DNA from: Moorena sp. SS36440bin_2
GTDB taxonomy: Bacteria > Cyanobacteriota > Cyanobacteriia > Cyanobacteriales > Coleofasciculaceae
Reading direction: 5' to 3'
NCBI GenBank assembly: GCA_011524395.1
Contig: WTKN01000435.1
Location: 1 to 64,000 of the forward strand
DNA length: 64,000 nucleotides
In this document: piece after piece, positions 1-64,000 of the stretch
Position numbering within the stretch: position 1 is the first letter of the stretch
How the letters are laid out: the number at the start of each line of letters is the position of its first letter
Notes under the pieces: generated by a model
Told to the model about the DNA's origin: nothing
Databases searched by the model: none
Seen by the model: the letters and a program-made list of their open reading frames with translations, nothing else
Program-made: the position numbers and the translations under genes

Positions 1-206
1 TTGCTATACCTGTCTAAACCTTATTCTTTGTCTTTTTAAAAGAGCCGCACCCATATCAATTTGAAAATAATTTAATCTAAGCATTTATCTAAGCATTTAT
101 CTAACTATTAGTCTAACACTTGTGGCTTTTGATCCTTTTATCTTTTACTTTAAACCTACCACTAGGGAACGCCTAGGGCAAACATTCTTTAACCTTAGAC
201 CCCTGC

Positions 207-845
207 ATGACCAATACAACCCGAGAGCAAGAATTAATTCGAGCTGTGAAAGAGGCAGATTCTGCCTATAGTTTAGTAAAAGCAGTGAGAATCCTGGCTA
301 ATGCCCATATAGAAGCGGCAATCCCGACTTTAATTGCAGTTTTTAGCTACAATAACCCAGGTGCAGCAGAATTAGCTGCCGGTGGAATAGTGCGATTCGG
401 GAAAACAGCAGTAGCGCAATTGCTAAACCTAATTGATGACTATAACTACGGAGGTAGAGCCTGGGCAATCCGCGCACTATCAGGAATTGGCGATCCTAGA
501 GCCTTCGATACGTTAATCGAAGCTGCTGAAACTGACTTTTCTATGAGCGTCCGTCGAGCTGCGACAAAAGGTCTCGGCAATCTGGACTGGAAGGATATGC
601 CTAAAGATAAAATTCCTGCTGCCCAAGAGCAAGCTTTTAAAACACTACTGCTAACCTGCCAAGACTCAGAATGGGTAGTTCGTTATTCTTCCGTAGTAGG
701 ATTGCAAGGTCTAGCTACTGCTGTAGTGGTCACCTATCCGGATCTGGCTGAGACTATCAAAACTCATTTAGCGCAAATGTTCAAGACTGAAACCGATGTA
801 ACAGTGGGCACCCGCATCCAACTCGCGATCCAACAACTTGCATGA
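207..845 (+). CDS. cpcF: Phycocyanobilin lyase subunit CpcF-like HEAT-repeat protein
   Basis: The 212-residue product is built of HEAT/PBS-lyase repeats: alanine-rich helical pairs such as AIPTLIAVFSYNNPGAAELA and WAIRALSGIGDPRAFDTLIEA recur through the chain. Length and repeat style match CpcF, which with CpcE forms the heterodimeric lyase that attaches phycocyanobilin to the phycocyanin alpha subunit in phycobilisome assembly. No cpcE is visible; the 206 bases before the gene are non-coding, so any partner would lie left of the window. The ATG start is preceded by an A/T-rich leader without a strong ribosome binding site. A related E/F-type lyase (PecF or NblB-like) is possible, but N-terminal similarity and size favour CpcF. 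Confidence 0.8.
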   Translation: MTNTTREQELIRAVKEADSAYSLVKAVRILANAHIEAAIPTLIAVFSYNNPGAAELAAGGIVRFGKTAVAQLLNLIDDYNYGGRAWAIRALSGIGDPRAFDTLIEAAETDFSMSVRRAATKGLGNLDWKDMPKDKIPAAQEQAFKTLLLTCQDSEWVVRYSSVVGLQGLATAVVVTYPDLAETIKTHLAQMFKTETDVTVGTRIQLAIQQLA

Positions 846-865
846 AGAATGACTAATATAACTAA

Positions 866-1759
866 TCAAGAACGCCGAATATTAAAACAACACCAATCCT
901 GATTCTTCCAGAGGGTGGCGACAATCCAGTTATTTTGTTCTAAGGTATCAGCAATCGGTTTCACCTGATCTAATAACACACCACTGATAACTCCCCAGCT
1001 GGTGGGTTTCGCTATAGCATTCATTAGTGGAATTAAATCAATAATTACTTCTGCCAGAATATTGCAGAGGATGCCATCTACTGGTTCACCATTAGTAAGC
1101 TTAGACAAGGTTTCTAGACTACCCTGTTCTATCACCAGATCCTGGTCAGACATGTTGTTAAGAGAGCGGTTGTTGCGGGCAGCACCCACTGCTAAGGGGT
1201 CAATATCCACGCCATAGACCCTTTTAGCCCCTAACAACACCGAGGCAATGGAGAGAATTCCCGAACCACAGCCAATATCCACTACCACATTCTCCTGATC
1301 ACCGAAGCCGAGACGCATCTCTAATGCTTCCAGGCATAACTGAGTGGTGGGATGGGTACCTGTGCCAAATGCTGCTCCAGGATCAAGGCGTAACAAGATC
1401 CGTTCGGAAGGGTCTGGTAAGGGTAGCCAGGCAGGATATATCAAAAAGCGATCGCCAACTTCTTGGGGTTCCCAGTATTGTTTCCAACTACTTGCCCAAT
1501 CTTCCTCATCAATCAGGTGCCACCGAGTTATGGGTACTGGCAGCCCTACAGTCAGGGCATCCTGATTTACCCAAAGGGCAAGGGCTGCGAGATCCAACAG
1601 CTGTGCTTGTATTTGGGGTAAGTGAGCAAGCACTAGTTGAGAATGTCCCTTAAGCTGGCTGGACATTCCTCGACAACCAAACTTTTCTAGTCGCCAAAAG
1701 ATTAAATCCTCTAAGGCAGAGTCGCACAAAATTTGAATTTCCCACCAGCTGTTTGCCAT
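866..1759 (-). CDS. prmA: Ribosomal protein L11 methyltransferase PrmA
   Basis: The 297-residue protein is a class I SAM-dependent methyltransferase that trimethylates ribosomal protein L11 in the cytoplasm. The N-terminal 100 residues form the substrate-recognition domain. The PrmA signature [16 protein letters not shown] precedes the SAM-binding motif [14 protein letters not shown], with the acidic ribose-binding residue in [11 protein letters not shown] and the catalytic-loop sequence ILCNILAEV after it. Length is normal for the family. It lies downstream of serA on the same strand with about 180 bases between them, an arrangement common in cyanobacteria, so co-transcription is plausible. 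The ATG start is supported by the family-typical N-terminus [10 protein letters not shown]. Confidence 0.95.
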
Positions 1760-1939
1760 ATTTTAGTTCCGAGGTCGAGAGTGCTGAGTTTAAGAGTGGG
1801 GAGTCAGCAGGGAGAGGTACGTGGTCTAAACTTAAGGATCAAGATTGTTTGTACCTATAACCTTTTCCCCATATTCAGCACCCAGCACTCAGCACTCAAT
1901 AGTGAACGTATTCAGTACTGAACGTATTCAGTAGTTAAC
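1760..1939. repeat. prmA-serA spacer with short direct repeats
   Basis: This spacer holds repeated words typical of this genome's non-coding DNA. The string gaacgtattcagta occurs twice in succession near 1904-1932, and cagcacccagcactcagcactcaa is a run of short near-repeats. No credible ORF or strong terminator is visible. Confidence 0.5.
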
Positions 1940-3520
1940 TTATAAAGTTACCGTGTGAGCATCCCTGATCCCTGGCACCTTCATAATCTCTGTTAAAACT
2001 CCCTCCGGTAAGGGGTCATCTAGACTAAGAACCATAACTGCGTCACCCCGCACAATTTTGCGACCCACCTGCATACTGGCAATATTGACATTAAAACTAC
2101 CCAGCTGAGAGCCAATTTTACCAATAATTCCCGGCATATCCCGGTGTAGGGTAAACAACATATAGTGAGTGGGAGGAACATTAATCGGGAAGTCGTCGAT
2201 ACTGGTAATGTGGATTTCCCCATCATTTAACAGAGCACCCGTTACAGAATGTTTCCCCATGGAACCGGTGGCTGATAGATGTATGGACCCAGAATAGTCT
2301 CGCATCGAAGCATCCCTGGTTTCAATGACCCGAATGCCCCGCTCTTTTGCCTCAATGGATGCATTCACATAGTTTACCCGCTCTCGCAGTGCCTGGGAAA
2401 GTAAGCCTTTGAGGGCAGCAACTACTAAGGGCTGGCTTTCGTTGGTAGCTAACTCTCCCTGTAATCGGACATCAAGTAATTCAATGCGTCCCCCCGCCAG
2501 TTGAGCAACTAGCTTACCCAGAGTTTCTGCCAACTCCATGTATGGTCTGAGTTTTTCAATCACATTGGGTGACAATCCAGGAATATTAACTGCTGAACGG
2601 GCGGGTAACCCTAAGAGGACATCCCGAATTTGTTCGGCTACATCAACAGCAACATTAACTTGGGCTTCTGCGGTAGATGCCCCTAGGTGGGGGGTCAGAA
2701 TGATTTCTTTCCCCAATTCACGCAAGGGGGATTCTCCTAGTGGTTCTGATTCATAAACATCCAATGCTGCACCAGCAATTTTACCCTCTTTTAGTGCCTT
2801 AGCCAGAGCTTGTTCATCAATAATGCCTCCTCTGGCACAGTTGATAATTCGGGCAGTTGGCTTCATCTTAGCAATGGCTTCGTCATTAATCAGATGAGCA
2901 GTTTCTGGAGTTTTGGGGATATGGAGTGTGATGTAATCAGACTCCTGCAACAGCAAATCCATCTCGACTAAACGACAGCCTAGTTGTTCCGCCCGTTCTA
3001 CGGAAATGAAGGGGTCATAGCCCAGCAACTTCATTCCCATTGCTCGAGCGACAGTTGCTACATGGGAGCCAATTTTACCCAAACCAACTACACCAAGGGT
3101 TTTTTTGTAAACTTCTGTCCCAATAAAAAGCTTACGCTGCCACTTATTGCTTTTAACTGACTGATTGGCATCAGAGATATGGCGAGATAGGGCTAGCATC
3201 ATCGCCAGGGCATGTTCGGCTGCAGCTATAGTATTTCCTTCCGGAGAGTTAACCACTACAATTCCATTACGAGTTGCTGCTGGGATATCGACGTTATCAA
3301 CCCCAACACCAGCACGACCGATGATCTTGAGTTGCTTGCCCGCCTCAATTACCTCTTGGGTAACGCGGGTTCCAGAGCGAATCATCAGAGCATCATAGTT
3401 TGGGATAATTGTCAATAGTTCTTCCGGTGATAGATTCGGATTGAAATCAACCTCAGCAACTTGGGAAAGGATATCAATGCCAGCTTGATCAATTGAGTCA
3501 GAAACAAGAACCTTAGACAT
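1940..3520 (-). CDS. serA: D-3-phosphoglycerate dehydrogenase
   Basis: SerA oxidises 3-phosphoglycerate to 3-phosphohydroxypyruvate, the first committed step of serine synthesis. The 526-residue form is the long type with an intervening domain and a C-terminal ACT domain. Visible motifs are the Rossmann dinucleotide site GVVGLGKIGSHVA, the catalytic Arg in NCARGGIIDEQAL, the Glu in LDVYESEPL and the His in LTPHLGAST; the ACT domain begins near THYMLFTLHRDMPGIIG. I chose the internal ATG at 3518-3520 (MSKVLVSDSI) because family members start there; an upstream ATG at 3550 would add ten residues. The gene faces away from the one at 3874. Confidence 0.95.
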   Translation of the reverse strand: MSKVLVSDSIDQAGIDILSQVAEVDFNPNLSPEELLTIIPNYDALMIRSGTRVTQEVIEAGKQLKIIGRAGVGVDNVDIPAATRNGIVVVNSPEGNTIAAAEHALAMMLALSRHISDANQSVKSNKWQRKLFIGTEVYKKTLGVVGLGKIGSHVATVARAMGMKLLGYDPFISVERAEQLGCRLVEMDLLLQESDYITLHIPKTPETAHLINDEAIAKMKPTARIINCARGGIIDEQALAKALKEGKIAGAALDVYESEPLGESPLRELGKEIILTPHLGASTAEAQVNVAVDVAEQIRDVLLGLPARSAVNIPGLSPNVIEKLRPYMELAETLGKLVAQLAGGRIELLDVRLQGELATNESQPLVVAALKGLLSQALRERVNYVNASIEAKERGIRVIETRDASMRDYSGSIHLSATGSMGKHSVTGALLNDGEIHITSIDDFPINVPPTHYMLFTLHRDMPGIIGKIGSQLGSFNVNIASMQVGRKIVRGDAVMVLSLDDPLPEGVLTEIMKVPGIRDAHTVTL

Positions 3521-3873
3521 GACCAGAAGATAGGTTAATGGGCTATACACACGGTGCTGGAGCTATGCCATGAGAAACTCAGATCAACCCCAAGAGTGCT
3601 ATTTGATGAACCATCATCCAATAGCACTTAACTACAACCAAATGTAGTTGAACAGGTATATTTCTTCACATTCAGTAGCTTTGACCGCAGTATGCTATCT
3701 TAACTGCAAAGGTATCCCTCGATAGCTACTGATCTAAAAGATTTTAAGTTTCCTCCATCTTTAGTGCGAAAATTTATCCAAACTCCGTGGAAAACCCCTG
3801 TGCTGGAAGCAGGGAATCAAAAGTAGCTCAAGGAATAGTTCAAGTAAACTTCAAATGTAGATAATCAGCACAA
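3521..3873. promoter_or_regulatory. Divergent intergenic region with two hairpins
   Basis: This 353-base region separates divergent serA and the stress-type gene. It contains a 9-bp inverted repeat, AGTGCTATT/AATAGCACT at 3595-3628, whose loop can itself pair (TGATG with CATCA). A second, 7-bp hairpin AACTACA/TGTAGTT follows at 3630-3649. With no upstream gene to terminate, these are better read as operator-like or mRNA leader structures. That role is inferred. No ORF was seen. Confidence 0.4.
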
Positions 3874-4386
3874 GTGGCGATGAAATATGTGATTGCTGTA
3901 TTCCCCAACCGCATTAAGGCAGAAGAAGCTTATACTGCTTTGGAAAAAGAAGAGTTACCGATGGATCGAGTAAGTATCTTGGGTAGAGGATATAAAAGTG
4001 CTGATGAGTTTGGATTCATTGACCCCAAACAACAGGGAATCAAGGGAGCCCGACGAATGGCATATTGGTTGCTTCCCTTTGGCTTTGCGGCGGGTTATCT
4101 GTTCAACGTGCTAACTGAAATAAAACTGTTTGGCTTCTCTAGTGAAATTGGTAACCATCTCCTGGGAGGGGTATTTGGTACGATCGCAGCAGCAATGGGT
4201 AGCGTTTTCGTTGGAGGTGGGGTTGGGTTGAGTGTTGGTAGTGGTGATGCACTGCCTTATCGGAACCGTCTGAATCAAGGAAAATACTTAATTGTTGTTC
4301 AGGGATCCGAGAGTTTGACAGAGCTAGGAACTAAAATTTTGCGTCAGTTCCAGCCAGAGACTATTCAACGGTATGAGTTCCTTTAG
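3874..4386 (+). CDS. General stress protein 17M/YflT-like membrane protein
   Basis: The 170-residue protein begins with a short domain (MKYVIAVFPNRIKAEEAYTALEKEEL) resembling the YflT/GSP17M heat-induced stress domain. Two hydrophobic glycine-rich segments follow (about residues 65-80 and 95-125, with GGVFGTIAAAMGSVFVGGGVGLSVG), suggesting a membrane-associated glycine-zipper region. A GTG codon at 3874 and an ATG at 3880 both give the same frame; the ATG product MKYVIAVF is equally likely. No function is established for this type. It is monocistronic and divergent from serA. Confidence 0.65.
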   Translation: MAMKYVIAVFPNRIKAEEAYTALEKEELPMDRVSILGRGYKSADEFGFIDPKQQGIKGARRMAYWLLPFGFAAGYLFNVLTEIKLFGFSSEIGNHLLGGVFGTIAAAMGSVFVGGGVGLSVGSGDALPYRNRLNQGKYLIVVQGSESLTELGTKILRQFQPETIQRYEFL

Positions 4387-4630
4387 ACTAATTAAGGGTT
4401 GCGCAATTATTTTGGTGGCAAAAATCCCAAACGCGGAAAAAGTGGCAAGTAACTAAGCCTAAATGTAAATAAAAATAAATAAAATTTAAGAAAGATAAAT
4501 TGTATAGTTATGAATGGGTAATAGATGGTAAAGGAAACTAATTACCTATTGCTAAATCCTAATTACAATTTGAGTAAATAATTATTTAGACCATTATCTA
4601 AAATCAAAAGTATTTAAAAATTTGTAAGGA

Positions 4631-5410
4631 ATGCTACCTAGAGAAGAACTTTTAAAAAGTGTAGAGAATAGAGAAGATGTGGCTCGTGTGATTGACCAAG
4701 CTGATCAAGCAATTAAGACTTGGGAGGTGGTATTGACTGATTTTCTATCACCGCCAGTTTTGGTAGAGGTTGCTCAGCAGTTTGAACGGTTGACAGAGGT
4801 GCAATTGCTCAATTGGGGGGGATATCCTCAGGCAGAACGACAACGGTTAGGGATCGCCCGTGAGGAATTGCCTCTGGATAAATCTCAGGTAGAAGTGGTG
4901 GGTTTGGATATTGCTGGGAATTTTTTGTTTGATACGGCAACTCACCGGGATTTCTTGGGAGCAATTCTGGGCACTGGATTGGTACGAGAGAAGATTGGGG
5001 ACATTATTGTCTTGGGAGAGCGAGGTGCTCAGGTAATTGTCGTACCAGAGTTGGTAGAGTTTCTGGAACTGAATTTAAATCAGGTGCGTTCGGTACCTGT
5101 CAAAACTAAACGGATTGATTTGAGTGAACTCAAGGTTAAGGAACCGAAAAAGAAACTCAGAACAACAACAGAAGCTTCCATGCGTCTAGATGCGATCGCA
5201 TCGGCTGGGTTTGGTATGTCCCGCAGCAAAATGGTGGATTTGATTACTACTGGGGATGTGCGAGTTAACTGGAAAGAAGTCAAACAATCTAGCTATACAG
5301 TGAAATCTGGAGATTTGATTGCCATTCGTGGTAAAGGACGCTTGGAGATTGGGGATGTCTCTATTACTAAAAAACAACGATATCGGGTTGACTTAACGCG
5401 ATACATCTGA
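4631..5410 (+). CDS. Photosystem II S4 domain protein (YlmH-like RNA-binding)
   Basis: The 259-residue protein matches the cyanobacterial/plastid photosystem II S4 family. A YlmH-like N-terminal domain (LNWGGYPQAERQRLGIAREE, then VVGLDIAGNFLFDTATHRDFLGAILGTGL) precedes a C-terminal S4 RNA-binding domain at about residues 185-240 (MRLDAIASAGFGMSRSKMVD, then GDVRVNWKEVKQSSYTVKSGD). S4 domains bind structured RNA; YlmH relatives act in translation or ribosome rescue, while the family name reflects a reported photosystem link. It is preceded by a 244-base AT-rich spacer and the start codon is ATG after GTAAGGA. Confidence 0.85.
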   Translation: MLPREELLKSVENREDVARVIDQADQAIKTWEVVLTDFLSPPVLVEVAQQFERLTEVQLLNWGGYPQAERQRLGIAREELPLDKSQVEVVGLDIAGNFLFDTATHRDFLGAILGTGLVREKIGDIIVLGERGAQVIVVPELVEFLELNLNQVRSVPVKTKRIDLSELKVKEPKKKLRTTTEASMRLDAIASAGFGMSRSKMVDLITTGDVRVNWKEVKQSSYTVKSGDLIAIRGKGRLEIGDVSITKKQRYRVDLTRYI

Positions 5411-5608
5411 AACAGAGTTAGGCTTCAACATTCCCTGTGTTCAATCCCCTGTGTATAAGATAAATTTAGAAAGGTACACATAAAAAGTCTATAGGTTGTC
5501 AGCACCCCATACCCTGACTGGGACTAAAGACCCTGACTGGTTTTGCTTTCCCCGTCGCCTATAGCTGGGGTTTCCACAATACCTAGCATTTGTAATGAAA
5601 ATTTATTG

Positions 5609-7669
5609 ATGATTATTACGACTTCCGTGCTGCAAAGCTTACTGCAAGCTATACCTATACTGCGGTCACAGGTGTACTTCAAGTCTTCTTTGACCGCACT
5701 TTCCCATGCCATGGAAGATCAAGTATTAGCTGGCTCAGAGCAGCCGTTAGTTATTGCTAGCTTCCAGCGAGAGCGTTTCTACCGTCAGGAAGCTCATCGA
5801 TATCGACGCATTGCTCAACAGACTCCCCAAGTTTATGTACTAGCAGCACCGGAAACAGAATTTAAGAGCAGTTCAGAGTATCACGAAACCGTGGCATTTG
5901 AACCCAACGATACCCTCTCTCAAGAATGGCATTTGGTAGTTATTGGGCAAAGCTACACAAATTGTTTGATTTGTCAAGAACGACCCTCACCAATACTAGA
6001 GGTTACCAATGGGGAAATGGACTCATCCCGACGTTTTGAAGGCATCTGGACATTTGACCGGAACGTGAGTCAAAAAGCAGCTGAGATATTACTCAATCGC
6101 ATTCAAATTTACCGACCTGAACTAGCAGCTAAGATTGAACAGGCCAAATCTCAGTATTTAGACGATTCATTAGTAGTTAGTGCTCAATTAACCCAACACT
6201 CTACCAGTAATCTATCCCCTCTCGACCAAGCTCAAAGTTCCGAAAATTCTGACCCTTTTGTCCAGCGCTTGGTGACTTACCTACAGGCAGGTCAGTATAA
6301 ATTGCTCAAAGCCTATCGCTCCATTGCTGCTCAGGGAAAGAAAGAATCTCTGATCAACTCTATTTCCAACGCCATTAGGCGATCCCTTGACCCCAATGCC
6401 ATTCTGGAAGTTGCTGTGCAAGAGTTGGGTAAAGCCCTTCAAGCATCACGGTGTCTGATTTATCGCTGTAAAGGAACAGATACCACTACTATCATCAATC
6501 ATGAGTTTTTAAAGCCCCCTAGTAAGGGGGAGCAACCATTACTGCCCACACTAGGAAAGAGATGGCCATTGCAAGACAATTGCCTATTCCAAGAGGTTGT
6601 CCAGAGTGGAGAACCGATTTATGTAGAAGACACCCAGACAGATCCTCGGATTAACGCTACTAATTCCACAAATAAAACTGGTAATCGACGATCAAAAACC
6701 TTGCACAATCTAGTTCAAGAGTTTGCCATTCGCTCCTGGCTGAAGGTACCACTTCTGTATCAGGGTCAGTTATTGGGCATGTTAGATATACATCATTGTG
6801 GGTCACAACCTTATCAATGGGAAAAGGATGAGTTAGCCTTAGTGGATGCGATCGCAACTCAAGTCGGTGTAGCTTTGATTCAAGCCGAAGCCTACGCCAA
6901 CCTAGAAGATTTGAATCAGCAGCTAGAAGCCCTTGACCGCACCCGTAGCAATTTAGTTGCGATTACAGGTCATGAACTGCGCACTCCTCTGTCCACAATT
7001 CAAGTATGTCTTGAGAGTCTAGCTAGTGAGCCAGATATGTCCCTAGAATTGCGTCAGGTGATGCTCAATACTGCCCTCGCTGACGCTGAACGAATGCGGA
7101 AACTGATTCAGGACTTCCTGACTCTTTCCCGCTTAGAAAGTGGTCGTGTGGAATGGCACCCAGAATCCCTGTCCCTAAGAGAGTGCATCGACCTTGCCCT
7201 GAGTAATGTTTGCGCTCGGCGTTCTGAAGATGAACGACCTCGTTTATCCGTTCAAGTTCCAGAGAACCTTCCATTAGTGAAAGCCGACGGGGAGTGGCTA
7301 GTTGAAACTCTAGCTAGACTTCTCGATAATGCTTGCAAATTTACCAGCCCACAAGGAGAAGTAAAAATAAGTATCCAAACACTGGATGATTCCATGATAG
7401 TAGTTACTATCGAAGATTCTGGACGTGGTATTGAACCCAATCGGCTGGAAGCTGTCTTTGACCGCTTCTATCAAGAAGAAGGTGCTCTGCGGCGAACTAC
7501 TGGGGGAACAGGGTTAGGTTTAGCAATTTGTCGCCAAATTGTCAAAGGCTGGGGCGGTAAAATTTGGGCAAACTCAGCTGGCAAAGACCAAGGTTCTCAG
7601 TTTTACTTTACTGTTCCTATTATCCAAACTATAAAGTCAAAGCACTCAAAAGCTCGGCGTAAACGTTAG
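5609..7669 (+). CDS. DICT-GAF sensor histidine kinase
   Basis: A cytoplasmic hybrid-input histidine kinase of 686 residues. The first ~210 residues form a DICT-type sensory domain (SQVYFKSSLTALSHAMEDQV, then TFDRNVSQKAAEILLNRI). A GAF domain spans about 250-440, with a 30-residue low-similarity insertion. The HisKA motif ITGHELRTPLS puts the phosphoacceptor His near residue 455. HATPase motifs follow: N box LLDNACKF near 573, G1 DSGRGIEPN near 605 and G2 GGTGLGLAI near 632. No receiver domain is fused, so a separate response regulator is needed and none is adjacent. I chose the ATG at 5609; a TTG at 5543 in the same frame would add 22 residues. Confidence 0.85.
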   Translation: MIITTSVLQSLLQAIPILRSQVYFKSSLTALSHAMEDQVLAGSEQPLVIASFQRERFYRQEAHRYRRIAQQTPQVYVLAAPETEFKSSSEYHETVAFEPNDTLSQEWHLVVIGQSYTNCLICQERPSPILEVTNGEMDSSRRFEGIWTFDRNVSQKAAEILLNRIQIYRPELAAKIEQAKSQYLDDSLVVSAQLTQHSTSNLSPLDQAQSSENSDPFVQRLVTYLQAGQYKLLKAYRSIAAQGKKESLINSISNAIRRSLDPNAILEVAVQELGKALQASRCLIYRCKGTDTTTIINHEFLKPPSKGEQPLLPTLGKRWPLQDNCLFQEVVQSGEPIYVEDTQTDPRINATNSTNKTGNRRSKTLHNLVQEFAIRSWLKVPLLYQGQLLGMLDIHHCGSQPYQWEKDELALVDAIATQVGVALIQAEAYANLEDLNQQLEALDRTRSNLVAITGHELRTPLSTIQVCLESLASEPDMSLELRQVMLNTALADAERMRKLIQDFLTLSRLESGRVEWHPESLSLRECIDLALSNVCARRSEDERPRLSVQVPENLPLVKADGEWLVETLARLLDNACKFTSPQGEVKISIQTLDDSMIVVTIEDSGRGIEPNRLEAVFDRFYQEEGALRRTTGGTGLGLAICRQIVKGWGGKIWANSAGKDQGSQFYFTVPIIQTIKSKHSKARRKR

Positions 7670-7840
7670 GGGATTCGAGATATCCAAGGTTTGGGAGTGC
7701 TACAAAAGTAGTGATTTTAGCTGCTGTTACCTTGAGCAGACCCTAGCCCAATCACTATATCTTTACCACTACCAACCCAGGTTCCGTACACATAACCCAA
7801 ACCACTCGCGCTTTGGATCAAGACAATTAAGACCACCTGA

Positions 7841-8485
7841 CTAAGGGGACAATCGTTTAATTACCCAATTCCCATCCTTACCACGATTGTAGAGCAACCG
7901 ATCGTGGAGCCGACTGGGACGCCCCTGCCAAAACTCAATTTCTGATGGAATTACCCGAAACCCTCCCCAGTGGGGTGGACGAGGTACCTCTTTATTTTCA
8001 TAGTCCTGCTCCAGTTGCTGTAACCGTTGCTCCAACACCTCACGACTAGGGATGACTTGGCTTTGATCTGACACCCAAGCCCCCAGCTGAGAACCCTTGG
8101 GACGACTGTTAAAATAATCATCAGACTCAGCGGCTGTTAGCTTCTCGACTCGCCCCTCAATCCGTACCTGTCGTTCTAACTCAGCCCACCAAAACGTGAT
8201 GGCAGCCCAAGGATTCTCGATTAACTGCTGCGCCTTGTTACTTTCATAATTAGTGTAAAAGACAAACCCCCGCTGATCGTAGCCTTTCAGAAGTACCATC
8301 CGGGCGGAAGGTTTACCATCTGGTGTTGCTGTAGCTATAGTCATGGCATTCGGTTCTGGCAACTCGGCAGCCACTGCCTGGTCAAACCAAATTTTGAATT
8401 GCTCGAAAGGATTTGGGTGGACATCGGTTTCACTCAAACCCTTCAATGTGTATTCCTTACGGAAATCAGCTACTCTAGTATTCAT
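7841..8485 (-). CDS. pdxH: Pyridoxamine 5'-phosphate oxidase
   Basis: PdxH is the FMN-dependent enzyme that oxidises pyridoxamine or pyridoxine phosphate to pyridoxal phosphate in the B6 salvage pathway. The 214-residue length is standard. FMN-binding and substrate motifs are visible: [50 protein letters not shown], and the C-terminal signature [17 protein letters not shown] with the substrate-binding Arg-x-His. It faces away from the LapA-type gene at 8810; nothing else on its strand is close. Confidence 0.95.
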
Positions 8486-8809
8486 CTTTCTTGCCTTACA
8501 ATTGACCAGTTTTGGTGGTATATTTCATATCTCCCTAGCAAGCAGGTGTAGGCTTGAAGGGAACTCCAACTGCTGCTATACTGCACACAGTCATAACCTG
8601 AGCTAATCCAAGCTCCCCCCAGCCCGCCAAAACAGCGGGGGGAGAAGAGATAAAAAGTTCAGTTGATGACCGTGCCAAGTAGATGTCCTTGACCTGTGCG
8701 CGTTGGGACACCTGTGCACCTTCGAGTAATCGGCAATTTAAAAAAGCCGATTTTTCGTGTTATCTGTTGTAGAAGTAGGAAGCAACTGCAACGGTTTTGG
8801 ATTAAGCTG
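8486..8809. other. Intergenic region with GC hairpin and terminator-like stem
   Basis: The 324 bases between divergent pdxH and the LapA-type gene hold two structures. An 8-bp GC palindrome CTCCCCCC/GGGGGGAG lies at 8613-8644. A stem AATCGGC/GCCGATT followed by a T-run lies at 8728-8755 and has the form of a rho-independent terminator on the plus strand. Terminating here, upstream of a plus-strand gene, would suit a small transcript or an attenuator made from about 8645 onward. Confidence 0.4.
8728..8755 (+). terminator. Terminator-like hairpin upstream of LapA-type gene
   Basis: A seven-base-pair stem, AATCGGC and GCCGATT, with an A/T-rich loop of 11 bases is directly followed by three more T residues. 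No annotated plus-strand gene ends here, so it would act on an unannotated transcript or as a leader element of the gene starting at 8810. Confidence 0.4.
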
Positions 8810-9169
8810 ATGCGACAGATTAATTTTTTGCTGATTTTCGCTCTATGTCTGGCACTAGTCTTATTTGGCTTGGAAAATACCCAATCTGTTTCCATTAGGA
8901 TTATTGATGGTATCCAGGTTAAGGCTCCCTTGGCGATTGCACTGATTCTATCCATGTGGCTTGGAGCAGTTATAGCCTGGTTATTCAGCTTGTGGACGCG
9001 ATTTCTCAATTTTCTAGGAACTCGTAAGATGGTTGGGCAGATACACTCAAAGGATGAACAGATTAGACAATTAGAAGACGACATTCAACAATACAAAATT
9101 GAGATTGAACAGAAACAGTTGCTTTTATCGGCATCTGACCCATTGTCAGATAATCCACTATTAGACTAA
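8810..9169 (+). CDS. LapA-domain (DUF1049) inner-membrane protein
   Basis: A 119-residue protein with two membrane helices (INFLLIFALCLALVLFGLEN at about 3-22, and PLAIALILSMWLGAVIAWLFSLW at about 42-65) and a charged C-terminal coiled coil (KDEQIRQLEDDIQQYKIEIE). This layout is that of the LapA/YciS family, whose E. coli members assist regulated LPS assembly; the cyanobacterial role is unknown. I chose the ATG at 8810 because the N-terminal helix begins there. An upstream GTG at 8696 would add 38 residues lying over the terminator-like hairpin and is unlikely. Confidence 0.75.
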   Translation: MRQINFLLIFALCLALVLFGLENTQSVSIRIIDGIQVKAPLAIALILSMWLGAVIAWLFSLWTRFLNFLGTRKMVGQIHSKDEQIRQLEDDIQQYKIEIEQKQLLLSASDPLSDNPLLD

Positions 9170-10141
9170 TTTTAGTATCGCTATTGGGGATTGGGAAAAT
9201 GTCAAGGAACTGAATATCCCCTATACGCTATAGGATTGAATTCCTGAGCAATATTAGTCTAACAAAAATGTTGTTGACTCTTGTAAGCTGTCGGGCATTT
9301 AAATTGGGATTTTTGAAGCCTAGACCTCTTACAGCAAGGCTTGTGAGCGATCAAAATAAATGCCGAACAGCTTAAGTAACCTGTAATAGTTTGCCCTAAG
9401 TACGCACAAAAAGTTCTTAAAAGCAACCTTGAGACCAGGATCAAAGAGTTAACTATATAAGCTTGCCCGAATATGGACTAATAAATTATAGAGATGGAAG
9501 TAATGCAAGTCCATGTACATCTTTCTATCGAAGTTAACCCTAAGTTTCGAGTTTATAACCCAGTCAAACATTAAAGATATGTCTTCTATATATCTCAGAA
9601 AATAATTCCAGCAACTTCGCTAGCTAGAGACTGCCTAGGCTTGGGACTAAAAGCTATGGGGGTTTGTACCGTTTGCGGTGGGTCTATCGAAGTTATTAAT
9701 AAGTACATCGAAGACCAAAAGCGCCAGTAAGTTGTTCTATTTGAGTAGTTAACTTTAGTCCCAACAAACAAATATAAGGGCTACCAATTCACCCCAAAAA
9801 ATCGCCAATTTATAGTGTCCATTCAGATAAATCCTGTTTGTTTCAGAGGTTGTATTTAATGTATCTACAAGAGTCAAAATTTAAGAGGTAAAATTTAAGC
9901 TTTATTATTTTAGTTATCTTATTTGTCCTTCCTCGAAATCATACAATACCGATGCTACCGGAGTTGATATTACCCCTTACAGGACTTCCTCAGTAACTCT
10001 ACCTGTAGGGGCACTAAGCGTACTTATAGCTGATAGCGTTTGGTTCCCAGTTTTGTGTAAGTCCTGCCGTCAGTTAATTGACCAACAGTATAAAACAAGA
10101 CATGGCTATATATCTTGAGTCAATAGACAAGGGTCCTATAG
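9170..10141. other. 972-base intergenic region with micro-ORF candidates
   Basis: This long AT-rich region has no ORF above 60 codons that I believe. It does contain a pair of short in-frame ORFs (9494-9730, listed separately). A GC-richer part near 9970-10070 reads acaggacttcctcag and later gtaagtcctg, which look like paired ends of a dispersed repeat. A promoter for scpA presumably lies in the last 100 bases, but no clear boxes stand out. Confidence 0.35.
9494..9730 (+). other. Two consecutive in-frame micro-ORFs split by one stop
   Basis: From an ATG at 9494 the frame encodes 26 residues (MEVMQVHVHLSIEVNPKFRV, then YNPVKH) and stops at 9572-9574. The same frame then stays open to 9730, reading RYVFYISQKIIPATSLARDC, LGLGLKAMGVCTVCGGSIEV and INKYIEDQKRQ. 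The second part contains an ATG at 9656 and a CxxC pair (CTVC). Protein-like composition on both sides of the stop suggests either a small gene broken by a nonsense mutation or two chance ORFs. I do not recognise a family. Confidence 0.25.
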
Positions 10142-11008
10142 ATGACTACAACACCTGCTACGGAAGCGATCGCTATTCTCATTGATGTGGCACAGCGGGG
10201 AGAAATTGACCCATGGGATGTTCAGGTAATTGATGTCATTGACCGCTATCTAAGTACACTAACATTAGACAGTGATCCAGAACTCGGATACCGTGACACG
10301 GACTTGTCTCAGTCTGGGCAAGCGTTTCTATGGGCATCCATGCTAGTTCTACTGAAAGCGGATACCTTGGAACGTTTAGAAGAACCCGAGGAGTTGGAGG
10401 AATCGGAAGAACTGGATGGGTCCGAGGAAATTGATGGCAGGGCAGATAGAGGTTTGCCTCGCAATCTAGAACGTCATCTACGCCGTCGCTCTGCTGCCCG
10501 ACCCCCTAAAAGACGCCCAGTAACCCTGCCAGAACTAATTCAACAGTTGCAAGAGATGGCAGTCCAACTGGGTGAAAATCCCTTACCTTCCCCTAAAAAA
10601 GGGACTCGCTCTACTGGCCGTAGTCAGGCAGCTCGTATTGCCCATCTAGCTCATGATGAAAACCTGACCGAGATTGCCACACGGCTGGAGGAATTTCTAT
10701 CCCGCTACTGGTATCAGCTAGCGGCAGACAACGATTGGCTGAATTTAAATCAGTTGTTAGAGTGGTGGACGTTATCCCCCTCATCGGTTGCATCAACTTC
10801 CCTTGGTTCTTCTTACCAGGAGGACAAACTCGGAACAGCCAAGATGTCGGGAAAAGCTGACACAGAAATAGCGATCGCTCCTATTGAATCACTAATAGGG
10901 GACAGAGTTAGTGTTTTCTGGGGACTGCTATTGTTATCTGCTCAGTCTAAAGTTGAGTTATGCCAAGAAGAATTCTACCAAGATATAAAAATTCGTAAAT
11001 TGGAGTAA
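10142..11008 (+). CDS. scpA: Segregation and condensation protein A
   Basis: The 288-residue protein is ScpA, the kleisin subunit that bridges SMC heads with ScpB in bacterial condensin. The start matches the family (AIAILIDVAQRGEIDPWDVQVIDVIDRYL), followed by SGQAFLWASMLVLLKADTLE and the C-terminal winged-helix sequence ISVFWGLLLLSAQSKVELCQEEFYQDIKI-type. A glutamate-rich segment (EEPEELEESEELDGSEEIDG) forms the acidic linker. It is a single gene here; neither scpB nor smc is in the window. Confidence 0.85.
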   Translation: MTTTPATEAIAILIDVAQRGEIDPWDVQVIDVIDRYLSTLTLDSDPELGYRDTDLSQSGQAFLWASMLVLLKADTLERLEEPEELEESEELDGSEEIDGRADRGLPRNLERHLRRRSAARPPKRRPVTLPELIQQLQEMAVQLGENPLPSPKKGTRSTGRSQAARIAHLAHDENLTEIATRLEEFLSRYWYQLAADNDWLNLNQLLEWWTLSPSSVASTSLGSSYQEDKLGTAKMSGKADTEIAIAPIESLIGDRVSVFWGLLLLSAQSKVELCQEEFYQDIKIRKLE

Positions 11009-11281
11009 TGAACCCCACGCTTAAAAGGGGTTAATTATAACATCAACTAGCCTTGTCAGGAAACCAGTAATTCTCAGCTGGGGTCACTCAAAGCATCACT
11101 CAAACCATAGCTTACAGAAAATTCCAGCTTGTTTGCCCCTGTGTAATAGCGGTGGGTATGAAAAAAAGTTAGGGACTCAAGTCCCTCGTGCTAATCGTGG
11201 GTGAGAGTTAAAGGACTAGTTAGAATCGTACTCAATTGCCCACATCAACCTCTATGGATTTAGTTTAAGGAGAAAAGATAC
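11009..11281. promoter_or_regulatory. Spacer before NDP-sugar gene with perfect palindrome
   Basis: This 273-base spacer contains a 16-base palindrome, AGGGACTCAAGTCCCT, at 11171-11186, able to form a seven-pair hairpin with a two-base loop. A near-consensus ribosome binding site AAGGAG lies at 11268-11273, ahead of the ATG at 11282. The palindrome may be an operator or an RNA hairpin; neither is shown by sequence alone. Confidence 0.4.
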
Positions 11282-12448
11282 ATGAAAGCCATGATTCTGG
11301 CAGCTGGCAAGGGAACTCGCGTTCGCCCTATCACTTACACTATTCCCAAGCCATTGATTCCCATCCTGCAAAAACCAGTAATGGAGTTTTTACTAGAACT
11401 ATTACGACAACATGGCTTCAACCAAATTGTGGTCAACGTCTCTCACTTGGCTAACGAAATTGAAAGCTATTTCCGAGATGGGCAGCGTTTTGGCGTTGAA
11501 ATTGCTTATTCCTTTGAAGGTCGGATTGTTGATGGTCAACTGGTTGGGGAAGCCCTCGGCTCAGCTGGTGGCATGCGCAAGATCCAGGATTTTTATCCCT
11601 TCTTTGATGATACATTTGTGGTGCTCTGTGGTGATGCCCTAATTGACCTGGACTTGACAGCAGCACTTAAATTCCATAAAGAAAAAGGAGCAATTGCTAC
11701 CCTAGTGGCAAAACCTGTACCACGAGAACAGGTTTCTAGCTACGGTGTCGTAGTTACAGATGAAACTGGTCGAATCAAAGCTTTCCAAGAAAAACCCTCC
11801 GTGGAGGAAGCCCTCAGTACCAATATCAATACAGGAATTTACATTTTTGAGCCAGAAATCTTTAACTATATCCCCTCTGGTCAGGAATATGATATTGGCG
11901 GCGAATTGTTTCCCAAACTTGTGGAAATTGGGGCTCCTTTCTATGCGGTGCCAATGGATTTCCAGTGGGTTGATATTGGTAAAGTGCCAGATTACTGGCG
12001 AGCTGTTCGAGGTGTGCTGCTTGGAGAAATCAAGAATGTACCGATTCCTGGTAAAGAAGTCGCTCCCGGAATCTATACTGGCTTAAATGTCGCAGTCAAT
12101 TGGGACAAAGTAGATATCAAAGGTCCGGTTTACATTGGTGCTATGACCCACATCGAAGATGGGGCAAAGATTATCGGACCAACTATGATTGGTCCCAATT
12201 GCTGGATCTGTAGCGGAGCAACGGTTGAGAATAGCGTAATTTTTGAATACTCTCGCCTTGGAGCAGGAGTGCGTCTAGTGGATAAGCTAGTGTTTGGACG
12301 CTATTGTGTTGATAAGACTGGTGCAGCTATTGATGTTCAGGCGGCAGCCCTAGATTGGCTGATTACTGATACCCGCCAGAGTTTGCCTGTGACTGAACCA
12401 GCAGAACGACAAGCGATTGAGGAAATCCTGAGCAGCAATATTTCATAG
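11282..12448 (+). CDS. NDP-sugar pyrophosphorylase (mannose-1-P guanylyltransferase-like)
   Basis: The 388-residue protein has an N-terminal nucleotidyltransferase domain with the signature LAAGKGTRVRPITYTIPKPL (residues 7-26) and the metal-binding aspartate in VVLCGDALIDLDL. A C-terminal left-handed beta-helix of hexapeptide repeats follows (PVYIGAMTHIEDGAKIIGPT, then IGPNCWICSGATVENSVIF). It activates a sugar-1-phosphate with NTP for polysaccharide or nucleotide-sugar synthesis. GDP-mannose or dTDP/UDP-glucose are possible products and I cannot tell which. The start is well set by the AAGGAG site, and a hairpin at 12460 likely ends the transcript. Confidence 0.85.
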   Translation: MKAMILAAGKGTRVRPITYTIPKPLIPILQKPVMEFLLELLRQHGFNQIVVNVSHLANEIESYFRDGQRFGVEIAYSFEGRIVDGQLVGEALGSAGGMRKIQDFYPFFDDTFVVLCGDALIDLDLTAALKFHKEKGAIATLVAKPVPREQVSSYGVVVTDETGRIKAFQEKPSVEEALSTNINTGIYIFEPEIFNYIPSGQEYDIGGELFPKLVEIGAPFYAVPMDFQWVDIGKVPDYWRAVRGVLLGEIKNVPIPGKEVAPGIYTGLNVAVNWDKVDIKGPVYIGAMTHIEDGAKIIGPTMIGPNCWICSGATVENSVIFEYSRLGAGVRLVDKLVFGRYCVDKTGAAIDVQAAALDWLITDTRQSLPVTEPAERQAIEEILSSNIS

Positions 12449-12459
12449 GTTCAGGTAAG

Positions 12460-12484
12460 TCCTCGTCCTTATAGAAGGCGGGGA
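12460..12484 (+). terminator. Imperfect hairpin after NDP-sugar gene
   Basis: TCCTCGTCCTT and AAGGCGGGGA can pair around an ATAG loop, with one internal mismatch region, 12 bases past the stop codon. No clean T-run follows, so it is a weak terminator or an mRNA-stabilising hairpin. It also resembles short hairpins dispersed through cyanobacterial intergenic DNA. Confidence 0.4.
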
Positions 12485-12558
12485 TTTACCCAGCTAAATA
12501 GCTTTAAAGAAATTTTCCAATTCAGGATCACCGCAAGACGATCAGGCGTATTTGGTAG

Positions 12559-12585
12559 TTGCTACTTTGAAATATTGAGTATAAT
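12559..12585 (+). promoter_or_regulatory. Predicted promoter of ssrA
   Basis: A perfect -10 hexamer TATAAT lies at 12580-12585. A -35-like TTGCTA lies at 12559-12564, with a 15-base spacer. The -10 box sits 21 bases before the mature tmRNA 5' end, which leaves a short precursor leader for RNase P to remove. This is a prediction from consensus and position. Confidence 0.55.
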
Positions 12586-12606
12586 ATAAAAAACAGATAA
12601 CTGCAA

Positions 12607-12995
12607 GGGGCCTTAATGGTTTCGACGTGTTGGTGAAAGCTGACCCGTGATTCAGGTCGAGAGTGAGTCTTCTCTCGCAAATACCGGACTCAAAAAAATT
12701 GTAACTGCGAACAACATCGTTCCTTTTGCTCGTAAGGCTGCACCTGCTGTTGCCTAAACACCTATAAACAGGTTCGAGCGTCTGTAGTTTGACTCCGTTA
12801 AGGACTACGGACTTAACCCCAACGGATGCTCTAGTAAGCTGTCTTTGGTCGGTTTGCTAGCTAAGACTTCACCAAAGCATCCTGTCATCCGGGATAATGG
12901 ATGATCCCCGCTCCGAGGGTTAAAGGAGCTATGCCTGTGAATGAGCGATAAGTAAATAACCAGGGCGGACACGGGTTCAATTCCCGTAGGCTCCA
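12607..12995 (+). ncRNA. ssrA: tmRNA (one-piece)
   Basis: Transfer-messenger RNA rescues stalled ribosomes and tags the nascent peptide for proteolysis. The 5' end GGGGCCTTAATGG pairs with the 3' end AGGCTCCA to form the seven-pair acceptor stem (one G-U). The T arm GGGTTCAATTCCC is present. The tag reading frame spans 12707-12757 and encodes ANNIVPFARKAAPAVA before TAA, close to known cyanobacterial tags beginning ANNIV. The molecule is continuous, unlike the two-piece form of some picocyanobacteria. CCA is not encoded. The antisense ORF seen across it is spurious. Confidence 0.97.
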
Positions 12996-13001
12996 TTAAA
13001 A

Positions 13002-13073
13002 AATGAATAAGCTAACCCGACCTCAATCAAACATTCTCAATCAAACATTGTAGATAGGGTTAGCTTATTCATT
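13002..13073. repeat. Perfect 17-bp inverted repeat enclosing tandem 14-mers
   Basis: AATGAATAAGCTAACCC at 13002-13018 is repeated exactly in inverted orientation at 13057-13073. The 38-base interval contains two perfect tandem copies of CTCAATCAAACATT (13022-13035 and 13036-13049). It starts 7 bases after tmRNA and lies before the 3' end of the convergent sugar transferase. It could act as a bidirectional terminator, but the tandem repeats and perfect ends also fit a small mobile repeat. Confidence 0.7.
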
Positions 13074-13123
13074 CTGTTCAACCTGGATTTAGTACTATCG
13101 GCTTAACAGCTTATAACCTGATC

Positions 13124-13819
13124 TTAATAAGCACCATGCCTATTAAAGATTACCATTATAGTTTTAACAATCAGCTTCAGGTCGTAGGCGATAGACCACT
13201 TAAGTTGGTAATCCAAGTCCATAAGAACGATATCTTCAAAGTCAGTCACCTTTGAACGACCATTGGCTTGCCATTCACCAGTGATTCCAGGTTTAACTCT
13301 TAAACGCTTGTAGTGATGGCGGTTGTAGCTCATGACTTCATCAAGGGTAGGAGGACGAGTTCCGACTAGGCTCATCTCTCCCTTGAAGACGTTCCAGAAT
13401 TGGGGAAATTCATCAAGACTGGTGCGACGTAGAAACCCTCCGATCCGACTGATACGGGGATCATTTTCGTTTTTGAATATATGACCTTTAGCTTGGTTCT
13501 CTACTAAGTGCTTGAGTTTGTCTGCACCCACGATCATTGAGCGGAATTTCCAGATTCGGAAGGGTTTTCCATTCAGACCACAACGGATCTGACTATAAAA
13601 TAATGGACCGGGATCGACTATCGACATAGCGATCGCAATGGGAATTGCGATGCTCACGGTAATTAATAATCCAACCAAAGCTCCAATAATATCAATTAAT
13701 CGCTTAATATTATTGTTGGCAGACTGATGAACCTCTTGCTGAAATAAACAACTGGGTATTCTGTTATCCCAAATTGGTGAATCAATCGAGGTATAAGCAG
13801 AAGACTTGGAGATAATCAC
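13124..13819 (-). CDS. Undecaprenyl-phosphate sugar phosphotransferase
   Basis: The 231-residue protein belongs to the bacterial sugar transferase family (PF02397, WcaJ/CpsE catalytic core). One membrane segment (IDIIGALVGLLITVSIAIPI, about 42-61) is followed by PLFYSQIRCGLNGKPFRIWKFRSM. The catalytic Asp-Glu region is visible in RTSLDEFPQFWNVFKGEMSLVGTRP and the C-terminus in VKPGITGEWQANGRS. It loads the first sugar phosphate on undecaprenyl phosphate for exopolysaccharide or capsule synthesis. It lacks the large N-terminal multi-pass region of full WcaJ, so it is the short form. It stands alone; the next 1 kb upstream is non-coding. Confidence 0.9.
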   Translation of the reverse strand: MIISKSSAYTSIDSPIWDNRIPSCLFQQEVHQSANNNIKRLIDIIGALVGLLITVSIAIPIAIAMSIVDPGPLFYSQIRCGLNGKPFRIWKFRSMIVGADKLKHLVENQAKGHIFKNENDPRISRIGGFLRRTSLDEFPQFWNVFKGEMSLVGTRPPTLDEVMSYNRHHYKRLRVKPGITGEWQANGRSKVTDFEDIVLMDLDYQLKWSIAYDLKLIVKTIMVIFNRHGAY

Positions 13820-14859
13820 GGCTTTCTATTAGTTATCTAAATTTGATTAAACGACGGAATAATTGCTTTAAATCCCCAGGCTGATAGAACAGTTATGCTC
13901 AAGGGAGCTAACTTGCTTAGGTAGTTTTTGGCCAAAATTTACGGAATAGTCTCCTGCCATTTTTTTTTTAATTGGTAGGAACCCACTAACCCTAAAGTCT
14001 TTGTTGTCAAATAAATAGTCTATTAATCAGACCACTTAAAACTGTAAAAGTTCCCGCTAAAGTATATTTTTTTTCAAAAAAAGTAGCTTATATATAGGTA
14101 GATGACCTAGTCATTTTTATTGACCGCCTTATTAAGAATTTTTAATCGAAGCCTCTGCTCATAGTATTTGGATTTTTCAAAAAAAGAGTAGTATATTTTG
14201 TATCATTTCATTGAACTTTCACATTTTATCGGCCAATTCGTGAAGGAATTGTGAATTGGGGTTGAATTAATTGACTTCCAGTCTGAATTTTGGTAATAAT
14301 AGTCCCCTATTATTAATCAACACATAAAGGAAAATGATTAGAGGCAAAAATAATGCAATTGATGTTATTTAGCTAGCTATATATACCTAAATAGTACCTA
14401 TTATCCCAAATCCAAGTTAAAAACCTCCTTTATCATCAAGTCACGGGGCTAAGCCTTAGGTGAAAGGCAGGTAAACGCAAGCTTATAGTAGTTGCAACTT
14501 CCCTCTCGACTGAACTAAAAGGAGGCACTAAAAGCGGATTCAAGATCACAGATAAGTAAACACGGCTATAGCTTAGCCATGTTGCCAGCTTGGCAGCAAT
14601 TTTCAATAATTTACCGAAAATACAACCGACGCGCTTCAACGGACACCCTTCATCCGAGTCTCGTAACAGCATCCCACGGATTACGAAGGGCTGACTCCCT
14701 GCTGCGCGAACACATCTGTTCTGTAATGAAAGAAACTTGCATCGTAACAAGCCACTATTTTTTTTGATCAAAGCTCTTCAATCTGCCGACCCACCCCAAG
14801 TCGCCGCCCAAACCCATATCCCACAAACCCCACAGCGTCTCAAACGCTCAAGCTAGTTA
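13820..14859. other. 1.04-kb non-coding region upstream of sugar transferase
   Basis: The first 600 bases are strongly AT-rich with T and A runs (for example near 13960 and 14070) and look like promoter/leader DNA for the sugar transferase. The interval 14436-14771 is more GC-balanced and open on the minus strand for 111 codons. That translation (for example LSYSRVYLSVILNPLLVPPF) has no recognisable family features, so I treat it as repeat-derived or decayed DNA. No transposase motif or target-site duplication was seen. Confidence 0.4.
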
Positions 14860-16158
14860 TCACCCATTTAGGTAATCAACACCCATCTGTTCACACAAAT
14901 CTGTCAACGCATTAATAGTAGCAATGACTTCTGAATGGTCAAGGGAGTCATTGCTCTGAGATGTATTTTGAGACTCTGGTGTAGGATCAGCTAAGTGCGA
15001 TTGGCCGTAGGCCAATCGCAATGGTGTATTTTCTTCTGACAATCCTATCCCCCAGGATTGAGGCAACTCTCCTGTTGACCAATCCATTGGTGCTTCTTGC
15101 TTAAAATCTGATTGGCCTTTGGCCACGCTACGCGATTGGCCTTTGGCCACGCTACGCGAACGCTCAGACACTGTCTCAGTCATAGTCACAGAGTTTTTGG
15201 GCAATAAGGTTTCCGGATGTAATTGAAACTTATCCTTATCCTCAAGTTCAACCTGTACATCCGTTGGTTGTTGTGAGGAAGGCCATAGGCTTGAAGCTTC
15301 TCGCCCTAACTGCTGAGCTAGACGATTTACAAAGGCAGCAAACAACATTTCTCCCTGGATGCCTAAGCTGTGCATTTTTTCAAGTTCCTGAGATAAAGAC
15401 TCTTGGTAACCTTGAAGATCTCTGTGTAGGGTCTCAAAAATCAATCGCTGGTTAACATCTATATTCTGTATGAGTTGATCAGATTGTTTTTGAAGCTGCT
15501 GTAGTTGCTCAATGACCTGTTGTCTTTGGACTACGGCAACAATCTCATCCTGATTTGAAGGCAATCGGTTGATTGAGTCGTCACTAGTGGGATTCTTTTT
15601 TAACTGAGCTTCCCAATTCGCTAAAATTTGAGATAGCTTTTGCGTCAAGCTTTCGACAAGGCGGTTGATTAGCCCTTGTGAGAAGTAGTCTGAAGCAAAC
15701 TGCACATTTGCAGTTTGTTGTTTGGTATAGTAATCCAGCTGCTGCTTGGTACTCTCCAAATGCTGAATTTCTCGTACTAGAGACTCTCGCTGTTGCTGTA
15801 GAGCTTCCAACTCTACCTGCAATGGTTTTGTCAAATCGGTACGTACAAGATTCATTTCTTGAGTAACCGCTTGCAGGATTTGCTGCACTCCCTCCTGAAC
15901 AGATGTGGTTACTCCTGTGTTAGATGGGGTGACTGTAGTAGTTGTCTTGTCCGATTCTACCCCTAGTTTTTGCTCTTGGGAAACTAGGTAGCTACGAACT
16001 TTCCGCAAAACCTGGTGTGCAGCCGCTAGGTCACCAGACTTGAACCATGGTAAAGGAAAGTCAGGCTTATGGAGGATGTGGTCAATATCAGCAATCAGAG
16101 ATTGAATGTCGGTTTGAGCAGTCACTTTGAAACCCTTGACGAGAACAAATTGAGTCAT
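14860..16158 (-). CDS. Coiled-coil protein of unknown function with in-frame repeats
   Basis: The 432-residue protein has a short N-terminal domain (FVLVKGFKVTAQTDIQSLIADIDHILHKPDFPLPWFKSGD). A long coiled coil spans about 85-285, rich in Gln, Leu and Glu (VELEALQQQRESLVREIQHL; QQLQKQSDQLIQNIDVNQRL). A low-complexity Ser/Gln C-terminal part includes SRSVAKGQ repeated exactly in tandem. Those repeats come from two perfect 24-base copies of a genomic repeat at 15110-15157, inserted in frame. A signal peptide and membrane helix are absent, so it is probably a cytoplasmic structural or scaffold protein. I do not know its function. Confidence 0.7.
   Translation of the reverse strand: MTQFVLVKGFKVTAQTDIQSLIADIDHILHKPDFPLPWFKSGDLAAAHQVLRKVRSYLVSQEQKLGVESDKTTTTVTPSNTGVTTSVQEGVQQILQAVTQEMNLVRTDLTKPLQVELEALQQQRESLVREIQHLESTKQQLDYYTKQQTANVQFASDYFSQGLINRLVESLTQKLSQILANWEAQLKKNPTSDDSINRLPSNQDEIVAVVQRQQVIEQLQQLQKQSDQLIQNIDVNQRLIFETLHRDLQGYQESLSQELEKMHSLGIQGEMLFAAFVNRLAQQLGREASSLWPSSQQPTDVQVELEDKDKFQLHPETLLPKNSVTMTETVSERSRSVAKGQSRSVAKGQSDFKQEAPMDWSTGELPQSWGIGLSEENTPLRLAYGQSHLADPTPESQNTSQSNDSLDHSEVIATINALTDLCEQMGVDYLNG
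15110..15157. repeat. Tandem 24-bp genomic repeat inside a coding region
   Basis: Two adjacent, identical 24-base units begin GATTGGCCTTTGGCCACGCT and end ACGC. Each contains the palindrome TTGGCCTTTGGCCA-like core. The unit length is a multiple of three, so it adds eight residues per copy without breaking the frame. A related but shorter palindrome (ttggccgtaggccaa) lies at 15001-15016 in the same gene, and further family members lie at about 32.4 kb and 44.9 kb. Confidence 0.85.
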
Positions 16159-16508
16159 ACAGGAGTGAAAGTCAGCCCCCTGTGTCTAATGTTAAATTGC
16201 CAAAGTCACCAAACTATTACAAATTGTTCATCATGGAGCATAATAACTGTACTTACCCGATGTGATTATTGCCAACCCCTCTACCAGAATTAACCTACCT
16301 CAGCTTACCGCAAGTAGTGTAATAATCTTGATTTGTCAAGGCAATTTCACTCACATCAGTCATTGTCGTTGGTCTACCAAAGGTGGTGAGGTTAAGCAGA
16401 TCTGTTTCATTGGCTTCTTTTAGTTGACACAGGCACACTCCCTGACTCACGTGATTTGACAGCGGATCATCTATCTATTCAAGGTGTTTACGAAGCGCTC
16501 ATGATCCC
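16159..16508. other. Non-coding region before the Crp/Fnr gene
   Basis: These 350 bases separate the divergent coiled-coil and Crp/Fnr genes. I see no gene, no convincing Crp-type palindrome and no strong hairpin. It presumably carries both promoters. Confidence 0.3.
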
Positions 16509-17216
16509 ATGGAAGACCGATACAATTCATCTGAAGTTAACTCTAATGTTCATGATTCGATGGCTAGCACTCCTTTTTTTGCTGGCTTACCAGATCCTAG
16601 TGTCGAAAAAGCCATTGCTAATATGGTTACCCGTCGCCATCCTCCAAATCGAGTGATTTTACTGGAGAATGACTGGGGGGGGTCTGTCTATTTCATCTTA
16701 GATGGTTGGGCAAAGATTCGCACCTATAACCTGGATGGGAAGGAGGTGACCCTGAATATTCTTGGGAAAGGAGAAATCTTTGGTGAAATGGCAGCGTTAG
16801 AGGAAGTACCTCGTTCAACAGATGTGATTACCTTGACCCCTACAACCATTGGTAGTATACCCGCTCAGGATTTTACTGAGTTAATTCATACGGAACCTTT
16901 GGCTGGTGTCCACTTAGCTCAGTTGATGGCAAAGCGTCTGCGTCAGGTTAACCGACGCCTACGCTTGCGGGAGTCAGATAGTACCTCACGAGTGGCAGAC
17001 ACGTTGTTGTTTCTCGCTGAAGGACAAGGCAAATTGAAACAAAGAGGAACTGAAATTCCTAACTTACCTCATCGAGAGATAAGTAGCCTGAGTGGATTGG
17101 CGCGGGAGACGGTCACACGAGTCCTGACAAAGCTGGAGAAGAAAGGCTTGATTATGCGGGATCACGATACCCTTTTTATCTGTGATCTGCCTGCTCTGGA
17201 AAAGATGATTATCTAG
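16509..17216 (+). CDS. Crp/Fnr family transcriptional regulator
   Basis: The 235-residue protein has a cyclic-nucleotide-binding-type beta-roll at about 20-140 (VYFILDGWAKIRTYNLDGKEVTLNILGKGEIFGEMAALEE). The phosphate-binding cassette contains FGEMAALEEVPRSTDV, close to the cAMP-type RS pair. A dimerisation helix and a winged helix-turn-helix at about 190-225 follow (LPHREISSLSGLARETVTRVLTKLEKKGLI). It is a cytoplasmic DNA-binding regulator; SyCRP1-like cAMP sensing is possible because of the Arg-Ser pair, whereas NtcA lacks that cassette. It lies 122 bases before the DUF2232 gene on the same strand, so the pair may be co-expressed. Confidence 0.85.
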   Translation: MEDRYNSSEVNSNVHDSMASTPFFAGLPDPSVEKAIANMVTRRHPPNRVILLENDWGGSVYFILDGWAKIRTYNLDGKEVTLNILGKGEIFGEMAALEEVPRSTDVITLTPTTIGSIPAQDFTELIHTEPLAGVHLAQLMAKRLRQVNRRLRLRESDSTSRVADTLLFLAEGQGKLKQRGTEIPNLPHREISSLSGLARETVTRVLTKLEKKGLIMRDHDTLFICDLPALEKMII

Positions 17217-17338
17217 TCTTGAGATATAAGGTATCTCCAAATGAGGAGAAATTTGAGATGGGCTAAGATGCAAGGGTACTTTAACAGTATCTCTTCTGTT
17301 ATCATCTGTCCCTTTCCTCAAGAGGTTACTAAATTTGC

Positions 17339-18193
17339 ATGAGTGATTCTTTTGATGATGGTCAAGCGGCTTCACAAGATCTCTTTGCCCAATCTAAAAA
17401 CAAACCCACAAAATCAACAACGGAATTCCCTAAGAGGAATGGTGATGTAACTGAGATGGGGGATCAATTAACTGGGCAGCCAAATCACCCACTAGAAAAT
17501 AGGAAAACTAGGGCAGTCTACAAACCATCCACTTCTGCTCACTCCCCTAGCCTGAGTAATGGTCTAAACCCTAGACCTAAGACACCTATAACCATGGTAG
17601 AAACAGCGTTTCTGGCCAGTACCGCCAGCTTGATTTGGCTGATTAATTATTACTTTCCTCTCGGACCAATACTCAAAATGTTTTTCCCAGTGCCGATTGC
17701 TTTAGTTTACCTAAGGAGGGGCAGTAGGGCATCCTGGATGGCAGCACTGGTTTCGGGGTTGTTACTATCAGTGCTTATGGGAGTAACTCGCAGTATTATC
17801 TTTTTGGTTCCTTATGGTCTGATGGGGGTGCAACTGGGAGCTTTTTGGAAACGTCGAGCTAGCTGGCTGCTTTCTATTAGCATGGGTACGCTAATTGGTA
17901 CAATAGGCTTCTTTTTTCGGTTTTGGTTGTTCTCAATTCTATTGGGGGAAGACCTCTGGGTTTATGTGATGACCCAGGTCACAGGATTATTGGATTGGTG
18001 GTTTGTCAAGCTGGGCTTGCTATTTCAGCCCAGTCTATTTCTAGTTCAAACCCTGGCTATAGTGATGATTATTATCAATAATGCCATTTATTTATTCGTG
18101 GTGCATATTGTAGCCTTACTCATGCTCGACCGATTAGGAAACCCGATTCCTAGACCACCAAACTGGGTAAAAGTCTTGCTGGATTACGATTAA
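17339..18193 (+). CDS. DUF2232 multi-pass membrane protein
   Basis: The 284-residue protein starts with about 80 polar, probably disordered residues, then has roughly six hydrophobic helices beginning TMVETAFLASTASLIWLINY (about 81-100). The motif LKMFFPVPIALVYLRRGSRASWMAALVSG is typical of cyanobacterial DUF2232 proteins, distant relatives of YybS and ECF-transporter S components. Substrate and role are unknown. The disordered N-terminus is longer than the family core needs. It follows the Crp/Fnr gene in the same direction. Confidence 0.8.
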   Translation: MSDSFDDGQAASQDLFAQSKNKPTKSTTEFPKRNGDVTEMGDQLTGQPNHPLENRKTRAVYKPSTSAHSPSLSNGLNPRPKTPITMVETAFLASTASLIWLINYYFPLGPILKMFFPVPIALVYLRRGSRASWMAALVSGLLLSVLMGVTRSIIFLVPYGLMGVQLGAFWKRRASWLLSISMGTLIGTIGFFFRFWLFSILLGEDLWVYVMTQVTGLLDWWFVKLGLLFQPSLFLVQTLAIVMIIINNAIYLFVVHIVALLMLDRLGNPIPRPPNWVKVLLDYD

Positions 18194-18623
18194 GCTATTA
18201 GGCATTGGTCACTTGTAATTGATAAGAGGCTGTTTGTTATACTTTGAGCGGTCAGCTTACGCGCTAATTGAGGGCTACGCTTTCCGCAAACAGTTATCAG
18301 CTCTGAGCCCTTGGAGCTTAGAGCTTAAGCTTGGTCGATTACCTTTAGCTGACCTTATGCCCATGTAAAGTATAGCAATCGTTCTTTTATTTTATTTAAA
18401 TTTATGGAATTATATTACTATACTAATGTGTGTTAAATAAAAAAAACTAGTTATATTAACTAGTTAAGTATTTACTTATTTATTTGCTAATTTTACAAAA
18501 ATATTCTGTAACCTGATCCAAACTTGACTGTTAATTTTTACCATAATTTATCCTTAGAATAGCATTTGTTGATATTTATTTTTATATTTCAGATAATAAC
18601 TAAACACTAAGAATTAAGGACTA
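18194..18623. other. Intergenic region containing a MITE-like repeat
   Basis: The left part holds an inverted-repeat element at 18238-18374 (listed separately). The right part, 18380-18600, is very AT-rich with A and T runs and probably carries the cobT-like promoter. AAGGA at 18616-18620 is a usable ribosome binding site. No cobalamin-riboswitch B12 box (GCCACTG) was seen here. Confidence 0.4.
18238..18374. repeat. MITE-like element with nested inverted ends
   Basis: TATACTTT at 18238-18245 pairs with AAAGTATA at 18367-18374. Just inside, GGTCAGCT at 18250-18257 pairs with AGCTGACC at 18347-18354. The enclosed sequence has short internal repeats (gagcttagagcttaagctt). Two nested pairs of matched ends about 137 bases apart fit a non-autonomous dispersed element. 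The words gtcagct/atcagct recur near 46.94 kb. Confidence 0.6.
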
Positions 18624-19862
18624 ATGATCCGAGTTTATACCCAGCAGGTAAAGGGAAAACGGTGGTTACAGCAGTATCAGGGATGCTCACCGGTATTTGC
18701 TTGTATTTTAGGATTCACTGCTACTGGGCTGATTCCAGGGATTTCTGCTGCTGGTGCTACCCCAAATGATCGTCAGTATACTGCGATCGCTGATGCTGAG
18801 TTTTTGGTCAATGGAGTTACTCGGCAACCTCAATATCCCCTTCCTCCTCTAACTGTGGGAGTATCCCCTGTCTTGATTTCCCGTGCTGTAGTTGAGGCAT
18901 TTAACCTACCCATCTATCTGTTCAATGCTGGTTTACCTCACCCTCCGACAGTACCAACCATTGACTTAGCAGGAATACCAGCTAAGTGCCTAACTTCTGG
19001 CAATGCCTTGCCTCTAGAAACAGTTAAACGGTTATTTCACCAAGGTTTACAGTGGGGAGAAAAGCTAGCAAGTGTGGTTGGTGATAGCTATCTGATTATC
19101 AGTGAGTGTGTGGTTGGGGGAACTACCACCGCACTTAGCCTCCTCACTGCTTTGGGGATTGATGCCGCTGGTAAGGTTAACAGTAGCCATCCCCAGTGCA
19201 ATCATGCTCAAAAGTGGAAGGTAGTGAAGCTGGGGTTACAACGAGCTGGGCTAGGGGGTAGGGGAACCGGGGAGCTTCCCGAAAGCGAACCTAGGAAGAA
19301 AAATTCGAATAAAAATTCACTGTCTCACCCCCACCACCCCGCACCTTTATACTCCCTCACCCCTTCACCACTTGATCACTTAAAGCTAGTGGCAGCAGTG
19401 GGAGATCCGATGCAAATTGCTGCAGCAGGTATGGCAATGGCAGCTAGTCGTCGCTGTGGCGTTTTACTCGCTGGTGGTACCCAAATGCTAGCAGTTTATA
19501 CCTTAGCACAGGCATTGGCAGAGTCTGGTTTAGCCTACCCCAGTATTATTGAGGGTAATTCCCTAGCATGGCAACCAGCACAAGTAGTTGTGGGAACAAC
19601 TCGCTGGGTCGCAGAAGACTCGACTGGTGACACGGTTGGATTAGCAAAAGATATTGGGAGTGTACCCCTTTTGGCAACACAATTGAGTTTTAGCCAGTCT
19701 CGTTATCCTCAGCTACATTCATATGAGCAGGGATATGTCAAGGAAGGTGTGGGTGCTGGAGGATGTGCGATCGCAGCCCAGCTTTATAAGGGCTGGAACT
19801 CGGCTGAATTACTTCAAGCCATTGAAAACTTAGTGGAGCAATATCGTCTTTCTCTGAGGTGA
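18624..19862 (+). CDS. CobT-like nicotinate-nucleotide-dependent phosphoribosyltransferase
   Basis: The 412-residue protein matches the cyanobacterial/archaeal branch of the CobT family, which transfers phosphoribose from nicotinate mononucleotide to a base such as dimethylbenzimidazole in cobamide assembly. Family stretches include LISECVVGGTTTALSLLTALG, LKLVAAVGDPMQIAAAGMAMAA, GVLLAGGTQMLAVYTLAQAL and EGVGAGGCAIAAQLY. Residues about 209-252 are an unusual Gly/Ser/Pro/His-rich insertion (GGRGTGELPESEPRKKNSNK, then HPHHPAPLYS) encoded at 19248-19380 by intergenic-type DNA. The base used in this organism is not shown by sequence; cyanobacteria mostly make pseudocobalamin. A terminator follows at 19915. 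Confidence 0.8.
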   Translation: MIRVYTQQVKGKRWLQQYQGCSPVFACILGFTATGLIPGISAAGATPNDRQYTAIADAEFLVNGVTRQPQYPLPPLTVGVSPVLISRAVVEAFNLPIYLFNAGLPHPPTVPTIDLAGIPAKCLTSGNALPLETVKRLFHQGLQWGEKLASVVGDSYLIISECVVGGTTTALSLLTALGIDAAGKVNSSHPQCNHAQKWKVVKLGLQRAGLGGRGTGELPESEPRKKNSNKNSLSHPHHPAPLYSLTPSPLDHLKLVAAVGDPMQIAAAGMAMAASRRCGVLLAGGTQMLAVYTLAQALAESGLAYPSIIEGNSLAWQPAQVVVGTTRWVAEDSTGDTVGLAKDIGSVPLLATQLSFSQSRYPQLHSYEQGYVKEGVGAGGCAIAAQLYKGWNSAELLQAIENLVEQYRLSLR

Positions 19863-19914
19863 TTGTTGTTGAAGCCAGTGAAAAAACACTTTACAGTCTG
19901 ACCAAGTTAGTTAG

Positions 19915-19940
19915 AAAATCACAGAGGTGCTGATTTTTTT
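19915..19940 (+). terminator. Rho-independent terminator after cobT-like gene
   Basis: AAAATCA and TGATTTT form a seven-base-pair stem around a nine-base loop and run into an eight-T stretch. It lies 53 bases after the cobT-like stop, between two convergent genes, so it may serve both strands. Confidence 0.6.
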
Positions 19941-19987
19941 TCCCTATTAACCTTCAACCCTTAGACTAATCTGGATAAAACTGCCAA

Positions 19988-20359
19988 TTAAGAATGAATT
20001 CGCTGTGCTAGGAGTTGTTCTTCTAAGGCAGCAATCCGATTGTAGGCTGCTGTAAGTTGGGCAGTTAAGCGTTGAACTTGAATATCGGCAGAGATATTAT
20101 TGTTACTATTGCTAGAGAAACTACCTAGCCCAGAGTTACTATCAATCAGCACATCTTTATGTTGGGTTAGTAGGTTAATGGAACTTTGACTTTCTTTGGC
20201 CTGGGGTATCGGTTGCCCAGTTGGCTCAGGTTGCTTAGTTGAACTATTTTTGAGTTCAGAAAAGCCTTCTGAAAGTTTCAAACTTAGTTTTTCGATGGCT
20301 TCGCACAGAGTATCCACTCTATGACTTAGAGCCATGATTTGATTTTGATATTCATCCAT
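19988..20359 (-). CDS. Small coiled-coil hypothetical protein
   Basis: The 123-residue protein has a predicted helix at each end (YQNQIMALSHRVDTLCEAIE at 4-23 and VQRLTAQLTAAYNRIAALEE near 92-111) joined by a polar Ser/Asn/Gln linker. No membrane helix or signal is present. I recognise no family; similar small coiled-coil proteins are frequent in cyanobacteria. It is convergent with the cobT-like gene. The ATG start is followed by a normal frame, and codon use looks like its neighbours. Confidence 0.5.
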   Translation of the reverse strand: MDEYQNQIMALSHRVDTLCEAIEKLSLKLSEGFSELKNSSTKQPEPTGQPIPQAKESQSSINLLTQHKDVLIDSNSGLGSFSSNSNNNISADIQVQRLTAQLTAAYNRIAALEEQLLAQRIHS

Positions 20360-21184
20360 AGGATTTTAAACTGCCATAACTTAGTTCTTTTTTTATCCTA
20401 GTCACTTAACGATCAAAATCTTATGAATTGCTGATTTATTTAACTATTGTCAAAAATCAGCTCTAAACTCCTTAGAGTCTGTTTTCCAGAGTGATTTTTT
20501 CAAAAATGCCATAGAGCCAGTGTATATCTTAATATTTACCCTGATTAATTCAGCTTTAATTAATAATTGTCTTTTATAGCAAGTGTTGCACTACAATTAG
20601 CACAATCGGTTTTTTCGGAATTAATTCCTTGGCAAGAGTAACTTTTAATACATAACATACGGATTATTTTCCTCATGTCATTACCTTCTCCAATTCCTAG
20701 AGAGATGGTCTCATAGCACTTGACAAGATAAGCAATAAGTGAATTAAACGCTTGATATAGATATGTCTATCCCCCGATCACTTTATCTTACAGATTTAGA
20801 TTTCTTATAGTTAGGTCTCAAACAAGACTGTGTGTTGAGGGGGAGGACGGGGAGGAAAAGGGCGACATAGCTGGTGTTTTCGTTATTTTGATCATGCTTA
20901 CTATTATTAAGAGTAAATTAATAATAGTAAAACTATCATTGATGTGAAGTGATGTAAAAGTGAGTTAAAAGTAGATTCAGATGCCTTAGTCCTTGACTTC
21001 GATTAGTTTTGTTAACGATACTATGAGTAGTTGTTAATTGATTAGATTGACTAGATATAGCAGATGACTGTTGGTCTAAGAAGTCACAAAAGTCAGTTCA
21101 TTGCTCATAGCTATAGTAATTGCTATTGAGCCAATATAAATTAAGGTCAAAAAGTTGGTAACTAAAGGAAATTCAGAAATACTT
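20360..21184. other. 825-base AT-rich intergenic region
   Basis: No ORF worth reporting is present. It carries a perfect 13-bp inverted repeat at 20898-20930 (listed separately). It probably holds divergent promoters for the 123-residue protein and the solute-binding protein. AAAGGA at 21164-21169 is the likely ribosome binding site of the latter. Confidence 0.35.
20898..20930. repeat. Perfect 13-bp inverted repeat
   Basis: TTACTATTATTAA at 20898-20910 is exactly inverted at 20918-20930, with a seven-base loop GAGTAAA. All arms are A/T-rich, so the hairpin would be weak as RNA. A protein-binding palindrome upstream of the solute-binding lipoprotein gene is as likely. Confidence 0.6.
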
Positions 21185-22372
21185 ATGAAGCGACGCTCCT
21201 TGATACTAGGTGCTAGTACCATAGCCCTTAGTCAGTTAGCATCTGGTTGTACTGGACAACAAGCCTCTTTAAAGGTAAGGCTGTTGCAAAATTCAATCCC
21301 AGTTCAGCTGTTGGGTGAATTTCGTAAGACCTTAACACTACGGGCTAAGCTAAATTTTGACCCGGAGAAACAACTATCTGCTTTATTCAAACTCCTGACA
21401 ACCTTGAAAGAGCAAGGCAAACCCAACAATAATCAAGGTCGCTCCCTCCTAGATTTGATCCGGATTAGGTCTAGGAAACCGATAAGTCCTGATTTAGTTA
21501 CCTTAGGAGATTATTGGCTCAAGTCAGCCATTGACCAGGAATTGATCCAACCTTTGAACATAGAAACTTTGCCAGGATGGAAACAACTGCTGCCACAGTA
21601 CCAGAAACTTGTCCAACGTGACCAAACTGGTCAGCTAGACAATTCAGGAAAAGTTTGGGGTGCTCCTTATCGCTGGGGTGCTACTGTTATTGCCTATCGC
21701 CGTGACAAGTTCAAAGCCTTAGGCTGGACTCCCACTGATTGGAGTGACTTGTGGCGTGAGTCTTTACGCGATCGCGTTTCTGTATTAGACCACCACCGAG
21801 AAGTGATTGGTTTAACCTTGAAAAACCTAGGCTTATCCTATAATCAACAGGATTTAAATCAAGTCAAAGACTTGAAACCAGCACTTCAAGAACTGGCTAA
21901 ACAGGTTAAATTCTACAGTTCGGATCACTACCTAAAACCTCTAGTGTTGGGGGATACCTGGGTCGCAGTCGGTTGGTCTACGGATATCCTGGCACTAAGA
22001 ACACGGGATCGCCAAATTGAGGCAGTGGTGCCTCAGTCAGGAACAGCTCTTTGGTCAGATTTATGGGTAAAACCGGTATCAGTTAGCTCTGCTTCTGAGT
22101 CCTCAGAAAGTAACTCTGAGTCGGATTTAAGCAAAGAGTGGATTGAATTTTGCTGGGATAGCAAATCAGCCAAGCAAATTTCTCTACTGACTAATGCTGC
22201 TTCCCCGATTCTGGTTAATATGCCTCGGGAGAGGCTGCCACAAGACATCCAAACCTTACCTCTACTGCTGCCAGAAGCAGAAATTCTCAACAAGTGCGAA
22301 TTCCTCCATCCCTTACCAGAGTCTACACAAAAGCAGTATGAATCCTTGTGGAAAGAAATGCGAAGTACTTGA
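21185..22372 (+). CDS. Extracellular solute-binding lipoprotein
   Basis: The 395-residue protein begins MKRRSLILGASTIALSQLAS followed by GC. This is an RR-containing signal sequence ending in the lipobox LASGC, so it is probably Tat- or Sec-exported and lipidated. The rest resembles periplasmic spermidine/putrescine-type binding proteins (KVWGAPYRWGATVIAYRRDK, then LGWTPTDWSDLW). The C-terminal part has a Ser/Glu-rich insert (SSASESSESNSESD). No permease or ATPase genes are adjacent, so it is an orphan component. I chose the ATG at 21185, after AAAGGA, over a TTG at 21155. Its ligand is unknown. Confidence 0.75.
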   Translation: MKRRSLILGASTIALSQLASGCTGQQASLKVRLLQNSIPVQLLGEFRKTLTLRAKLNFDPEKQLSALFKLLTTLKEQGKPNNNQGRSLLDLIRIRSRKPISPDLVTLGDYWLKSAIDQELIQPLNIETLPGWKQLLPQYQKLVQRDQTGQLDNSGKVWGAPYRWGATVIAYRRDKFKALGWTPTDWSDLWRESLRDRVSVLDHHREVIGLTLKNLGLSYNQQDLNQVKDLKPALQELAKQVKFYSSDHYLKPLVLGDTWVAVGWSTDILALRTRDRQIEAVVPQSGTALWSDLWVKPVSVSSASESSESNSESDLSKEWIEFCWDSKSAKQISLLTNAASPILVNMPRERLPQDIQTLPLLLPEAEILNKCEFLHPLPESTQKQYESLWKEMRST

Positions 22373-22384
22373 CAATTGTCTATT

Positions 22385-22957
22385 CTAGTTTTGTGATAAT
22401 TGGCAAAAGGCCGAGACTTTCCCAGCTAAAGGGACTTGGCCAGGTATACATACTTCCACCTGGCACATGGAATTACCATCACAGGTATAAGCTCCTAAAG
22501 GTTTTCCTCGCTGGTTAAATACTCTGGTATTGTAGTCATAATCCCTGGCAACGTTTCCCATTTTGTTAATAAAAGCATATCTACCTAGATAGTTAAGCAG
22601 ACTCCAGAGTTGGCGATTCACTACCAAATCTACCCGGCCTTTACTCGGATAAGCTAACCAATTATCCAGTAGCTTACCGCCAAACTGTTCATCAGCCCAC
22701 CAGAAACTTGGAGTAGTGAGCTTAGTTTGAGAGATAGTATCAGCAGTAATCACAGACCCATCAATAGGAAGATTATCTGGTTGCAGTAAATTCAAATTCA
22801 CAGCTTCTGTGTCTGGCTGCACTTTTACAGTCTTTTGAGCTAAAACTGGTTTAGGCTTCCACCCAACCAGAAAACAGCTCTCTAGAAACACAACGCACAA
22901 GACACAAGGCAAAAGGTACAAGGAATTTATTTTACTAAAGGTGTTTTTTTTATCCAT
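22385..22957 (-). CDS. Secreted cyanobacterial hypothetical protein
   Basis: The 190-residue protein has a hydrophobic N-terminal signal (LYLLPCVLCVVFLESCFLVG) with a possible cleavage after VLAQ. The mature part is compact, with TPSFWWADEQFGGKLLDNWL and VNRQLWSLLNYLGRYAFINK motifs. Four Cys (YTCDGNSMCQVEVCIPG and SAFCQ) could form disulfides in the periplasm. I do not recognise the family by name. It converges with the solute-binding gene, 12 bases apart, and starts at an ATG at 22955-22957; a TTG just upstream would add one residue. Confidence 0.6.
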   Translation of the reverse strand: MDKKNTFSKINSLYLLPCVLCVVFLESCFLVGWKPKPVLAQKTVKVQPDTEAVNLNLLQPDNLPIDGSVITADTISQTKLTTPSFWWADEQFGGKLLDNWLAYPSKGRVDLVVNRQLWSLLNYLGRYAFINKMGNVARDYDYNTRVFNQRGKPLGAYTCDGNSMCQVEVCIPGQVPLAGKVSAFCQLSQN

Positions 22958-22978
22958 CAACCAACCTTAAAGAATTAA

Positions 22979-23012
22979 GAATGTAGAATTGAGAATGTAT
23001 AATTCTACATTC
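22979..23012. repeat. Perfect 12-bp inverted repeat
   Basis: GAATGTAGAATT at 22979-22990 is exactly inverted at 23001-23012 with a ten-base loop. It lies in the 121-base spacer between the aldo/keto reductase and the secreted-protein gene, both on the minus strand, so it could terminate the former. The words gaatgtagaa and cattctgcattct are typical repetitive vocabulary of these spacers. Confidence 0.6.
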
Positions 23013-23078
23013 CGCATTCTGCATTCTGACAGACAACCTACCCTACACCGAACACGAAAGCCGCACAATCAACTCACC

Positions 23079-24209
23079 TTATCCCCACAAACGACGCCTA
23101 GGAGAACCATTAAGACGCTGGTGGGTATCAGAGAGTAAGGAAGGAATATCCAGTTGTTCGGGGCAACGGGGAAGACAGTCACCACACTGGGTACAACGGT
23201 TTCCCTTCACCCCCCTAAACCAATGACCAGCATTTTCAAACATTTGATAGCGATATTGACCAAACTCGGTCATGTCGTAAGCCAAAGCAAGATTGCGCAG
23301 CCGCAAGACTTCTGGAATGTTAATGGTTTCTGGGCAAGGTAGACAAGCGTAGCATTGACTACAGCGGTCAGTTCCTAGAGCATTGTTCAAGTGGGTTTCC
23401 AAACGAGAGAATGCTGCCACTTCCATTGGGCTCAAAGACTCCTCTCGGTTCGCCACACTTAAAGGCAGGGTCACCTCATCTGGGTTAGCCGGTCCAATAC
23501 TAAGGGTGGTAATGCGACGATCGCTTAATAAAAACCGATAGTTCAGTTCCAGTGGCGAGAAGGGATGGCACAGTTTCTCTAACTTTGGTGGTGAGGTGTA
23601 GAGTTTGCCTCCTTTATCAGCAGGAGATATGATGAAGATACCCATATCCTTCTGATCAGCCAATTCAATCGCCGCAGCATTACGTTGAAAGAAGTAATAG
23701 TAATGCAGGTTGATGAATTCAAAAAAATCTGTTTGAATTGCCCCTAGAATCACTTCTATTGAACCGTGGGTTGAGAAACCAACGTGGCTTATACGTCCCT
23801 GGGCTACGGCTTTATGGACAGCTGCCATACAGCCACTGTCAGACTTTACCCAGGACAGATGCTCTTCAGTGTTAATCCCATGAATTGCTAAACAATCGAC
23901 ATACTCAAGCTGTAGGCGTTCTAAGGAATCATTAATCCACTGACTCATCAAATCAGCATCGGGGGTTGGTGGAATCTTGGTGGTGATATATAGCTGGTCT
24001 CGTGGTACTGACAATCCAGCTTTCAGGATGTTACCAAGGTACTCTTCACTCTTACCGTAACCCCTGGCAGTTTCCAGGTGGTTAATTCCTTGATCGATTG
24101 CCTGTTGCACTGTCTTCTGAGCATTTGACTCAGATGCTAAGCAACGCATGGTGCCGCAAGAAAATACTGAAAGCTGGAGATTAGTTTTACCAAACCGCCG
24201 ATAATACAT
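23079..24209 (-). CDS. Aldo/keto reductase with C-terminal ferredoxin domain
   Basis: The 376-residue protein joins an aldo/keto reductase barrel to a 4Fe-4S ferredoxin-like region. Barrel motifs are YRRFGKTNLQLSVFSCGTMR, NHLETARGYGKSEEYLG (Tyr catalytic, the usual Asp replaced by Glu), the catalytic Lys in ITTKIPP and the His in AIHGINTEEH. Two cysteine clusters follow: CSQCYACLPCP near 285 and CTQCGDCLPRCP near 345. Such fusions occur widely and are presumed to couple NAD(P)H and iron-sulfur electron transfer; the substrate is unknown. The start is ATG at 24207-24209. A TTG three codons upstream is less likely. Confidence 0.85.
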   Translation of the reverse strand: MYYRRFGKTNLQLSVFSCGTMRCLASESNAQKTVQQAIDQGINHLETARGYGKSEEYLGNILKAGLSVPRDQLYITTKIPPTPDADLMSQWINDSLERLQLEYVDCLAIHGINTEEHLSWVKSDSGCMAAVHKAVAQGRISHVGFSTHGSIEVILGAIQTDFFEFINLHYYYFFQRNAAAIELADQKDMGIFIISPADKGGKLYTSPPKLEKLCHPFSPLELNYRFLLSDRRITTLSIGPANPDEVTLPLSVANREESLSPMEVAAFSRLETHLNNALGTDRCSQCYACLPCPETINIPEVLRLRNLALAYDMTEFGQYRYQMFENAGHWFRGVKGNRCTQCGDCLPRCPEQLDIPSLLSDTHQRLNGSPRRRLWG

Positions 24210-24532
24210 GTTCCCCAACTGCTGGAATAATCAAAGTCTTTGCTTAAAACCTTAGTTGCCCGAAAAACAGTTGCGCAAAAAGCTCAGTTGATAGCCATCG
24301 ATTGTCTTGGGGTATAGCTTCGGGTATAGCTTCGGGTATAGTTTGGGTCATAGTTTGGGATATATCCATTTATCCCAACGCTCACTTGGGGTAGAGCATC
24401 AGGATTAGAGCATCTGGAAAACTCTCACCAATGGCTAAATGGTAAGGCTTTCAGAAACATCTCCATAATTTTTTGACAGAGCAATTAATATATTGTTGCT
24501 GTTAAATCCTGTTTAATCCCAATATTTTGGCT
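24210..24532. repeat. Spacer with tandem GGGTATAG repeats
   Basis: Between about 24309 and 24365 the word gggtatagcttc repeats: gggtatagcttc, gggtatagcttc, gggtatagttt, gggtcatagttt, gggatatat, decaying to the right. The unit is about 12 bases. No gene is visible in these 323 bases, which lie upstream of the aldo/keto reductase. Confidence 0.7.
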
Positions 24533-25033
24533 TTAGCTACCACGACTATATCCTCCACGGTGAAGAAAATCTTCTGGGCGGATATTAGATACAAATTCCC
24601 GAAAAGCTCGACGCTCCTCTTCATCCTTATCTTGGTCTACAGGTATCGAAGCATCAGCAATAACTTCTTCCATCACCCAAATCGGACTGCCAGTACGCAG
24701 GGCGATAGAGATGGCATCACTTGGTCTAGCATCAATTTCTTTTTTTGTCTCACCCTGACTAACACAGAGGCTGGCATAGAATGTGTTATCTTGGAGAGAG
24801 TGTATTATAACACGATCCAGTGTTATGCTCCACTCCTCTAGAAAATTGACCATTAGGTCATGGGTCAGGGGACGAGGTGGTGTTTGTCTTTCCAAAGCAC
24901 TGATAATTGCCTTTGCTTGATCTTGCCCAATATAGATTGGCAGAGCACGCCGATCTAAGACATCTTTGAGTAACACGATAGGGCTACGTGTTACAGTATC
25001 TACTGCAATGCCAGCAACTCTCATTTCAATCAT
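24533..25033 (-). CDS. Bifunctional nuclease (BFN/DUF151) family protein
   Basis: The 166-residue core starts MIEMRVAGIAVDTVTRSPIV and contains LPIYIGQDQAKAIISALERQ, TPPRPLTHDLMVNFL and IDARPSDAISIALRTGSPIW, all diagnostic for DUF151. Plant members have DNase/RNase activity, and cyanobacterial members are conserved soluble proteins. I prefer the ATG at 25033 because homologues begin at this point. The frame stays open to an ATG at 25183, which would add 50 residues (MDSQGLILPLTGNVKRTDLA and onward) without known domain value. It is divergent from ribE. Confidence 0.8.
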   Translation of the reverse strand: MIEMRVAGIAVDTVTRSPIVLLKDVLDRRALPIYIGQDQAKAIISALERQTPPRPLTHDLMVNFLEEWSITLDRVIIHSLQDNTFYASLCVSQGETKKEIDARPSDAISIALRTGSPIWVMEEVIADASIPVDQDKDEEERRAFREFVSNIRPEDFLHRGGYSRGS

Positions 25034-25344
25034 CAGCTTAGCCTCTAGAATACGGTCAGCATCAGGGGCATCAAAGCGAAGCGGTAAACTAGTACTGTAC
25101 AGACGGGCACCGAAACTTGCGCTTGCCAGATCTGTTCTTTTCACGTTACCGGTCAACGGTAAGATTAGCCCTTGAGAATCCAATTCGGTGAGATCAACAA
25201 GATTGTATTCTCCAAGTATGCCTTAGTCTCAGGAAATTTGTTTGGCCACTTCACTAAAAAAACACAAACCTATGCCAGCTCTTTTCCTACTAACAGTCTA
25301 GTTGCACCAGTTCATCCTCTTACAGAAGAACAGTATAAACAACA
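25034..25344. promoter_or_regulatory. Divergent spacer between BFN gene and ribE
   Basis: This 311-base spacer holds the 5' regions of both genes, or the alternative N-terminus of the BFN protein. I see no FMN-riboswitch conserved boxes. No further gene was found. Confidence 0.3.
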
Positions 25345-26049
25345 GTGTTTACAGGATTAATTCAAGCTCTCGGCACAATTGGACCAATCGGAAGCGATCG
25401 CTTTATTGTCTCCGGTACCTCTGATGCTATGGATGTTATCTTACAAGATTTAGAACCGGGTGATAGTGTAGCAGTGGACGGAATTTGCCTAACGGTAGAG
25501 AAAGTTTTGCCCACAGGCTTCTCGACCACTGCTTCGGATGAAACTCAGGGGCGCACCACCCTTGGACAAAGGCTACAGACAACTTCCTACGTTAATTTGG
25601 AAACGTCTTTGCGTGTGGGTAGCAAACTAGGGGGTCACTTTGTAACAGGTCACATTGACGGTATTGGCTGCTTAACGGAATCTTTACAAACACCAAACTC
25701 CTGGGAAATGTGCTTTACAGCACCAGCTTCTTTGATGGATGTGTGGCAGCATAAGATAGCTCGTTATCTTGTTCCCAAAGGTAGCATTGCCGTCAATGGG
25801 GTCAGCCTAACGATTGCTGAGTGTGATCCCAAGGGCAGTTGGTTCAAAGTAGCGGTGATTCCCCATAGTTACAGCTATACGAATCTTAGCCACTTACGGA
25901 CTGGCAATTGGGTGAATATCGAAAGTGACATTTTAGGGAAATATGTCGATAAGTTGCTGGGTAACCGAGTGCCAACGCCTAAAGGGATGGATGAAATTTC
26001 GCCGGAATTTCTGCTAGAGCATGGGTATTTGACCTCCTCCCCCGGCTGA
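25345..26049 (+). CDS. ribE: Riboflavin synthase alpha subunit
   Basis: The 234-residue protein dismutates two 6,7-dimethyl-8-ribityllumazines to riboflavin. It starts with the invariant MFTGLIQALG from a GTG codon. Two homologous lumazine-binding repeats are visible, each with the GDSVAVDGICLTV / GSIAVNGVSLTIA motif and a GGHFVTGHIDG or GNWVNIESD region. Length is slightly above the family norm of about 215 because of a C-terminal tail ending PEFLLEHGYLTSSPG. Other riboflavin genes are not linked here. Confidence 0.95.
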   Translation: MFTGLIQALGTIGPIGSDRFIVSGTSDAMDVILQDLEPGDSVAVDGICLTVEKVLPTGFSTTASDETQGRTTLGQRLQTTSYVNLETSLRVGSKLGGHFVTGHIDGIGCLTESLQTPNSWEMCFTAPASLMDVWQHKIARYLVPKGSIAVNGVSLTIAECDPKGSWFKVAVIPHSYSYTNLSHLRTGNWVNIESDILGKYVDKLLGNRVPTPKGMDEISPEFLLEHGYLTSSPG

Positions 26050-26198
26050 AGCCTGTAGGGCTGTTTCATTACTTGTGAAAGATCAGGGAAGGCAAAGGTG
26101 AATAACTAAACAACCCAACCTTCACACTTCACACTTGAGACTTCACATTCTATTGGATTCCGACCTCTACGGAAAGGGAGGCTCAACAAGCACAACCC

Positions 26199-27416
26199 CT
26201 AAAGTACTTTTCCCCCTCTTCCCTTTCCTAGCAAAAATTTATAGGCTGCAAGAGTTTCCCTTGCCGTTCTCTCCCAAGAGAATAGCATTGCTCTTTCCTT
26301 ACCCTTTCTAATCAATTCCTCCCGCAATTGAGAATTACTGATAACCTTGACCATAGCATCTGCTAATTCAATAGGCTGATTAGGGTCAATTAAAATTGCG
26401 GCATCTCCCGCTACTTCAGGCAGGGATGAAGTATTAGAGGTAACTACTGGAGCACCCAAAGTCATCGCTTCTAAGACAGGTAGACCAAACCCTTCATAGT
26501 AAGAAGGATACACAAAAACATCGGCATTTGAGTAAAACCAGGCTATCAGTTGATCGGATAAGTAGCCCAAATGATGAATATGGTTTTTCCAAGGGGAGCT
26601 AGCAATATCCGCAAAAATAGATTCATAAGACCATCCTTTTTGCCCAATCAGTACTAACTGATGCTCAATTTGATGGCGTTGTTTTAAATAATTAAATGCT
26701 GCAATCAGAGTATTAATATTTTTCCTCGGCTCAAGAGTACTCACAAATAAAATATAGGGTTGGGCGCAGTCGTAATTAACTGATGTCAGCAAAGACTCAA
26801 TCTTGGGATTCGGTAAATTTAGTGTATTCGGTAAATCTAAAGTAGAGTAACGGCTAGCTTGAGGAATAACTTGGATGTTGTCAGGATTAACCTTTAGGTA
26901 ATTGACGATATCCTGTTTAGTAGACTGGGAAACAGTAATTACTAAATCAGTCCACCGTAAACATTGTTTTACCCGAGCAGTATAACTTTTAACAATTGAG
27001 TTAACATACTGAGGATATTTAATAAAGGTTAGGTCATGAATTGTCATAACCCGCAAGCTTTTTTTACAGGGATAAACCACATGGTCAGTACCATGGACGA
27101 TATCAGGAGTACCTAAGTATTGCTCACAATAAGGTAAGATCGGATTAGGTAAAGTGGCTAGTAAACTAGAGATTGTAACCGGTAACGGTATAGTTTTAAT
27201 ATCTATATTCTTAATCTCTAAATGCCTAGTTAGCACTTCAAGAAATGACCAATCACGAGATAACCATTGTCTTACACTTGGTTGATAGGCGACACTTAAC
27301 TGAAAGTCTTCCTGACTTTGTAGCTTATGGAGTGCCTTAATTAAATTTAAGGCATACATGCCAATGCCACTTAACTTATGGCGAATTGGTGTAGCATCAA
27401 CAGCAATTTTGATCAT
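26199..27416 (-). CDS. Family 4 glycosyltransferase
   Basis: The 405-residue GT-B enzyme starts [20 protein letters not shown] (the sugar-acceptor domain GxGxY loop). Its donor-site motifs are [40 protein letters not shown] and [34 protein letters not shown]. The E-x7-E pair in EGFGLPVLE is intact, so it is presumed active in surface polysaccharide or glycolipid assembly. It lies 32 bases downstream of the 560-residue gene on the same strand, and the two likely form an operon. Confidence 0.9.
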
Positions 27417-27448
27417 TAGTCAAATAAGAATTGGTAATTGGTCATTAA

Positions 27449-29131
27449 CTAATGACTATAGATAAACTCTGTTCCGGTCAAGATGCCATCACAAATAACA
27501 TCTAATCCTTTACTTTTACCAGGAATAAATTCATTGAGATCACATACCTGAAGTTTAAATTCCGATGGATTACTTGCTTCGGTGGTCATCTCTAGGGGAA
27601 TCATGCGCCGGAAGAAAAAGTGATAGGCATACTTTCTTGCTCGTTTTATGATTGCCTCAGGTAACCCATCTCCTAGGGGTAACTGATCTAAATACTGAAC
27701 ATACTCTTCTACAGAACTCGCATCCATAGTGATGCCTTTATTACGAATCCACGCTTCTCCTGCAACAATTACAGGTATGCCCATGCTAGTCAACTCTACG
27801 CCCATTTTAGTGCCGTAGATCAGAGCCGCATTACATTGGAGGATAGCAGCATAAGTGCTAACGGGACTTTCTGGCGGAATGACAAACACATTTGGAGGCA
27901 GAGTGGGGAAAACCTGACAAATTTCCTCAAACAAGGGTTGACGCGATCGCAAAGTCCCTCGAATTTCTGCTGGGTGGATCCGAATTAACAACTGTAACTC
28001 TGGTCTTTTAGCAAAATAACGAATAGTTGTCAATACCCATTCCAGCATATTAGGAAAAGCATTGACTGGGTAATGGAGTTGAGCATCCCACATCACATTA
28101 GTCAGTAACCCAATACAAGGACGAGAAAAGTCTACTCCTACCGCATCAGTAATTTTGGTAAGGTCAAACTGAGGACTTTCATGGAACCAAATCCAATCCT
28201 GAGTTCCTTGCCAGCGACTTTTCAAATAGTCCATCAACTCCTGTTCCATCTGGGAAGTCCACGGTATAGTTTCCCAATTACTTACTGGCTCCCACATCAG
28301 CTGGTGATGATAGGTTTCATGGTGACTAAAGATAAAGCACTGTTTGCGATAAGCAGGATTCCAGTTCACCACCCGCACCCCTTCCTGACGGGCTACTTCA
28401 CCAGTCAACCCCTGAGGAACATAAATGCCATGATTAAATACAGCACACTCAACCTTAACCGTTTGGAGCAGCCGACGGGTTGCCCAAGTGGTGAGGATTG
28501 CCGCTTGGAAGTAACGCTTGAGAATCGGCTCAGCATTGGGTTCCCCTTCCAGGGAAGCACGAGCATAAAATCGCAGAGCTCCAGCTAAAGCGTGTTCTCC
28601 CACAGCTACCCCATCTAGGGTGTACTTTTCAATGTCAGCAATGGTTAGACTACTAGCTATCTCCTTGGCCTGTTGGTAATCCGTATCTGTGAGAAAGTCA
28701 CTGTAGCGATGGATAGTCAATCCTAGGGGCTTATAGATCCCATCGGCTAGGGGAAAGCAGTCGTTACACAAGTCACGTTTAGGACCATGGTTTACAAACA
28801 AGTCCTGTTTGGGATAAAAACTGACATCACACCAAAAACAAGCTGGTAAAATACCATCACAAAGCAAAATGTGAACTTGAGCACCCCTGAGGGTTAACCC
28901 CACTGCTAGTAGACTTTCTAAAGTGATGGAATGAATTTCCCCACCCACACTAGTAGCTACCAGAATCTTAGAGCCAGTTTGGGCAGCCTTTATGGCATTT
29001 TGCCATTGGTTTAGAGACCCTTTCAAGACCAAATCCCACCTGGGCTGATCTCGAATAATGCGCTGTCTACGCTTATAGAGCTTAACCCTGCGATGAAGGG
29101 ATTTGTTCCGCTTGAGAAACTCTTTGATCAT
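27449..29131 (-). CDS. Capsule-type polysaccharide biosynthesis protein, putative GT-B
   Basis: The 560-residue soluble protein begins with a very basic segment (MIKEFLKRNKSLHRRVKLYK), then GSKILVATSVGGEIHSITLE and a sugar-acceptor-type Rossmann domain. A CFWCDV/CNDCF cysteine pair lies near 116-144. The C-terminal half resembles capsular polysaccharide synthesis/export proteins of the KpsS/KpsC type: WDAQLHYPVNAFPNMLEWVL, LLIRIHPAEIRG and the final NAALIYGTKMGVELTSMGIPVIVAGEAW, which mimics a GT-B donor loop. The substrate is unknown. It is the first gene of a two-gene unit with the GT4 gene. Confidence 0.65.
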   Translation of the reverse strand: MIKEFLKRNKSLHRRVKLYKRRQRIIRDQPRWDLVLKGSLNQWQNAIKAAQTGSKILVATSVGGEIHSITLESLLAVGLTLRGAQVHILLCDGILPACFWCDVSFYPKQDLFVNHGPKRDLCNDCFPLADGIYKPLGLTIHRYSDFLTDTDYQQAKEIASSLTIADIEKYTLDGVAVGEHALAGALRFYARASLEGEPNAEPILKRYFQAAILTTWATRRLLQTVKVECAVFNHGIYVPQGLTGEVARQEGVRVVNWNPAYRKQCFIFSHHETYHHQLMWEPVSNWETIPWTSQMEQELMDYLKSRWQGTQDWIWFHESPQFDLTKITDAVGVDFSRPCIGLLTNVMWDAQLHYPVNAFPNMLEWVLTTIRYFAKRPELQLLIRIHPAEIRGTLRSRQPLFEEICQVFPTLPPNVFVIPPESPVSTYAAILQCNAALIYGTKMGVELTSMGIPVIVAGEAWIRNKGITMDASSVEEYVQYLDQLPLGDGLPEAIIKRARKYAYHFFFRRMIPLEMTTEASNPSEFKLQVCDLNEFIPGKSKGLDVICDGILTGTEFIYSH

Positions 29132-29272
29132 TTGATGGTTGACGGTTGAGTGTGAACAAGTGACAGTCAGCTAAGCCGGATTACTAGCATATTACTTTTA
29201 CCATAGAGGTTTAGAGATCATTGCTTTTGTATTTACTTTATGTAATCGTCACTGTAACCCCAAGCCAAAACT

Positions 29273-30217
29273 ATGCGAGAACTCTATCCCCCCATCGAAC
29301 CTTACAACCAGGAAACCCTAAAAGTTTCTAACCTCCACACCATTTATTTTGAAGAGTCCGGTAACCCACAAGGTCAGCCAGTAGTCGTATTACACGGAGG
29401 ACCAGGAGGTGGTAGCCAAGCGGTTTATCGTCAATACTTTGACCCACAGAAATGGCGAATTGTCATGTTTGACCAACGGGGTTGTGGTAAAAGTATCCCC
29501 CATGCTGAACTTGAGCAGAACACGACTTGGGATTTAGTTAGTGATATCGAAAAACTTCGAGTAAAACTAGGTATTGAGCAGTGGGTAGTTTTTGGCGGTA
29601 GTTGGGGTAGTACTCTTTCTTTAGCCTATAGTCAAACCCATCCTGAACGCTGTCTAGGACTGATATTGCGTGGGATTTTTATGTTCAGGCAAAAAGAACT
29701 TCGTTGGTTATATCACGAGGGGGCAAGCTATATTTTTCCTGATGCTTGGGAAGACTATATCAAACCGATTCCAGAAGCGGAACGCCATGATCTAATTTCT
29801 GCTTACTATCGACGGTTGACCAGTCCGGATCCTCAAACCCGCAATTCAGCAGCTCGGGCTTGGTCAATTTGGGAGGCAAGTATCAGTAAACTCTTTCAAG
29901 ACCCAACCCTAATCCAAAAGTTTGGTGAGGGGGAATTTGCTGATGCGTTTGCCAGAATTGAATGTCATTACTTTGTCAATAAAGGCTTTTTTGAACGAGA
30001 AGACCAGTTACTGAGGAATGTAGACCGGATTAAATCTATCCCTGGGGTGATTGTCCAGGGACGCTATGATGTGGTCTGTCCGATGGTATCAGCTTGGGAA
30101 TTACATCAGGCTTGGCCAGAAGCTGAATTGATTGTGGTACCTGATGCCGGTCATTCCATGTCAGAACCAGGTATCCGCAGTGCTTTGATCGAAGCAACGG
30201 ATAAGTTTTTAACCTGA
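29273..30217 (+). CDS. pip: Prolyl aminopeptidase
   Basis: The 314-residue alpha/beta hydrolase removes N-terminal proline from peptides (family S33). The oxyanion-hole motif VVLHGGPGGGS, the nucleophile elbow FGGSWGSTLSLAY (Ser near 108), the Asp in VQGRYDVVCPM and the catalytic His in VPDAGHSMSEPG are all present. The family start MRELYPPIEPYNQETLKVS is intact. It is cytoplasmic, monocistronic and divergent from the capsule-type gene. Confidence 0.95.
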   Translation: MRELYPPIEPYNQETLKVSNLHTIYFEESGNPQGQPVVVLHGGPGGGSQAVYRQYFDPQKWRIVMFDQRGCGKSIPHAELEQNTTWDLVSDIEKLRVKLGIEQWVVFGGSWGSTLSLAYSQTHPERCLGLILRGIFMFRQKELRWLYHEGASYIFPDAWEDYIKPIPEAERHDLISAYYRRLTSPDPQTRNSAARAWSIWEASISKLFQDPTLIQKFGEGEFADAFARIECHYFVNKGFFEREDQLLRNVDRIKSIPGVIVQGRYDVVCPMVSAWELHQAWPEAELIVVPDAGHSMSEPGIRSALIEATDKFLT

Positions 30218-30422
30218 CTGGTTAACAAGCAGCCTTGTTAGCCTTACAGGAGGAACGAGTTAAGCATTCAGCGATCAACGATCAGCGATTAGTTATCACC
30301 TTATGGGTTAATCACTCTGATTGGGAAAATCCGAAAAATTGGGTTGGCAGTAGCAATTCCCTGTGGGAGTATCTCTCTTGTAAATTTAGTGAAGACATAA
30401 ACCCCAAAATACCATTTCAAAA

Positions 30423-31010
30423 TTACCAAATTGTTGAAAGATCTAACACAAATCCTGGCAAGACATCTTCTCCAGACATAGTATCAGGATTGTTGATAAT
30501 TTCTACAGCTTGATGGGGACGAGAAATTTCAGTTTTTCGCTGTTTTCGGTTAATCAACCAGCCAAGTCTTGCCCCGTTTTCCATGTATTCTCGCATTTTA
30601 CTACGGGTTTTTTCGAGGGAATCGCTAGGAGACATTAACTCTACTACGAAATCGGGACATATGGGGGCAAATCTTTCTTGTTCAATGGGGGTTAAACAAT
30701 CCCAGCGCTCTTGCTGAACCCAAGACGCATCAGGAGAGCGGTCTGCACCATTGGGAAGTGTAAATCCAGTGTTAGAGTCAAACACTTTACCCAGATTGTT
30801 CTGGCGACTCCAGGCTTTGAGTTGATAGATTAAATCAGCATTTCGTTCACCTGTGGTGCTACCTGTAGGTGACATAATAATTAATTTTCCAGTCGCAGTG
30901 CGCTCAAATCTCAAGTCGCTGTTGTCGTGACATAGTTGCCAGAATTGTTCGTCCGTTAAGTCCAGCTTTAATTCTAGAGTAGGGGGTAAGGAGATAGTGG
31001 TAGTATTCAT
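30423..31010 (-). CDS. Uma2-family (DUF820) restriction-like protein
   Basis: The 195-residue protein belongs to the Uma2/DUF820 family, which is hugely expanded in filamentous cyanobacteria and has a PD-(D/E)xK-type fold. Motifs seen are LTDEQFWQLCHDNSDLRFER, GKLIIMSPTGSTTGERNADL, FDSNTGFTLPNGADRSPDAS, CPDFVVELMSPSDSLEKTRS and MREYMENGARLGWLINRKQR. Catalytic Asp, Glu and Lys positions look intact (PDFVVELMS). Function is unproven; nuclease activity is predicted from fold. The spacer on its 3' side contains a short unconvincing plus-strand ORF. Confidence 0.9.
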   Translation of the reverse strand: MNTTTISLPPTLELKLDLTDEQFWQLCHDNSDLRFERTATGKLIIMSPTGSTTGERNADLIYQLKAWSRQNNLGKVFDSNTGFTLPNGADRSPDASWVQQERWDCLTPIEQERFAPICPDFVVELMSPSDSLEKTRSKMREYMENGARLGWLINRKQRKTEISRPHQAVEIINNPDTMSGEDVLPGFVLDLSTIW

Positions 31011-31173
31011 GAAAACTCTCTAAATATTGAAAGTTTATCTAGTGTGTTTGTAAAGGATGCCTGAAAACTTTAATTAACGATTAACGGGTCTTAATTACCT
31101 AGTATTTTAAGGGAAAGCTTGAAACGAGGAAAACCCTTAACCCAATTGAGTACTGATCTTAGAATTAATAAGA

Positions 31174-32373
31174 TTAAACCTGAAATCCCATAGCCTGAAG
31201 TCCCTGACGAAGACGTTGAGCTTCAGCTGGGTTATGGGTTTCGTGAAGTGCGATCGCTTTTTTAAATGCCGATAAACTCTGATCAACGTTGCCCAATTTA
31301 AGCCAAACCACTCCCAAGTTTTGATAAGCCTCTCCATACTCTGGGTTGAGTTGAATCGCTTGCTGATAGGATGCGATCGCATTTTCCATCTGACCCAAAG
31401 CCTTCCAAGTCATGCCCAGATTATTATGTCCAAGGGCAAAACTTGGGTCTATATTAACTGCCATTTCATAAGCAGTTTTGGCGTGATTCAACTCCCCTGC
31501 TGTTAACAACAAACTGCCCAAGTTATTGTAAGCTCCTAATTTCAACTGGGGCAAAATCTGTTGTTGAATCGCCTGTTGGTAATGTATTGCTCCTGAATTC
31601 AGCTCTCCTTGGCGAGTATAAGCATTCCCCAGATGGTAGTGCAGTTCAAATAATACCGCTGGCTCTAGCTCCGTGCTAGTTAAACCACGCTTGAGTAACT
31701 CCACACCCTGGTCTACTTGATTATTTTGAATATAAAGCGCCCCGAGTTTACTACACACATAAGCATCAAACGGATGACTAGCCAGATAGCCTTCCATCGC
31801 CGTAAGGGCTCTAGTCAACTTATTCCGTGATGCGATCGCATCATAGCTATAACCGTAGTGTAAAATTCCCACCTGGGACAGAGACACCACCTGCCATTGG
31901 GGTTCTCGTTGTAAAACTTGCGCTACAGTATCATCGACCATAGCATGATAGGGGCGAGAAAAGCGAATCTCTGGGTGATAGCGAAATAAACGGGACACCA
32001 GAGAATAGGGAGATTGAGTAGCACCCACTTCTTGCCGGACTAGATTAATAACTAGATAGGAACTATTTTGGATAGCCTGCTTAATTTCCGGTACAACCTC
32101 CGGTTTCAACACTTCATCAGCATCCAACACCAGTACCCATTCCCCTTCCACATAACTCAACGCCTGATTGCGAGCAGCTGCAAAATCATTGCACCATTCA
32201 AACTGATAAACTTTAGCGCCATAGCTTTCCGCCACCTCAATCGTCCGATCCGTTGAACCTGTGTCTAGGACGACCATCTCATCCACTACATCCTTGACAC
32301 TACTCAAACATTGTGGTAAAGAGTCTTCTTCATCTTTAACAATCATGCATAGGCTAAGCATGGCATTAGTCAT
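31174..32373 (-). CDS. Family 2 glycosyltransferase with TPR repeats
   Basis: The 399-residue protein has an N-terminal GT-A glycosyltransferase domain (LSLCMIVKDEEDSLPQCLSS, then VVLDTGSTDRTIEVAESYGA and the DxD motif VLVLDADEVL). At least four tetratricopeptide repeats follow, from about 230 onward (LHYHLGNAYTRQGELNSGAI; AYNNLGSLLLTAGELNHAKT; GHNNLGMTWKALGQMENAIA; AYQNLGVVWLKLGNVDQSLS). The architecture is common in cyanobacteria for surface glycan synthesis; the TPRs probably mediate partner binding. It is a single gene, and the upstream spacer is packed with repeats. Confidence 0.9.
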   Translation of the reverse strand: MTNAMLSLCMIVKDEEDSLPQCLSSVKDVVDEMVVLDTGSTDRTIEVAESYGAKVYQFEWCNDFAAARNQALSYVEGEWVLVLDADEVLKPEVVPEIKQAIQNSSYLVINLVRQEVGATQSPYSLVSRLFRYHPEIRFSRPYHAMVDDTVAQVLQREPQWQVVSLSQVGILHYGYSYDAIASRNKLTRALTAMEGYLASHPFDAYVCSKLGALYIQNNQVDQGVELLKRGLTSTELEPAVLFELHYHLGNAYTRQGELNSGAIHYQQAIQQQILPQLKLGAYNNLGSLLLTAGELNHAKTAYEMAVNIDPSFALGHNNLGMTWKALGQMENAIASYQQAIQLNPEYGEAYQNLGVVWLKLGNVDQSLSAFKKAIALHETHNPAEAQRLRQGLQAMGFQV

Positions 32374-32384
32374 TGGTTAGGAGG

Positions 32385-32583
32385 TTGAACGCGCAAGCGT
32401 GGGCTGTTGGCCAAGGTTAGACGGTTAATGGTTGAAGATTAGACGGTTGAACGCGCAAGCGTGGCCGAACGCGCACGCGTGGCCTAAAGGCCAAAAGGCC
32501 AAGGTTGAAGATTAGAGCCTTAACAATTAAAACCTGGATTGATAACATTCAACATTCAACCTGCAACCTTCAACCTTCAACCT
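32385..32583. repeat. Cluster of palindromic and AAC-rich intergenic repeats
   Basis: This spacer contains three copies of GAACGCGCAAGCGTGG-like units (gaacgcgcaagcgtggg at about 32389, gaacgcgcaagcgtggc at 32450, and gaacgcgcacgcgtggc at 32467). They are joined to the palindrome tggcctaaaggcca/aaaggccaa and the string ggttgaagattag. The right end has a run of aacattcaacctgcaacctt variants. Similar words occur inside pbpC near 39.2 kb and in the coiled-coil gene at 15.1 kb. Confidence 0.75.
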
Positions 32584-32598
32584 CTAAAATCACCAATA

Positions 32599-33678
32599 TC
32601 AAACTGTCACCGAAGCTTGAGGTCGAGCAAAAATCATCCTACCTGCTGACGTCTGCAACGCTGAGGTAACAATAACTGGCAGTTCAACACCCATGTGTTT
32701 ATACCCTTCTTCTACCACTACCATTGTGCCATCATCGAGATAACCAACTCCCTGGGTAGGTTCTTTACCCCCCTTAAGAATTTTCAGCTCTAGGATGTCA
32801 CCCGGTAGATAAAGAGGACGCACAGCTTGGGCTAAATCATTGACATTCAACACTGGCACCTTTTGGAGCTTAGCCACTTTACTCAAGTTGTAATCATTAG
32901 TTAAAAGAGTGCCATTAATTTCCTGGGCAAAACGTACCAATTTGGTATCTACAGTTTGTAGGTCATCGTAATCAGCGGAATGGATCACCAAGCGTTCTGG
33001 GTAAACAGCTTGCATCCGATTTAGGATATCTAGCCCCCGCCGTCCCCGAGTTCGCTTCTGATCATTGGCAGCATCCGCAAGTTGCTGCAATTCTAGTAAG
33101 ACAAACTGGGAAACCAGAATTTGACCTTCGATAAAACCCGTCTCAAGCAGTGCTTCGATCCGACCATCAATGATACAGCTAGTATCTAGAACTTTACTTG
33201 AGGCTGGTTTGAGAGTGCCTTCTGCCACTAAAACTGATTCAAGGCTGTTAGGATTGATCAGCTGCAAGAAGGTGCGACCATGGGTATCGGCTAGACTAAT
33301 CCCCAAGAAGGAAAACATCACACTTCCTAAAATGGCAGTCAGGGGTTTGATGAAGGAAAATTCCGAAGGGATGGGCAGTAAGAAAATTGGAGCTAGCATC
33401 AAATTAGCTAACAGCAGTCCCAGGATCAGACCAATAGCCCTGGTCAAAATTACCTCAATCGGCATTTTTCTCACTTGGGCTTCTACCCGACGGTAAGTTA
33501 CTTGGGCCATTAACCCTAGTGCTAGCCCGATAATGGCACCAAAACATGCAGTAGTAGAGCGTAAAGCTGTCAAATTGCTGACTTGATCTTGCACATGACC
33601 GGGTAGCAATTCCACACTGTCGAAGCCTATGCTTGCTGCTGCTATGATAAATAAAAGTATAATGACGAAGTCAAGCAT
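32599..33678 (-). CDS. PIN/TRAM domain membrane protein (YacL-like)
   Basis: The 359-residue protein has four hydrophobic segments in the first 150 residues (FVIILLFIIAAASIGFDSVE; TTACFGAIIGLALGLMAQVT; AIGLILGLLLANLMLAPIFL; LTAILGSVMFSFLGISLADT). A PIN nuclease domain follows at about 160-285 (KVLDTSCIIDGRIEALLE with its Asp pair; NGTLLTNDYNLSKVAKLQ), then a C-terminal TRAM RNA-binding domain (PGDILELKILKGGKEPTQGVGYLDDGTMVVVE). B. subtilis YacL and its relatives have this layout; an RNA-processing role is inferred. It is transcribed away from hemW. Confidence 0.9.
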   Translation of the reverse strand: MLDFVIILLFIIAAASIGFDSVELLPGHVQDQVSNLTALRSTTACFGAIIGLALGLMAQVTYRRVEAQVRKMPIEVILTRAIGLILGLLLANLMLAPIFLLPIPSEFSFIKPLTAILGSVMFSFLGISLADTHGRTFLQLINPNSLESVLVAEGTLKPASSKVLDTSCIIDGRIEALLETGFIEGQILVSQFVLLELQQLADAANDQKRTRGRRGLDILNRMQAVYPERLVIHSADYDDLQTVDTKLVRFAQEINGTLLTNDYNLSKVAKLQKVPVLNVNDLAQAVRPLYLPGDILELKILKGGKEPTQGVGYLDDGTMVVVEEGYKHMGVELPVIVTSALQTSAGRMIFARPQASVTV

Positions 33679-34100
33679 TCTTCCTTTCCAATTGGTTTTG
33701 TAGTTGGTTTTTTAGGAAAACTTTTAAAACGATTGCATAAACTGTCGTCAACCTGATAGTCAACAACTATATTTAGTATATCGTTTACATCGCTGTCTTT
33801 TCTGATACGACTTAGCTTCAGTAAACCGTTGAATTGCCTAGGCTAACCGAGGAATAGCTTGGGCAATTCTCTGGGCTGGAGTTATCTGCTCAAGGGAGTT
33901 ACAGGGTCCCTACTGTTGACTCTTCTTAAGCGGGTAATCTCGCTCCGGAGGAGATTGAGGTTAGCCAAAAGATGATCATAAAACTAATAAAAAATTTATT
34001 TAATTAATAACTGTTCATCCCAGGGATCGGATTGGCTTACCTGATTAAAGTATTACCATAAAAAGCCAGTGGTCAATTTATTACATAATTATGAGAAATT
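33679..34100. promoter_or_regulatory. Divergent spacer with hairpin and repeats at the hemW start
   Basis: This 422-base spacer has a GC hairpin AATCTC..GAGATT (33936-33956, with CTCC/GGAG inside). The word ATGAGAAATT begins at 34091, overlapping the hemW start. No gene was detected. Two promoters must lie here, one for the PIN-TRAM gene and one for hemW. Confidence 0.4.
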
Positions 34101-34118
34101 ATGAGAAATTATGAGAAA
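34091..34118. repeat. Three tandem ATGAGAAATT units spanning the hemW start
   Basis: The 10-base unit ATGAGAAATT occurs at 34091, 34101 and, with its last bases changed to ATGAGAAAGT, at 34111. Ten is not a multiple of three, so only the middle ATG (34101) is in frame with hemW. Slippage in this array would move the start codon relative to the coding frame. Confidence 0.8.
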
Positions 34119-35351
34119 GTTTGCGATTCTTTAAGAGTCAGTGCTGCTTATGTTCATATTCCGTTTTGCCGACGTCGATGCTATTACTGTGATTTTCCAG
34201 TCTCTGTGGTAGGGGATAAGGCCACACAGGGTACCTCTAGCATGATTGACCAGTATGCCGAGGTGTTATGTCAGGAAATTAATATAACTCCACTAACCAC
34301 AAGCAGTTTAGACACGGTTTTCTTTGGGGGTGGAACCCCCTCCCTGCTCACAGTTGAACAACTAGCAAAAATCCTAGATACCTTAGACAGGCGCTTTGGA
34401 ATTGCGGCTGATGCGGAGATATCCATGGAGATGGATCCAGGAACTTTCACCAAAGATCAGTTAACGGGATACCGAGATTTGGGGGTCAATCGAGTCAGCT
34501 TAGGGGTTCAGGCATTTCAAGATAAATTACTGAGCAATTGTGGCCGTACCCATGACTCTAAAGATATCGTCACTGCTATCGAACTGATCCATCAAGTAGA
34601 GGTTCCCGAATTTAGTCTTGATTTAATCTCTGGTCTACCGGATCAAACCTTAGAACAATGGCAGGAGTCTCTGGAAATAACGGTCAAGATTGCCCCTACC
34701 CACATTTCTAGCTATGACCTAGTGCTTGAGCCTGTCACTGCCTTTGGCCGCCAATACACTTCTGGAACTAAGCCGTTACCGACTGATGAAACCACTGCCG
34801 TGATGTACCGCTTAGCACAGCAGGTGTTTACTAGCGTGGGGTACGAACATTATGAAATTTCTAACTATGCCTTGCCTGGTCATCAATGCCGTCACAATCG
34901 GGTGTATTGGGAAAACCGCCCTTATTACGGTTTTGGCATGGGTGCAGCTAGCTATACTCAAAGGTGTCGGTTCACTAGACCACGGACGAGGCGGGAGTAT
35001 TATGCTTGGGTGGAACAGTTGGTAGAAGCGGGTGGGGTTTCCGATGGCTCACCCACGAATTCAGAGGATGTTTTGTTAGAAACCCTAATGCTAGGTCTAC
35101 GCTTGGCAGAGGGGTTGAGTCTGTCTATGCTAGCTCAGAGGTTTGGGGAAAAAATTCTGGAACAGATTTGGACGGCTTTGCTGCAATACTACGGTTGTAA
35201 CTGGGTAGAGGTTGTGGGAGATAATGGCGAAAGGGTTAATTTATCCGATGGTCAGAGGTTACCAGTGGCAGGACGGTTGAGATTAACTGACCCGGAAGGG
35301 TTTTTGTTCTCCAATACCATTCTGGCTGACTTGTTTAATCTGTTGGGGTAG
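34101..35351 (+). CDS. hemW: HemW-like radical SAM heme chaperone
   Basis: The 416-residue protein is the HemN-like HemW, first named oxygen-independent coproporphyrinogen oxidase and now known as a heme chaperone. It carries the radical SAM cluster HIPFCRRRCYYCDF (Cys-x3-Cys-x2-Cys, residues 21-28), SAM-binding VFFGGGTPSLL, and SLDLISGLPDQTLEQWQESL. The C-terminal HemN_C domain follows (YGFGMGAASYTQ, then RLRLTDPEGFLFSNTILADL). HemN itself would need a fourth N-terminal Cys, which is absent. Translation starts at the ATG in the tandem repeat; the weak upstream region is odd. rsmI follows within 60 bases. Confidence 0.9.
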   Translation: MRNYEKVCDSLRVSAAYVHIPFCRRRCYYCDFPVSVVGDKATQGTSSMIDQYAEVLCQEINITPLTTSSLDTVFFGGGTPSLLTVEQLAKILDTLDRRFGIAADAEISMEMDPGTFTKDQLTGYRDLGVNRVSLGVQAFQDKLLSNCGRTHDSKDIVTAIELIHQVEVPEFSLDLISGLPDQTLEQWQESLEITVKIAPTHISSYDLVLEPVTAFGRQYTSGTKPLPTDETTAVMYRLAQQVFTSVGYEHYEISNYALPGHQCRHNRVYWENRPYYGFGMGAASYTQRCRFTRPRTRREYYAWVEQLVEAGGVSDGSPTNSEDVLLETLMLGLRLAEGLSLSMLAQRFGEKILEQIWTALLQYYGCNWVEVVGDNGERVNLSDGQRLPVAGRLRLTDPEGFLFSNTILADLFNLLG

Positions 35352-35406
35352 GGACTGGTGATTTGTTGATTAACCGCAAAGACGTAAGGATACGCAAAGA
35401 AGACAA

Positions 35407-36264
35407 GTGGGAATGCTTTATGTGGTGGGAACACCAATTGGTAATTTGCAGGATATGACGTTTCGGGCAGTGGAAATTCTGCAATCCGTGGATTTGATTG
35501 CTGCGGAGGATACGCGCCATACCGGGAAGCTATTGCACCATTTTCAAATTAAAACGCCACAAGTGAGTTACCACGAACACAATCACGACCAGCGTTTACC
35601 GGAGTTGTTGAATCGCCTGGGTCAAGGAAATACCATTGCGTTGGTGACGGATGCTGGGATGCCAGGCATTTCTGATCCTGGCTATAAATTGGTGAAGGCT
35701 GTTATTGAGGAGGGGATATCGGTAGTGCCAATACCAGGTGCTACTGCTGGAATTACGGCATTAAGTGCTGCGGGATTACCGACAGACCGATTTGTGTTTG
35801 AAGGCTTTTTACCCACCAAGGGTCAAAGTCGAAAAAAACGTTTAGACTCTCTCAAGGAGGAACCAAGAACGTTGATTTTGTATGAAGGGCCTCACCGCGT
35901 GCTTAATACGTTGCGAGATTTGGCAAACTGTTTGGGAGAAAATCGTAGAATTGTATTGGCTAGGGAATTAACCAAACTCCATGAGGAGTTTTGGCGGGGA
36001 ACTATTGGAGATGCGATCGCTCATTTTACTCAGCTAGAACCCAAGGGAGAGTTTACCCTAATCATTGGTGGAGCTTCCCAACAAAAGCCTATGTTATCAA
36101 AAGCTGAACTAGAAGCTCAATTGGCAGAGATTATGGCTCAGGGAGTATCGCGATCCCAAGCGAGTCGTCAGTTAGCTAAGCTAACTCAACTTCCCCGACG
36201 TGAACTCTATCAGCTAGCGTTGACAATTCCTTCATCAGTTTTTCCGGTCAAGGATCAAGACTAA
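35407..36264 (+). CDS. rsmI: 16S rRNA (cytidine1402-2'-O)-methyltransferase
   Basis: RsmI methylates the ribose of C1402 in 16S rRNA, tuning decoding fidelity. The 285-residue protein has the tetrapyrrole-methylase fold with LYVVGTPIGNLQDMTFRAVE, the family motif AAEDTRHTGKLLHHF, VTDAGMPGISDPG and VVPIPGATAGITALSAAGLP. The C-terminal half carries FLPTKGQSRKKRLD and the terminal HTH-like sequence GVSRSQASRQLAKLTQLPRR. The start is a GTG at 35407 or an ATG at 35413; both fit. It lies 55 bases after hemW and is probably co-transcribed. Confidence 0.95.
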   Translation: MGMLYVVGTPIGNLQDMTFRAVEILQSVDLIAAEDTRHTGKLLHHFQIKTPQVSYHEHNHDQRLPELLNRLGQGNTIALVTDAGMPGISDPGYKLVKAVIEEGISVVPIPGATAGITALSAAGLPTDRFVFEGFLPTKGQSRKKRLDSLKEEPRTLILYEGPHRVLNTLRDLANCLGENRRIVLARELTKLHEEFWRGTIGDAIAHFTQLEPKGEFTLIIGGASQQKPMLSKAELEAQLAEIMAQGVSRSQASRQLAKLTQLPRRELYQLALTIPSSVFPVKDQD

Positions 36265-36309
36265 GCTTGATTGGTAAATCTTTCTCAATGTCTTGATTTT
36301 TTGTTGATT

Positions 36310-36415
36310 AACGATTAACACTTAACAAGTAGCAATGAACAAGTAGTAATTAACAATTAACAATCAACAAGTAGCAATGAACAAGCAGCAATGAACAACT
36401 AGCAAGTAATGACTA
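36310..36415. repeat. Tandem AACAAGTAGCAATG repeats
   Basis: About five imperfect copies of a 14-18 base unit (taacaagtagcaatgaacaag, caacaagtagcaatgaacaag, cagcaatgaacaactagcaag) fill the spacer between rsmI and the YdcF gene. No ORF or function is apparent. Confidence 0.65.
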
Positions 36416-36490
36416 ATCCCTAAAGAAAGCTGCTTTCCTTGCGCTTTAAGTTAAACAACGCCATCTATCTATTCGACATCTATTCGAGTT

Positions 36491-37087
36491 ATGATTTTCA
36501 GGATTCACTCCCACTCATCAGGCTCTAACTATAAAGCTAAATTAATACCATGGGTGACACTCGTTTTAACACTAACTCTGATGTTTGGTTACAAAAGGAT
36601 TGAAAGCTATTTAGTGCAACCAAAAGTTGCCTTAGTTTTAGGGGGATCTGAATCCCGGGAGAGATTTGCTGCAAAATTTGCCATCAAGCACCCAGACCTC
36701 CACATTTGGGTATCTTCCGGCAGCCCGAAGGGATATGCTAAACGGTTATTTACTCGGGAAGGAATTGACGTCAGTCGGCTCCACCTAGACTACAAAGCGG
36801 TGGATACGGTCACTAATTTTACCACATTAGTGGATCAGTTAGAAGCTCAAGACATCGATAGTGTCTATTTGATTACTTCTGACTATCATATGCGCCGTGC
36901 TCGCTTGATTGGTGATATCGTTTTTGGCAGTAGAGGAATTGTTCTCAAGCCCTTACCTGTTCCTTCCGAAAAGTCTACTGAACCCCTTGATAAAGCTTTG
37001 CGAGATGGGGCTAGGGCTTTGTTTTGGTTGATGACAGGTCAGACAGGGGCTGAATTAGGGCAAGCCTCGAAAAGGTTAATCAAGTGA
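36491..37087 (+). CDS. YdcF/ElyC-type membrane-anchored protein
   Basis: The 198-residue protein has one N-terminal membrane segment (LIPWVTLVLTLTLMFGYKRI) and a periplasm-facing YdcF domain (DUF218): VALVLGGSESRERFAAKFAI, WVSSGSPKGYAKRLF, VDTVTNFTTLVDQLEA and VYLITSDYHMRRARLIGDIV. The HMRRA motif is diagnostic. E. coli ElyC and SanA relatives act in envelope integrity; the cyanobacterial function is unproven. Its last eight bases overlap the 3' end of the convergent DUF2288 gene. Confidence 0.85.
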   Translation: MIFRIHSHSSGSNYKAKLIPWVTLVLTLTLMFGYKRIESYLVQPKVALVLGGSESRERFAAKFAIKHPDLHIWVSSGSPKGYAKRLFTREGIDVSRLHLDYKAVDTVTNFTTLVDQLEAQDIDSVYLITSDYHMRRARLIGDIVFGSRGIVLKPLPVPSEKSTEPLDKALRDGARALFWLMTGQTGAELGQASKRLIK

Positions 37088-37379
37088 AGTCCGTTAAGAG
37101 TTCTTGCACCAGTACGTAGGGTTGTACAATCAGAGCCTGAAACCGCTTATCCTGGTTGCTGTTCCAATTAGAGAGTTGCTCAAGCAAAGGCTTGTGCATT
37201 AGCTGCTCACTGATCCAATGTTGGACAGATAGCACATCATCATTTGCGATCGCTACCCCAACATCCAACAAATCCAGTCCCTCATTCACCACCAGTACTG
37301 CATCTCGTTTCACATGAGGAATCAGTAAGTCCCAGGTTGTTTCATCCAAGGATTCCGCCAATTGTACTCTTAAATCCAT
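37080..37379 (-). CDS. DUF2288 family protein
   Basis: The 99-residue soluble protein starts MDLRVQLAESLDETTWDLLI, then PHVKRDAVLVVNEGLDLLDVGVAIANDDV and QHWISEQLMHKPL, which match the DUF2288 family found in cyanobacteria and proteobacteria. No enzymatic motif is known. It overlaps the YdcF gene tail to tail by eight bases, so the two messages are partly antisense at their ends. Confidence 0.85.
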   Translation of the reverse strand: MDLRVQLAESLDETTWDLLIPHVKRDAVLVVNEGLDLLDVGVAIANDDVLSVQHWISEQLMHKPLLEQLSNWNSNQDKRFQALIVQPYVLVQELLTDFT

Positions 37380-37559
37380 GTTTAATTCAAGGTTTTCTTA
37401 ACAGTTCTTTAAAAATACAGCAAAATCGCTCCGATGGTTTGTTTTATTTAACCATATTCACCAAAGCTCTTATCACCTCAGGCTTCCACCTCAGCCTTCC
37501 TCTAACCATTGGGTTATAACGGTTCTCATAGTAATGAGCTACACAAGATTGTTGCCCTG

Positions 37560-40091
37560 ATGAGAAATTCGATTAACATCATCAAACAGAAAATGTGGTT
37601 GAGGCTAAATCCCAAACATCGGCGCGCTGTAAAACTATTCCTTGGCTTGGCGCTGCTTGGCATCACCGTGCGATCGCTTCCCTATCTTGCTCCCATTCGT
37701 GCTAAAGATTTAGTTCAGGATGACCTAGCGGTAGAATTTCGTGACCGCAATGGTTTATCCCTCGGCACAATCCTCAGTCGAGACCAAGACCATACTGCGG
37801 TTGTCCCTCTCGATCAAATGTCCCCGCACTTTATCCATGCTATTCTCGCCGCAGAAGATGGAGAGTTTTATCACCATGGGGCATTAGAGATGCGGGCAAT
37901 TATGCGATCGCTAATTCAAGCCATTGAGGCGAAACGCATTGTCAGTGGTGCTTCCACCATCACCATGCAACTGGCACGGATGCTGGAACCCAACCCCCGC
38001 ACTCTACCTGCCAAAATCCAAGAAATTTGGCTATCCTGGCGATTAGCAGCAGGGATGAGTAAATATGAAATCTTGGCAGCCTATATCAACCGACTCCCCA
38101 TGGGTGGCAATATCTATGGCTTAGAAGCTGCTGCTCGGATTTATTTTGGCATGCCCGCCAGTGAACTCAATGTTGCTCAAGCCAGCCTATTAGCTGGTCT
38201 ACCCAATAATCCCAATTATCTCAATCCTTATTATTACTGGGATGCTGCCAAACGGCGGCAAATCTATGTGCTCAAGCGCATGGTAGAAGATGGCTATATC
38301 ACCGCTACTCAAGCAGACCAAGCCTATTCCGAAGCCATTTCCCTACTACCTCGACAGCAAGGAATAATTGCCGCGCCACACTTTTTATTCTTGGTTGCCA
38401 ACCAATTACCATCAGAGCATCCCTCCCAAATTCGTACTACTATCGACCGTCCCCTACAGGAATTTGTTGAAGCCCAAGTCCAGCAAGTAGTTCGCGAGCT
38501 TGCCCCTAAAAATGTCCATCACGCTGCTGCTATTGTCATTGAAAATAAATCCGGAGAAGTATACGCCTATGTTGGCTCTCCCGATTACTTTTCCGAAGCT
38601 GAATTAGGACGCAATGACGGAGTCCAAGCCCTACGTCAACCCGGCTCCACCCTCAAACCTTTTTTATATCAACTAGCCCTAGAGCAACGCATTATTCGTC
38701 CCAACACCGTCTTAGCCGACATCCCCACCTATTACCCGATTCCCGGAGCTAGACTCTACAGTCCCACCGATTACAGCGAAACCTTTCTCGGACCAGTTCG
38801 CATTCGTGTTGCTCTAGCCAATTCCCTTAATATCCCAGCAGTTAGGGTATTGGAAAAAGTTGGAGTATCAAACTTTCTGTTGCACTTACATCAACTAGGC
38901 TTTGAACACCTCACCCAGTCTCCAGAACATTATGGATTAGGATTAACCCTAGGTAGTGGTGAAGTTAGTCTTTGGGAACTAGCTCGCGCCTACCTCTCCG
39001 TAGCACGACTTGGAGAATCCACATCCGTTGTCACTACCCTATCTAGCCCTTCGCAAAATGGGGATGATTTGTCGGTTTATCGAAAACAAGGAAGACAGGG
39101 AAGACAGGAAAGTAAACAATTGTCAGATCATCAAGCAAGTAAGCAAAGACCACTATTCAACCTACCCTACTCGAAGGCCAAAGGCGAACAAACAAATAAC
39201 CTTAAACATTCCAACCTTGAACTTTCAACCCTTTCAACCTGGGCATTAATCACAGATATACTGAGTGACCCTCAAGCTCGTGCTCAGGGGTTTGGTGTCG
39301 ATTCAGTACTGAATTTACCTTTTCCCGCTGCCGTTAAAACTGGCACCTCTTCTAATTTCCGAGATACTTGGACTGTGGGATTCACCAAAAACTATACCGT
39401 TGCCACTTGGGTAGGCAATTTTAATGGTGAGCCCATGGAACAAGTGTCTGGGGTGATTGGTGCTGCTCCCCTCTGGCATCGGATTATGTTACACCTGCAT
39501 CAATCTCAAGAACCTACTCCGTTTCAAGCTCCTCCCGGTTTAGTCCAACGTCCAGTGTGTGCCCTTTCCGGTTTGCGTCCCACTCCTGCTTGTCCAAGTG
39601 TTGTCCAGGAATACTTCTATCCAGACGACCTCCAGGATTACGAACGTCAATCCGATACGTTTTATCAGATGACTAGTGTTGGAGCTAATCAGCAATCGCC
39701 CCAGTACATCGTTAATTTACCTGATGAGTACAACGAGTGGTTAGCAAGACAACCCCAAGGAAATATAGCGCCAGGGAAAATTAAAATTTTATCTCCTCGG
39801 GAGGGGGATTTGTACATGCTATACCCTACTGAATCGGATCAAGATAGCAACAGTGCTGTTCAACGACTAGAGTTCAAGGTGGCTGGGCTAAAGTCTGAGT
39901 CGCTGGAGTGGTGGTTGAATGGTGAAAAGCTAACTACCAACTCATCCAATTCCTTCTTTTGGCCTCTCGGTCCTGGGGATTGGACATTGGAGGTAAAAAG
40001 TGGTGACATTAGCGATCGCGTCACTTTCAAGGTGCATTTAGCAGAAAATCCACCAACTCGCCGGGGGTTTTCTATTGCTAGTCCTAAGTGA
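37560..40091 (+). CDS. pbpC: Penicillin-binding protein 1C
   Basis: The 843-residue class A PBP has an N-terminal membrane helix (FLGLALLGITVRSLPYLAPI). A GT51 transglycosylase domain follows (LAAEDGEFYHHGALEMRAIM with the catalytic Glu; GASTITMQLARMLEP), then a transpeptidase domain with SxxK in RQPGSTLKPFLYQL (Ser near 363), SLN in ANSLNIPAVRV and KTGTS in AVKTGTSSNFRDTW. A C-terminal BiPBP_C domain (KIKILSPREGDLYM, RLEFKVAGLKSESLEWWLN) marks it as PBP1C, which builds septal or lateral peptidoglycan. A low-complexity insert (RKQGRQGRQESKQLSDHQAS and on to LELSTLST) lies between SLN and KTG, encoded at about 39040-39240. The ATG at 37560 is preferred to a TTG at 37509. Confidence 0.9.
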   Translation: MRNSINIIKQKMWLRLNPKHRRAVKLFLGLALLGITVRSLPYLAPIRAKDLVQDDLAVEFRDRNGLSLGTILSRDQDHTAVVPLDQMSPHFIHAILAAEDGEFYHHGALEMRAIMRSLIQAIEAKRIVSGASTITMQLARMLEPNPRTLPAKIQEIWLSWRLAAGMSKYEILAAYINRLPMGGNIYGLEAAARIYFGMPASELNVAQASLLAGLPNNPNYLNPYYYWDAAKRRQIYVLKRMVEDGYITATQADQAYSEAISLLPRQQGIIAAPHFLFLVANQLPSEHPSQIRTTIDRPLQEFVEAQVQQVVRELAPKNVHHAAAIVIENKSGEVYAYVGSPDYFSEAELGRNDGVQALRQPGSTLKPFLYQLALEQRIIRPNTVLADIPTYYPIPGARLYSPTDYSETFLGPVRIRVALANSLNIPAVRVLEKVGVSNFLLHLHQLGFEHLTQSPEHYGLGLTLGSGEVSLWELARAYLSVARLGESTSVVTTLSSPSQNGDDLSVYRKQGRQGRQESKQLSDHQASKQRPLFNLPYSKAKGEQTNNLKHSNLELSTLSTWALITDILSDPQARAQGFGVDSVLNLPFPAAVKTGTSSNFRDTWTVGFTKNYTVATWVGNFNGEPMEQVSGVIGAAPLWHRIMLHLHQSQEPTPFQAPPGLVQRPVCALSGLRPTPACPSVVQEYFYPDDLQDYERQSDTFYQMTSVGANQQSPQYIVNLPDEYNEWLARQPQGNIAPGKIKILSPREGDLYMLYPTESDQDSNSAVQRLEFKVAGLKSESLEWWLNGEKLTTNSSNSFFWPLGPGDWTLEVKSGDISDRVTFKVHLAENPPTRRGFSIASPK

Positions 40092-40171
40092 TTGGTTAAT
40101 TGTCAATAGTTAATTTACAATCTACCTGCATCCATCGCTTATATCGGGGAGTTTCAGTGGTTCGATTTTCT

Positions 40172-40939
40172 ATGACAAACTTCAGGAAATATATCTTGGC
40201 AGCTGCGATCGCTGTCTTACTAATCCCAGTCCTAGTACTAACGAATTATACTTATACTCGGGAACTAAAAGCAAACATCAATGCTAGTGAAGTTTACAAA
40301 ATCCGCTCTTTTCATAGCAAAGATGGCATTGGCAAATTCTATATGGGTCGAGAAATTGCTAAAGTCATGGGACATCAGGAAATGTTGTGGCTGGAACGCC
40401 CTAGCAGGGAATCCCAAGAGCAACCTTCTGTAGTTATTGATGCTCTTAATTTACGACCTACAGATACTGTTGCAGATATTGGAGCAGGTACTGGTTATTT
40501 TAGCTTCCGAATCGCTCCGTTGGTATCGGAAGGAAAAGTATTAGCAGTAGACATTCAGCCAGAAATGATCGACGTCATTGACTTTTTAACAGAAGATAAC
40601 AAGGTTAATAACGTCGAGACAATATTAGGAAGTTTAAATGACCCTAAAATTCCGGAAGATAGTATTAATTTAGCCTTAATGGTAGATGTTTACCATGAGC
40701 TTGAATATCCCCGAGAAATTATGAAATCAATTGTTAAATCTCTTAAACCACAGGGAAGAGTTGTGCTAGTAGAATATCGCAAGGAAAACCCACTTATTCC
40801 TATTAAGGGCTTGCATAAAATGACTCAAAAGCAAGTAAAGAAAGAAATGGAAGCTGTAAATTTAATTTGGCAAGAAACCAAAAATGATTTACCCAGCCAG
40901 CATTTGATGGTTTTTCAAGTTAGTGATAAGTCATTATAG
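40172..40939 (+). CDS. Membrane-anchored SAM-dependent methyltransferase
   Basis: The 255-residue protein starts with a signal-anchor helix (YILAAAIAVLLIPVLVLTNY) and a short linker. A class I methyltransferase domain follows, with motif I TVADIGAGTGYFSFRIAPLV, the acidic residue in VLAVDIQPEMI and motif II/III-like MVDVYHELEYPREIM. It is probably exposed outside the membrane or lumenal, unusual for a SAM enzyme, so the helix may instead anchor it from the cytoplasm. The substrate is unknown. I chose the ATG at 40172; the frame also opens at 40100, without homology support. Confidence 0.75.
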   Translation: MTNFRKYILAAAIAVLLIPVLVLTNYTYTRELKANINASEVYKIRSFHSKDGIGKFYMGREIAKVMGHQEMLWLERPSRESQEQPSVVIDALNLRPTDTVADIGAGTGYFSFRIAPLVSEGKVLAVDIQPEMIDVIDFLTEDNKVNNVETILGSLNDPKIPEDSINLALMVDVYHELEYPREIMKSIVKSLKPQGRVVLVEYRKENPLIPIKGLHKMTQKQVKKEMEAVNLIWQETKNDLPSQHLMVFQVSDKSL

Positions 40940-41331
40940 CGGTTTTCAATTAGGCGAGATAATTTCATTATGGGAGTAGGCAGTAGGCAGTAGCGATGCA
41001 TCCCGAGTTGATTAACTATAGCAGTCCTAAATGATTCGTGAAATATATTGGCCAAAGCAAACGCTATAACCATTGCCCAGCAAAGATTCCAGATTTTGCT
41101 AATTTTACAAATGATTTATAATTGCTATATTGCTACCATGCCTATTGCCTTTTTTTAATAAATTATATTCACTCTTCAAAGAAAAATCCTATAGCTTACC
41201 TTCAGAATAATAAGTTGTTTTTTAAATTCAATGTCGGTGATAAAGAACAGGCCAGAAGTTGATTTATATCACAGCAAATTACTGAAAATGTATTTACATT
41301 GAATGAAATTAAATTCCGGAGGAATGAGTAG
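40940..41331. other. Non-coding AT-rich spacer before orphan gene
   Basis: These 392 bases contain short repeats (gtaggcagtaggcagtagc at about 40977-40995) and A/T-rich stretches. A strong ribosome binding site CGGAGGA lies at 41317-41323 for the gene at 41332. No gene was seen. Confidence 0.4.
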
Positions 41332-41661
41332 GTGCTAGAAAAGTTAAACGAGATTAAATCAACGCTAAAAGATGTAAAGGAAAAAGTTGATATGATAGCT
41401 GATAAATATGAGGTTGGAGTAAAACCAAACTTTGAGTGTTCTGTTGATCATAAGAGCATTGATGTTAAAAAACATAACAAATGTTCTGACCAATTAAAAG
41501 AACTTGGTTATAAGGAGTTAATTGTGGAAAATGATGGTTGTATTGGACCCTCAGATCTATATCGGTATAAAATTATTGATAACGACGGAAACAAAGTCAT
41601 TGAACATTATTCATTAAAAGGGGTCAATGACTTTATAAAAAAACAGAATAAAAAGGCTTAA
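41332..41661 (+). CDS. Orphan AT-rich hypothetical protein
   Basis: The 109-residue protein has an N-terminal amphipathic helix (LEKLNEIKSTLKDVKEKVDM), a middle with three Cys (FECSVDHK, KCSDQLKELGYKELIVENDG, CIGPSD) and a Lys-rich C-terminus (FIKKQNKKA). Base composition is far more A/T-rich than its neighbours and charge is high. The GTG start is well supported by the CGGAGGA site eight bases upstream. I recognise no family. Composition and the strong site suggest recent acquisition, for example from a phage or plasmid, but that is inference. Confidence 0.5.
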   Translation: MLEKLNEIKSTLKDVKEKVDMIADKYEVGVKPNFECSVDHKSIDVKKHNKCSDQLKELGYKELIVENDGCIGPSDLYRYKIIDNDGNKVIEHYSLKGVNDFIKKQNKKA

Positions 41662-41901
41662 GCCTCGGATAATCTTGATTATAAATTGGTGATAATTTAT
41701 CGTTTCAGGAATTTTGCATCTACAGTTTAATCAAGAGTTTAATCAAGAAATACGGACATTTTTGATTCAGCGGTTTTGCATCTACACTTTTACAAAAAAA
41801 CATGACTCTGAATTAAATAACTTAATTAAATAACTTGCTTCTAGCCCAAATTCATCCCTTAACTTAATTGAAGCCACATCATCTCTAATTATAAAAGAAT
41901 T

Positions 41902-44900
41902 TCAACCATAAGGATTGCCGACTCTCGACACACTACGCACTAGCTTTTGCTGATCCTGTTTTTGTTTTTCATCCCCACTATCATTAATAATTACTAGGAT
42001 AGTAGAAATCTGATTAACATCAGAAGCATCAGGACAAGAAATAATACATAGATTCACACTATGTTCTGCTTGAGTATTATGAGATACTAAGGTTTGAGCT
42101 GAATAATCTTGCCGACGTTCTTGTTCACTCTTGGCCGCTAATGCTACATCAAACCATTGGGAGAAATTCCCATTTTTAATGTGGACCAACTCCGGTAAAG
42201 ACTTTTGCTCAATATCTTTCAAACCAATGAAATCCTTAGCATGATCATTGGCAAGGATAATCTGACCGGTTTTATTGGTAAAAATTACACCACTAGATAC
42301 ATTAAAGACCAAATCTCGCTGCTCTAGCTGTTGTTGCTTGACTTTACTAAATAGCTTGGCATTTTGGAGCGCTACACCCGCTTGAATATTAAATGCTTCC
42401 ATCAAGTCTTGATCCCTGCGATCAAAACTTGCCTTCCAGCAATCGGGAGGGTTAGGCCAATCGGCGGGATTGTATGGGGGAAAATTTCCCTGCTTCTTTT
42501 TATTGACTAATTGGGTAACAGCAATTAATTGATTATCGGCATTAAACACAGGCATCCCTAACAAACTACAGGTGCGATAACCGGTTTGACTATCAGTTTG
42601 TTTGGCAGTTTCTGAATTGGGATGGTCATAGAGATCAAAAGGAATTATCAATGGCTGTTTAGTGGTAACAACTTGACCAGCAAAGCCAGCTCCTTTGGGA
42701 ATCCGAATTTCTTTTAATGTGCCATCAGCAACCGTAATTTTTGTCCATAATTCATCCTGTTCCTCATCTAACATCCAGACTGTACTGCGATCAGCAGACA
42801 TTAGCTCTTGAGCCTGATTCATCACTTTATTCAAAGTTTCTTCTAGATCCAAGCTACTTTTACCCAGAGATTGTGTCGCATTTATCAATGCTGAAGCTAT
42901 TCGTTGTTTCTGAGCTGCTTTATAAAATAACCGAGAGGATTTAAGAATCATTTGAATCGAGCGGGCGAATTGTGCAAAAAGTTTTTCATCCTCTGGTGTA
43001 AAGCCTTTGGCATCAATTTTATCAGCTAAGGGCCCGTCTAAAACTAGTGGTTGTTTTAACTTATTTAGTAATTGGACAACAGCCACTAAATCTCCTTGTT
43101 CATTTAGTAAGGGTAAAGCCAGCATGGTATAAGTACGGTATCCAGTTTTGTTATCCCATTCCTTCGCAGTATTAGAACGGGTATCGTCATATAAATCGTA
43201 AGGAATATTGACAGTTTTCTTAGTTTGAGCAACATAACCAGCAATCCCTTTATCCGCAGGCACCCGAATCTCTTCTGAGTCTCCTCCTTCTCCCTTTGCC
43301 ACAATTGACCAGAGTTCATTTTTGGCTTCATCTAATAAAAAAATAGTCGTGCGGTCTGCCTTTAGTATCTCCCCAGTTTTGAAAGTAATAGACTTTAACA
43401 TTTCATTGAAAATCGAATCAAACCCTTCTCGGTCTAGCAGAGTATCCATCATGGATAAGGTTTGATTAAAAACTCCTAAGTCTAATTCAAGGTTGGAAAC
43501 AATATGTTTAAAACTTTCTGGGGTCAGGTGTTGAAGAGACTCATAGATAGTTTCCTTAGTCGTAGCCGCTAAGGCTGGATTCAGTTTACCTTGTCGTCTA
43601 GCTTCTGAATACCGTTGAATTTCGTCTAACGCCTTTTTAAATTCTCGCTTTTCCCATTCTTGGCTAGTGGTCAAAAACTGATAATCTTGATGAGTTAAGC
43701 TTTTCCCAAGCGCCCATCTTAATGCATTCTGTAACTTTTGTCCTCGCATAAGACAGGATTTATCCTGAAAATCGGAGTCTAACCAAGCAGCAATTTCATT
43801 ACTATATGGTCGCAAATTTGCTAATTCTTTATCTACCCAATTTTGGTTAAAAACAGCTTGATAAATACGGTTATAAATTATTAATTTTCCTTGATTTTCA
43901 ACCACTAATCCCGATAGCCGCAATTCTATTTGCTCAAAACTGTTATCAGAAACAATTTCTCCTTGTTGGAGAATTTCCTGATACAATCCCAGTAATAGCC
44001 CAACCCGTTGCTGATTCTTAAGAAGACGATCGCGAATAGTTTTAAGATGCTCCGGATTATCATGGGATTTCCAATCATCAATCACTTGCGATCGCACTAA
44101 TTGATCAACCCACCCTACCTCACCACCTGTTGGGATCGTAGATACAGAATCCAACAGGATTTTACAAAGCTTTTGGGTCAAAAAAGGTTGACCTCCACTC
44201 CAGTACAATACCTGTTTCAGGACATCCTGGGGATTACTAATTTTTTCTTGTAATCCTTGCGCTAATCCCTGGGCTTCCTGCAACTGAAAGCCATATAGCT
44301 GAATCGCCTGACCAATATTAAAGGGTGTGCGTTTTTTATCTTGAATTAAATCTGATGGTGTGGCTACTCCAAGTAGCGCAAACGTAAGGCGTTGGTAGTC
44401 TGACTTATCCACACGTTGGTTATAGCAGGCGCGAATAAAGGCGAAAAAATCATCAGTGGGGAAATCGAGGCTAAGAACGCTATCAATTTCATCAATAAAA
44501 ATTACAATATTTTGAGTAACTTGCTGGAGCAAAACCTCTTCAAGAAATTCTCTCAATCGCCGCACCGCAAATATCATTGCTCGCTCGCGCCACCAAGTGC
44601 GTAAATTAATATCTAGCTCAAAGTCTCTAGCCAGAGAGCGGACAATATTGGCATACCATTGATCGAGAGTAACATGCTGAGTACCATCCATGGATAAATC
44701 AATTACTGCACAGGCAACCCCCTCTGCTTCAAGCCTGCGCATTACTTGCACTCGTAAGCTAGATTTTCCAGTCTGTCTTGAATTCAATACATAACAAAAC
44801 TGTCCAGCCTTTAATCCTTCATATAAATCATTATCTGCTTGTCGCTTCACATAGGTAAGAGCATCTGCTGGTAAAGTCCCTGAGTATATATATTCGTAGG

Positions 44901-44904
44901 TCAT
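41902..44904 (-). CDS. AAA-like ATPase-GAF-GAF-PAS signalling protein, output domain missing
   Basis: The 1000-residue protein starts with an AAA-like ATPase (AAA_35 type: [20 protein letters not shown], Walker [10 protein letters not shown] at 41-49, Walker [14 protein letters not shown] near 120). Two GAF domains follow, at about 495-660 ([20 protein letters not shown]) and 690-850 ([20 protein letters not shown]), both with the NKxGYRTxxLLxxP signature. A PAS domain lies near 870-975. Relatives of this architecture usually continue into an adenylate/guanylate cyclase; here the chain ends after [20 protein letters not shown] plus [11 protein letters not shown] chose the ATG at 44902-44904; the frame is open to 44970, but the extra residues come from a repeat palindrome. 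Confidence 0.85.
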
Positions 44905-45151
44905 TTTATTTGTTAACTGTTGTTCGCGTAGGGTGGCCTTTTGGCCAAGGTTGACAGTTCCCTTTGGCATTACTGAAGGGTAGGTTGACCGTTGTTCGCC
45001 TTTGGCATTCGGTATAGAGTAGGTTTAAGATTTAAAGTTATATGAATACAGAATGTTTTAACTATTTATAAAGTCTGAACTGACCCACTCAGGATTCAGG
45101 TTCAATCCCCTGGCCAAGGCGAAGCTTCATCGCTAGCCAACGCCCTTCGGG
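44905..45151. repeat. Spacer with genome-type palindromic repeats
   Basis: The left end holds gttcgcgtagggtggccttttggccaagg (palindromic TTGGCC core) at about 44921-44950. The right end holds ctggccaaggcgaagcttcatcgctagccaac and gcccttcgggc. The last repeat runs into the neighbouring gene and encodes its C-terminus. No gene lies between. Confidence 0.7.
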
Positions 45152-46561
45152 CTAATCGGCTTCGCCGCGCCAAAGGCGATCACAAAAATACTTGTGATAT
45201 AAATCACAGCGAGGCATGACGCTATTTCCTTGCAACTTTACTAACCCCATGCTGTATAACTTAAACGCTTGCTCCGATGGGATACTTACCCAGCCGTTTC
45301 CTTGAACTACCTTCTCCAAAGCAGTTGCCAATTCTCTAGACTGTTTAATATTCCCTAGATGGCGTCGCAGATGGTCACTGAATGGTCCAGCTTCTGTAGG
45401 TGCCAGATCTAACAATTGCCCTAGGGTAATGTCATTGTCTTGAATATAAGCTAAACCTTTGCGCAACAGATAAGGATGTCCTCCTACCATCACCATCAGT
45501 TGCTCGACTTCTCTGGGATTTCCATCGAGTCCATAACGTCTGACTAACTCCTGTACTTGCTCTGTGCTAAACTCTGGCAACTCAATTTCCAATCCAACGT
45601 TAGCCAGTGGTGAGTGATTGATATCCAAGGAGCTATAAATTTCTGTAGAATGTACTATCACCAACCGGAGTTTTTTCCAGATAGCGCTACTGCGATCGCC
45701 CCGCCTAGCGATGTCATACCAACCACGCAGAAGGCGACAAAAATCATCAGCAATAACGGGGTGTTCAAACACTCGATCAACTTTATCTATAACCAGTACA
45801 ATATTGCTTTTTATTTCTGGCAATAAATACTCTTGAAAATAATCTGTGGTGTTACTATTACATCCAAAAATATCATCCCAATACTCATTCAACTTATTTG
45901 ACAGCCCCAGATGCTGACCAACTCTGGCACAGAACCACCGTGAGAATTTGCCGAGGTCGCTATAGACGGTACTATCTGCTAACTCAAAGCTTAAGGTCAC
46001 AGCTTGATAACCTTGCTTCGGGATCTCAGCCAGCACTCTTTCAATCAGGGAGGTTTTGCCCATCTGTTGGGGTGCTTTTATCCGAATTAGAGCACCAGGT
46101 TTGACAATTGCCTCTAACAACTGATCTTCATAAGGAATACGCTCGATATAAAAGTCAACATTGAGAGAAACGGGCTTTTGTTGCCCTTCTGACTCTGGCA
46201 TCGGTGGGACGAGAAAAGATCTATATTTACTTAATAACTCTGGATTTACTAACTTAGGCTTATATTGGCTAAATAAGTCAATTAACTGATTACGGAGTGA
46301 GTAATGTTCACCTGGTGCATTTCTCAGCTCAAATTTCTCACACAGCTGTTGTACATGTTTTCTGACAGTAGCTTCTGTGATGTTTAGGGACTTAGCGATC
46401 GCTTCATCGCTTTGGCCCGCTAACATTTTATGCAAGACCTGTCGTTTACGTGGTGTGAGCTCATCAAATGCTACAGTAAAATCTAGTTGATTAAATTTCT
46501 CTAAGAACATCTCAGTCTTGCGGATAGAGATTTTGAATAATCGGTTTTTTCCCCTAGACAT
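45152..46561 (-). CDS. LuxR-type HTH plus AAA-like ATPase regulator
   Basis: The 469-residue protein begins with a LuxR/GerE-type helix-turn-helix at about 32-80 (FDELTPRKRQVLHKMLAGQS, DEAIAKSLNITEATVRKHVQ). An AAA-like (AAA_35) ATPase follows, with YIERIPYEDQLLEAIVKPGA, Walker A KAPQQMGKTS near 162-171 and Walker B LVIDKVDRVFEH. Such proteins are common in filamentous cyanobacteria and probably act as ATP-driven transcription regulators or signalling switches. The extreme C-terminus (DRLWRGEAD) is encoded by a dispersed repeat (cggcttcgccgcgcc), so the native end was probably replaced. An ATG at 46588 would add nine residues. Confidence 0.8.
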   Translation of the reverse strand: MSRGKNRLFKISIRKTEMFLEKFNQLDFTVAFDELTPRKRQVLHKMLAGQSDEAIAKSLNITEATVRKHVQQLCEKFELRNAPGEHYSLRNQLIDLFSQYKPKLVNPELLSKYRSFLVPPMPESEGQQKPVSLNVDFYIERIPYEDQLLEAIVKPGALIRIKAPQQMGKTSLIERVLAEIPKQGYQAVTLSFELADSTVYSDLGKFSRWFCARVGQHLGLSNKLNEYWDDIFGCNSNTTDYFQEYLLPEIKSNIVLVIDKVDRVFEHPVIADDFCRLLRGWYDIARRGDRSSAIWKKLRLVIVHSTEIYSSLDINHSPLANVGLEIELPEFSTEQVQELVRRYGLDGNPREVEQLMVMVGGHPYLLRKGLAYIQDNDITLGQLLDLAPTEAGPFSDHLRRHLGNIKQSRELATALEKVVQGNGWVSIPSEQAFKLYSMGLVKLQGNSVMPRCDLYHKYFCDRLWRGEAD

Positions 46562-47443
46562 AGCGTTTAGGTGGTTATCAAGATGCACCCAAAAAAGATA
46601 GTATTTATGCTAATTCTAAACCAATCCTAACTAGCTTATCGAAAAGCTGAGCTAGCCATGGGTTTGTGAAGATTTTCACACAAATTATGGATTAAACGTG
46701 GCTTGTGAGCCTTTTTCCACAAATTACCCTGATGTCTTTAACGCAGTATAAAGTTTGATTAATGGCAATCAAACCTATACGAGGTTATAGATGTCTCAGT
46801 ACTCTTTTGCCTTTTCCCTGAAGCTAAAACGCTGCGTCTGATGGCACTGAGTACTGGTCAGATCATATCACTCCCCGTTCCACTTGTATTACCCAAAATT
46901 GGGAGCTTGATGGGTTGTGTTGATAAAGCGATCAGCTTTTAGCTATCAGCTATCAGCTTGGTAGATACCTGATCCGAAGTGGGTGAAAACTTGACAAACG
47001 TAAGGTTAATACCTGGCCCCTTGTGCCGAACCGTTCCCAAGCTAAGTGCCTCAGGGCGAATGCTGAGGACTTTGATCTAGCCTTGATCTATATATAGGGA
47101 TTGAGAGCTGCCAAACAAAACGTCGTTAGTAGTTAGTCAGACCAATGGCATGGCTGAATTAAGGAATTAATATCAGTGGGGTCGGCATTCTGCCTGGGAA
47201 TTGTAACGGGCAAGATGCCCGTTCCACAGATGGGACCCGTGGCGACTTTAATAATTAGATGCGGAAACGCACCTAAAAGATGCCCATTCCATGCCTGATG
47301 CCCATTCCAAAAAACTATTAAAATCATTGCATAATTAAGCAATGCCAGACCAATTAACTAACTACTAACCCCTAACCCCTAACCTAAAATCCCCCGGATA
47401 TGACCGTCGGGATCAGCTGAAATTTAAATCAGGAGTTGCTGAT
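46562..47443. other. 882-base intergenic region with several repeat types
   Basis: No credible gene is present. Repeats include the palindrome ACGGGCAAGATGCCCGT at 47206-47222. Related gatgcccgttcc/gatgcccattcc units follow through 47310. The string atcagctttt agctatcagctatcagc lies at 46931-46957. The HD gene has a good AGGAG site at 47431-47435, which marks the right border. Confidence 0.5.
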
Positions 47444-48358
47444 ATGTCTACTACTATGATGTTTAATCCTACCGAGATAATCATTGATACCTGTGTTAAA
47501 AACCTAGAGACAGGTTTCCACAGCACTTATGGCAACCTTAAATCAGACTACTGTGAGCTGATTACTTGGGCTACTCACATGGCTCTGGAAAATATTGCTA
47601 ATAGTGACGCTCTTTATCACAACATTGAACACACCGTCCTAGTCACCCTAGTCGGACAGGAAATCTTGTGGGGTAAGCACATTTGCGAAGGGAGTGTCTC
47701 CTGTGAAGACTGGTTACACGTGATTATCTCTTTGTTGTGCCATGACATTGGGTATATCAAAGGCATCTGTAGCCAAGACCAACCAGACCAAGGATTGTAT
47801 GCCACAGGAATAGACAATTTTATGATTACTCTCCCTACAGGTGCCACTGATGCCAGCCTGACTCCCTACCATGTAGACCGGGGTAAGCAGTTTATTGATG
47901 AACACTTTGGTAATCACCTGCTGATTGATACTGAGCAGATTAAGCACAATATTGAATTAACCCGTTTCCCAGTACCTGATGATCAGGATCATCAAGACAC
48001 GGTTAACTATCCTGGTTTAGTCAGAGCAGCAGATTTGATTGGTCAGCTAGCTGATCCCCGCTACTTACAAAAAATTAGTGCCTTGTTCTACGAGTTTGAA
48101 GAAATCGGGAAAAATCAGATTTTAGGCTATCGTCATCCTGGTGATTTGCGCCGGAACTACCCAAACTTTTACTGGAATGTTGTCTATCCTTATATCAAAC
48201 CCGCATTGCCCTACCTAGAGCGAAGCCTTTCTGGTAAACAAATCCTGGCTAATCTCTATGCCAATGTCTTTCGAGTAGAACACCAATCCCAGGCTACAGC
48301 ACACTTCAGCCATCCCTGTCGCTATAGTCAAACTACAGCAGAACTATGTACAGCATGA
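47444..48358 (+). CDS. HD-domain metal-dependent phosphohydrolase
   Basis: The 304-residue protein carries the HD superfamily signature: His in YHNIEHTVLVTLVGQEIL (near 65-82), His-Asp in LLCHDIGYIKG (near 99), a second His in TPYHVDRGKQFIDEHFGNH and an Asp in LVRAADLIGQLADP. The Y-H-N-x-E-H motif resembles cyclic-nucleotide phosphodiesterases, but the substrate is not established. The start is strong (AGGAG at 47431). It stands alone between repeat-rich spacers, 85 bases past the last repeat. Confidence 0.8.
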   Translation: MSTTMMFNPTEIIIDTCVKNLETGFHSTYGNLKSDYCELITWATHMALENIANSDALYHNIEHTVLVTLVGQEILWGKHICEGSVSCEDWLHVIISLLCHDIGYIKGICSQDQPDQGLYATGIDNFMITLPTGATDASLTPYHVDRGKQFIDEHFGNHLLIDTEQIKHNIELTRFPVPDDQDHQDTVNYPGLVRAADLIGQLADPRYLQKISALFYEFEEIGKNQILGYRHPGDLRRNYPNFYWNVVYPYIKPALPYLERSLSGKQILANLYANVFRVEHQSQATAHFSHPCRYSQTTAELCTA

Positions 48359-48473
48359 TCACGGTAAAAGGCAAATCATCAAGGCAAATCAACAATGGCG
48401 GTTTTGTCTAAAGTTAATTGAAAATTGACCATTGATCATTGACAATTAACATTTAACATTTAACAAATGACCA

Positions 48474-49478
48474 ATGAAAGCCATTTTAATGAACGCTCCT
48501 GGTACACCTGAAGTGCTCAAACTTCAGGATGTACCAGCTCCCAGAATTAAAAACGACACAGAAATCCTGGTGCGTCTTCACGCTGCTGGTGTTAATCCCA
48601 TTGACACCAAACTGCGGCGTAGAGGCACCTTTTACCGTGACCAAATGCCAGCTATCCTAGGCTGCGATGGTGCTGGTGTGGTAGAAACTGTTGGTGCTGG
48701 TGTCGATAAATTCCAGGTCGGTGATGAAGTGTATTTCTGTGCTGGGGGATTAGGATTATCTGGTACAGGTAACTATGCCGAACTAGCTGTTGTTGATCAG
48801 TCCTTAGTTGCCCACAAGCCTAAATCCCTCTCCTTCCCTGAAGCCGCTGCTGCTCCTCTAGTACTGATCACTGCCTGGGAATCATTGTATGACCGAGGAC
48901 GCTTGGAAGCAGGACAAAAGGTGCTGATTCAGGCAGGTGCTGGTGGTGTCGGTCACATTGCTATTCAGCTAGCTAAGCTCAAAGGTGCTGAGGTTTGTAC
49001 TACTGTCGGTTCTCAAGAAAAAGCTAGATTAGTGCGTCAGTTAGGTGCTGACTATCCTATCCTTTACAAACAAACTAGCTTTGTCAAAGCTGCCTTGGAT
49101 TGGACTGGGGGAGAGGGAGTAGATGTGGCGTTCGATACTGTAGGCGGTAAAACCTTTTATGACACCTGTGAAGCAGTGCGAGTATATGGGGATATTGTAA
49201 CTATCCTCCAACCAGACCCAGCCGAAGGTAATTTGAAGACAGCGCGGACGAATAATTTGCGCATCAGTCTAGAACTCATGCTCACCCCAGCCTTGAAAGG
49301 ACTCACTACAGCTCAACAGCACCAAACCGAGATTCTCCAGCAGTGTGCTAATTGGATTGATCAAGGTAAACTGAAAATTCACCTCAACCAACGGTTTCCC
49401 CTCAAAGACGCTGCTGCTGCTCACAACGCTATCGAAGCCGGTTCCATGACAGGTAAGGTAGCACTACTTATCAACTAA
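48474..49478 (+). CDS. Zinc-independent quinone oxidoreductase (MDR family)
   Basis: The 334-residue medium-chain dehydrogenase/reductase has the GroES-like N-terminus (MKAILMNAPGTPEVLKLQDV, then GVNPIDTKLRRRGTFYRDQM), the NADPH-binding motif LIQAGAGGVGHIAIQLAKLK and the C-terminal HNAIEAGSMTGKVALLIN. Cysteines for structural zinc are absent, so it belongs to the quinone oxidoreductase or zeta-crystallin-like branch. The acceptor is unknown. It starts with ATG 110 bases after the HD gene and may be its own unit. Confidence 0.9.
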   Translation: MKAILMNAPGTPEVLKLQDVPAPRIKNDTEILVRLHAAGVNPIDTKLRRRGTFYRDQMPAILGCDGAGVVETVGAGVDKFQVGDEVYFCAGGLGLSGTGNYAELAVVDQSLVAHKPKSLSFPEAAAAPLVLITAWESLYDRGRLEAGQKVLIQAGAGGVGHIAIQLAKLKGAEVCTTVGSQEKARLVRQLGADYPILYKQTSFVKAALDWTGGEGVDVAFDTVGGKTFYDTCEAVRVYGDIVTILQPDPAEGNLKTARTNNLRISLELMLTPALKGLTTAQQHQTEILQQCANWIDQGKLKIHLNQRFPLKDAAAAHNAIEAGSMTGKVALLIN

Positions 49479-49648
49479 AGAAAATAGTCACTAATACAAC
49501 TCATCTCTAATAATGATTTAAGGGTTCTAGCTTCATAGATGCCTAGAACCCTTGTTAGCTTACATGCGGTTTGCGTTGGCGAATCAAATTCGCGCTTAGG
49601 TGCCCTTTACGATGGGCGAGTCAATTCCCCTTGGGTAGCACCTTTAGA

Positions 49649-49730
49649 TGCGGACGAAAGGACTTGAACCTTCACGTCTTGCGACACTAGAACCTAAATC
49701 TAGCGCGTCTACCAATTCCGCCACGTCCGC
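49649..49730 (-). tRNA. tRNA-Leu (UAG anticodon)
   Basis: On the minus strand, GCGGACG at the 5' end pairs with CGTCCGC at the 3' end. The anticodon loop TTTAGGT gives anticodon UAG, decoding CUA and CUG-type leucine codons. The long variable arm (GTGTCGCAAGACGT) is typical of leucine tRNA. The T arm GGTTCAAGTCC is present. CCA is not encoded. Confidence 0.95.
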
Positions 49731-50133
49731 TTACTGTGCGGTTTCTATCATAGCATATATTTTAGCTTTTATGGCAACTGCTGGGGAAAATTTTCCCAAA
49801 TTCCCCTGAAAAAGTCCCTTTATCACCTACACCTCAACTCTCACCCCGCCCTGGAAAGCAACATAGCCTTCCATAGGTTTCGCCTTCTCCTTGGTAGTTG
49901 GGTAATACCACGCTGTATCCTTAAGACCGCTTAGGTGCCCATTAGCACCTCAAGTAGCGTGGGCGTAGCCCATAGGCTTACCTACCATAGATGAGAATCG
50001 CAATTGAAGGCTAGAATCCAGTCAGGAATAGTTGCCAATCCACCTCAACCAAATCCATAGTTTGGTTAATTTTTCGCATCCTATTTCGACGAGCCCATTA
50101 GTAAACTAGTATAACTGGAGACCGCAAGTCAAT
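49731..50133. other. Spacer with palindromic repeats before amidase gene
   Basis: These 403 bases hold AGGTGC..GCACCT (49932-49949) and TGGGCGTAGCCCA (49958-49971). AGTATAACT near 50108-50116 could be a -10 region for the amidase gene. No ORF was accepted. Confidence 0.4.
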
Positions 50134-51306
50134 ATGTCTTTCACTGCTAGTGTCATTTCAGCAAAAGAATGGGGAGCTAAACCCCCAAAACAATGGCCAG
50201 ATACTACTAGACCACGATATATTATTATTCACCATACTGCTACTCCAAATGCCCCGAATGATCTATCAAAAGGAACCTTATGGGGCTCCAGAAGTTTGGC
50301 TAGGAGTATTCAAAAATCCCACATGGATGGGTTTGGCTGGGATGACTCAGGTCACAACTTTTTGAATACCACGGGTGGACATTTACTCGAAGGTAGACAG
50401 GGTTCCTTATCAGCGATTAAAAAAGGACGTTCTGTCAGCTCTGCTCATGCTGGTAGTACTCTAGGTAACCAGTCACCGGGAATTGAAAATGAAGGCACCT
50501 TTATCAGCTACCGGATGAATGCCAAACAATGGAAAAGTTTGGTAGATTTATGTGTTTCGATTTGCAATACTACCAAGATTAGCCCAGACAATATTAAAGG
50601 GCATCGAGACTTTTCACCAACCCAATGCCCTGGGGACTGGTTATACAGTCAATTGCCTCGGTTGCGCCGAGAAGTTCGTCAGCGCCTTGACTCCTCAGTT
50701 GAAGACTATATCAGAGAAGGAGACACTGGTCTGAAAGTCAAAGAGCTACAGCAATCCCTCCAAACTCAAGGGTTTAGTCCCGGTCCAGTTGATGGCATTT
50801 TTGGTCCTGCTACTACCAAAGCAGTGATTTCCTTTCAGAAGTTTGAAGGACTAAATGCCAATGGATTAGTGGGTTCAAAGACCTGGGAAGCACTGAAAAC
50901 TTCTTCTAAACCATCAGAGGAATCTCCTTCGGAACCAGGTAACAAGAAGCGGGAGCCTGTGCTGCTCCTTAACACCTACAAGTATTATCGTGGGTTACCT
51001 CACCAAAAACAAGCGATTGAGTGGCTACAAAAACAACTACCAAAAGAAGTCTTGGAAGAGTTTTCAGAAAGATGGCGTAATGATCAACCCTCATCTGCGT
51101 ATCTTCCTTTAATTCAAGGAGCAGTTGGATCAGAAGTAGAGGAACTACAGCAGCTGCTCCAAACCCAAGGATTTTATTCTGGTACAACCGATGGTGATTT
51201 TGGCTCTCGGACAAAATCTGCTGTGATTGCTTATCAGAAAGCTAAAGGATTATATGCTGATGGGATTGTAGGTTCTATAACTTGGTCTACTTTGAATTTT
51301 GACTAA
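50134..51306 (+). CDS. PGRP-type N-acetylmuramoyl-L-alanine amidase with two PG-binding domains
   Basis: The 390-residue protein has an N-terminal amidase_2/PGRP domain with zinc ligands in YIIIHHTATPNAPND, SHMDGFGWDDSGHNFLNT and the final GHRDFSPTQCPGDWLYSQL. Two peptidoglycan-binding (PG_binding_1) domains follow, near 195-255 (VKELQQSLQTQGFSPGPVDG) and 325-388 (VEELQQLLQTQGFYSGTTDG). It cleaves the bond between MurNAc and L-Ala. No signal peptide is evident, which is unusual for a secreted hydrolase; alternative export or release on lysis are options. A linker rich in Pro, Ser and Lys separates the repeats. Confidence 0.9.
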   Translation: MSFTASVISAKEWGAKPPKQWPDTTRPRYIIIHHTATPNAPNDLSKGTLWGSRSLARSIQKSHMDGFGWDDSGHNFLNTTGGHLLEGRQGSLSAIKKGRSVSSAHAGSTLGNQSPGIENEGTFISYRMNAKQWKSLVDLCVSICNTTKISPDNIKGHRDFSPTQCPGDWLYSQLPRLRREVRQRLDSSVEDYIREGDTGLKVKELQQSLQTQGFSPGPVDGIFGPATTKAVISFQKFEGLNANGLVGSKTWEALKTSSKPSEESPSEPGNKKREPVLLLNTYKYYRGLPHQKQAIEWLQKQLPKEVLEEFSERWRNDQPSSAYLPLIQGAVGSEVEELQQLLQTQGFYSGTTDGDFGSRTKSAVIAYQKAKGLYADGIVGSITWSTLNFD

Positions 51307-51333
51307 TGGTAATGGGGAACTTGGAATTGGTGA

Positions 51334-51963
51334 TTGGTAGTTTGCGATTACCCCTTAACCATTAATCTATACAAGAGGTGCGCTCTTCTTGGCGAATTTA
51401 ATTCGCCAAGAAGAGCGCATTTAGCCGGTATTTGGGAATCCTTATGGTGGTCTTTAGTAAAGGCTACAACTGTAGGCTATGGTGATAAATCTCCCGTTAG
51501 TTTTGTGGGGCGTTTGGTGGCAATTGTTTGGATGTTTACTGGATTATTCGTGGTTGCCTACTTCACAGCAGCCATCACAGCTGATCGTCTTGAATCGAAT
51601 ATTTTTGATCTTATCGATCTATTCGGAAAACAGGTTGCTACTGTCGCAGACACGACCTCTGCCAGATATATGAATCAACAGCCAGTCAAGCTGATTGAAT
51701 TTGAGCAGGTGGAAGATGCATACAAAGCTCTCAAAGCGGGGCAAGTGCAGGCTCTAGTTTATGATTCACCAACCTTACTTTACCAAACGTCACAAAACCG
51801 AGAATACCAGATTGTAGGTGAGTTGTTTGCTGAACAAGACTACGGCATAGTTTTGCCTCAAGGTAGTCATTATCGTGAGTCAATCAACCGAATTATTTTG
51901 CAATTACAGGAAGACGGAGAACTCACCAACCTAGAGCAAAAGTGGTTTCCTTCTAACCAGTAA
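51334..51963 (+). pseudogene. GluR0-type ligand-gated potassium channel, 5'-truncated
   Basis: The frame encodes the pore helix and selectivity filter TTVGYGDKSP, one downstream membrane helix (LVAIVWMFTGLFVVAYFTAA) and a C-terminal lobe of a periplasmic glutamate-type binding domain (VATVADTTSARYMNQQPVKL; YKALKAGQVQALVYDSPTLL; QDYGIVLPQGSHYRESINRI). Complete GluR0-like channels start with a signal peptide, the S1 lobe and a first membrane helix; all of these are missing. The only start is a TTG inside repetitive DNA. A perfect palindrome at 51379-51419 lies at the break. The product is unlikely to be functional, so I call it a pseudogene. Confidence 0.75.
51379..51419. repeat. 41-bp perfect palindrome at channel truncation point
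   Basis: TGCGCTCTTCTTGGCGAATT is followed by one T and then its exact inverse complement, giving 20-base arms with a single-base centre. It lies immediately before the surviving channel sequence (AGIWESLWWSLV). A related but imperfect unit (ggcgaatcaaattcgc) lies at 49578-49593 and flags this as a dispersed family. Confidence 0.9.
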
Positions 51964-52049
51964 GATTAGGTATGCTTAATCACGTACAATAGGGTCTATT
52001 CCATGCATAGTAATTGGTAATTGGCCATTGGTAATTGGTAATTGGTAAC

Positions 52050-54161
52050 GTGACACAAGAGATACAGCTTCAAATTGAAACAATTGATCAAAAATCCCTG
52101 CACCTAAGGACAGTCAAGGCTTTGGGACGAGCACACGCAACCACTCTTGGTCATTTTCCTGAAGGAGCTTTTGATCAACACGCACTCGATCGTCAAATAC
52201 TTGTGGCGCTTACTCCTGAAAAAAAGTGTACCGGTTATTTGTTATACCGGAAGGTGCGTAGACATAATATCATCGTTCTTGTTCATCTGTGCATCGAGCC
52301 ATCATGGCGTGGTAACGGTATTGCTAGAAAGCTGGTTAATTATCTAAGTCAGAACACTCAGGACTTTTACGGCATTAAACTCAAATGCCGTCGTGATTAT
52401 GAATTACATAAAATGTGGTCTCACTTAGACTTTGTTCCTTTGGCTGAAAAACCCGGAAGGAGCAAAGATGGAAAACTACTTACCGTTTGGTGGCGCGATC
52501 ACGACCATCCCACCCTATTTTCTACGGTTGCTACCCAAAAACTTGAGTCTAAATTATGTGCAGTCATTGATACCAGCGTGTTTTTTGACTTGCAAGGAGA
52601 TGAAGCTAGCTCAAAGACAGAATCCGACTCTCTACTAGCTGATTGGTTACAGCCTGACTTAGAGTTATGTATAACTAATGAAATATTTAAGGTTATCAAT
52701 ACTATTGATGATACTAAACAAAGGAATGCTAAACGCCAGTTAGCCTATACCTTTACTCAACTCCCTTACACTCCGAAAGACTTTCAAACAGCTTGGCGCT
52801 CTCTAAGCAAGATTTTGTTATCAACTCAGGGAACTATCAATAAATCTGAACTGCGTCAGTTAGCTATAGCCATAGCTTCAGATGCACCATTTTTTTTGAC
52901 TAGTAATTCACAAATACTAGCGATCGCAGATGCTATCAATGAGAAATTAAACTTATCAATCCTTAGTCCTACTAGTTTAATTGTTAAGCTAGATTATCTT
53001 CACGAATATATTAACTATCAGCCTGTACGCTTAGCAGGAACAGGTATCACTAGACAACGTGTTCATAAATTAGATCAGGTACGTTTATTGAGTGAAACGT
53101 TTTTGGTCGAAGATCAGGAAGAAAAGCTTAATAAGTTTAAAAAACGGCTAGAAAATATTATTGTTAATCCAGATAAATTTAAATGTTATGTTATTCTTAA
53201 TTCAGAAAATAAGCCCCTAGCTTTAATTGCGTATCATACCCATAAAAATCATGAGTTAAACGTGCCAATTTTTCGGGTTAGATCAGGTTCTATTGAAGAA
53301 ACTCTGGGGCGGCACTTAATTTTTTGGTTTATATCTCTGTCAGTAAGTGAAAATCTGCCATTTACAAGAATTACTGAACCTTATTTGGATCAAACTATTC
53401 TTAGCGCTATTCAAGATGATGCATTTTTTCAAGTTAACGATGGCTATTTAAATGCCAATCTTGCGGTGGCGGTTACGGCGACAGAATTATCCGACTATCT
53501 CACTAATTTAGCTCATCGAAGTCAAGATTATAACTTTTGCCTAAAAATTGCTGATACCCTCAAAACTGATAATTTAACCAAAGCGGTAAAAACAACTCTA
53601 GACGTTGAACGCATACTTTGGCCAGCAAAAATTATTGATGCTGACCTTCCTACTATAATCATTCCTATTCAACCGAAATGGGCAAAGGAATTATTCGATG
53701 AAGACTTAGCTAACCAGCTCCTATGGAGATCGGAAACTGATCTGGCGCTAAAACGTGAACTGGTCTATTATCGAAGCTATCGAGGTAATGGTGGCTTAAA
53801 ACCAGGGGTTGTTGGTAGAATTCTTTGGTATGTAAGCTATAATAAAAAGTATTGCGGCACAGGAAAGGTAAGAGCGTGCTCTAGACTTGATGAAGTAGTC
53901 GTAAACAAACCTAAAAATCTCCATCAACAGTTTCGCCGATTGGGTGTATATGAATTAGAAGATTTAATGAAGCTTACCAAAAATGATCCTAATAAAAAGC
54001 TGATGGCACTTCGATTTAGTGATACTGAAATTTTTAAAAATCCTATAGATTTGGCTGAAATTCAAGAAATACTTGGTAAGCGTTTAACACTTCAATCACC
54101 GTTGCGGATTGATAAGGAACAATTTACAATGATATATAGAGAAGGCACCCAAAATCAATAA
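52050..54161 (+). CDS. GNAT-PIN-(GNAT-like)-(PUA/ASCH-like) fusion protein
   Basis: The 703-residue protein has four parts. Residues ~1-150 are a GNAT acetyltransferase with the acetyl-CoA loop EPSWRGNGIARKL (83-95). Residues ~165-315 resemble a PIN nuclease: VIDTSVFF (Asp174), NEIFKV (Glu211) and IASDAPFFLTSN (Asp278), though the usual final Asp is Asn. Residues ~325-475 look like a second, degenerate GNAT (KPLALIAYHTHKNHELNVPI, then a DDAFFQVND ending). Residues ~530-690 begin IIIPIQPKWAKELF, paralleling the ASCH protein next door. I chose the GTG at 52050; a TTG at 52035 lies in repetitive DNA. Function is unknown; the context suggests defence or RNA/base-modification control. Confidence 0.75.
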   Translation: MTQEIQLQIETIDQKSLHLRTVKALGRAHATTLGHFPEGAFDQHALDRQILVALTPEKKCTGYLLYRKVRRHNIIVLVHLCIEPSWRGNGIARKLVNYLSQNTQDFYGIKLKCRRDYELHKMWSHLDFVPLAEKPGRSKDGKLLTVWWRDHDHPTLFSTVATQKLESKLCAVIDTSVFFDLQGDEASSKTESDSLLADWLQPDLELCITNEIFKVINTIDDTKQRNAKRQLAYTFTQLPYTPKDFQTAWRSLSKILLSTQGTINKSELRQLAIAIASDAPFFLTSNSQILAIADAINEKLNLSILSPTSLIVKLDYLHEYINYQPVRLAGTGITRQRVHKLDQVRLLSETFLVEDQEEKLNKFKKRLENIIVNPDKFKCYVILNSENKPLALIAYHTHKNHELNVPIFRVRSGSIEETLGRHLIFWFISLSVSENLPFTRITEPYLDQTILSAIQDDAFFQVNDGYLNANLAVAVTATELSDYLTNLAHRSQDYNFCLKIADTLKTDNLTKAVKTTLDVERILWPAKIIDADLPTIIIPIQPKWAKELFDEDLANQLLWRSETDLALKRELVYYRSYRGNGGLKPGVVGRILWYVSYNKKYCGTGKVRACSRLDEVVVNKPKNLHQQFRRLGVYELEDLMKLTKNDPNKKLMALRFSDTEIFKNPIDLAEIQEILGKRLTLQSPLRIDKEQFTMIYREGTQNQ

Positions 54162-54179
54162 AAATTACTCGTGTTAACA

Positions 54180-54626
54180 ATGCCCAATGTGTTGTTATTA
54201 TCAATTCGTCCTAAATATGCTAATCAATTATTCAAGGGAACCAAAAAAATTGAACTTCGTCGGGTGCGTCCTCGATTAGTACCAGGGGATATTGTTGTGG
54301 TTTATGTCTCGGCTCCAGATAAGGTTTTATCGGGTTTTTTTGAAGTGGAAGACGTTATTCAAGACCGCCCGGATATCCTTTGGTATAAAGTAAAGGACAA
54401 TGCTGGTATAGAAAAAAAAGATTTTAATGAGTATTATGAGGAAGCCGCCGTCGGTTATGGGATTTGCTTAAAACTCATAGAACATTTTGAGCCACCACTA
54501 ACATTACAAGATTTGAGAGCAAAATGGGCTAACTTTAGACCTCCACAATCTTATCATTACTTGACGACTAGTCAATTTGAGCATCTTAAGTCTATTGTAC
54601 ATAATAAAATGGAAATTATGTCATAG
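54180..54626 (+). CDS. ASCH domain protein
   Basis: The 148-residue protein is a free-standing ASCH (PUA-like) domain: LLLSIRPKYANQLFKGTKKI then ELRRVRPRL, with the family GxKxxExR motif at residues 20-27. VPGDIVVVYVSAPDKVLSGF forms the barrel, and EEAAVGYGICLKLIEHFEPP follows. ASCH proteins bind or process RNA; some hydrolyse N4-acetylcytidine and one is a ribonuclease. It starts at an ATG 18 bases after the fusion gene, so the two are almost surely co-transcribed; a GTG at 54171 is an alternative start. Residues near its N-terminus echo the C-terminal part of the fusion protein. Confidence 0.8.
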   Translation: MPNVLLLSIRPKYANQLFKGTKKIELRRVRPRLVPGDIVVVYVSAPDKVLSGFFEVEDVIQDRPDILWYKVKDNAGIEKKDFNEYYEEAAVGYGICLKLIEHFEPPLTLQDLRAKWANFRPPQSYHYLTTSQFEHLKSIVHNKMEIMS

Positions 54627-54797
54627 CCTTATATCAATTAGCTAAATATTTGCTAAGAAGGTATTTGGGAATGGGTCATGGAGAATAGATAATGGATAAT
54701 AGCAATCCCATAACCCATTAGTGAGAATCAATGACTAACTAACTAACAGTCTCTAATGTCTCAAACATGTTATCAGGGAAAAAACTAGGTGGATAGT
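54627..54797. repeat. Spacer with short ATGGATAATAGC-type repeats
   Basis: The spacer between the ASCH gene and mcrB contains ggagaatagataatggataatagc and actaactaactaac micro-repeats. AGGTGG at 54787-54792 is the ribosome binding site for mcrB. There is no terminator, so read-through from the ASCH gene is possible. Confidence 0.5.
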
Positions 54798-56414
54798 ATG
54801 GTAGGGGAGAATAAAGCTGAATTGATAAGTCTATTTCAGGAATTTATCAGTTCATATCCCTACACACCGGTTGGGTTAAGTCACATGGCAACCTACAAAG
54901 AGCAGCGTCGCCTTTGGTGTCGAAATTTTGAAGCCATCTCTGCTATGGTGGAGTCTGGAGAAGCTATAATAGAACCGATACTATTTCAGCTATTCCCTGA
55001 TAGAGAATTGGCGATTACTTTGAATAGTCAATATGCTGAGGGTGATGGTTCATGGATACTAACTATTCCTAGAAAATATGATAATTATTTAGAATTACAA
55101 TTGCCGTCAACACTGACATACCAGCAGCAATGGATACAAAGGTTAGTAGAGCAGATTGGTTACGATATCCTTGAATTTGTTGGTAGCTGTACTAAGCATC
55201 CTAATCAGTTATCAGCAGCTTGTGATCAGTTTGCTACAGGGGAATACTCTAAAGGTTTTCCGACGGAAATGCTGACGAATCTCCTCAATGGGCTGCAACC
55301 AGATAAGTTTCTGTTAATCAATGATAATTCTCGACAGGTTATCAATTATTTTGTTAATACATCCTATGGAAAGAGACTGACAGATTATCCAGCGGCCAAT
55401 GCTGCTGGATTGAAGCTGATTAAATCCTTAGATAACACTATGCATCAACCGGGTGTACCAGTGCTCAGGGATAATGATTTATTCGATATGTTTTGCTACT
55501 GGTTAGTTGCGGTAAAAGGGTATAATTTTCCGGGTAAAGAGGAGGTGATCGAATTTACCTCTGATGCTTCAAGGATGAAGTTACCAGAGGAGTATACCCT
55601 AAGCGAATGTGCTAAAGATACTGGTTTTGATATAGCAGAGTTAGAGGCATGGATACGTGCTATTGAACGCAAAGGACAAGGAATTTTTTACGGGCCACCA
55701 GGTACAGGTAAAACCTATAGTGCTCAAAAAATTGCTAACCATTTAATCAGTGGAAGTGATGGATTCACAGAACTTGTCCAATTCCATCCTGCCTATTCCT
55801 ATGAAGACTTTATTCAAGGTATTCGTCCACAAAGTCAAAATGGGGAATTGAGATATCCTTTAGTTCCAGGCAGATTTATAGAATTCTGTAATAAAGCTGA
55901 GTCTCGGCAAGGAATTTGTGTTCTAATCATCGATGAAATTAATCGTGCTAACCTCGCTAGTGTGTTTGGAGAATTATTGTATCTACTAGAGTACCGGGAT
56001 CAAAAAATTCCCTTAGCTGGCAGTAATCAACTATTCAGTATTCCGAAAAATGTTCGGATTATCGGTACTATGAACACAGCAGACCGTTCTATTGCTCTAG
56101 TTGATCAGGCATTTCGCCGTCGCTTTGCATTTATTCGGCTCTCTCCCAACTATGAAATCTTAAGACGATATCACGAAACAACGGATTTTCCAGTGAATGG
56201 ATTGATTAAGATACTCGAACAAATAAATAATGCGATCGCAGATCCTAACTACTCCCTGGGAATCTCCTTCTTTCTATTAGAAACAATAGCTGAGGAAATT
56301 GAAGATATCTGGCAAAGGGAAATTGAGCCATATCTAGAAGAATACTTTTTCGATCGACGGGATAAACTAGACCAATTTCGCTGGGACACTATAAAATTAA
56401 GAATTAAGAATTAA
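54798..56414 (+). CDS. mcrB: McrB-type GTPase subunit of McrBC restriction system
   Basis: The 538-residue protein is the motor of a McrBC-type modification-dependent restriction enzyme. The AAA+ GTPase module has Walker A GPPGTGKT at 299-306, Walker B VLIIDEINRANLA near 375-387 and the McrB signature MNTADRS at 425-431, followed by the arginine-finger region FRRRFAFIRLSPN. The N-terminal ~270 residues (for example YPYTPVGLSHMATYKEQRRL) are not a recognised EVE or DUF3578 reader and probably bind the modified base or substrate. The ATG at 54798 sits after AGGTGG; a GTG at 54789 is less likely. McrC follows after about 130 bases. Confidence 0.85.
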   Translation: MVGENKAELISLFQEFISSYPYTPVGLSHMATYKEQRRLWCRNFEAISAMVESGEAIIEPILFQLFPDRELAITLNSQYAEGDGSWILTIPRKYDNYLELQLPSTLTYQQQWIQRLVEQIGYDILEFVGSCTKHPNQLSAACDQFATGEYSKGFPTEMLTNLLNGLQPDKFLLINDNSRQVINYFVNTSYGKRLTDYPAANAAGLKLIKSLDNTMHQPGVPVLRDNDLFDMFCYWLVAVKGYNFPGKEEVIEFTSDASRMKLPEEYTLSECAKDTGFDIAELEAWIRAIERKGQGIFYGPPGTGKTYSAQKIANHLISGSDGFTELVQFHPAYSYEDFIQGIRPQSQNGELRYPLVPGRFIEFCNKAESRQGICVLIIDEINRANLASVFGELLYLLEYRDQKIPLAGSNQLFSIPKNVRIIGTMNTADRSIALVDQAFRRRFAFIRLSPNYEILRRYHETTDFPVNGLIKILEQINNAIADPNYSLGISFFLLETIAEEIEDIWQREIEPYLEEYFFDRRDKLDQFRWDTIKLRIKN

Positions 56415-56546
56415 GAATTAAGAATTAAGAATCTAGCGTTTCAAATACTTATGAAGTAAATTCAATGTTCTTACCCTTACTCCCTACTCCCTACTCCCTA
56501 CTCCCTACTCCCTATTCCCTATTCCCTGGGCGTAGCCCTATAACAA
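56415..56546. repeat. mcrB-mcrC spacer with tandem AGAATTA and CTCCCTA repeats
   Basis: At 56397-56430 the unit attaaga is repeated four or five times (aattaagaattaagaattaag). At 56472-56528 a pyrimidine array of actccct units occurs at least seven times. These are simple tandem repeats of the type that varies by slippage. They lie between the two subunit genes. Confidence 0.75.
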
Positions 56547-57725
56547 ATGACTATAATCAAACTAACGGAGTATCAGCCAGATAAGATTCCACGCTACCAG
56601 ATTCCAGAATCGGTAATCTATCAATTGCAGGAAAAATACAGCAATCAGGTAACAGTAAATCTTGAATACTCCAAAACCGGGGATTACTGGCAACTAACCT
56701 CTCAAGGATGGGTAGGTTATATTCCCCTAAGCAATGAACTGAGCATCCAACTCCAGCCGAAAGTCCCAATAAACAATCTTTTCGGAATGCTGGACTATGC
56801 TTATAACCTTAGAAGCTTTCACATTCTAGAGGGGTTGATTGATTGTAAATCTCTAGAAGAATTTTACGATTACCTAGTCAGTATCCTCATTAATGGCATA
56901 CGCGATCGCATTCGCCAAGGACTCTACCGCGCCTACATCCCCACAACTGGTCAATTAGCATACCTTCGGGGGCGTTTGGATGTACAGCAAACTATCCAGA
57001 AGCCATGGAATATCAAACTTAACTGCCATTACGACCAACACACTAGTGACATCGAAGATAATCAGATTATCGCCTGGACACTCCACTGTATCTGTCGCAC
57101 GGGTTTATATAGCGCTAAGGTAAGTCCAATATTACGACAATCTTATCATGCCCTACCAAACCTTGTCACCCTACAACCTTATAGCCCTAGGGATTGTATC
57201 GGACGAAACTATAATCGGCTCAATCAGAATTACCAAAGGTTACATGCTCTTTGCCGCTTTTTTCTCGAACACAGCGGACCAAGTCATCAAACAGGTAGTA
57301 ATACCATGTTGCCCTTTCTAGTTAACATGGCAAAACTCTATGAACGCTTTGTTGCTGAATGGTTAAAATCCCACTTACCTACTGGCTTTGGCATTAAGAT
57401 ACTCGAAAGAGTAGACATCGACAAGAGATTCTATTTTTACATTGATTTAGTACTGTACGAGATAGCGACTGAGAAAACATGCTGCATTCTCGATACTAAG
57501 TATAAAATCCCTATTAGTCCATCTCGTGATGACTTTAACCAAGTAGTAATCTATGCCATCACACAACACTGCCAAGAGGCAGTTTTAGTATATCCAGCTC
57601 CTTTAACTCAACCCCTTGATGTTAAAATTCGTGATATTCGAGTCCGGAGCTTGACGTTTTCTCTGGATGGTAATTTGGAAGAAGCTGGTGAACTATTCCT
57701 AAAGAAACTAACAGGATTTACTTAG
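56547..57725 (+). CDS. mcrC: McrC-type nuclease subunit of McrBC restriction system
   Basis: The 392-residue protein has the McrC fold (PF10117). An N-terminal part (QVTVNLEYSKTGDYWQLTSQ, GWVGYIPLSNELSIQLQPKV) is followed by the PD-(D/E)xK nuclease core, where RFYFYIDLVLYE and CILDTKYKIPI supply the metal-binding Asp and Lys (near 305-320). It supplies the endonuclease activity that McrB targets to methylated or otherwise modified DNA. The start ATG is clear. With mcrB it forms a complete type IV system; whether the GNAT-PIN/ASCH pair belongs to it is inferred from proximity and orientation only. Confidence 0.85.
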   Translation: MTIIKLTEYQPDKIPRYQIPESVIYQLQEKYSNQVTVNLEYSKTGDYWQLTSQGWVGYIPLSNELSIQLQPKVPINNLFGMLDYAYNLRSFHILEGLIDCKSLEEFYDYLVSILINGIRDRIRQGLYRAYIPTTGQLAYLRGRLDVQQTIQKPWNIKLNCHYDQHTSDIEDNQIIAWTLHCICRTGLYSAKVSPILRQSYHALPNLVTLQPYSPRDCIGRNYNRLNQNYQRLHALCRFFLEHSGPSHQTGSNTMLPFLVNMAKLYERFVAEWLKSHLPTGFGIKILERVDIDKRFYFYIDLVLYEIATEKTCCILDTKYKIPISPSRDDFNQVVIYAITQHCQEAVLVYPAPLTQPLDVKIRDIRVRSLTFSLDGNLEEAGELFLKKLTGFT

Positions 57726-57782
57726 AACTGGGAAGCACACCCTACAGGTAAAGTGACTAATAATTCAACAGACTTGATATCA

Positions 57783-58307
57783 TTAATCATTCGCTAATTC
57801 CTCAACGCCCTGATGAATTACGATTGGTGTTCCTACAGAGGCCCAATCAAATAACCACTCAGCATGATCCACAGCTACATTTACACAGCCATGACTTACT
57901 GGCGTACCAAACTTACGATGCCAGTATGCTCCATGGATAGCATAGCCTCGGTGGTAATACATGGCATAAGGTACATTGGCCAGATCGTAATCTGCACCAC
58001 GCATTCTGTCCTTGCGACGCTTGGATTGAATAGTGAATGTACCAGGATGGGTAGGTGTTGAATCTTTACCAGTGGAGACAATTATTGCATAAACCGGTTG
58101 TCTACCTTCCCAAGCAATCAGCCTTTGATTGGTTAGGTCTATCTCAATCCAGCGTTCTTCTGAATCTTGTAGTTCCATCACTCTGGTAGCGATTTGCTCA
58201 CTCACAGGATTGGTTAACGCTGGTGTTGTCCAGACAGCCAAGGCGATTAGCATCAGTGGGAAACTGGCAAACAAGCTTCTTAAGGGATTTAGCCAGTGGA
58301 AAAACAT
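57783..58307 (-). CDS. L,D-transpeptidase (YkuD family)
   Basis: The 174-residue secreted protein has an N-terminal signal (SLFASFPLMLIALAVWTTPA) and a single YkuD catalytic domain: IEIDLTNQRLIAWEGRQPVY, STGKDSTPTHPGTFTIQSKR, and the active site IHGAYWHRKFGTPVSHGCVNVAVDHAEWLF with the essential His and Cys in SHGCVN. It crosslinks peptidoglycan or anchors proteins to it. It is convergent with mcrC and starts at an ATG. Confidence 0.9.
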   Translation of the reverse strand: MFFHWLNPLRSLFASFPLMLIALAVWTTPALTNPVSEQIATRVMELQDSEERWIEIDLTNQRLIAWEGRQPVYAIIVSTGKDSTPTHPGTFTIQSKRRKDRMRGADYDLANVPYAMYYHRGYAIHGAYWHRKFGTPVSHGCVNVAVDHAEWLFDWASVGTPIVIHQGVEELAND

Positions 58308-58350
58308 ATAACCTTAGCAGTCAATCAAATAAATCACCCATATCATAGCC

Positions 58351-58998
58351 TCAACTCAGAGAATCAGGGGTTAATCGTTGCTTGAGCTGTTTTGCTCGTT
58401 TTGCGATCGCATTCCAATTCCCCTTATCAATCAGGGATTTAGGAAACAAATTCCCAGAAAGACCCACAGCGATCGCTCCGATATTAATCAATTCCTGAGC
58501 ATCGTCTATAGTAACACCACCAGTAGGAATTAACGGGATGTGACCGAGTGGTCCAAGTAAGGCTTTGATGTAACTAGCACCACCGACCGCCTGAATCGGA
58601 AACACCTTAACACAGCTAGCACCAGCATCCCAAGCTGTCACAATTTCTGTGGGGGAAAGTGCCCCGGGAACCACTGGCACATTAGCAGCTACCGCTGCTT
58701 TAATAACTGCTGTGTCTACATGGGGACTAAAGATAAACTGCGCTCCAACATCAATGGCCTGATGTAACTGAGATTGGTTTAATATCGTGCCAGTACCGAT
58801 GATACAGTTGGGTAATTCGTTATGGAGCTGACTAATCAGCTCAGGAGCATCAGCGCTATTCCAGGTAATTTCAATTAACCGTATACCCCCAGTGGCTACC
58901 GTCTTAGCCATCTGCTCTCCTAGGGATTTCGAGGATGCTCGAATCACAGCAATTACTCGCTGCTGTCGTAATAGGTTTAACCAGTTATCAGTCCTCAA
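58351..58998 (-). CDS. eda: KDPG/KHG aldolase
   Basis: The 215-residue class I aldolase cleaves 2-keto-3-deoxy-6-phosphogluconate to pyruvate and glyceraldehyde-3-phosphate (Entner-Doudoroff pathway). Motifs seen are VIAVIRASSKSLGEQMAKTV, GGIRLIEITWNSADAPELIS with the acid/base Glu, IGTGTILNQSQLHQAIDVGA, FIFSPHVDTAVIKAA and the Schiff-base Lys in CVKVFPIQAVGG, ending IPTGGVTIDDAQELINIGA. The start is a TTG at 58998 with no ATG nearby. A role in 2-keto-4-hydroxyglutarate cleavage is also possible. Confidence 0.9.
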   Translation of the reverse strand: MRTDNWLNLLRQQRVIAVIRASSKSLGEQMAKTVATGGIRLIEITWNSADAPELISQLHNELPNCIIGTGTILNQSQLHQAIDVGAQFIFSPHVDTAVIKAAVAANVPVVPGALSPTEIVTAWDAGASCVKVFPIQAVGGASYIKALLGPLGHIPLIPTGGVTIDDAQELINIGAIAVGLSGNLFPKSLIDKGNWNAIAKRAKQLKQRLTPDSLS

Positions 58999-59167
58999 TT
59001 CTAGTTACCAATCGCCCAGTATTACTTAGGCATATACCAACTCCCACAAAGATTACTACATATTTATCACCCGATTACCCCATGAACAATTGCCATCATC
59101 AACAATGGCAAATTATTTTGATACCTCAAGTGCTTATTTCGTAAGTATTCTGGAATTCATGCTTAAA

Positions 59168-59239
59168 AGCCCGTGACGAGGATTGAACTCGTGACCTCAC
59201 CCTTACCAAGGGTGTGCTCTACCACTGAGCCACACGGGC
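59168..59239 (-). tRNA. tRNA-Thr (GGU anticodon)
   Basis: The acceptor GCCCGTG/CACGGGC is perfect on the minus strand. The anticodon loop TTGGTAA gives anticodon GGU for threonine codons ACC and ACU. D arm (GGCTCAGTGGTAGAGC) and T arm (GAGTTCAATCCTC) are normal. CCA is not encoded. Confidence 0.95.
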
Positions 59240-59439
59240 TAGATTTAAATTATTATATTTACATTATTGGTTTTATTTTGCCTATTGTACTTTGGCTAAA
59301 CTTACTTTGCCAAGGCATTAATTCAGCTTTTGATTTACCCACTGTAAACCTGCTATGGTGATTAAACAAGGGGAAAAATCAGCAAATTTTATGCTGACTT
59401 ATCAAAAGCATATTTAGGTTATATTCCAAACCATTGTGG

Positions 59440-59521
59440 TGGGCCGGGCTGGATTTGAACCAGCGTAGGCATAGCCAACGGATTTACAGTCCGCCCCCAT
59501 TAACCACTCGGGCACCGACCC
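59440..59521 (-). tRNA. tRNA-Tyr (GUA anticodon)
   Basis: Minus-strand GGGTCGG pairs with CCGGCCC (one G-U). The anticodon loop CTGTAAA gives anticodon GUA for tyrosine. A long variable arm and a T arm GGTTCAAATCC are present. The three bases after the discriminator (59437-59439) happen to encode CCA. Confidence 0.95.
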
Positions 59522-59592
59522 TTTTAGCTCACATTTATAAATGTTACCACAGCTTTTAGGAATTGTCAAGTTTTTAAGAAAATCGACGGAGA

Positions 59593-59733
59593 TTAGCCAA
59601 TGCTGTAAGCGTTGTGCAAGGCCCACCAGATCAGAACGCTGATACTACCCAAAACCAGAATTGCTGAAATAACAACGGCTGTGGGGCTATCAGCTCCTTT
59701 AAACTTCATGATGCCACGATTGAGGTCTGACAT
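59593..59733 (-). CDS. 46-residue single-helix membrane peptide
   Basis: The small product MSDLNRGIMKFKGADSPTAV continues VISAILVLGSISVLIWWALH and ends NAYSIG. A polar N-terminus of about 16 residues precedes one membrane helix of about 22 residues. CAGGAG lies at an ideal distance before the ATG. Composition and size resemble the small cyanobacterial photosystem accessory subunits; a Psb35-like identity is possible, but I cannot confirm it. It is transcribed away from the SGNH gene and lies between it and tRNA-Tyr. Confidence 0.65.
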   Translation of the reverse strand: MSDLNRGIMKFKGADSPTAVVISAILVLGSISVLIWWALHNAYSIG

Positions 59734-59932
59734 AGTTTGTCGCTCCTGTTTGAGTTATCAGGGATCTAAGCCAACAAGTCGATTATAGCCAGGGCTAAAT
59801 CAGGGGGAAATTTACCGATTAACCTTGGTATACTCAGCTTTGAGCGGTTATACTCGGCTTTTAAAGTGATCTCACTACTGAAAACCTAGACAAAACTATA
59901 GGAAAAATTTATAAATTATATAGGATTTTCTT

Positions 59933-60919
59933 GTGAAAGTATTGCTATTAACCTTGGCAGTGCTAGTCAGTTCCTTGGTAGCCCTAGAGGTCGGTTTACG
60001 ATGGCTGCTCGGCTTCGGTAATCCCCTGATTTATGTGGCAGATGAGGAAATTGGCTACTTGCTAGCCCCTAACCAAAGTACCAGACGGTTTGGCAACCGC
60101 ATTGCCATTAATGAATATTCCATGCGCAGTCCCAGCACCACTCCTCAGCCACCTCTATCCATGCTGCGGGTGTTCCTACTGGGGGATTCTGTTGCAAATG
60201 GGGCTTGGTGGACAGACCAAGACCAAACCATATCAGCACTGCTCCAATCTCAATTAGAACTATGGCTGACCAAAGACGTCTTACCAAGTCTAACCAAGGA
60301 GAAACCATTTGAAACAGTCGAAGTCCTTAATGCTTCTGCTAATTCTTGGGGACCACGAAATGAGTTAGCCTATCTACGACGCTTTGGCACCTTCAACGCC
60401 CATGTAGTGGTATTACTGATTAATACCGATGACCTGTTTGCTACAGCACCGACTTCTGTTCAAGTGGGACGCGATCGCAATTATCCCAGCCAAAAACCCC
60501 TCCTAGCCATAGCCGAGATCTGGAGTCGCTATCTCCTGAGAGCACCAGCTATTCCTGAAATGGAAGCAGTCAGAGCGGAACCAGGAGACCGGGTTGGCTT
60601 TAATCTCAAGGCCATTGGGGAAATTAAGACCCTAACTGATGCTGCTGGAGCCAAGTTAGTGCTAGGGATGACCCCCCTACTCCGGGAAATTGGTACCAAA
60701 GGACCTCGTGACTATGAGTTAAAAGCCCGTAAACGATTGAGTGGCTTTACTCAAGAGCACAACATTACTTATCTAGATTTTTTACCAGTGTTCAATAACA
60801 CCGAAACACCAGAAATACTTTACCGTGACCACATTCACCTTAGCCCCCAAGGAAATCAGAAAGTCAGTGAAGTTATATCAAATCAGGTAGCTTCATCAGT
60901 GATCACACTTTTCAAGTAA
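59933..60919 (+). CDS. SGNH-family hydrolase or acyltransferase, membrane anchored
   Basis: The 328-residue protein has an N-terminal signal-anchor (LLLTLAVLVSSLVALEVGLR). SGNH signatures are the Ser in RVFLLGDSVANGAWWTDQ (near 85), the Gly/Asn region LNASANSWGPRNELAYL, and the Asp-x-x-His in YRDHIHLSPQGNQKVSEVI near the end. The catalytic triad Ser, Asp and His is therefore intact. Such proteins deacylate lipids or polysaccharides at the cell surface; the substrate is unknown. It starts at GTG 59933 after TAGGA and stands alone. Confidence 0.75.
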   Translation: MKVLLLTLAVLVSSLVALEVGLRWLLGFGNPLIYVADEEIGYLLAPNQSTRRFGNRIAINEYSMRSPSTTPQPPLSMLRVFLLGDSVANGAWWTDQDQTISALLQSQLELWLTKDVLPSLTKEKPFETVEVLNASANSWGPRNELAYLRRFGTFNAHVVVLLINTDDLFATAPTSVQVGRDRNYPSQKPLLAIAEIWSRYLLRAPAIPEMEAVRAEPGDRVGFNLKAIGEIKTLTDAAGAKLVLGMTPLLREIGTKGPRDYELKARKRLSGFTQEHNITYLDFLPVFNNTETPEILYRDHIHLSPQGNQKVSEVISNQVASSVITLFK

Positions 60920-61172
60920 ATCGGAAAAGGGACAGGGGAAAAGGTTGATCGCAAATCCGGATTAAAGACCTCCTATTGAAGTCACTCTGTCCAGGCAGAC
61001 TTTGTACTCTTCGAGAAGGCTTAACCTACCTATAGCTGCGACTTTTAGTTGCCAGGGCTAGAAGGGATTTATCAAAGCGGATTTGGCTAATTTGTTCCTT
61101 ACCCCCTTAGGCTCCTCCTAATGTCGGTCAGTTACAAGTGCAACTGACCCCTAAATTATCAACAAAAAGCCC

Positions 61173-62279
61173 TTAACAGGGAACTGTCATAACCGAAGTA
61201 TGGAGTTTATGATTCCCATTATCTACGTTGTGCCAAACTTGACCATCAAGAGCCATCTGCTCAATCAAACTTGCCAAGCGCAGTGCTTTTAGGGCTTGTT
61301 CACCCCCGACAGAAGGTTGATTACCACCCCGTACACAATTGACAAAGTGTTCTAACTCAGCATGGAGTGGTTCAATGTTACTGGTATAAACCTTCTCAAT
61401 CAAACCATCCTGTCGGTAAAGCACTTGACCATAGTCAGTCATATAATTGGCAGTGGTTTGCCGATGAATTAGAATCTCATTATTCAGGAAATCAGCTTCC
61501 GTCAGAGAATTTTTGCAATGGGCAGCGATGCGACGGATTTTTCGGTGTGTCACTTTACTTGCCGTGACAGTACCAACAATACCATTGGCAAACCCCAAGG
61601 TAGCAGTGACGTAATCTAAATACCCGGAATCAGAAGCACGGCTGCCACTAGCGGTTAACCTTGTCACAGGTGAGGCTACCAATTCTAGTAATAGATCTAT
61701 ATCATGAATCATGAGATCCAAAACCACCGAGACATCATTGGCTCGGTCAGAGTAAGGACTCATGCGATGAGCTTCCACAGCCAGCAATTGTTCTGTCTTC
61801 AGAACTTTGCTCAGTTCCTGGAAAGCTGGGTTAAAACGTTCAATATGTCCAACTTGGAGAATACATTGAGACTCTGCTGCTGCATTTACCAACGATTCTG
61901 CCTCAGCAATACTAGCGGCAATCGGTTTTTCAATTAAGATATGCACTCCAGCTTGTAGACAAGTCATCCCGACTTCATGATGTAGACGGGTCGGCACTGC
62001 AATGCAAACCGCCTCTACATAGGGAAGAAGATCGTGATAATCTTCAAAAAAGCGAACACGGTACTTACTGGCAATATTTAAACCACGCTCGACGTTAATG
62101 TCTGCCACACCCACAATTTCAACGTCTTTGAGAAGACTCAAAACTCGGGCATGATGTTGTCCCATATTGCCAACGCCAATCACACCGATTTTGATTGGCT
62201 GCGGTAAGTTGCGCTGGACTTGATGATCTCGATGTCTTTGATAAGTACTATTCTGCACTCTTTTTTGCTCCTCCACCAC
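61173..62279 (-). CDS. Gfo/Idh/MocA-family NAD(P)-dependent oxidoreductase
   Basis: The 368-residue protein has a 25-residue basic N-terminal extension, then the Rossmann motif IKIGVIGVGNMGQHHARVLS and the nucleotide-binding VGVADINVERGLNI. The catalytic Lys lies in HILIEKPIAASIAEA, and the C-terminal substrate domain includes LDLMIHDIDLLLELVASPVT (with His-Asp) and GIVGTVTASKVTHRKIRRIA. The family includes sugar 3-dehydrogenases for nucleotide-sugar synthesis, such as the UDP-GlcNAc type, suiting the glycan genes of the window; the actual sugar is unknown. The start is one of two adjacent GTG codons. Confidence 0.85.
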   Translation of the reverse strand: MVEEQKRVQNSTYQRHRDHQVQRNLPQPIKIGVIGVGNMGQHHARVLSLLKDVEIVGVADINVERGLNIASKYRVRFFEDYHDLLPYVEAVCIAVPTRLHHEVGMTCLQAGVHILIEKPIAASIAEAESLVNAAAESQCILQVGHIERFNPAFQELSKVLKTEQLLAVEAHRMSPYSDRANDVSVVLDLMIHDIDLLLELVASPVTRLTASGSRASDSGYLDYVTATLGFANGIVGTVTASKVTHRKIRRIAAHCKNSLTEADFLNNEILIHRQTTANYMTDYGQVLYRQDGLIEKVYTSNIEPLHAELEHFVNCVRGGNQPSVGGEQALKALRLASLIEQMALDGQVWHNVDNGNHKLHTSVMTVPC

Positions 62280-62488
62280 TGGTAATAAGTCGATTTACTT
62301 AATCTAAGTCGCCTTAAACCATCCAGATAGTACCACAGCAACTATAAATGTGAAGAATTTCAAAGCTTTGTCCATTCCAGTCAGGCTAAAAGAACCTTTA
62401 AAACATGTGTTCTATATTTATTGTGGTTTGACGAAATATCGAACACTAACCTTATGTGTCAGTTTGTGGGTTGTCTGTTGACAGAGCA

Positions 62489-62584
62489 ATGAAATTATTA
62501 ATTGGTAGTTGTAGTAACAGTGCAAAACGTTTGATTAGGCATTATCCTGATGAGACTTGTGATATCTGGTTGGATCATGTCTAA
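62489..62584 (+). CDS. 31-residue upstream ORF overlapping queC
   Basis: An ATG at 62489 opens a 31-codon frame (MKLLIGSCSNSAKRLIRHYP, then DETCDIWLDHV) whose stop at 62582-62584 overlaps the queC start codon region by eight bases (ATG at 62577). Overlapping stop and start suggests translational coupling if the upstream frame is translated. No ribosome binding site is clear. It may be a leader peptide or chance. Confidence 0.3.
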   Translation: MKLLIGSCSNSAKRLIRHYPDETCDIWLDHV

Positions 62585-63263
62585 GAAAGTAATTGTGTTG
62601 TTATCTGGAGGTTTAGACTCTGCTACAGTTTTGTATCAATCAGTAGGAGACGGTTATGAGTGTTATGCCCTTTCCTTTGATTATCAGCAGCGACATCGAC
62701 GAGAACTCAAATCAGCCTACGCAATTGCTACTGCAGCAGGTGTTAAGGAACATCAGGTAGTCAGGTTTGACTTACGGCAGTGGGGAGGTTCAGCGTTAAC
62801 CGATCATAACCTTGACCTACCCAAGGAGCGTAGTCTAGAGCAGATGTCTCAAGAAATCCCCATTACCTACGTTCCAGCCCGTAACACGATTTTTTTGAGC
62901 TTTGGCTTATCCTATGCAGAAGCAATTGGTGCTGAGGGAGTCTATGTGGGTGTCAATGCCTTAGATTATTCTGGCTATCCAGATTGCCGTCCGGATTATA
63001 TCCAAGCCATGCAGACAGCTTTTGATTTGGGGACGAAACAAGGTAGAGAGGGCAATGGAATTAAAATTGTCACTCCTCTGATTGACCTGAAAAAAACCGA
63101 AATTATCCAATTAGGCAATCAGCTGGGTGTTCCTTGGGAAAAAACCTGGTCATGCTACACAGGTAACGATTTAGCTTGTGGTGTTTGTGATGCTTGTCGG
63201 TTGCGATTGGCTGCCTTTGCTGAGTTGGGATTGGAGGATCCACTTCCTTATCAGGAAGGCTGA
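62577..63263 (+). CDS. queC: 7-cyano-7-deazaguanine (preQ0) synthase
   Basis: QueC makes preQ0 from 7-carboxy-7-deazaguanine, ATP and ammonia for queuosine or deazaguanine DNA modification. The 228-residue protein has the PP-loop SGGLDSATV at the start ([20 protein letters not shown]). Conserved stretches are [38 protein letters not shown] and [22 protein letters not shown]-type sequence. The zinc cluster [18 protein letters not shown] carries four Cys. I chose the ATG at 62577 ([12 protein letters not shown]); an upstream ATG at 62550 adds nine residues. queD and queE are not nearby. Confidence 0.93.
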   Translation: [228 protein letters not shown]

Positions 63264-63317
63264 GTGCCTCAGTGTGAAGGGTGCTGAGTAAGGTTAGTAA
63301 TCAGTGTGTTGGTAGAA

Positions 63318-63341
63318 CAACAGGAATTTTCATTCCTGTTG
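63318..63341. terminator. Hairpin between convergent queC and FkbM genes
   Basis: CAACAGGAAT and ATTCCTGTTG form a perfect 10-base-pair stem with a TTTC loop, 55 bases after queC stops and a few bases before the FkbM gene ends on the other strand. A full T-run is missing, but the position between convergent genes suits bidirectional termination. Confidence 0.6.
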
Positions 63342-63345
63342 GATA

Positions 63346-64000
63346 CTAGAAGAATTGATTTAGCCGATAGTTACGTCTGGCGTAGATACGGTAAACCCCT
63401 TTATCTGCCAGCAATAATTCTTGATCAATCACTAACTGGTAGCCTTTGCGTTGGAGTAAGTTTGTGATCTGCTTTAGTTTTATCCCTGCTGTAATCTGAT
63501 CAACTTCCATCACAATTTGCTGAATTTTTTCCCAATCCTTTTCCTTGATGCCAGCCAGGATATCTAGCTGAGGTTGATCAGCATTAATTTTGAGTAAATC
63601 AATTTTTTCAATGTTATGTTGATGAATAATACTAGATATACTCTTTGAGTGCTTGGAAAGTCCAAAATTGAAGACTTTGGCATTGGAGCCATAGAGTGCT
63701 GCATTGATCTGCAACAGTTCAAAAACGTCTGGTAAGGCTTCAAAGGAGAATAGTCTGGCATTTTTGCAGATTTGCTGGGTAAACAGGGTGAACATACCGA
63801 TGTTTGCCCCTATATCAAAAATACAATCCCCATCATGGATAGTTATGCCATGTTTAATGTAGGTCTTGTTTTCAAATATTTCTTGATATAATTCATCAGT
63901 TTCTTGCTCATTATCATGAACGATTACTAAATGATTAGGTAATTGGTAATCGTTATGATTGGCTAGCAATGCCTCGGCTTTAAGAATATCAAAATTGGTA
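63346..64000 (-). CDS. FkbM-family methyltransferase, open at the window edge
   Basis: The visible part is a SAM-dependent methyltransferase of the FkbM type (PF05050): CIFDIGANIGMFTLFTQQIC (motif I), RLFSFEALPDVFELLQINAA, VFNFGLSKHSKSISSIIHQH, KIDLLKINADQPQLDILAGI and QIVMEVDQITAGIKLKQITN. The frame stays open to base 64000, reading TNFDILKAEALLANHNDYQL in front of the domain, so the true start lies outside. It could be a stand-alone O-methyltransferase or the tail of a larger NRPS/PKS or glycan enzyme. Its last codons are just right of the queC hairpin. Confidence 0.75.
   Translation of the reverse strand, partial: TNFDILKAEALLANHNDYQLPNHLVIVHDNEQETDELYQEIFENKTYIKHGITIHDGDCIFDIGANIGMFTLFTQQICKNARLFSFEALPDVFELLQINAALYGSNAKVFNFGLSKHSKSISSIIHQHNIEKIDLLKINADQPQLDILAGIKEKDWEKIQQIVMEVDQITAGIKLKQITNLLQRKGYQLVIDQELLLADKGVYRIYARRNYRLNQFF

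Follow-up and report, generated by a model that had tools for sequence, protein, structure and literature searches.

Within a 64,000-nt stretch of the Moorena sp. SS36440bin_2 genome (the window), one protein gene carries the same 24 bases twice in succession and in frame, which raises the question if a mobile repeat is adding new protein sequence here or if ordinary coding sequence was merely duplicated in place. The two copies of GATTGGCCTTTGGCCACGCTACGC are identical, and no such pair arose in 100 dinucleotide shuffles. Read on the coding (minus) strand, they give SRSVAKGQSRSVAKGQ, at residues 334 and 342 of the host protein, for which neither a Pfam match nor an NCBIfam match near the cut-off was found. 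The first-pass annotation, which had reported two identical in-frame copies, was correct in this respect: they are exact and lie in the tail of the 432-aa ORF. The 24-base repeat is real, although its natural phase is shifted by 3 bases relative to that annotation, to 15113-15160. The genome is a 441-contig draft, in which ORFs were called mechanically and without a gene finder, and a single assembly is therefore the only source for the two-unit array.

Table 1. Repeat units and other features of the window
Feature	Position	Strand	Remarks
Host gene (ORF)	14860-16158	-	432-aa Gln-rich protein, putatively coiled-coil-like according to the first-pass annotation
Two exact 24-mers (15110-15133 and 15134-15157)	15110-15157	+	phase of the first-pass annotation; same array as units 1 and 2
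Repeat unit 1	15137-15160	-	TT leader and 5-3-5 hairpin, loop AAA; GCG just before
Repeat unit 2	15113-15136	-	AT leader, hairpin identical to unit 1; ATCAG just after
Site 2	14997-15019		perfect palindrome GCGATTGGCCGTAGGCCAATCGC; 15-base hairpin form splitting HIP1 (GCG/ATCGC)
Degenerate relative	32388-32413	+	adjoins GGTTGAA-type repeats
Second degenerate relative	32450-32511	+	composite
25-base relative	44923-44947	+	4-base loop, leader with 1 mismatch
IS200-type transposase remnant	9365-9718	+	degenerate, five internal stops

Structure and dispersal of the unit

When up to 3 mismatches were allowed, the 24-mer matched the window at the two copies in the host gene and nowhere else, and the three exact GGCCNNNGGCC cores of the window all lie within the same gene. 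The shorter relative noted earlier is a 15-base form about 90 bases away. The supposed spacer copies at 32.4 and 44.9 kb hold up as degenerate relatives, but not as copies of the 24-mer. Those at 32388-32511 stand between GGTTGAA-type repeats; the one at 44923-44947 falls at codon 8 of ORF 41902-44970 (minus strand) in its longest form and therefore probably lies upstream of the true start. In the whole genome, the exact 24-mer occurs 7 times and GGCCNNNGGCCACGCTACGC with at most one mismatch 264 times, compared with 0 for the reversed pattern.

The description as a simple palindrome has to be revised, as the element consists of an 11-base leader (TTCGCGTAGCG in the window) followed by a 13-base 5-3-5 hairpin. 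The leader itself, of the form (T/A)TCGCGTAGCG, comprises two bases and a 3-3-3 hairpin, and folding predicted the same architecture for all of the four typical units that were folded: two free bases, the 3-3-3 hairpin and the 5-3-5 hairpin. In a 1.47-Mb sample from the genome of the window and three congeners (one largely masked set was left out), TCGCGTAGCG with at most one mismatch occurred 240 times. Of these 240 leaders, orthologous copies included, 83 were followed by a 13-mer that can fold as a 5-3-5 hairpin with at least 4 of its 5 pairs; a control 13-mer further on did so in 7 of the 240 cases. The stems differ in sequence (TGGCC/GGCCA, TGACC/GGTCA, GCTCG/CGAGC, GTTCC/GGAAC and others), and pairing is therefore what is kept. 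Units are 24 bases long in 54 of 107 cases and 25-27 bases, with longer loops, in the other 53. The unit can be translated without a stop in five of its six reading frames, the sixth being interrupted by TAG; as the commonest form has 24 bases and only one frame in six bears a stop, an insertion usually adds eight codons.

The GGCC-hairpin form GCGTAGCGTGGCCNNNGGCC was found in 167, 261, 239 and 179 exact copies in four genomes of the genus, including that of the window, and in none of the other 239 of the 243 genomes of the order (reversed control: 0). A wider range was seen when the pattern was relaxed to the leader, 13 free bases and ATC: the genome of the window has 70 occurrences, and a further 43 are spread over 30 of the 290 remaining genomes of the class (reversed pattern: 7 in all 291 genomes). 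Twenty-eight of these 43 matches, from 20 genomes, pair at 4-5 of 5 positions in the free 13-mer; when the 13-mers were shuffled, 0.9 matches on average and never more than 5 paired to this degree (2000 trials). The 15 unpaired matches may be due to chance. HIP1-flanked forms with a 10-18-base spacer occurred in 22 of 388 genomes, whereas the reversed control gave 0; the genome of the window accounts for 47 copies, and the remaining 21 genomes have 25 between them. Thirteen of these 25 measure 24 bases, and 11 of the 13 have at least 4 of 5 pairs. The leader is thus shared, though sparsely, by other cyanobacteria of the class, with hairpins that differ in sequence but are self-complementary. 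When eight unit-bearing ORFs from outside the genus were picked for a unit in a long frame, seven had a Pfam match, and the unit lay inside the best matched stretch in two of them (an ABC transporter and a HAD hydrolase).

Target sites and in-frame insertions

The preferred, though not exclusive, target of the unit is the cyanobacterial octamer HIP1, entered between bases 3 and 4 (GCG^ATCGC). Exact HIP1 halves (GCG and ATCGC) flank 13 of 111 distinct units, where base-word frequencies predict 0.0009. GCG precedes 26 of the 111 (0.8 expected) and ATC follows 39 (2.1 expected). The other 98 do not stand between perfect HIP1 halves; according to their flanks, which were read but not counted, units are also found in repeats that resemble GGTTGAA or GACGGCT, where a G precedes and an A follows them.

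Presence and absence are seen most cleanly in a chemoreceptor of 1148 aa (Cache-HAMP-GAF-MCP): in the species of the window alone, GCG^ATCGC is interrupted at this very point by an additional 24 bases, without target duplication. All three congeners compared (G001, G002 and G003) have the empty site GATGCG^ATCGCATTT with HIP1 intact, and the eight residues are absent in all three other genera examined (G004, G008 and G009). More generally, we joined the flanks of 110 arrays and obtained 50 usable cross-species matches over the junction. Fourteen were gapless empty sites, two of which (u64 and u83) look doubtful, and for 10 of the 14 the site is in an ORF encoding 120 aa or more. In the remaining 36 comparisons no gapless empty site was seen, part of these being filled in both species. 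Of seven unit-bearing ORFs that were scanned, four encode TnpB proteins or fragments, two encode NACHT proteins, one of which also has HEAT repeats, and one encodes a HAD hydrolase; several of the TnpB empty-site comparisons are probably between paralogues.

In-frame units were seen in four TnpB (IS605 OrfB) genes (L089:9533-10408, L117:12854-14116, L115:14325-15560 and L100:319-855), with one unit directly preceding and another directly following a DHNAA motif near the C-terminal end. In HAD hydrolases of another genus (L199) and of Moorena G001 (L147:16971-17837), units directly follow the FEAQG motif, and the Moorena insertion is absent in G000 and G002. Perhaps a single loop of this gene has received insertions repeatedly.

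Genes contain fewer units than expected from their length: only 19 of 107 fall within conserved ORFs, although these make up 47% of the sample. Among the 24-base units 13 of 54 are in genes, versus 6 of 53 of those with 25-27 bases, a difference that is suggestive only (Fisher p 0.13); four of these six longer units have no homologue covering the unit. Considering indels of 9 to 150 bases, repeat-like ones were multiples of three in 8 of 8 cases in conserved ORFs versus 9 of 21 outside, where the eight coding indels represent only four sites, since the two sites of the host gene were counted against three species each. For other indels, among which the motif filter placed the chemoreceptor unit, the numbers were 38 of 41 in coding sequence and 100 of 259 outside. 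As other coding indels behave alike, the result reflects selection on frame and not a property of the element.

The host gene has two such sites (Table 1). A homologue of its product was found in 39 of the 57 genomes searched (that of the window, its genus, family and order), with 87-90% identity over the best segment in M. bouillonii PNG, Moorena sp. SIO3H5 and SIO3I8, and 49% in a Symploca MAG. Site 1 contains two units in the window, one each in PNG (L042), G001 (L043) and SIO3I8 (L044), and none in SIO3H5 (L038), which reads GAGGGATCAG at the position where the others have GAGCG-unit-ATCAG (GACCG in SIO3I8). None of the four congeners aligned has the second unit. At site 2, the window and SIO3H5 share the 15-base form inside HIP1, and the other three have two 24-base units that carry different hairpins. 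All length differences at both sites are multiples of three and in frame. The unrooted pattern at 80 sites groups the window with SIO3H5 against the rest, and thus the shortest history is a one-unit ancestor at site 1, loss in SIO3H5 and duplication in the window. From these alignments, loss in SIO3H5 seems as likely as an ancestral zero-unit state, and the ancestor may have had no unit.

Residues 1 to about 300 of the host protein are well conserved in other genera; the tail, residues 301-432, in which both 24-mers fall, aligns weakly there. The alignment stops before the first unit (residue 334) at 21 of 27 other-genus loci; six reach or pass this residue, and none of the six contains the unit-coded peptide. 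Three of the 27 align to residue 412 or beyond (composition adjustment off). The 27 loci include three leader-like 10-mers, none followed by a GGCC hairpin. A short C-terminal motif is common to the host protein and one outgroup homologue (G009, L047). Since the 26 homologues L045-L070 from outside the genus nevertheless have open frames of 684-1763 aa, as compared with 432 aa in the window, the protein of Moorena may have been shortened internally. SIO3H5 has an in-frame tandem duplication of its own upstream of site 1 (SSQQPTDV twice), and the SIO3I8 C-terminus, VDTPRSLDAGIS, is unlike that of the other congeners (L044 / L039, 3' end of the gene). The tail is fast-changing.

Between orthologous hairpins, some loops are exact reverse complements of each other: TTT/AAA at site 1 and TAC/GTA at site 2, which exchanges Phe for Lys and Tyr for Val, respectively. 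Among 192 kept hairpins with 3-base loops, only two have no loop base in common, and in each of the two the change is an exact reverse complement; a third exact flip is seen at site 2 between the window and SIO3H5. With loops of up to 12 bases on 5-bp stems, four comparisons at three places are exact reverse complements, versus 44 others with at least three differences, and flips are thus rare. Such exact changes may have come about when template switching inverted the loop, or when other copies served as donors in gene conversion.

Origin of the copies and candidate movers

The unit is dispersed, has a favoured target, is precisely present or absent between species, adds codons in frame and covaries in structure. 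We consider it very probable that it is a very small mobile hairpin element that prefers HIP1, makes no target duplication and, when in genes, usually adds eight codons. Under this model, a unit would insert preferentially between the third and fourth base of a HIP1-like site without duplicating the target; within the genus, one unit would have entered a GCG^ATC site of the host gene and would then have been tandemly duplicated in the species of the window, and the nearby HIP1 would have taken up hairpins as well. Movement may proceed as a single-stranded DNA or RNA hairpin; an RNA intermediate is a suggestion made for the small dispersed repeats (SDRs) of cyanobacteria. A broader proposal is a class-wide 24-base family, its leader kept in sequence and its hairpin in structure, which generates in-frame insertions at HIP1 and switches residues by loop flips. 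We put this forward tentatively, its chances being slightly short of even.

As to the mover, transposases of the IS200/IS605 type act on single-stranded hairpins and make no target duplication, just as the chemoreceptor site has none. The genome has 14 matches to the Y1 profile, 8 of them intact, and a resident TnpA is a possible candidate mover. Of the 14 TnpA loci that were read, however, no more than 3 contain an exact GGCCNNNGGCC core, and on balance we regard mobilization by these enzymes as rather unlikely.

Still less probable is that the unit belongs to the GTAG-type REPs and depends on a RAYT transposase for its movement. GTAG does stand 5' of the hairpin in most units, and PMC3733652 reports such REPs in cyanobacteria and within genes; some families have two unpaired bases that separate the tag from the stem, and some are inserted within palindromes. 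Against this, the GTAG tag is not terminal, because the inserted unit starts 5 bases before it, and leaders with GAAG also occur. All 8 intact Y1 proteins are IS200 TnpA and none is a RAYT, the best RAYT score being 37.5 bits at a cut-off of 80; this covers the Y1-profile matches of the draft genome, and a RAYT outside the profile or the draft may exist.

Local slippage, i.e. tandem duplication of ordinary coding sequence with no dispersed element behind it, is improbable to a high degree as the sole cause, and was rejected as such: hundreds of copies of this unit are scattered over the genome, it is present or absent at HIP1 in the unrelated chemoreceptor gene, and arrays with two different hairpins occur. 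It is kept for the second copy of the window, which is best explained as a tandem duplication on the following grounds. Duplicating a congener-like single unit (TCGCG...CCAA) by exactly 24 bases yields the sequence of the window, including the order of TT before AT, and the second unit of arrays begins with AT in 9 of 9 cases. Chance palindromes were likewise rejected.

That the peptide is ancestral coding sequence under protein-level selection, as its in-frame retention in one or two units at site 1 in 4 of the 5 genus genomes might suggest, is hardly credible and was rejected, the unit being absent in SIO3H5, the peptide missing from all 6 other-genus loci aligned over site 1 (the other 21 of 27 end earlier) and the residues flipping with the hairpin loop (Phe/Lys).

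The first-pass annotation had spoken of a mobile or slippage-prone repeat that is making new protein sequence, an idea that carriage of the same peptide in distant species would contradict; at the 27 other-genus loci no such carriage was found. Mobility is supported by the dispersal throughout the genome, by presence and absence at the same codon among five genomes, by the chemoreceptor and by the gapless empty sites, and a tendency to slippage by the second copy. New protein sequence does arise, eight residues with each in-frame unit, and the peptide is probably tolerated rather than useful.

Significance and relation to known repeats

The locus offers a clean system in which to watch very small mobile DNA add protein sequence, because in sister species a site for the unit may be empty, occupied or duplicated. 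The favoured target is defined as well, namely HIP1, about whose own function there is continuing debate. A leader that is conserved and a hairpin that is free in sequence yet paired point to a mover that reads structure, which makes the search for it testable. If the class-wide family is real, 24-base units would be a recurrent source of in-frame protein insertions in cyanobacteria.

For comparison we drew on excerpts of PMC4390886, PMC3116915, PMC3733652, PMC6513891 and PMC2884548. In the literature on repeats in Moorea/Moorena, covered mostly outside subscription journals, no description of the unit was found. The closest known kind is the small dispersed repeats of cyanobacteria, in particular SDR5, compared here by description and not by sequence. 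SDR5 of Nostoc-type cyanobacteria, treated by Elhai et al. in 2008, reportedly has 21-27 bases, forms hairpins with compensatory changes and lies in part in heptamer repeats. The Moorena unit agrees with this in size (24 nt in half of the cases, otherwise 25, 26 or 27) and in the compensatory changes of its stem. SDR5 inserts precisely between the third and fourth nucleotides of HIP1, according to Elhai (2015, PMC4390886), and so do the 13 perfectly flanked Moorena units. The GGCC-hairpin form is confined to Moorena among the 243 genomes of the order. In-frame presence and absence in genes is documented here for the Moorena unit.

Intragenic copies of GTAG REPs are known (PMC3733652, in part), and REPINs have been reported in Nostoc punctiforme (PMC3116915, in part). 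The Moorena unit shares with them a short hairpin with GTAG nearby, but differs in that GTAG is not terminal, in its HIP1 target and in that no RAYT is among the 8 intact Y1 proteins. Rickettsia palindromic elements, as excerpted from PMC3733652, are palindromic repeats that lie in frame in protein genes and have a CGTC end. In-frame intragenic insertion is common to both, whereas the Moorena unit, TTCGCGTAGCG...GGCCA, lacks CGTC at either end, has another sequence and is targeted to HIP1.
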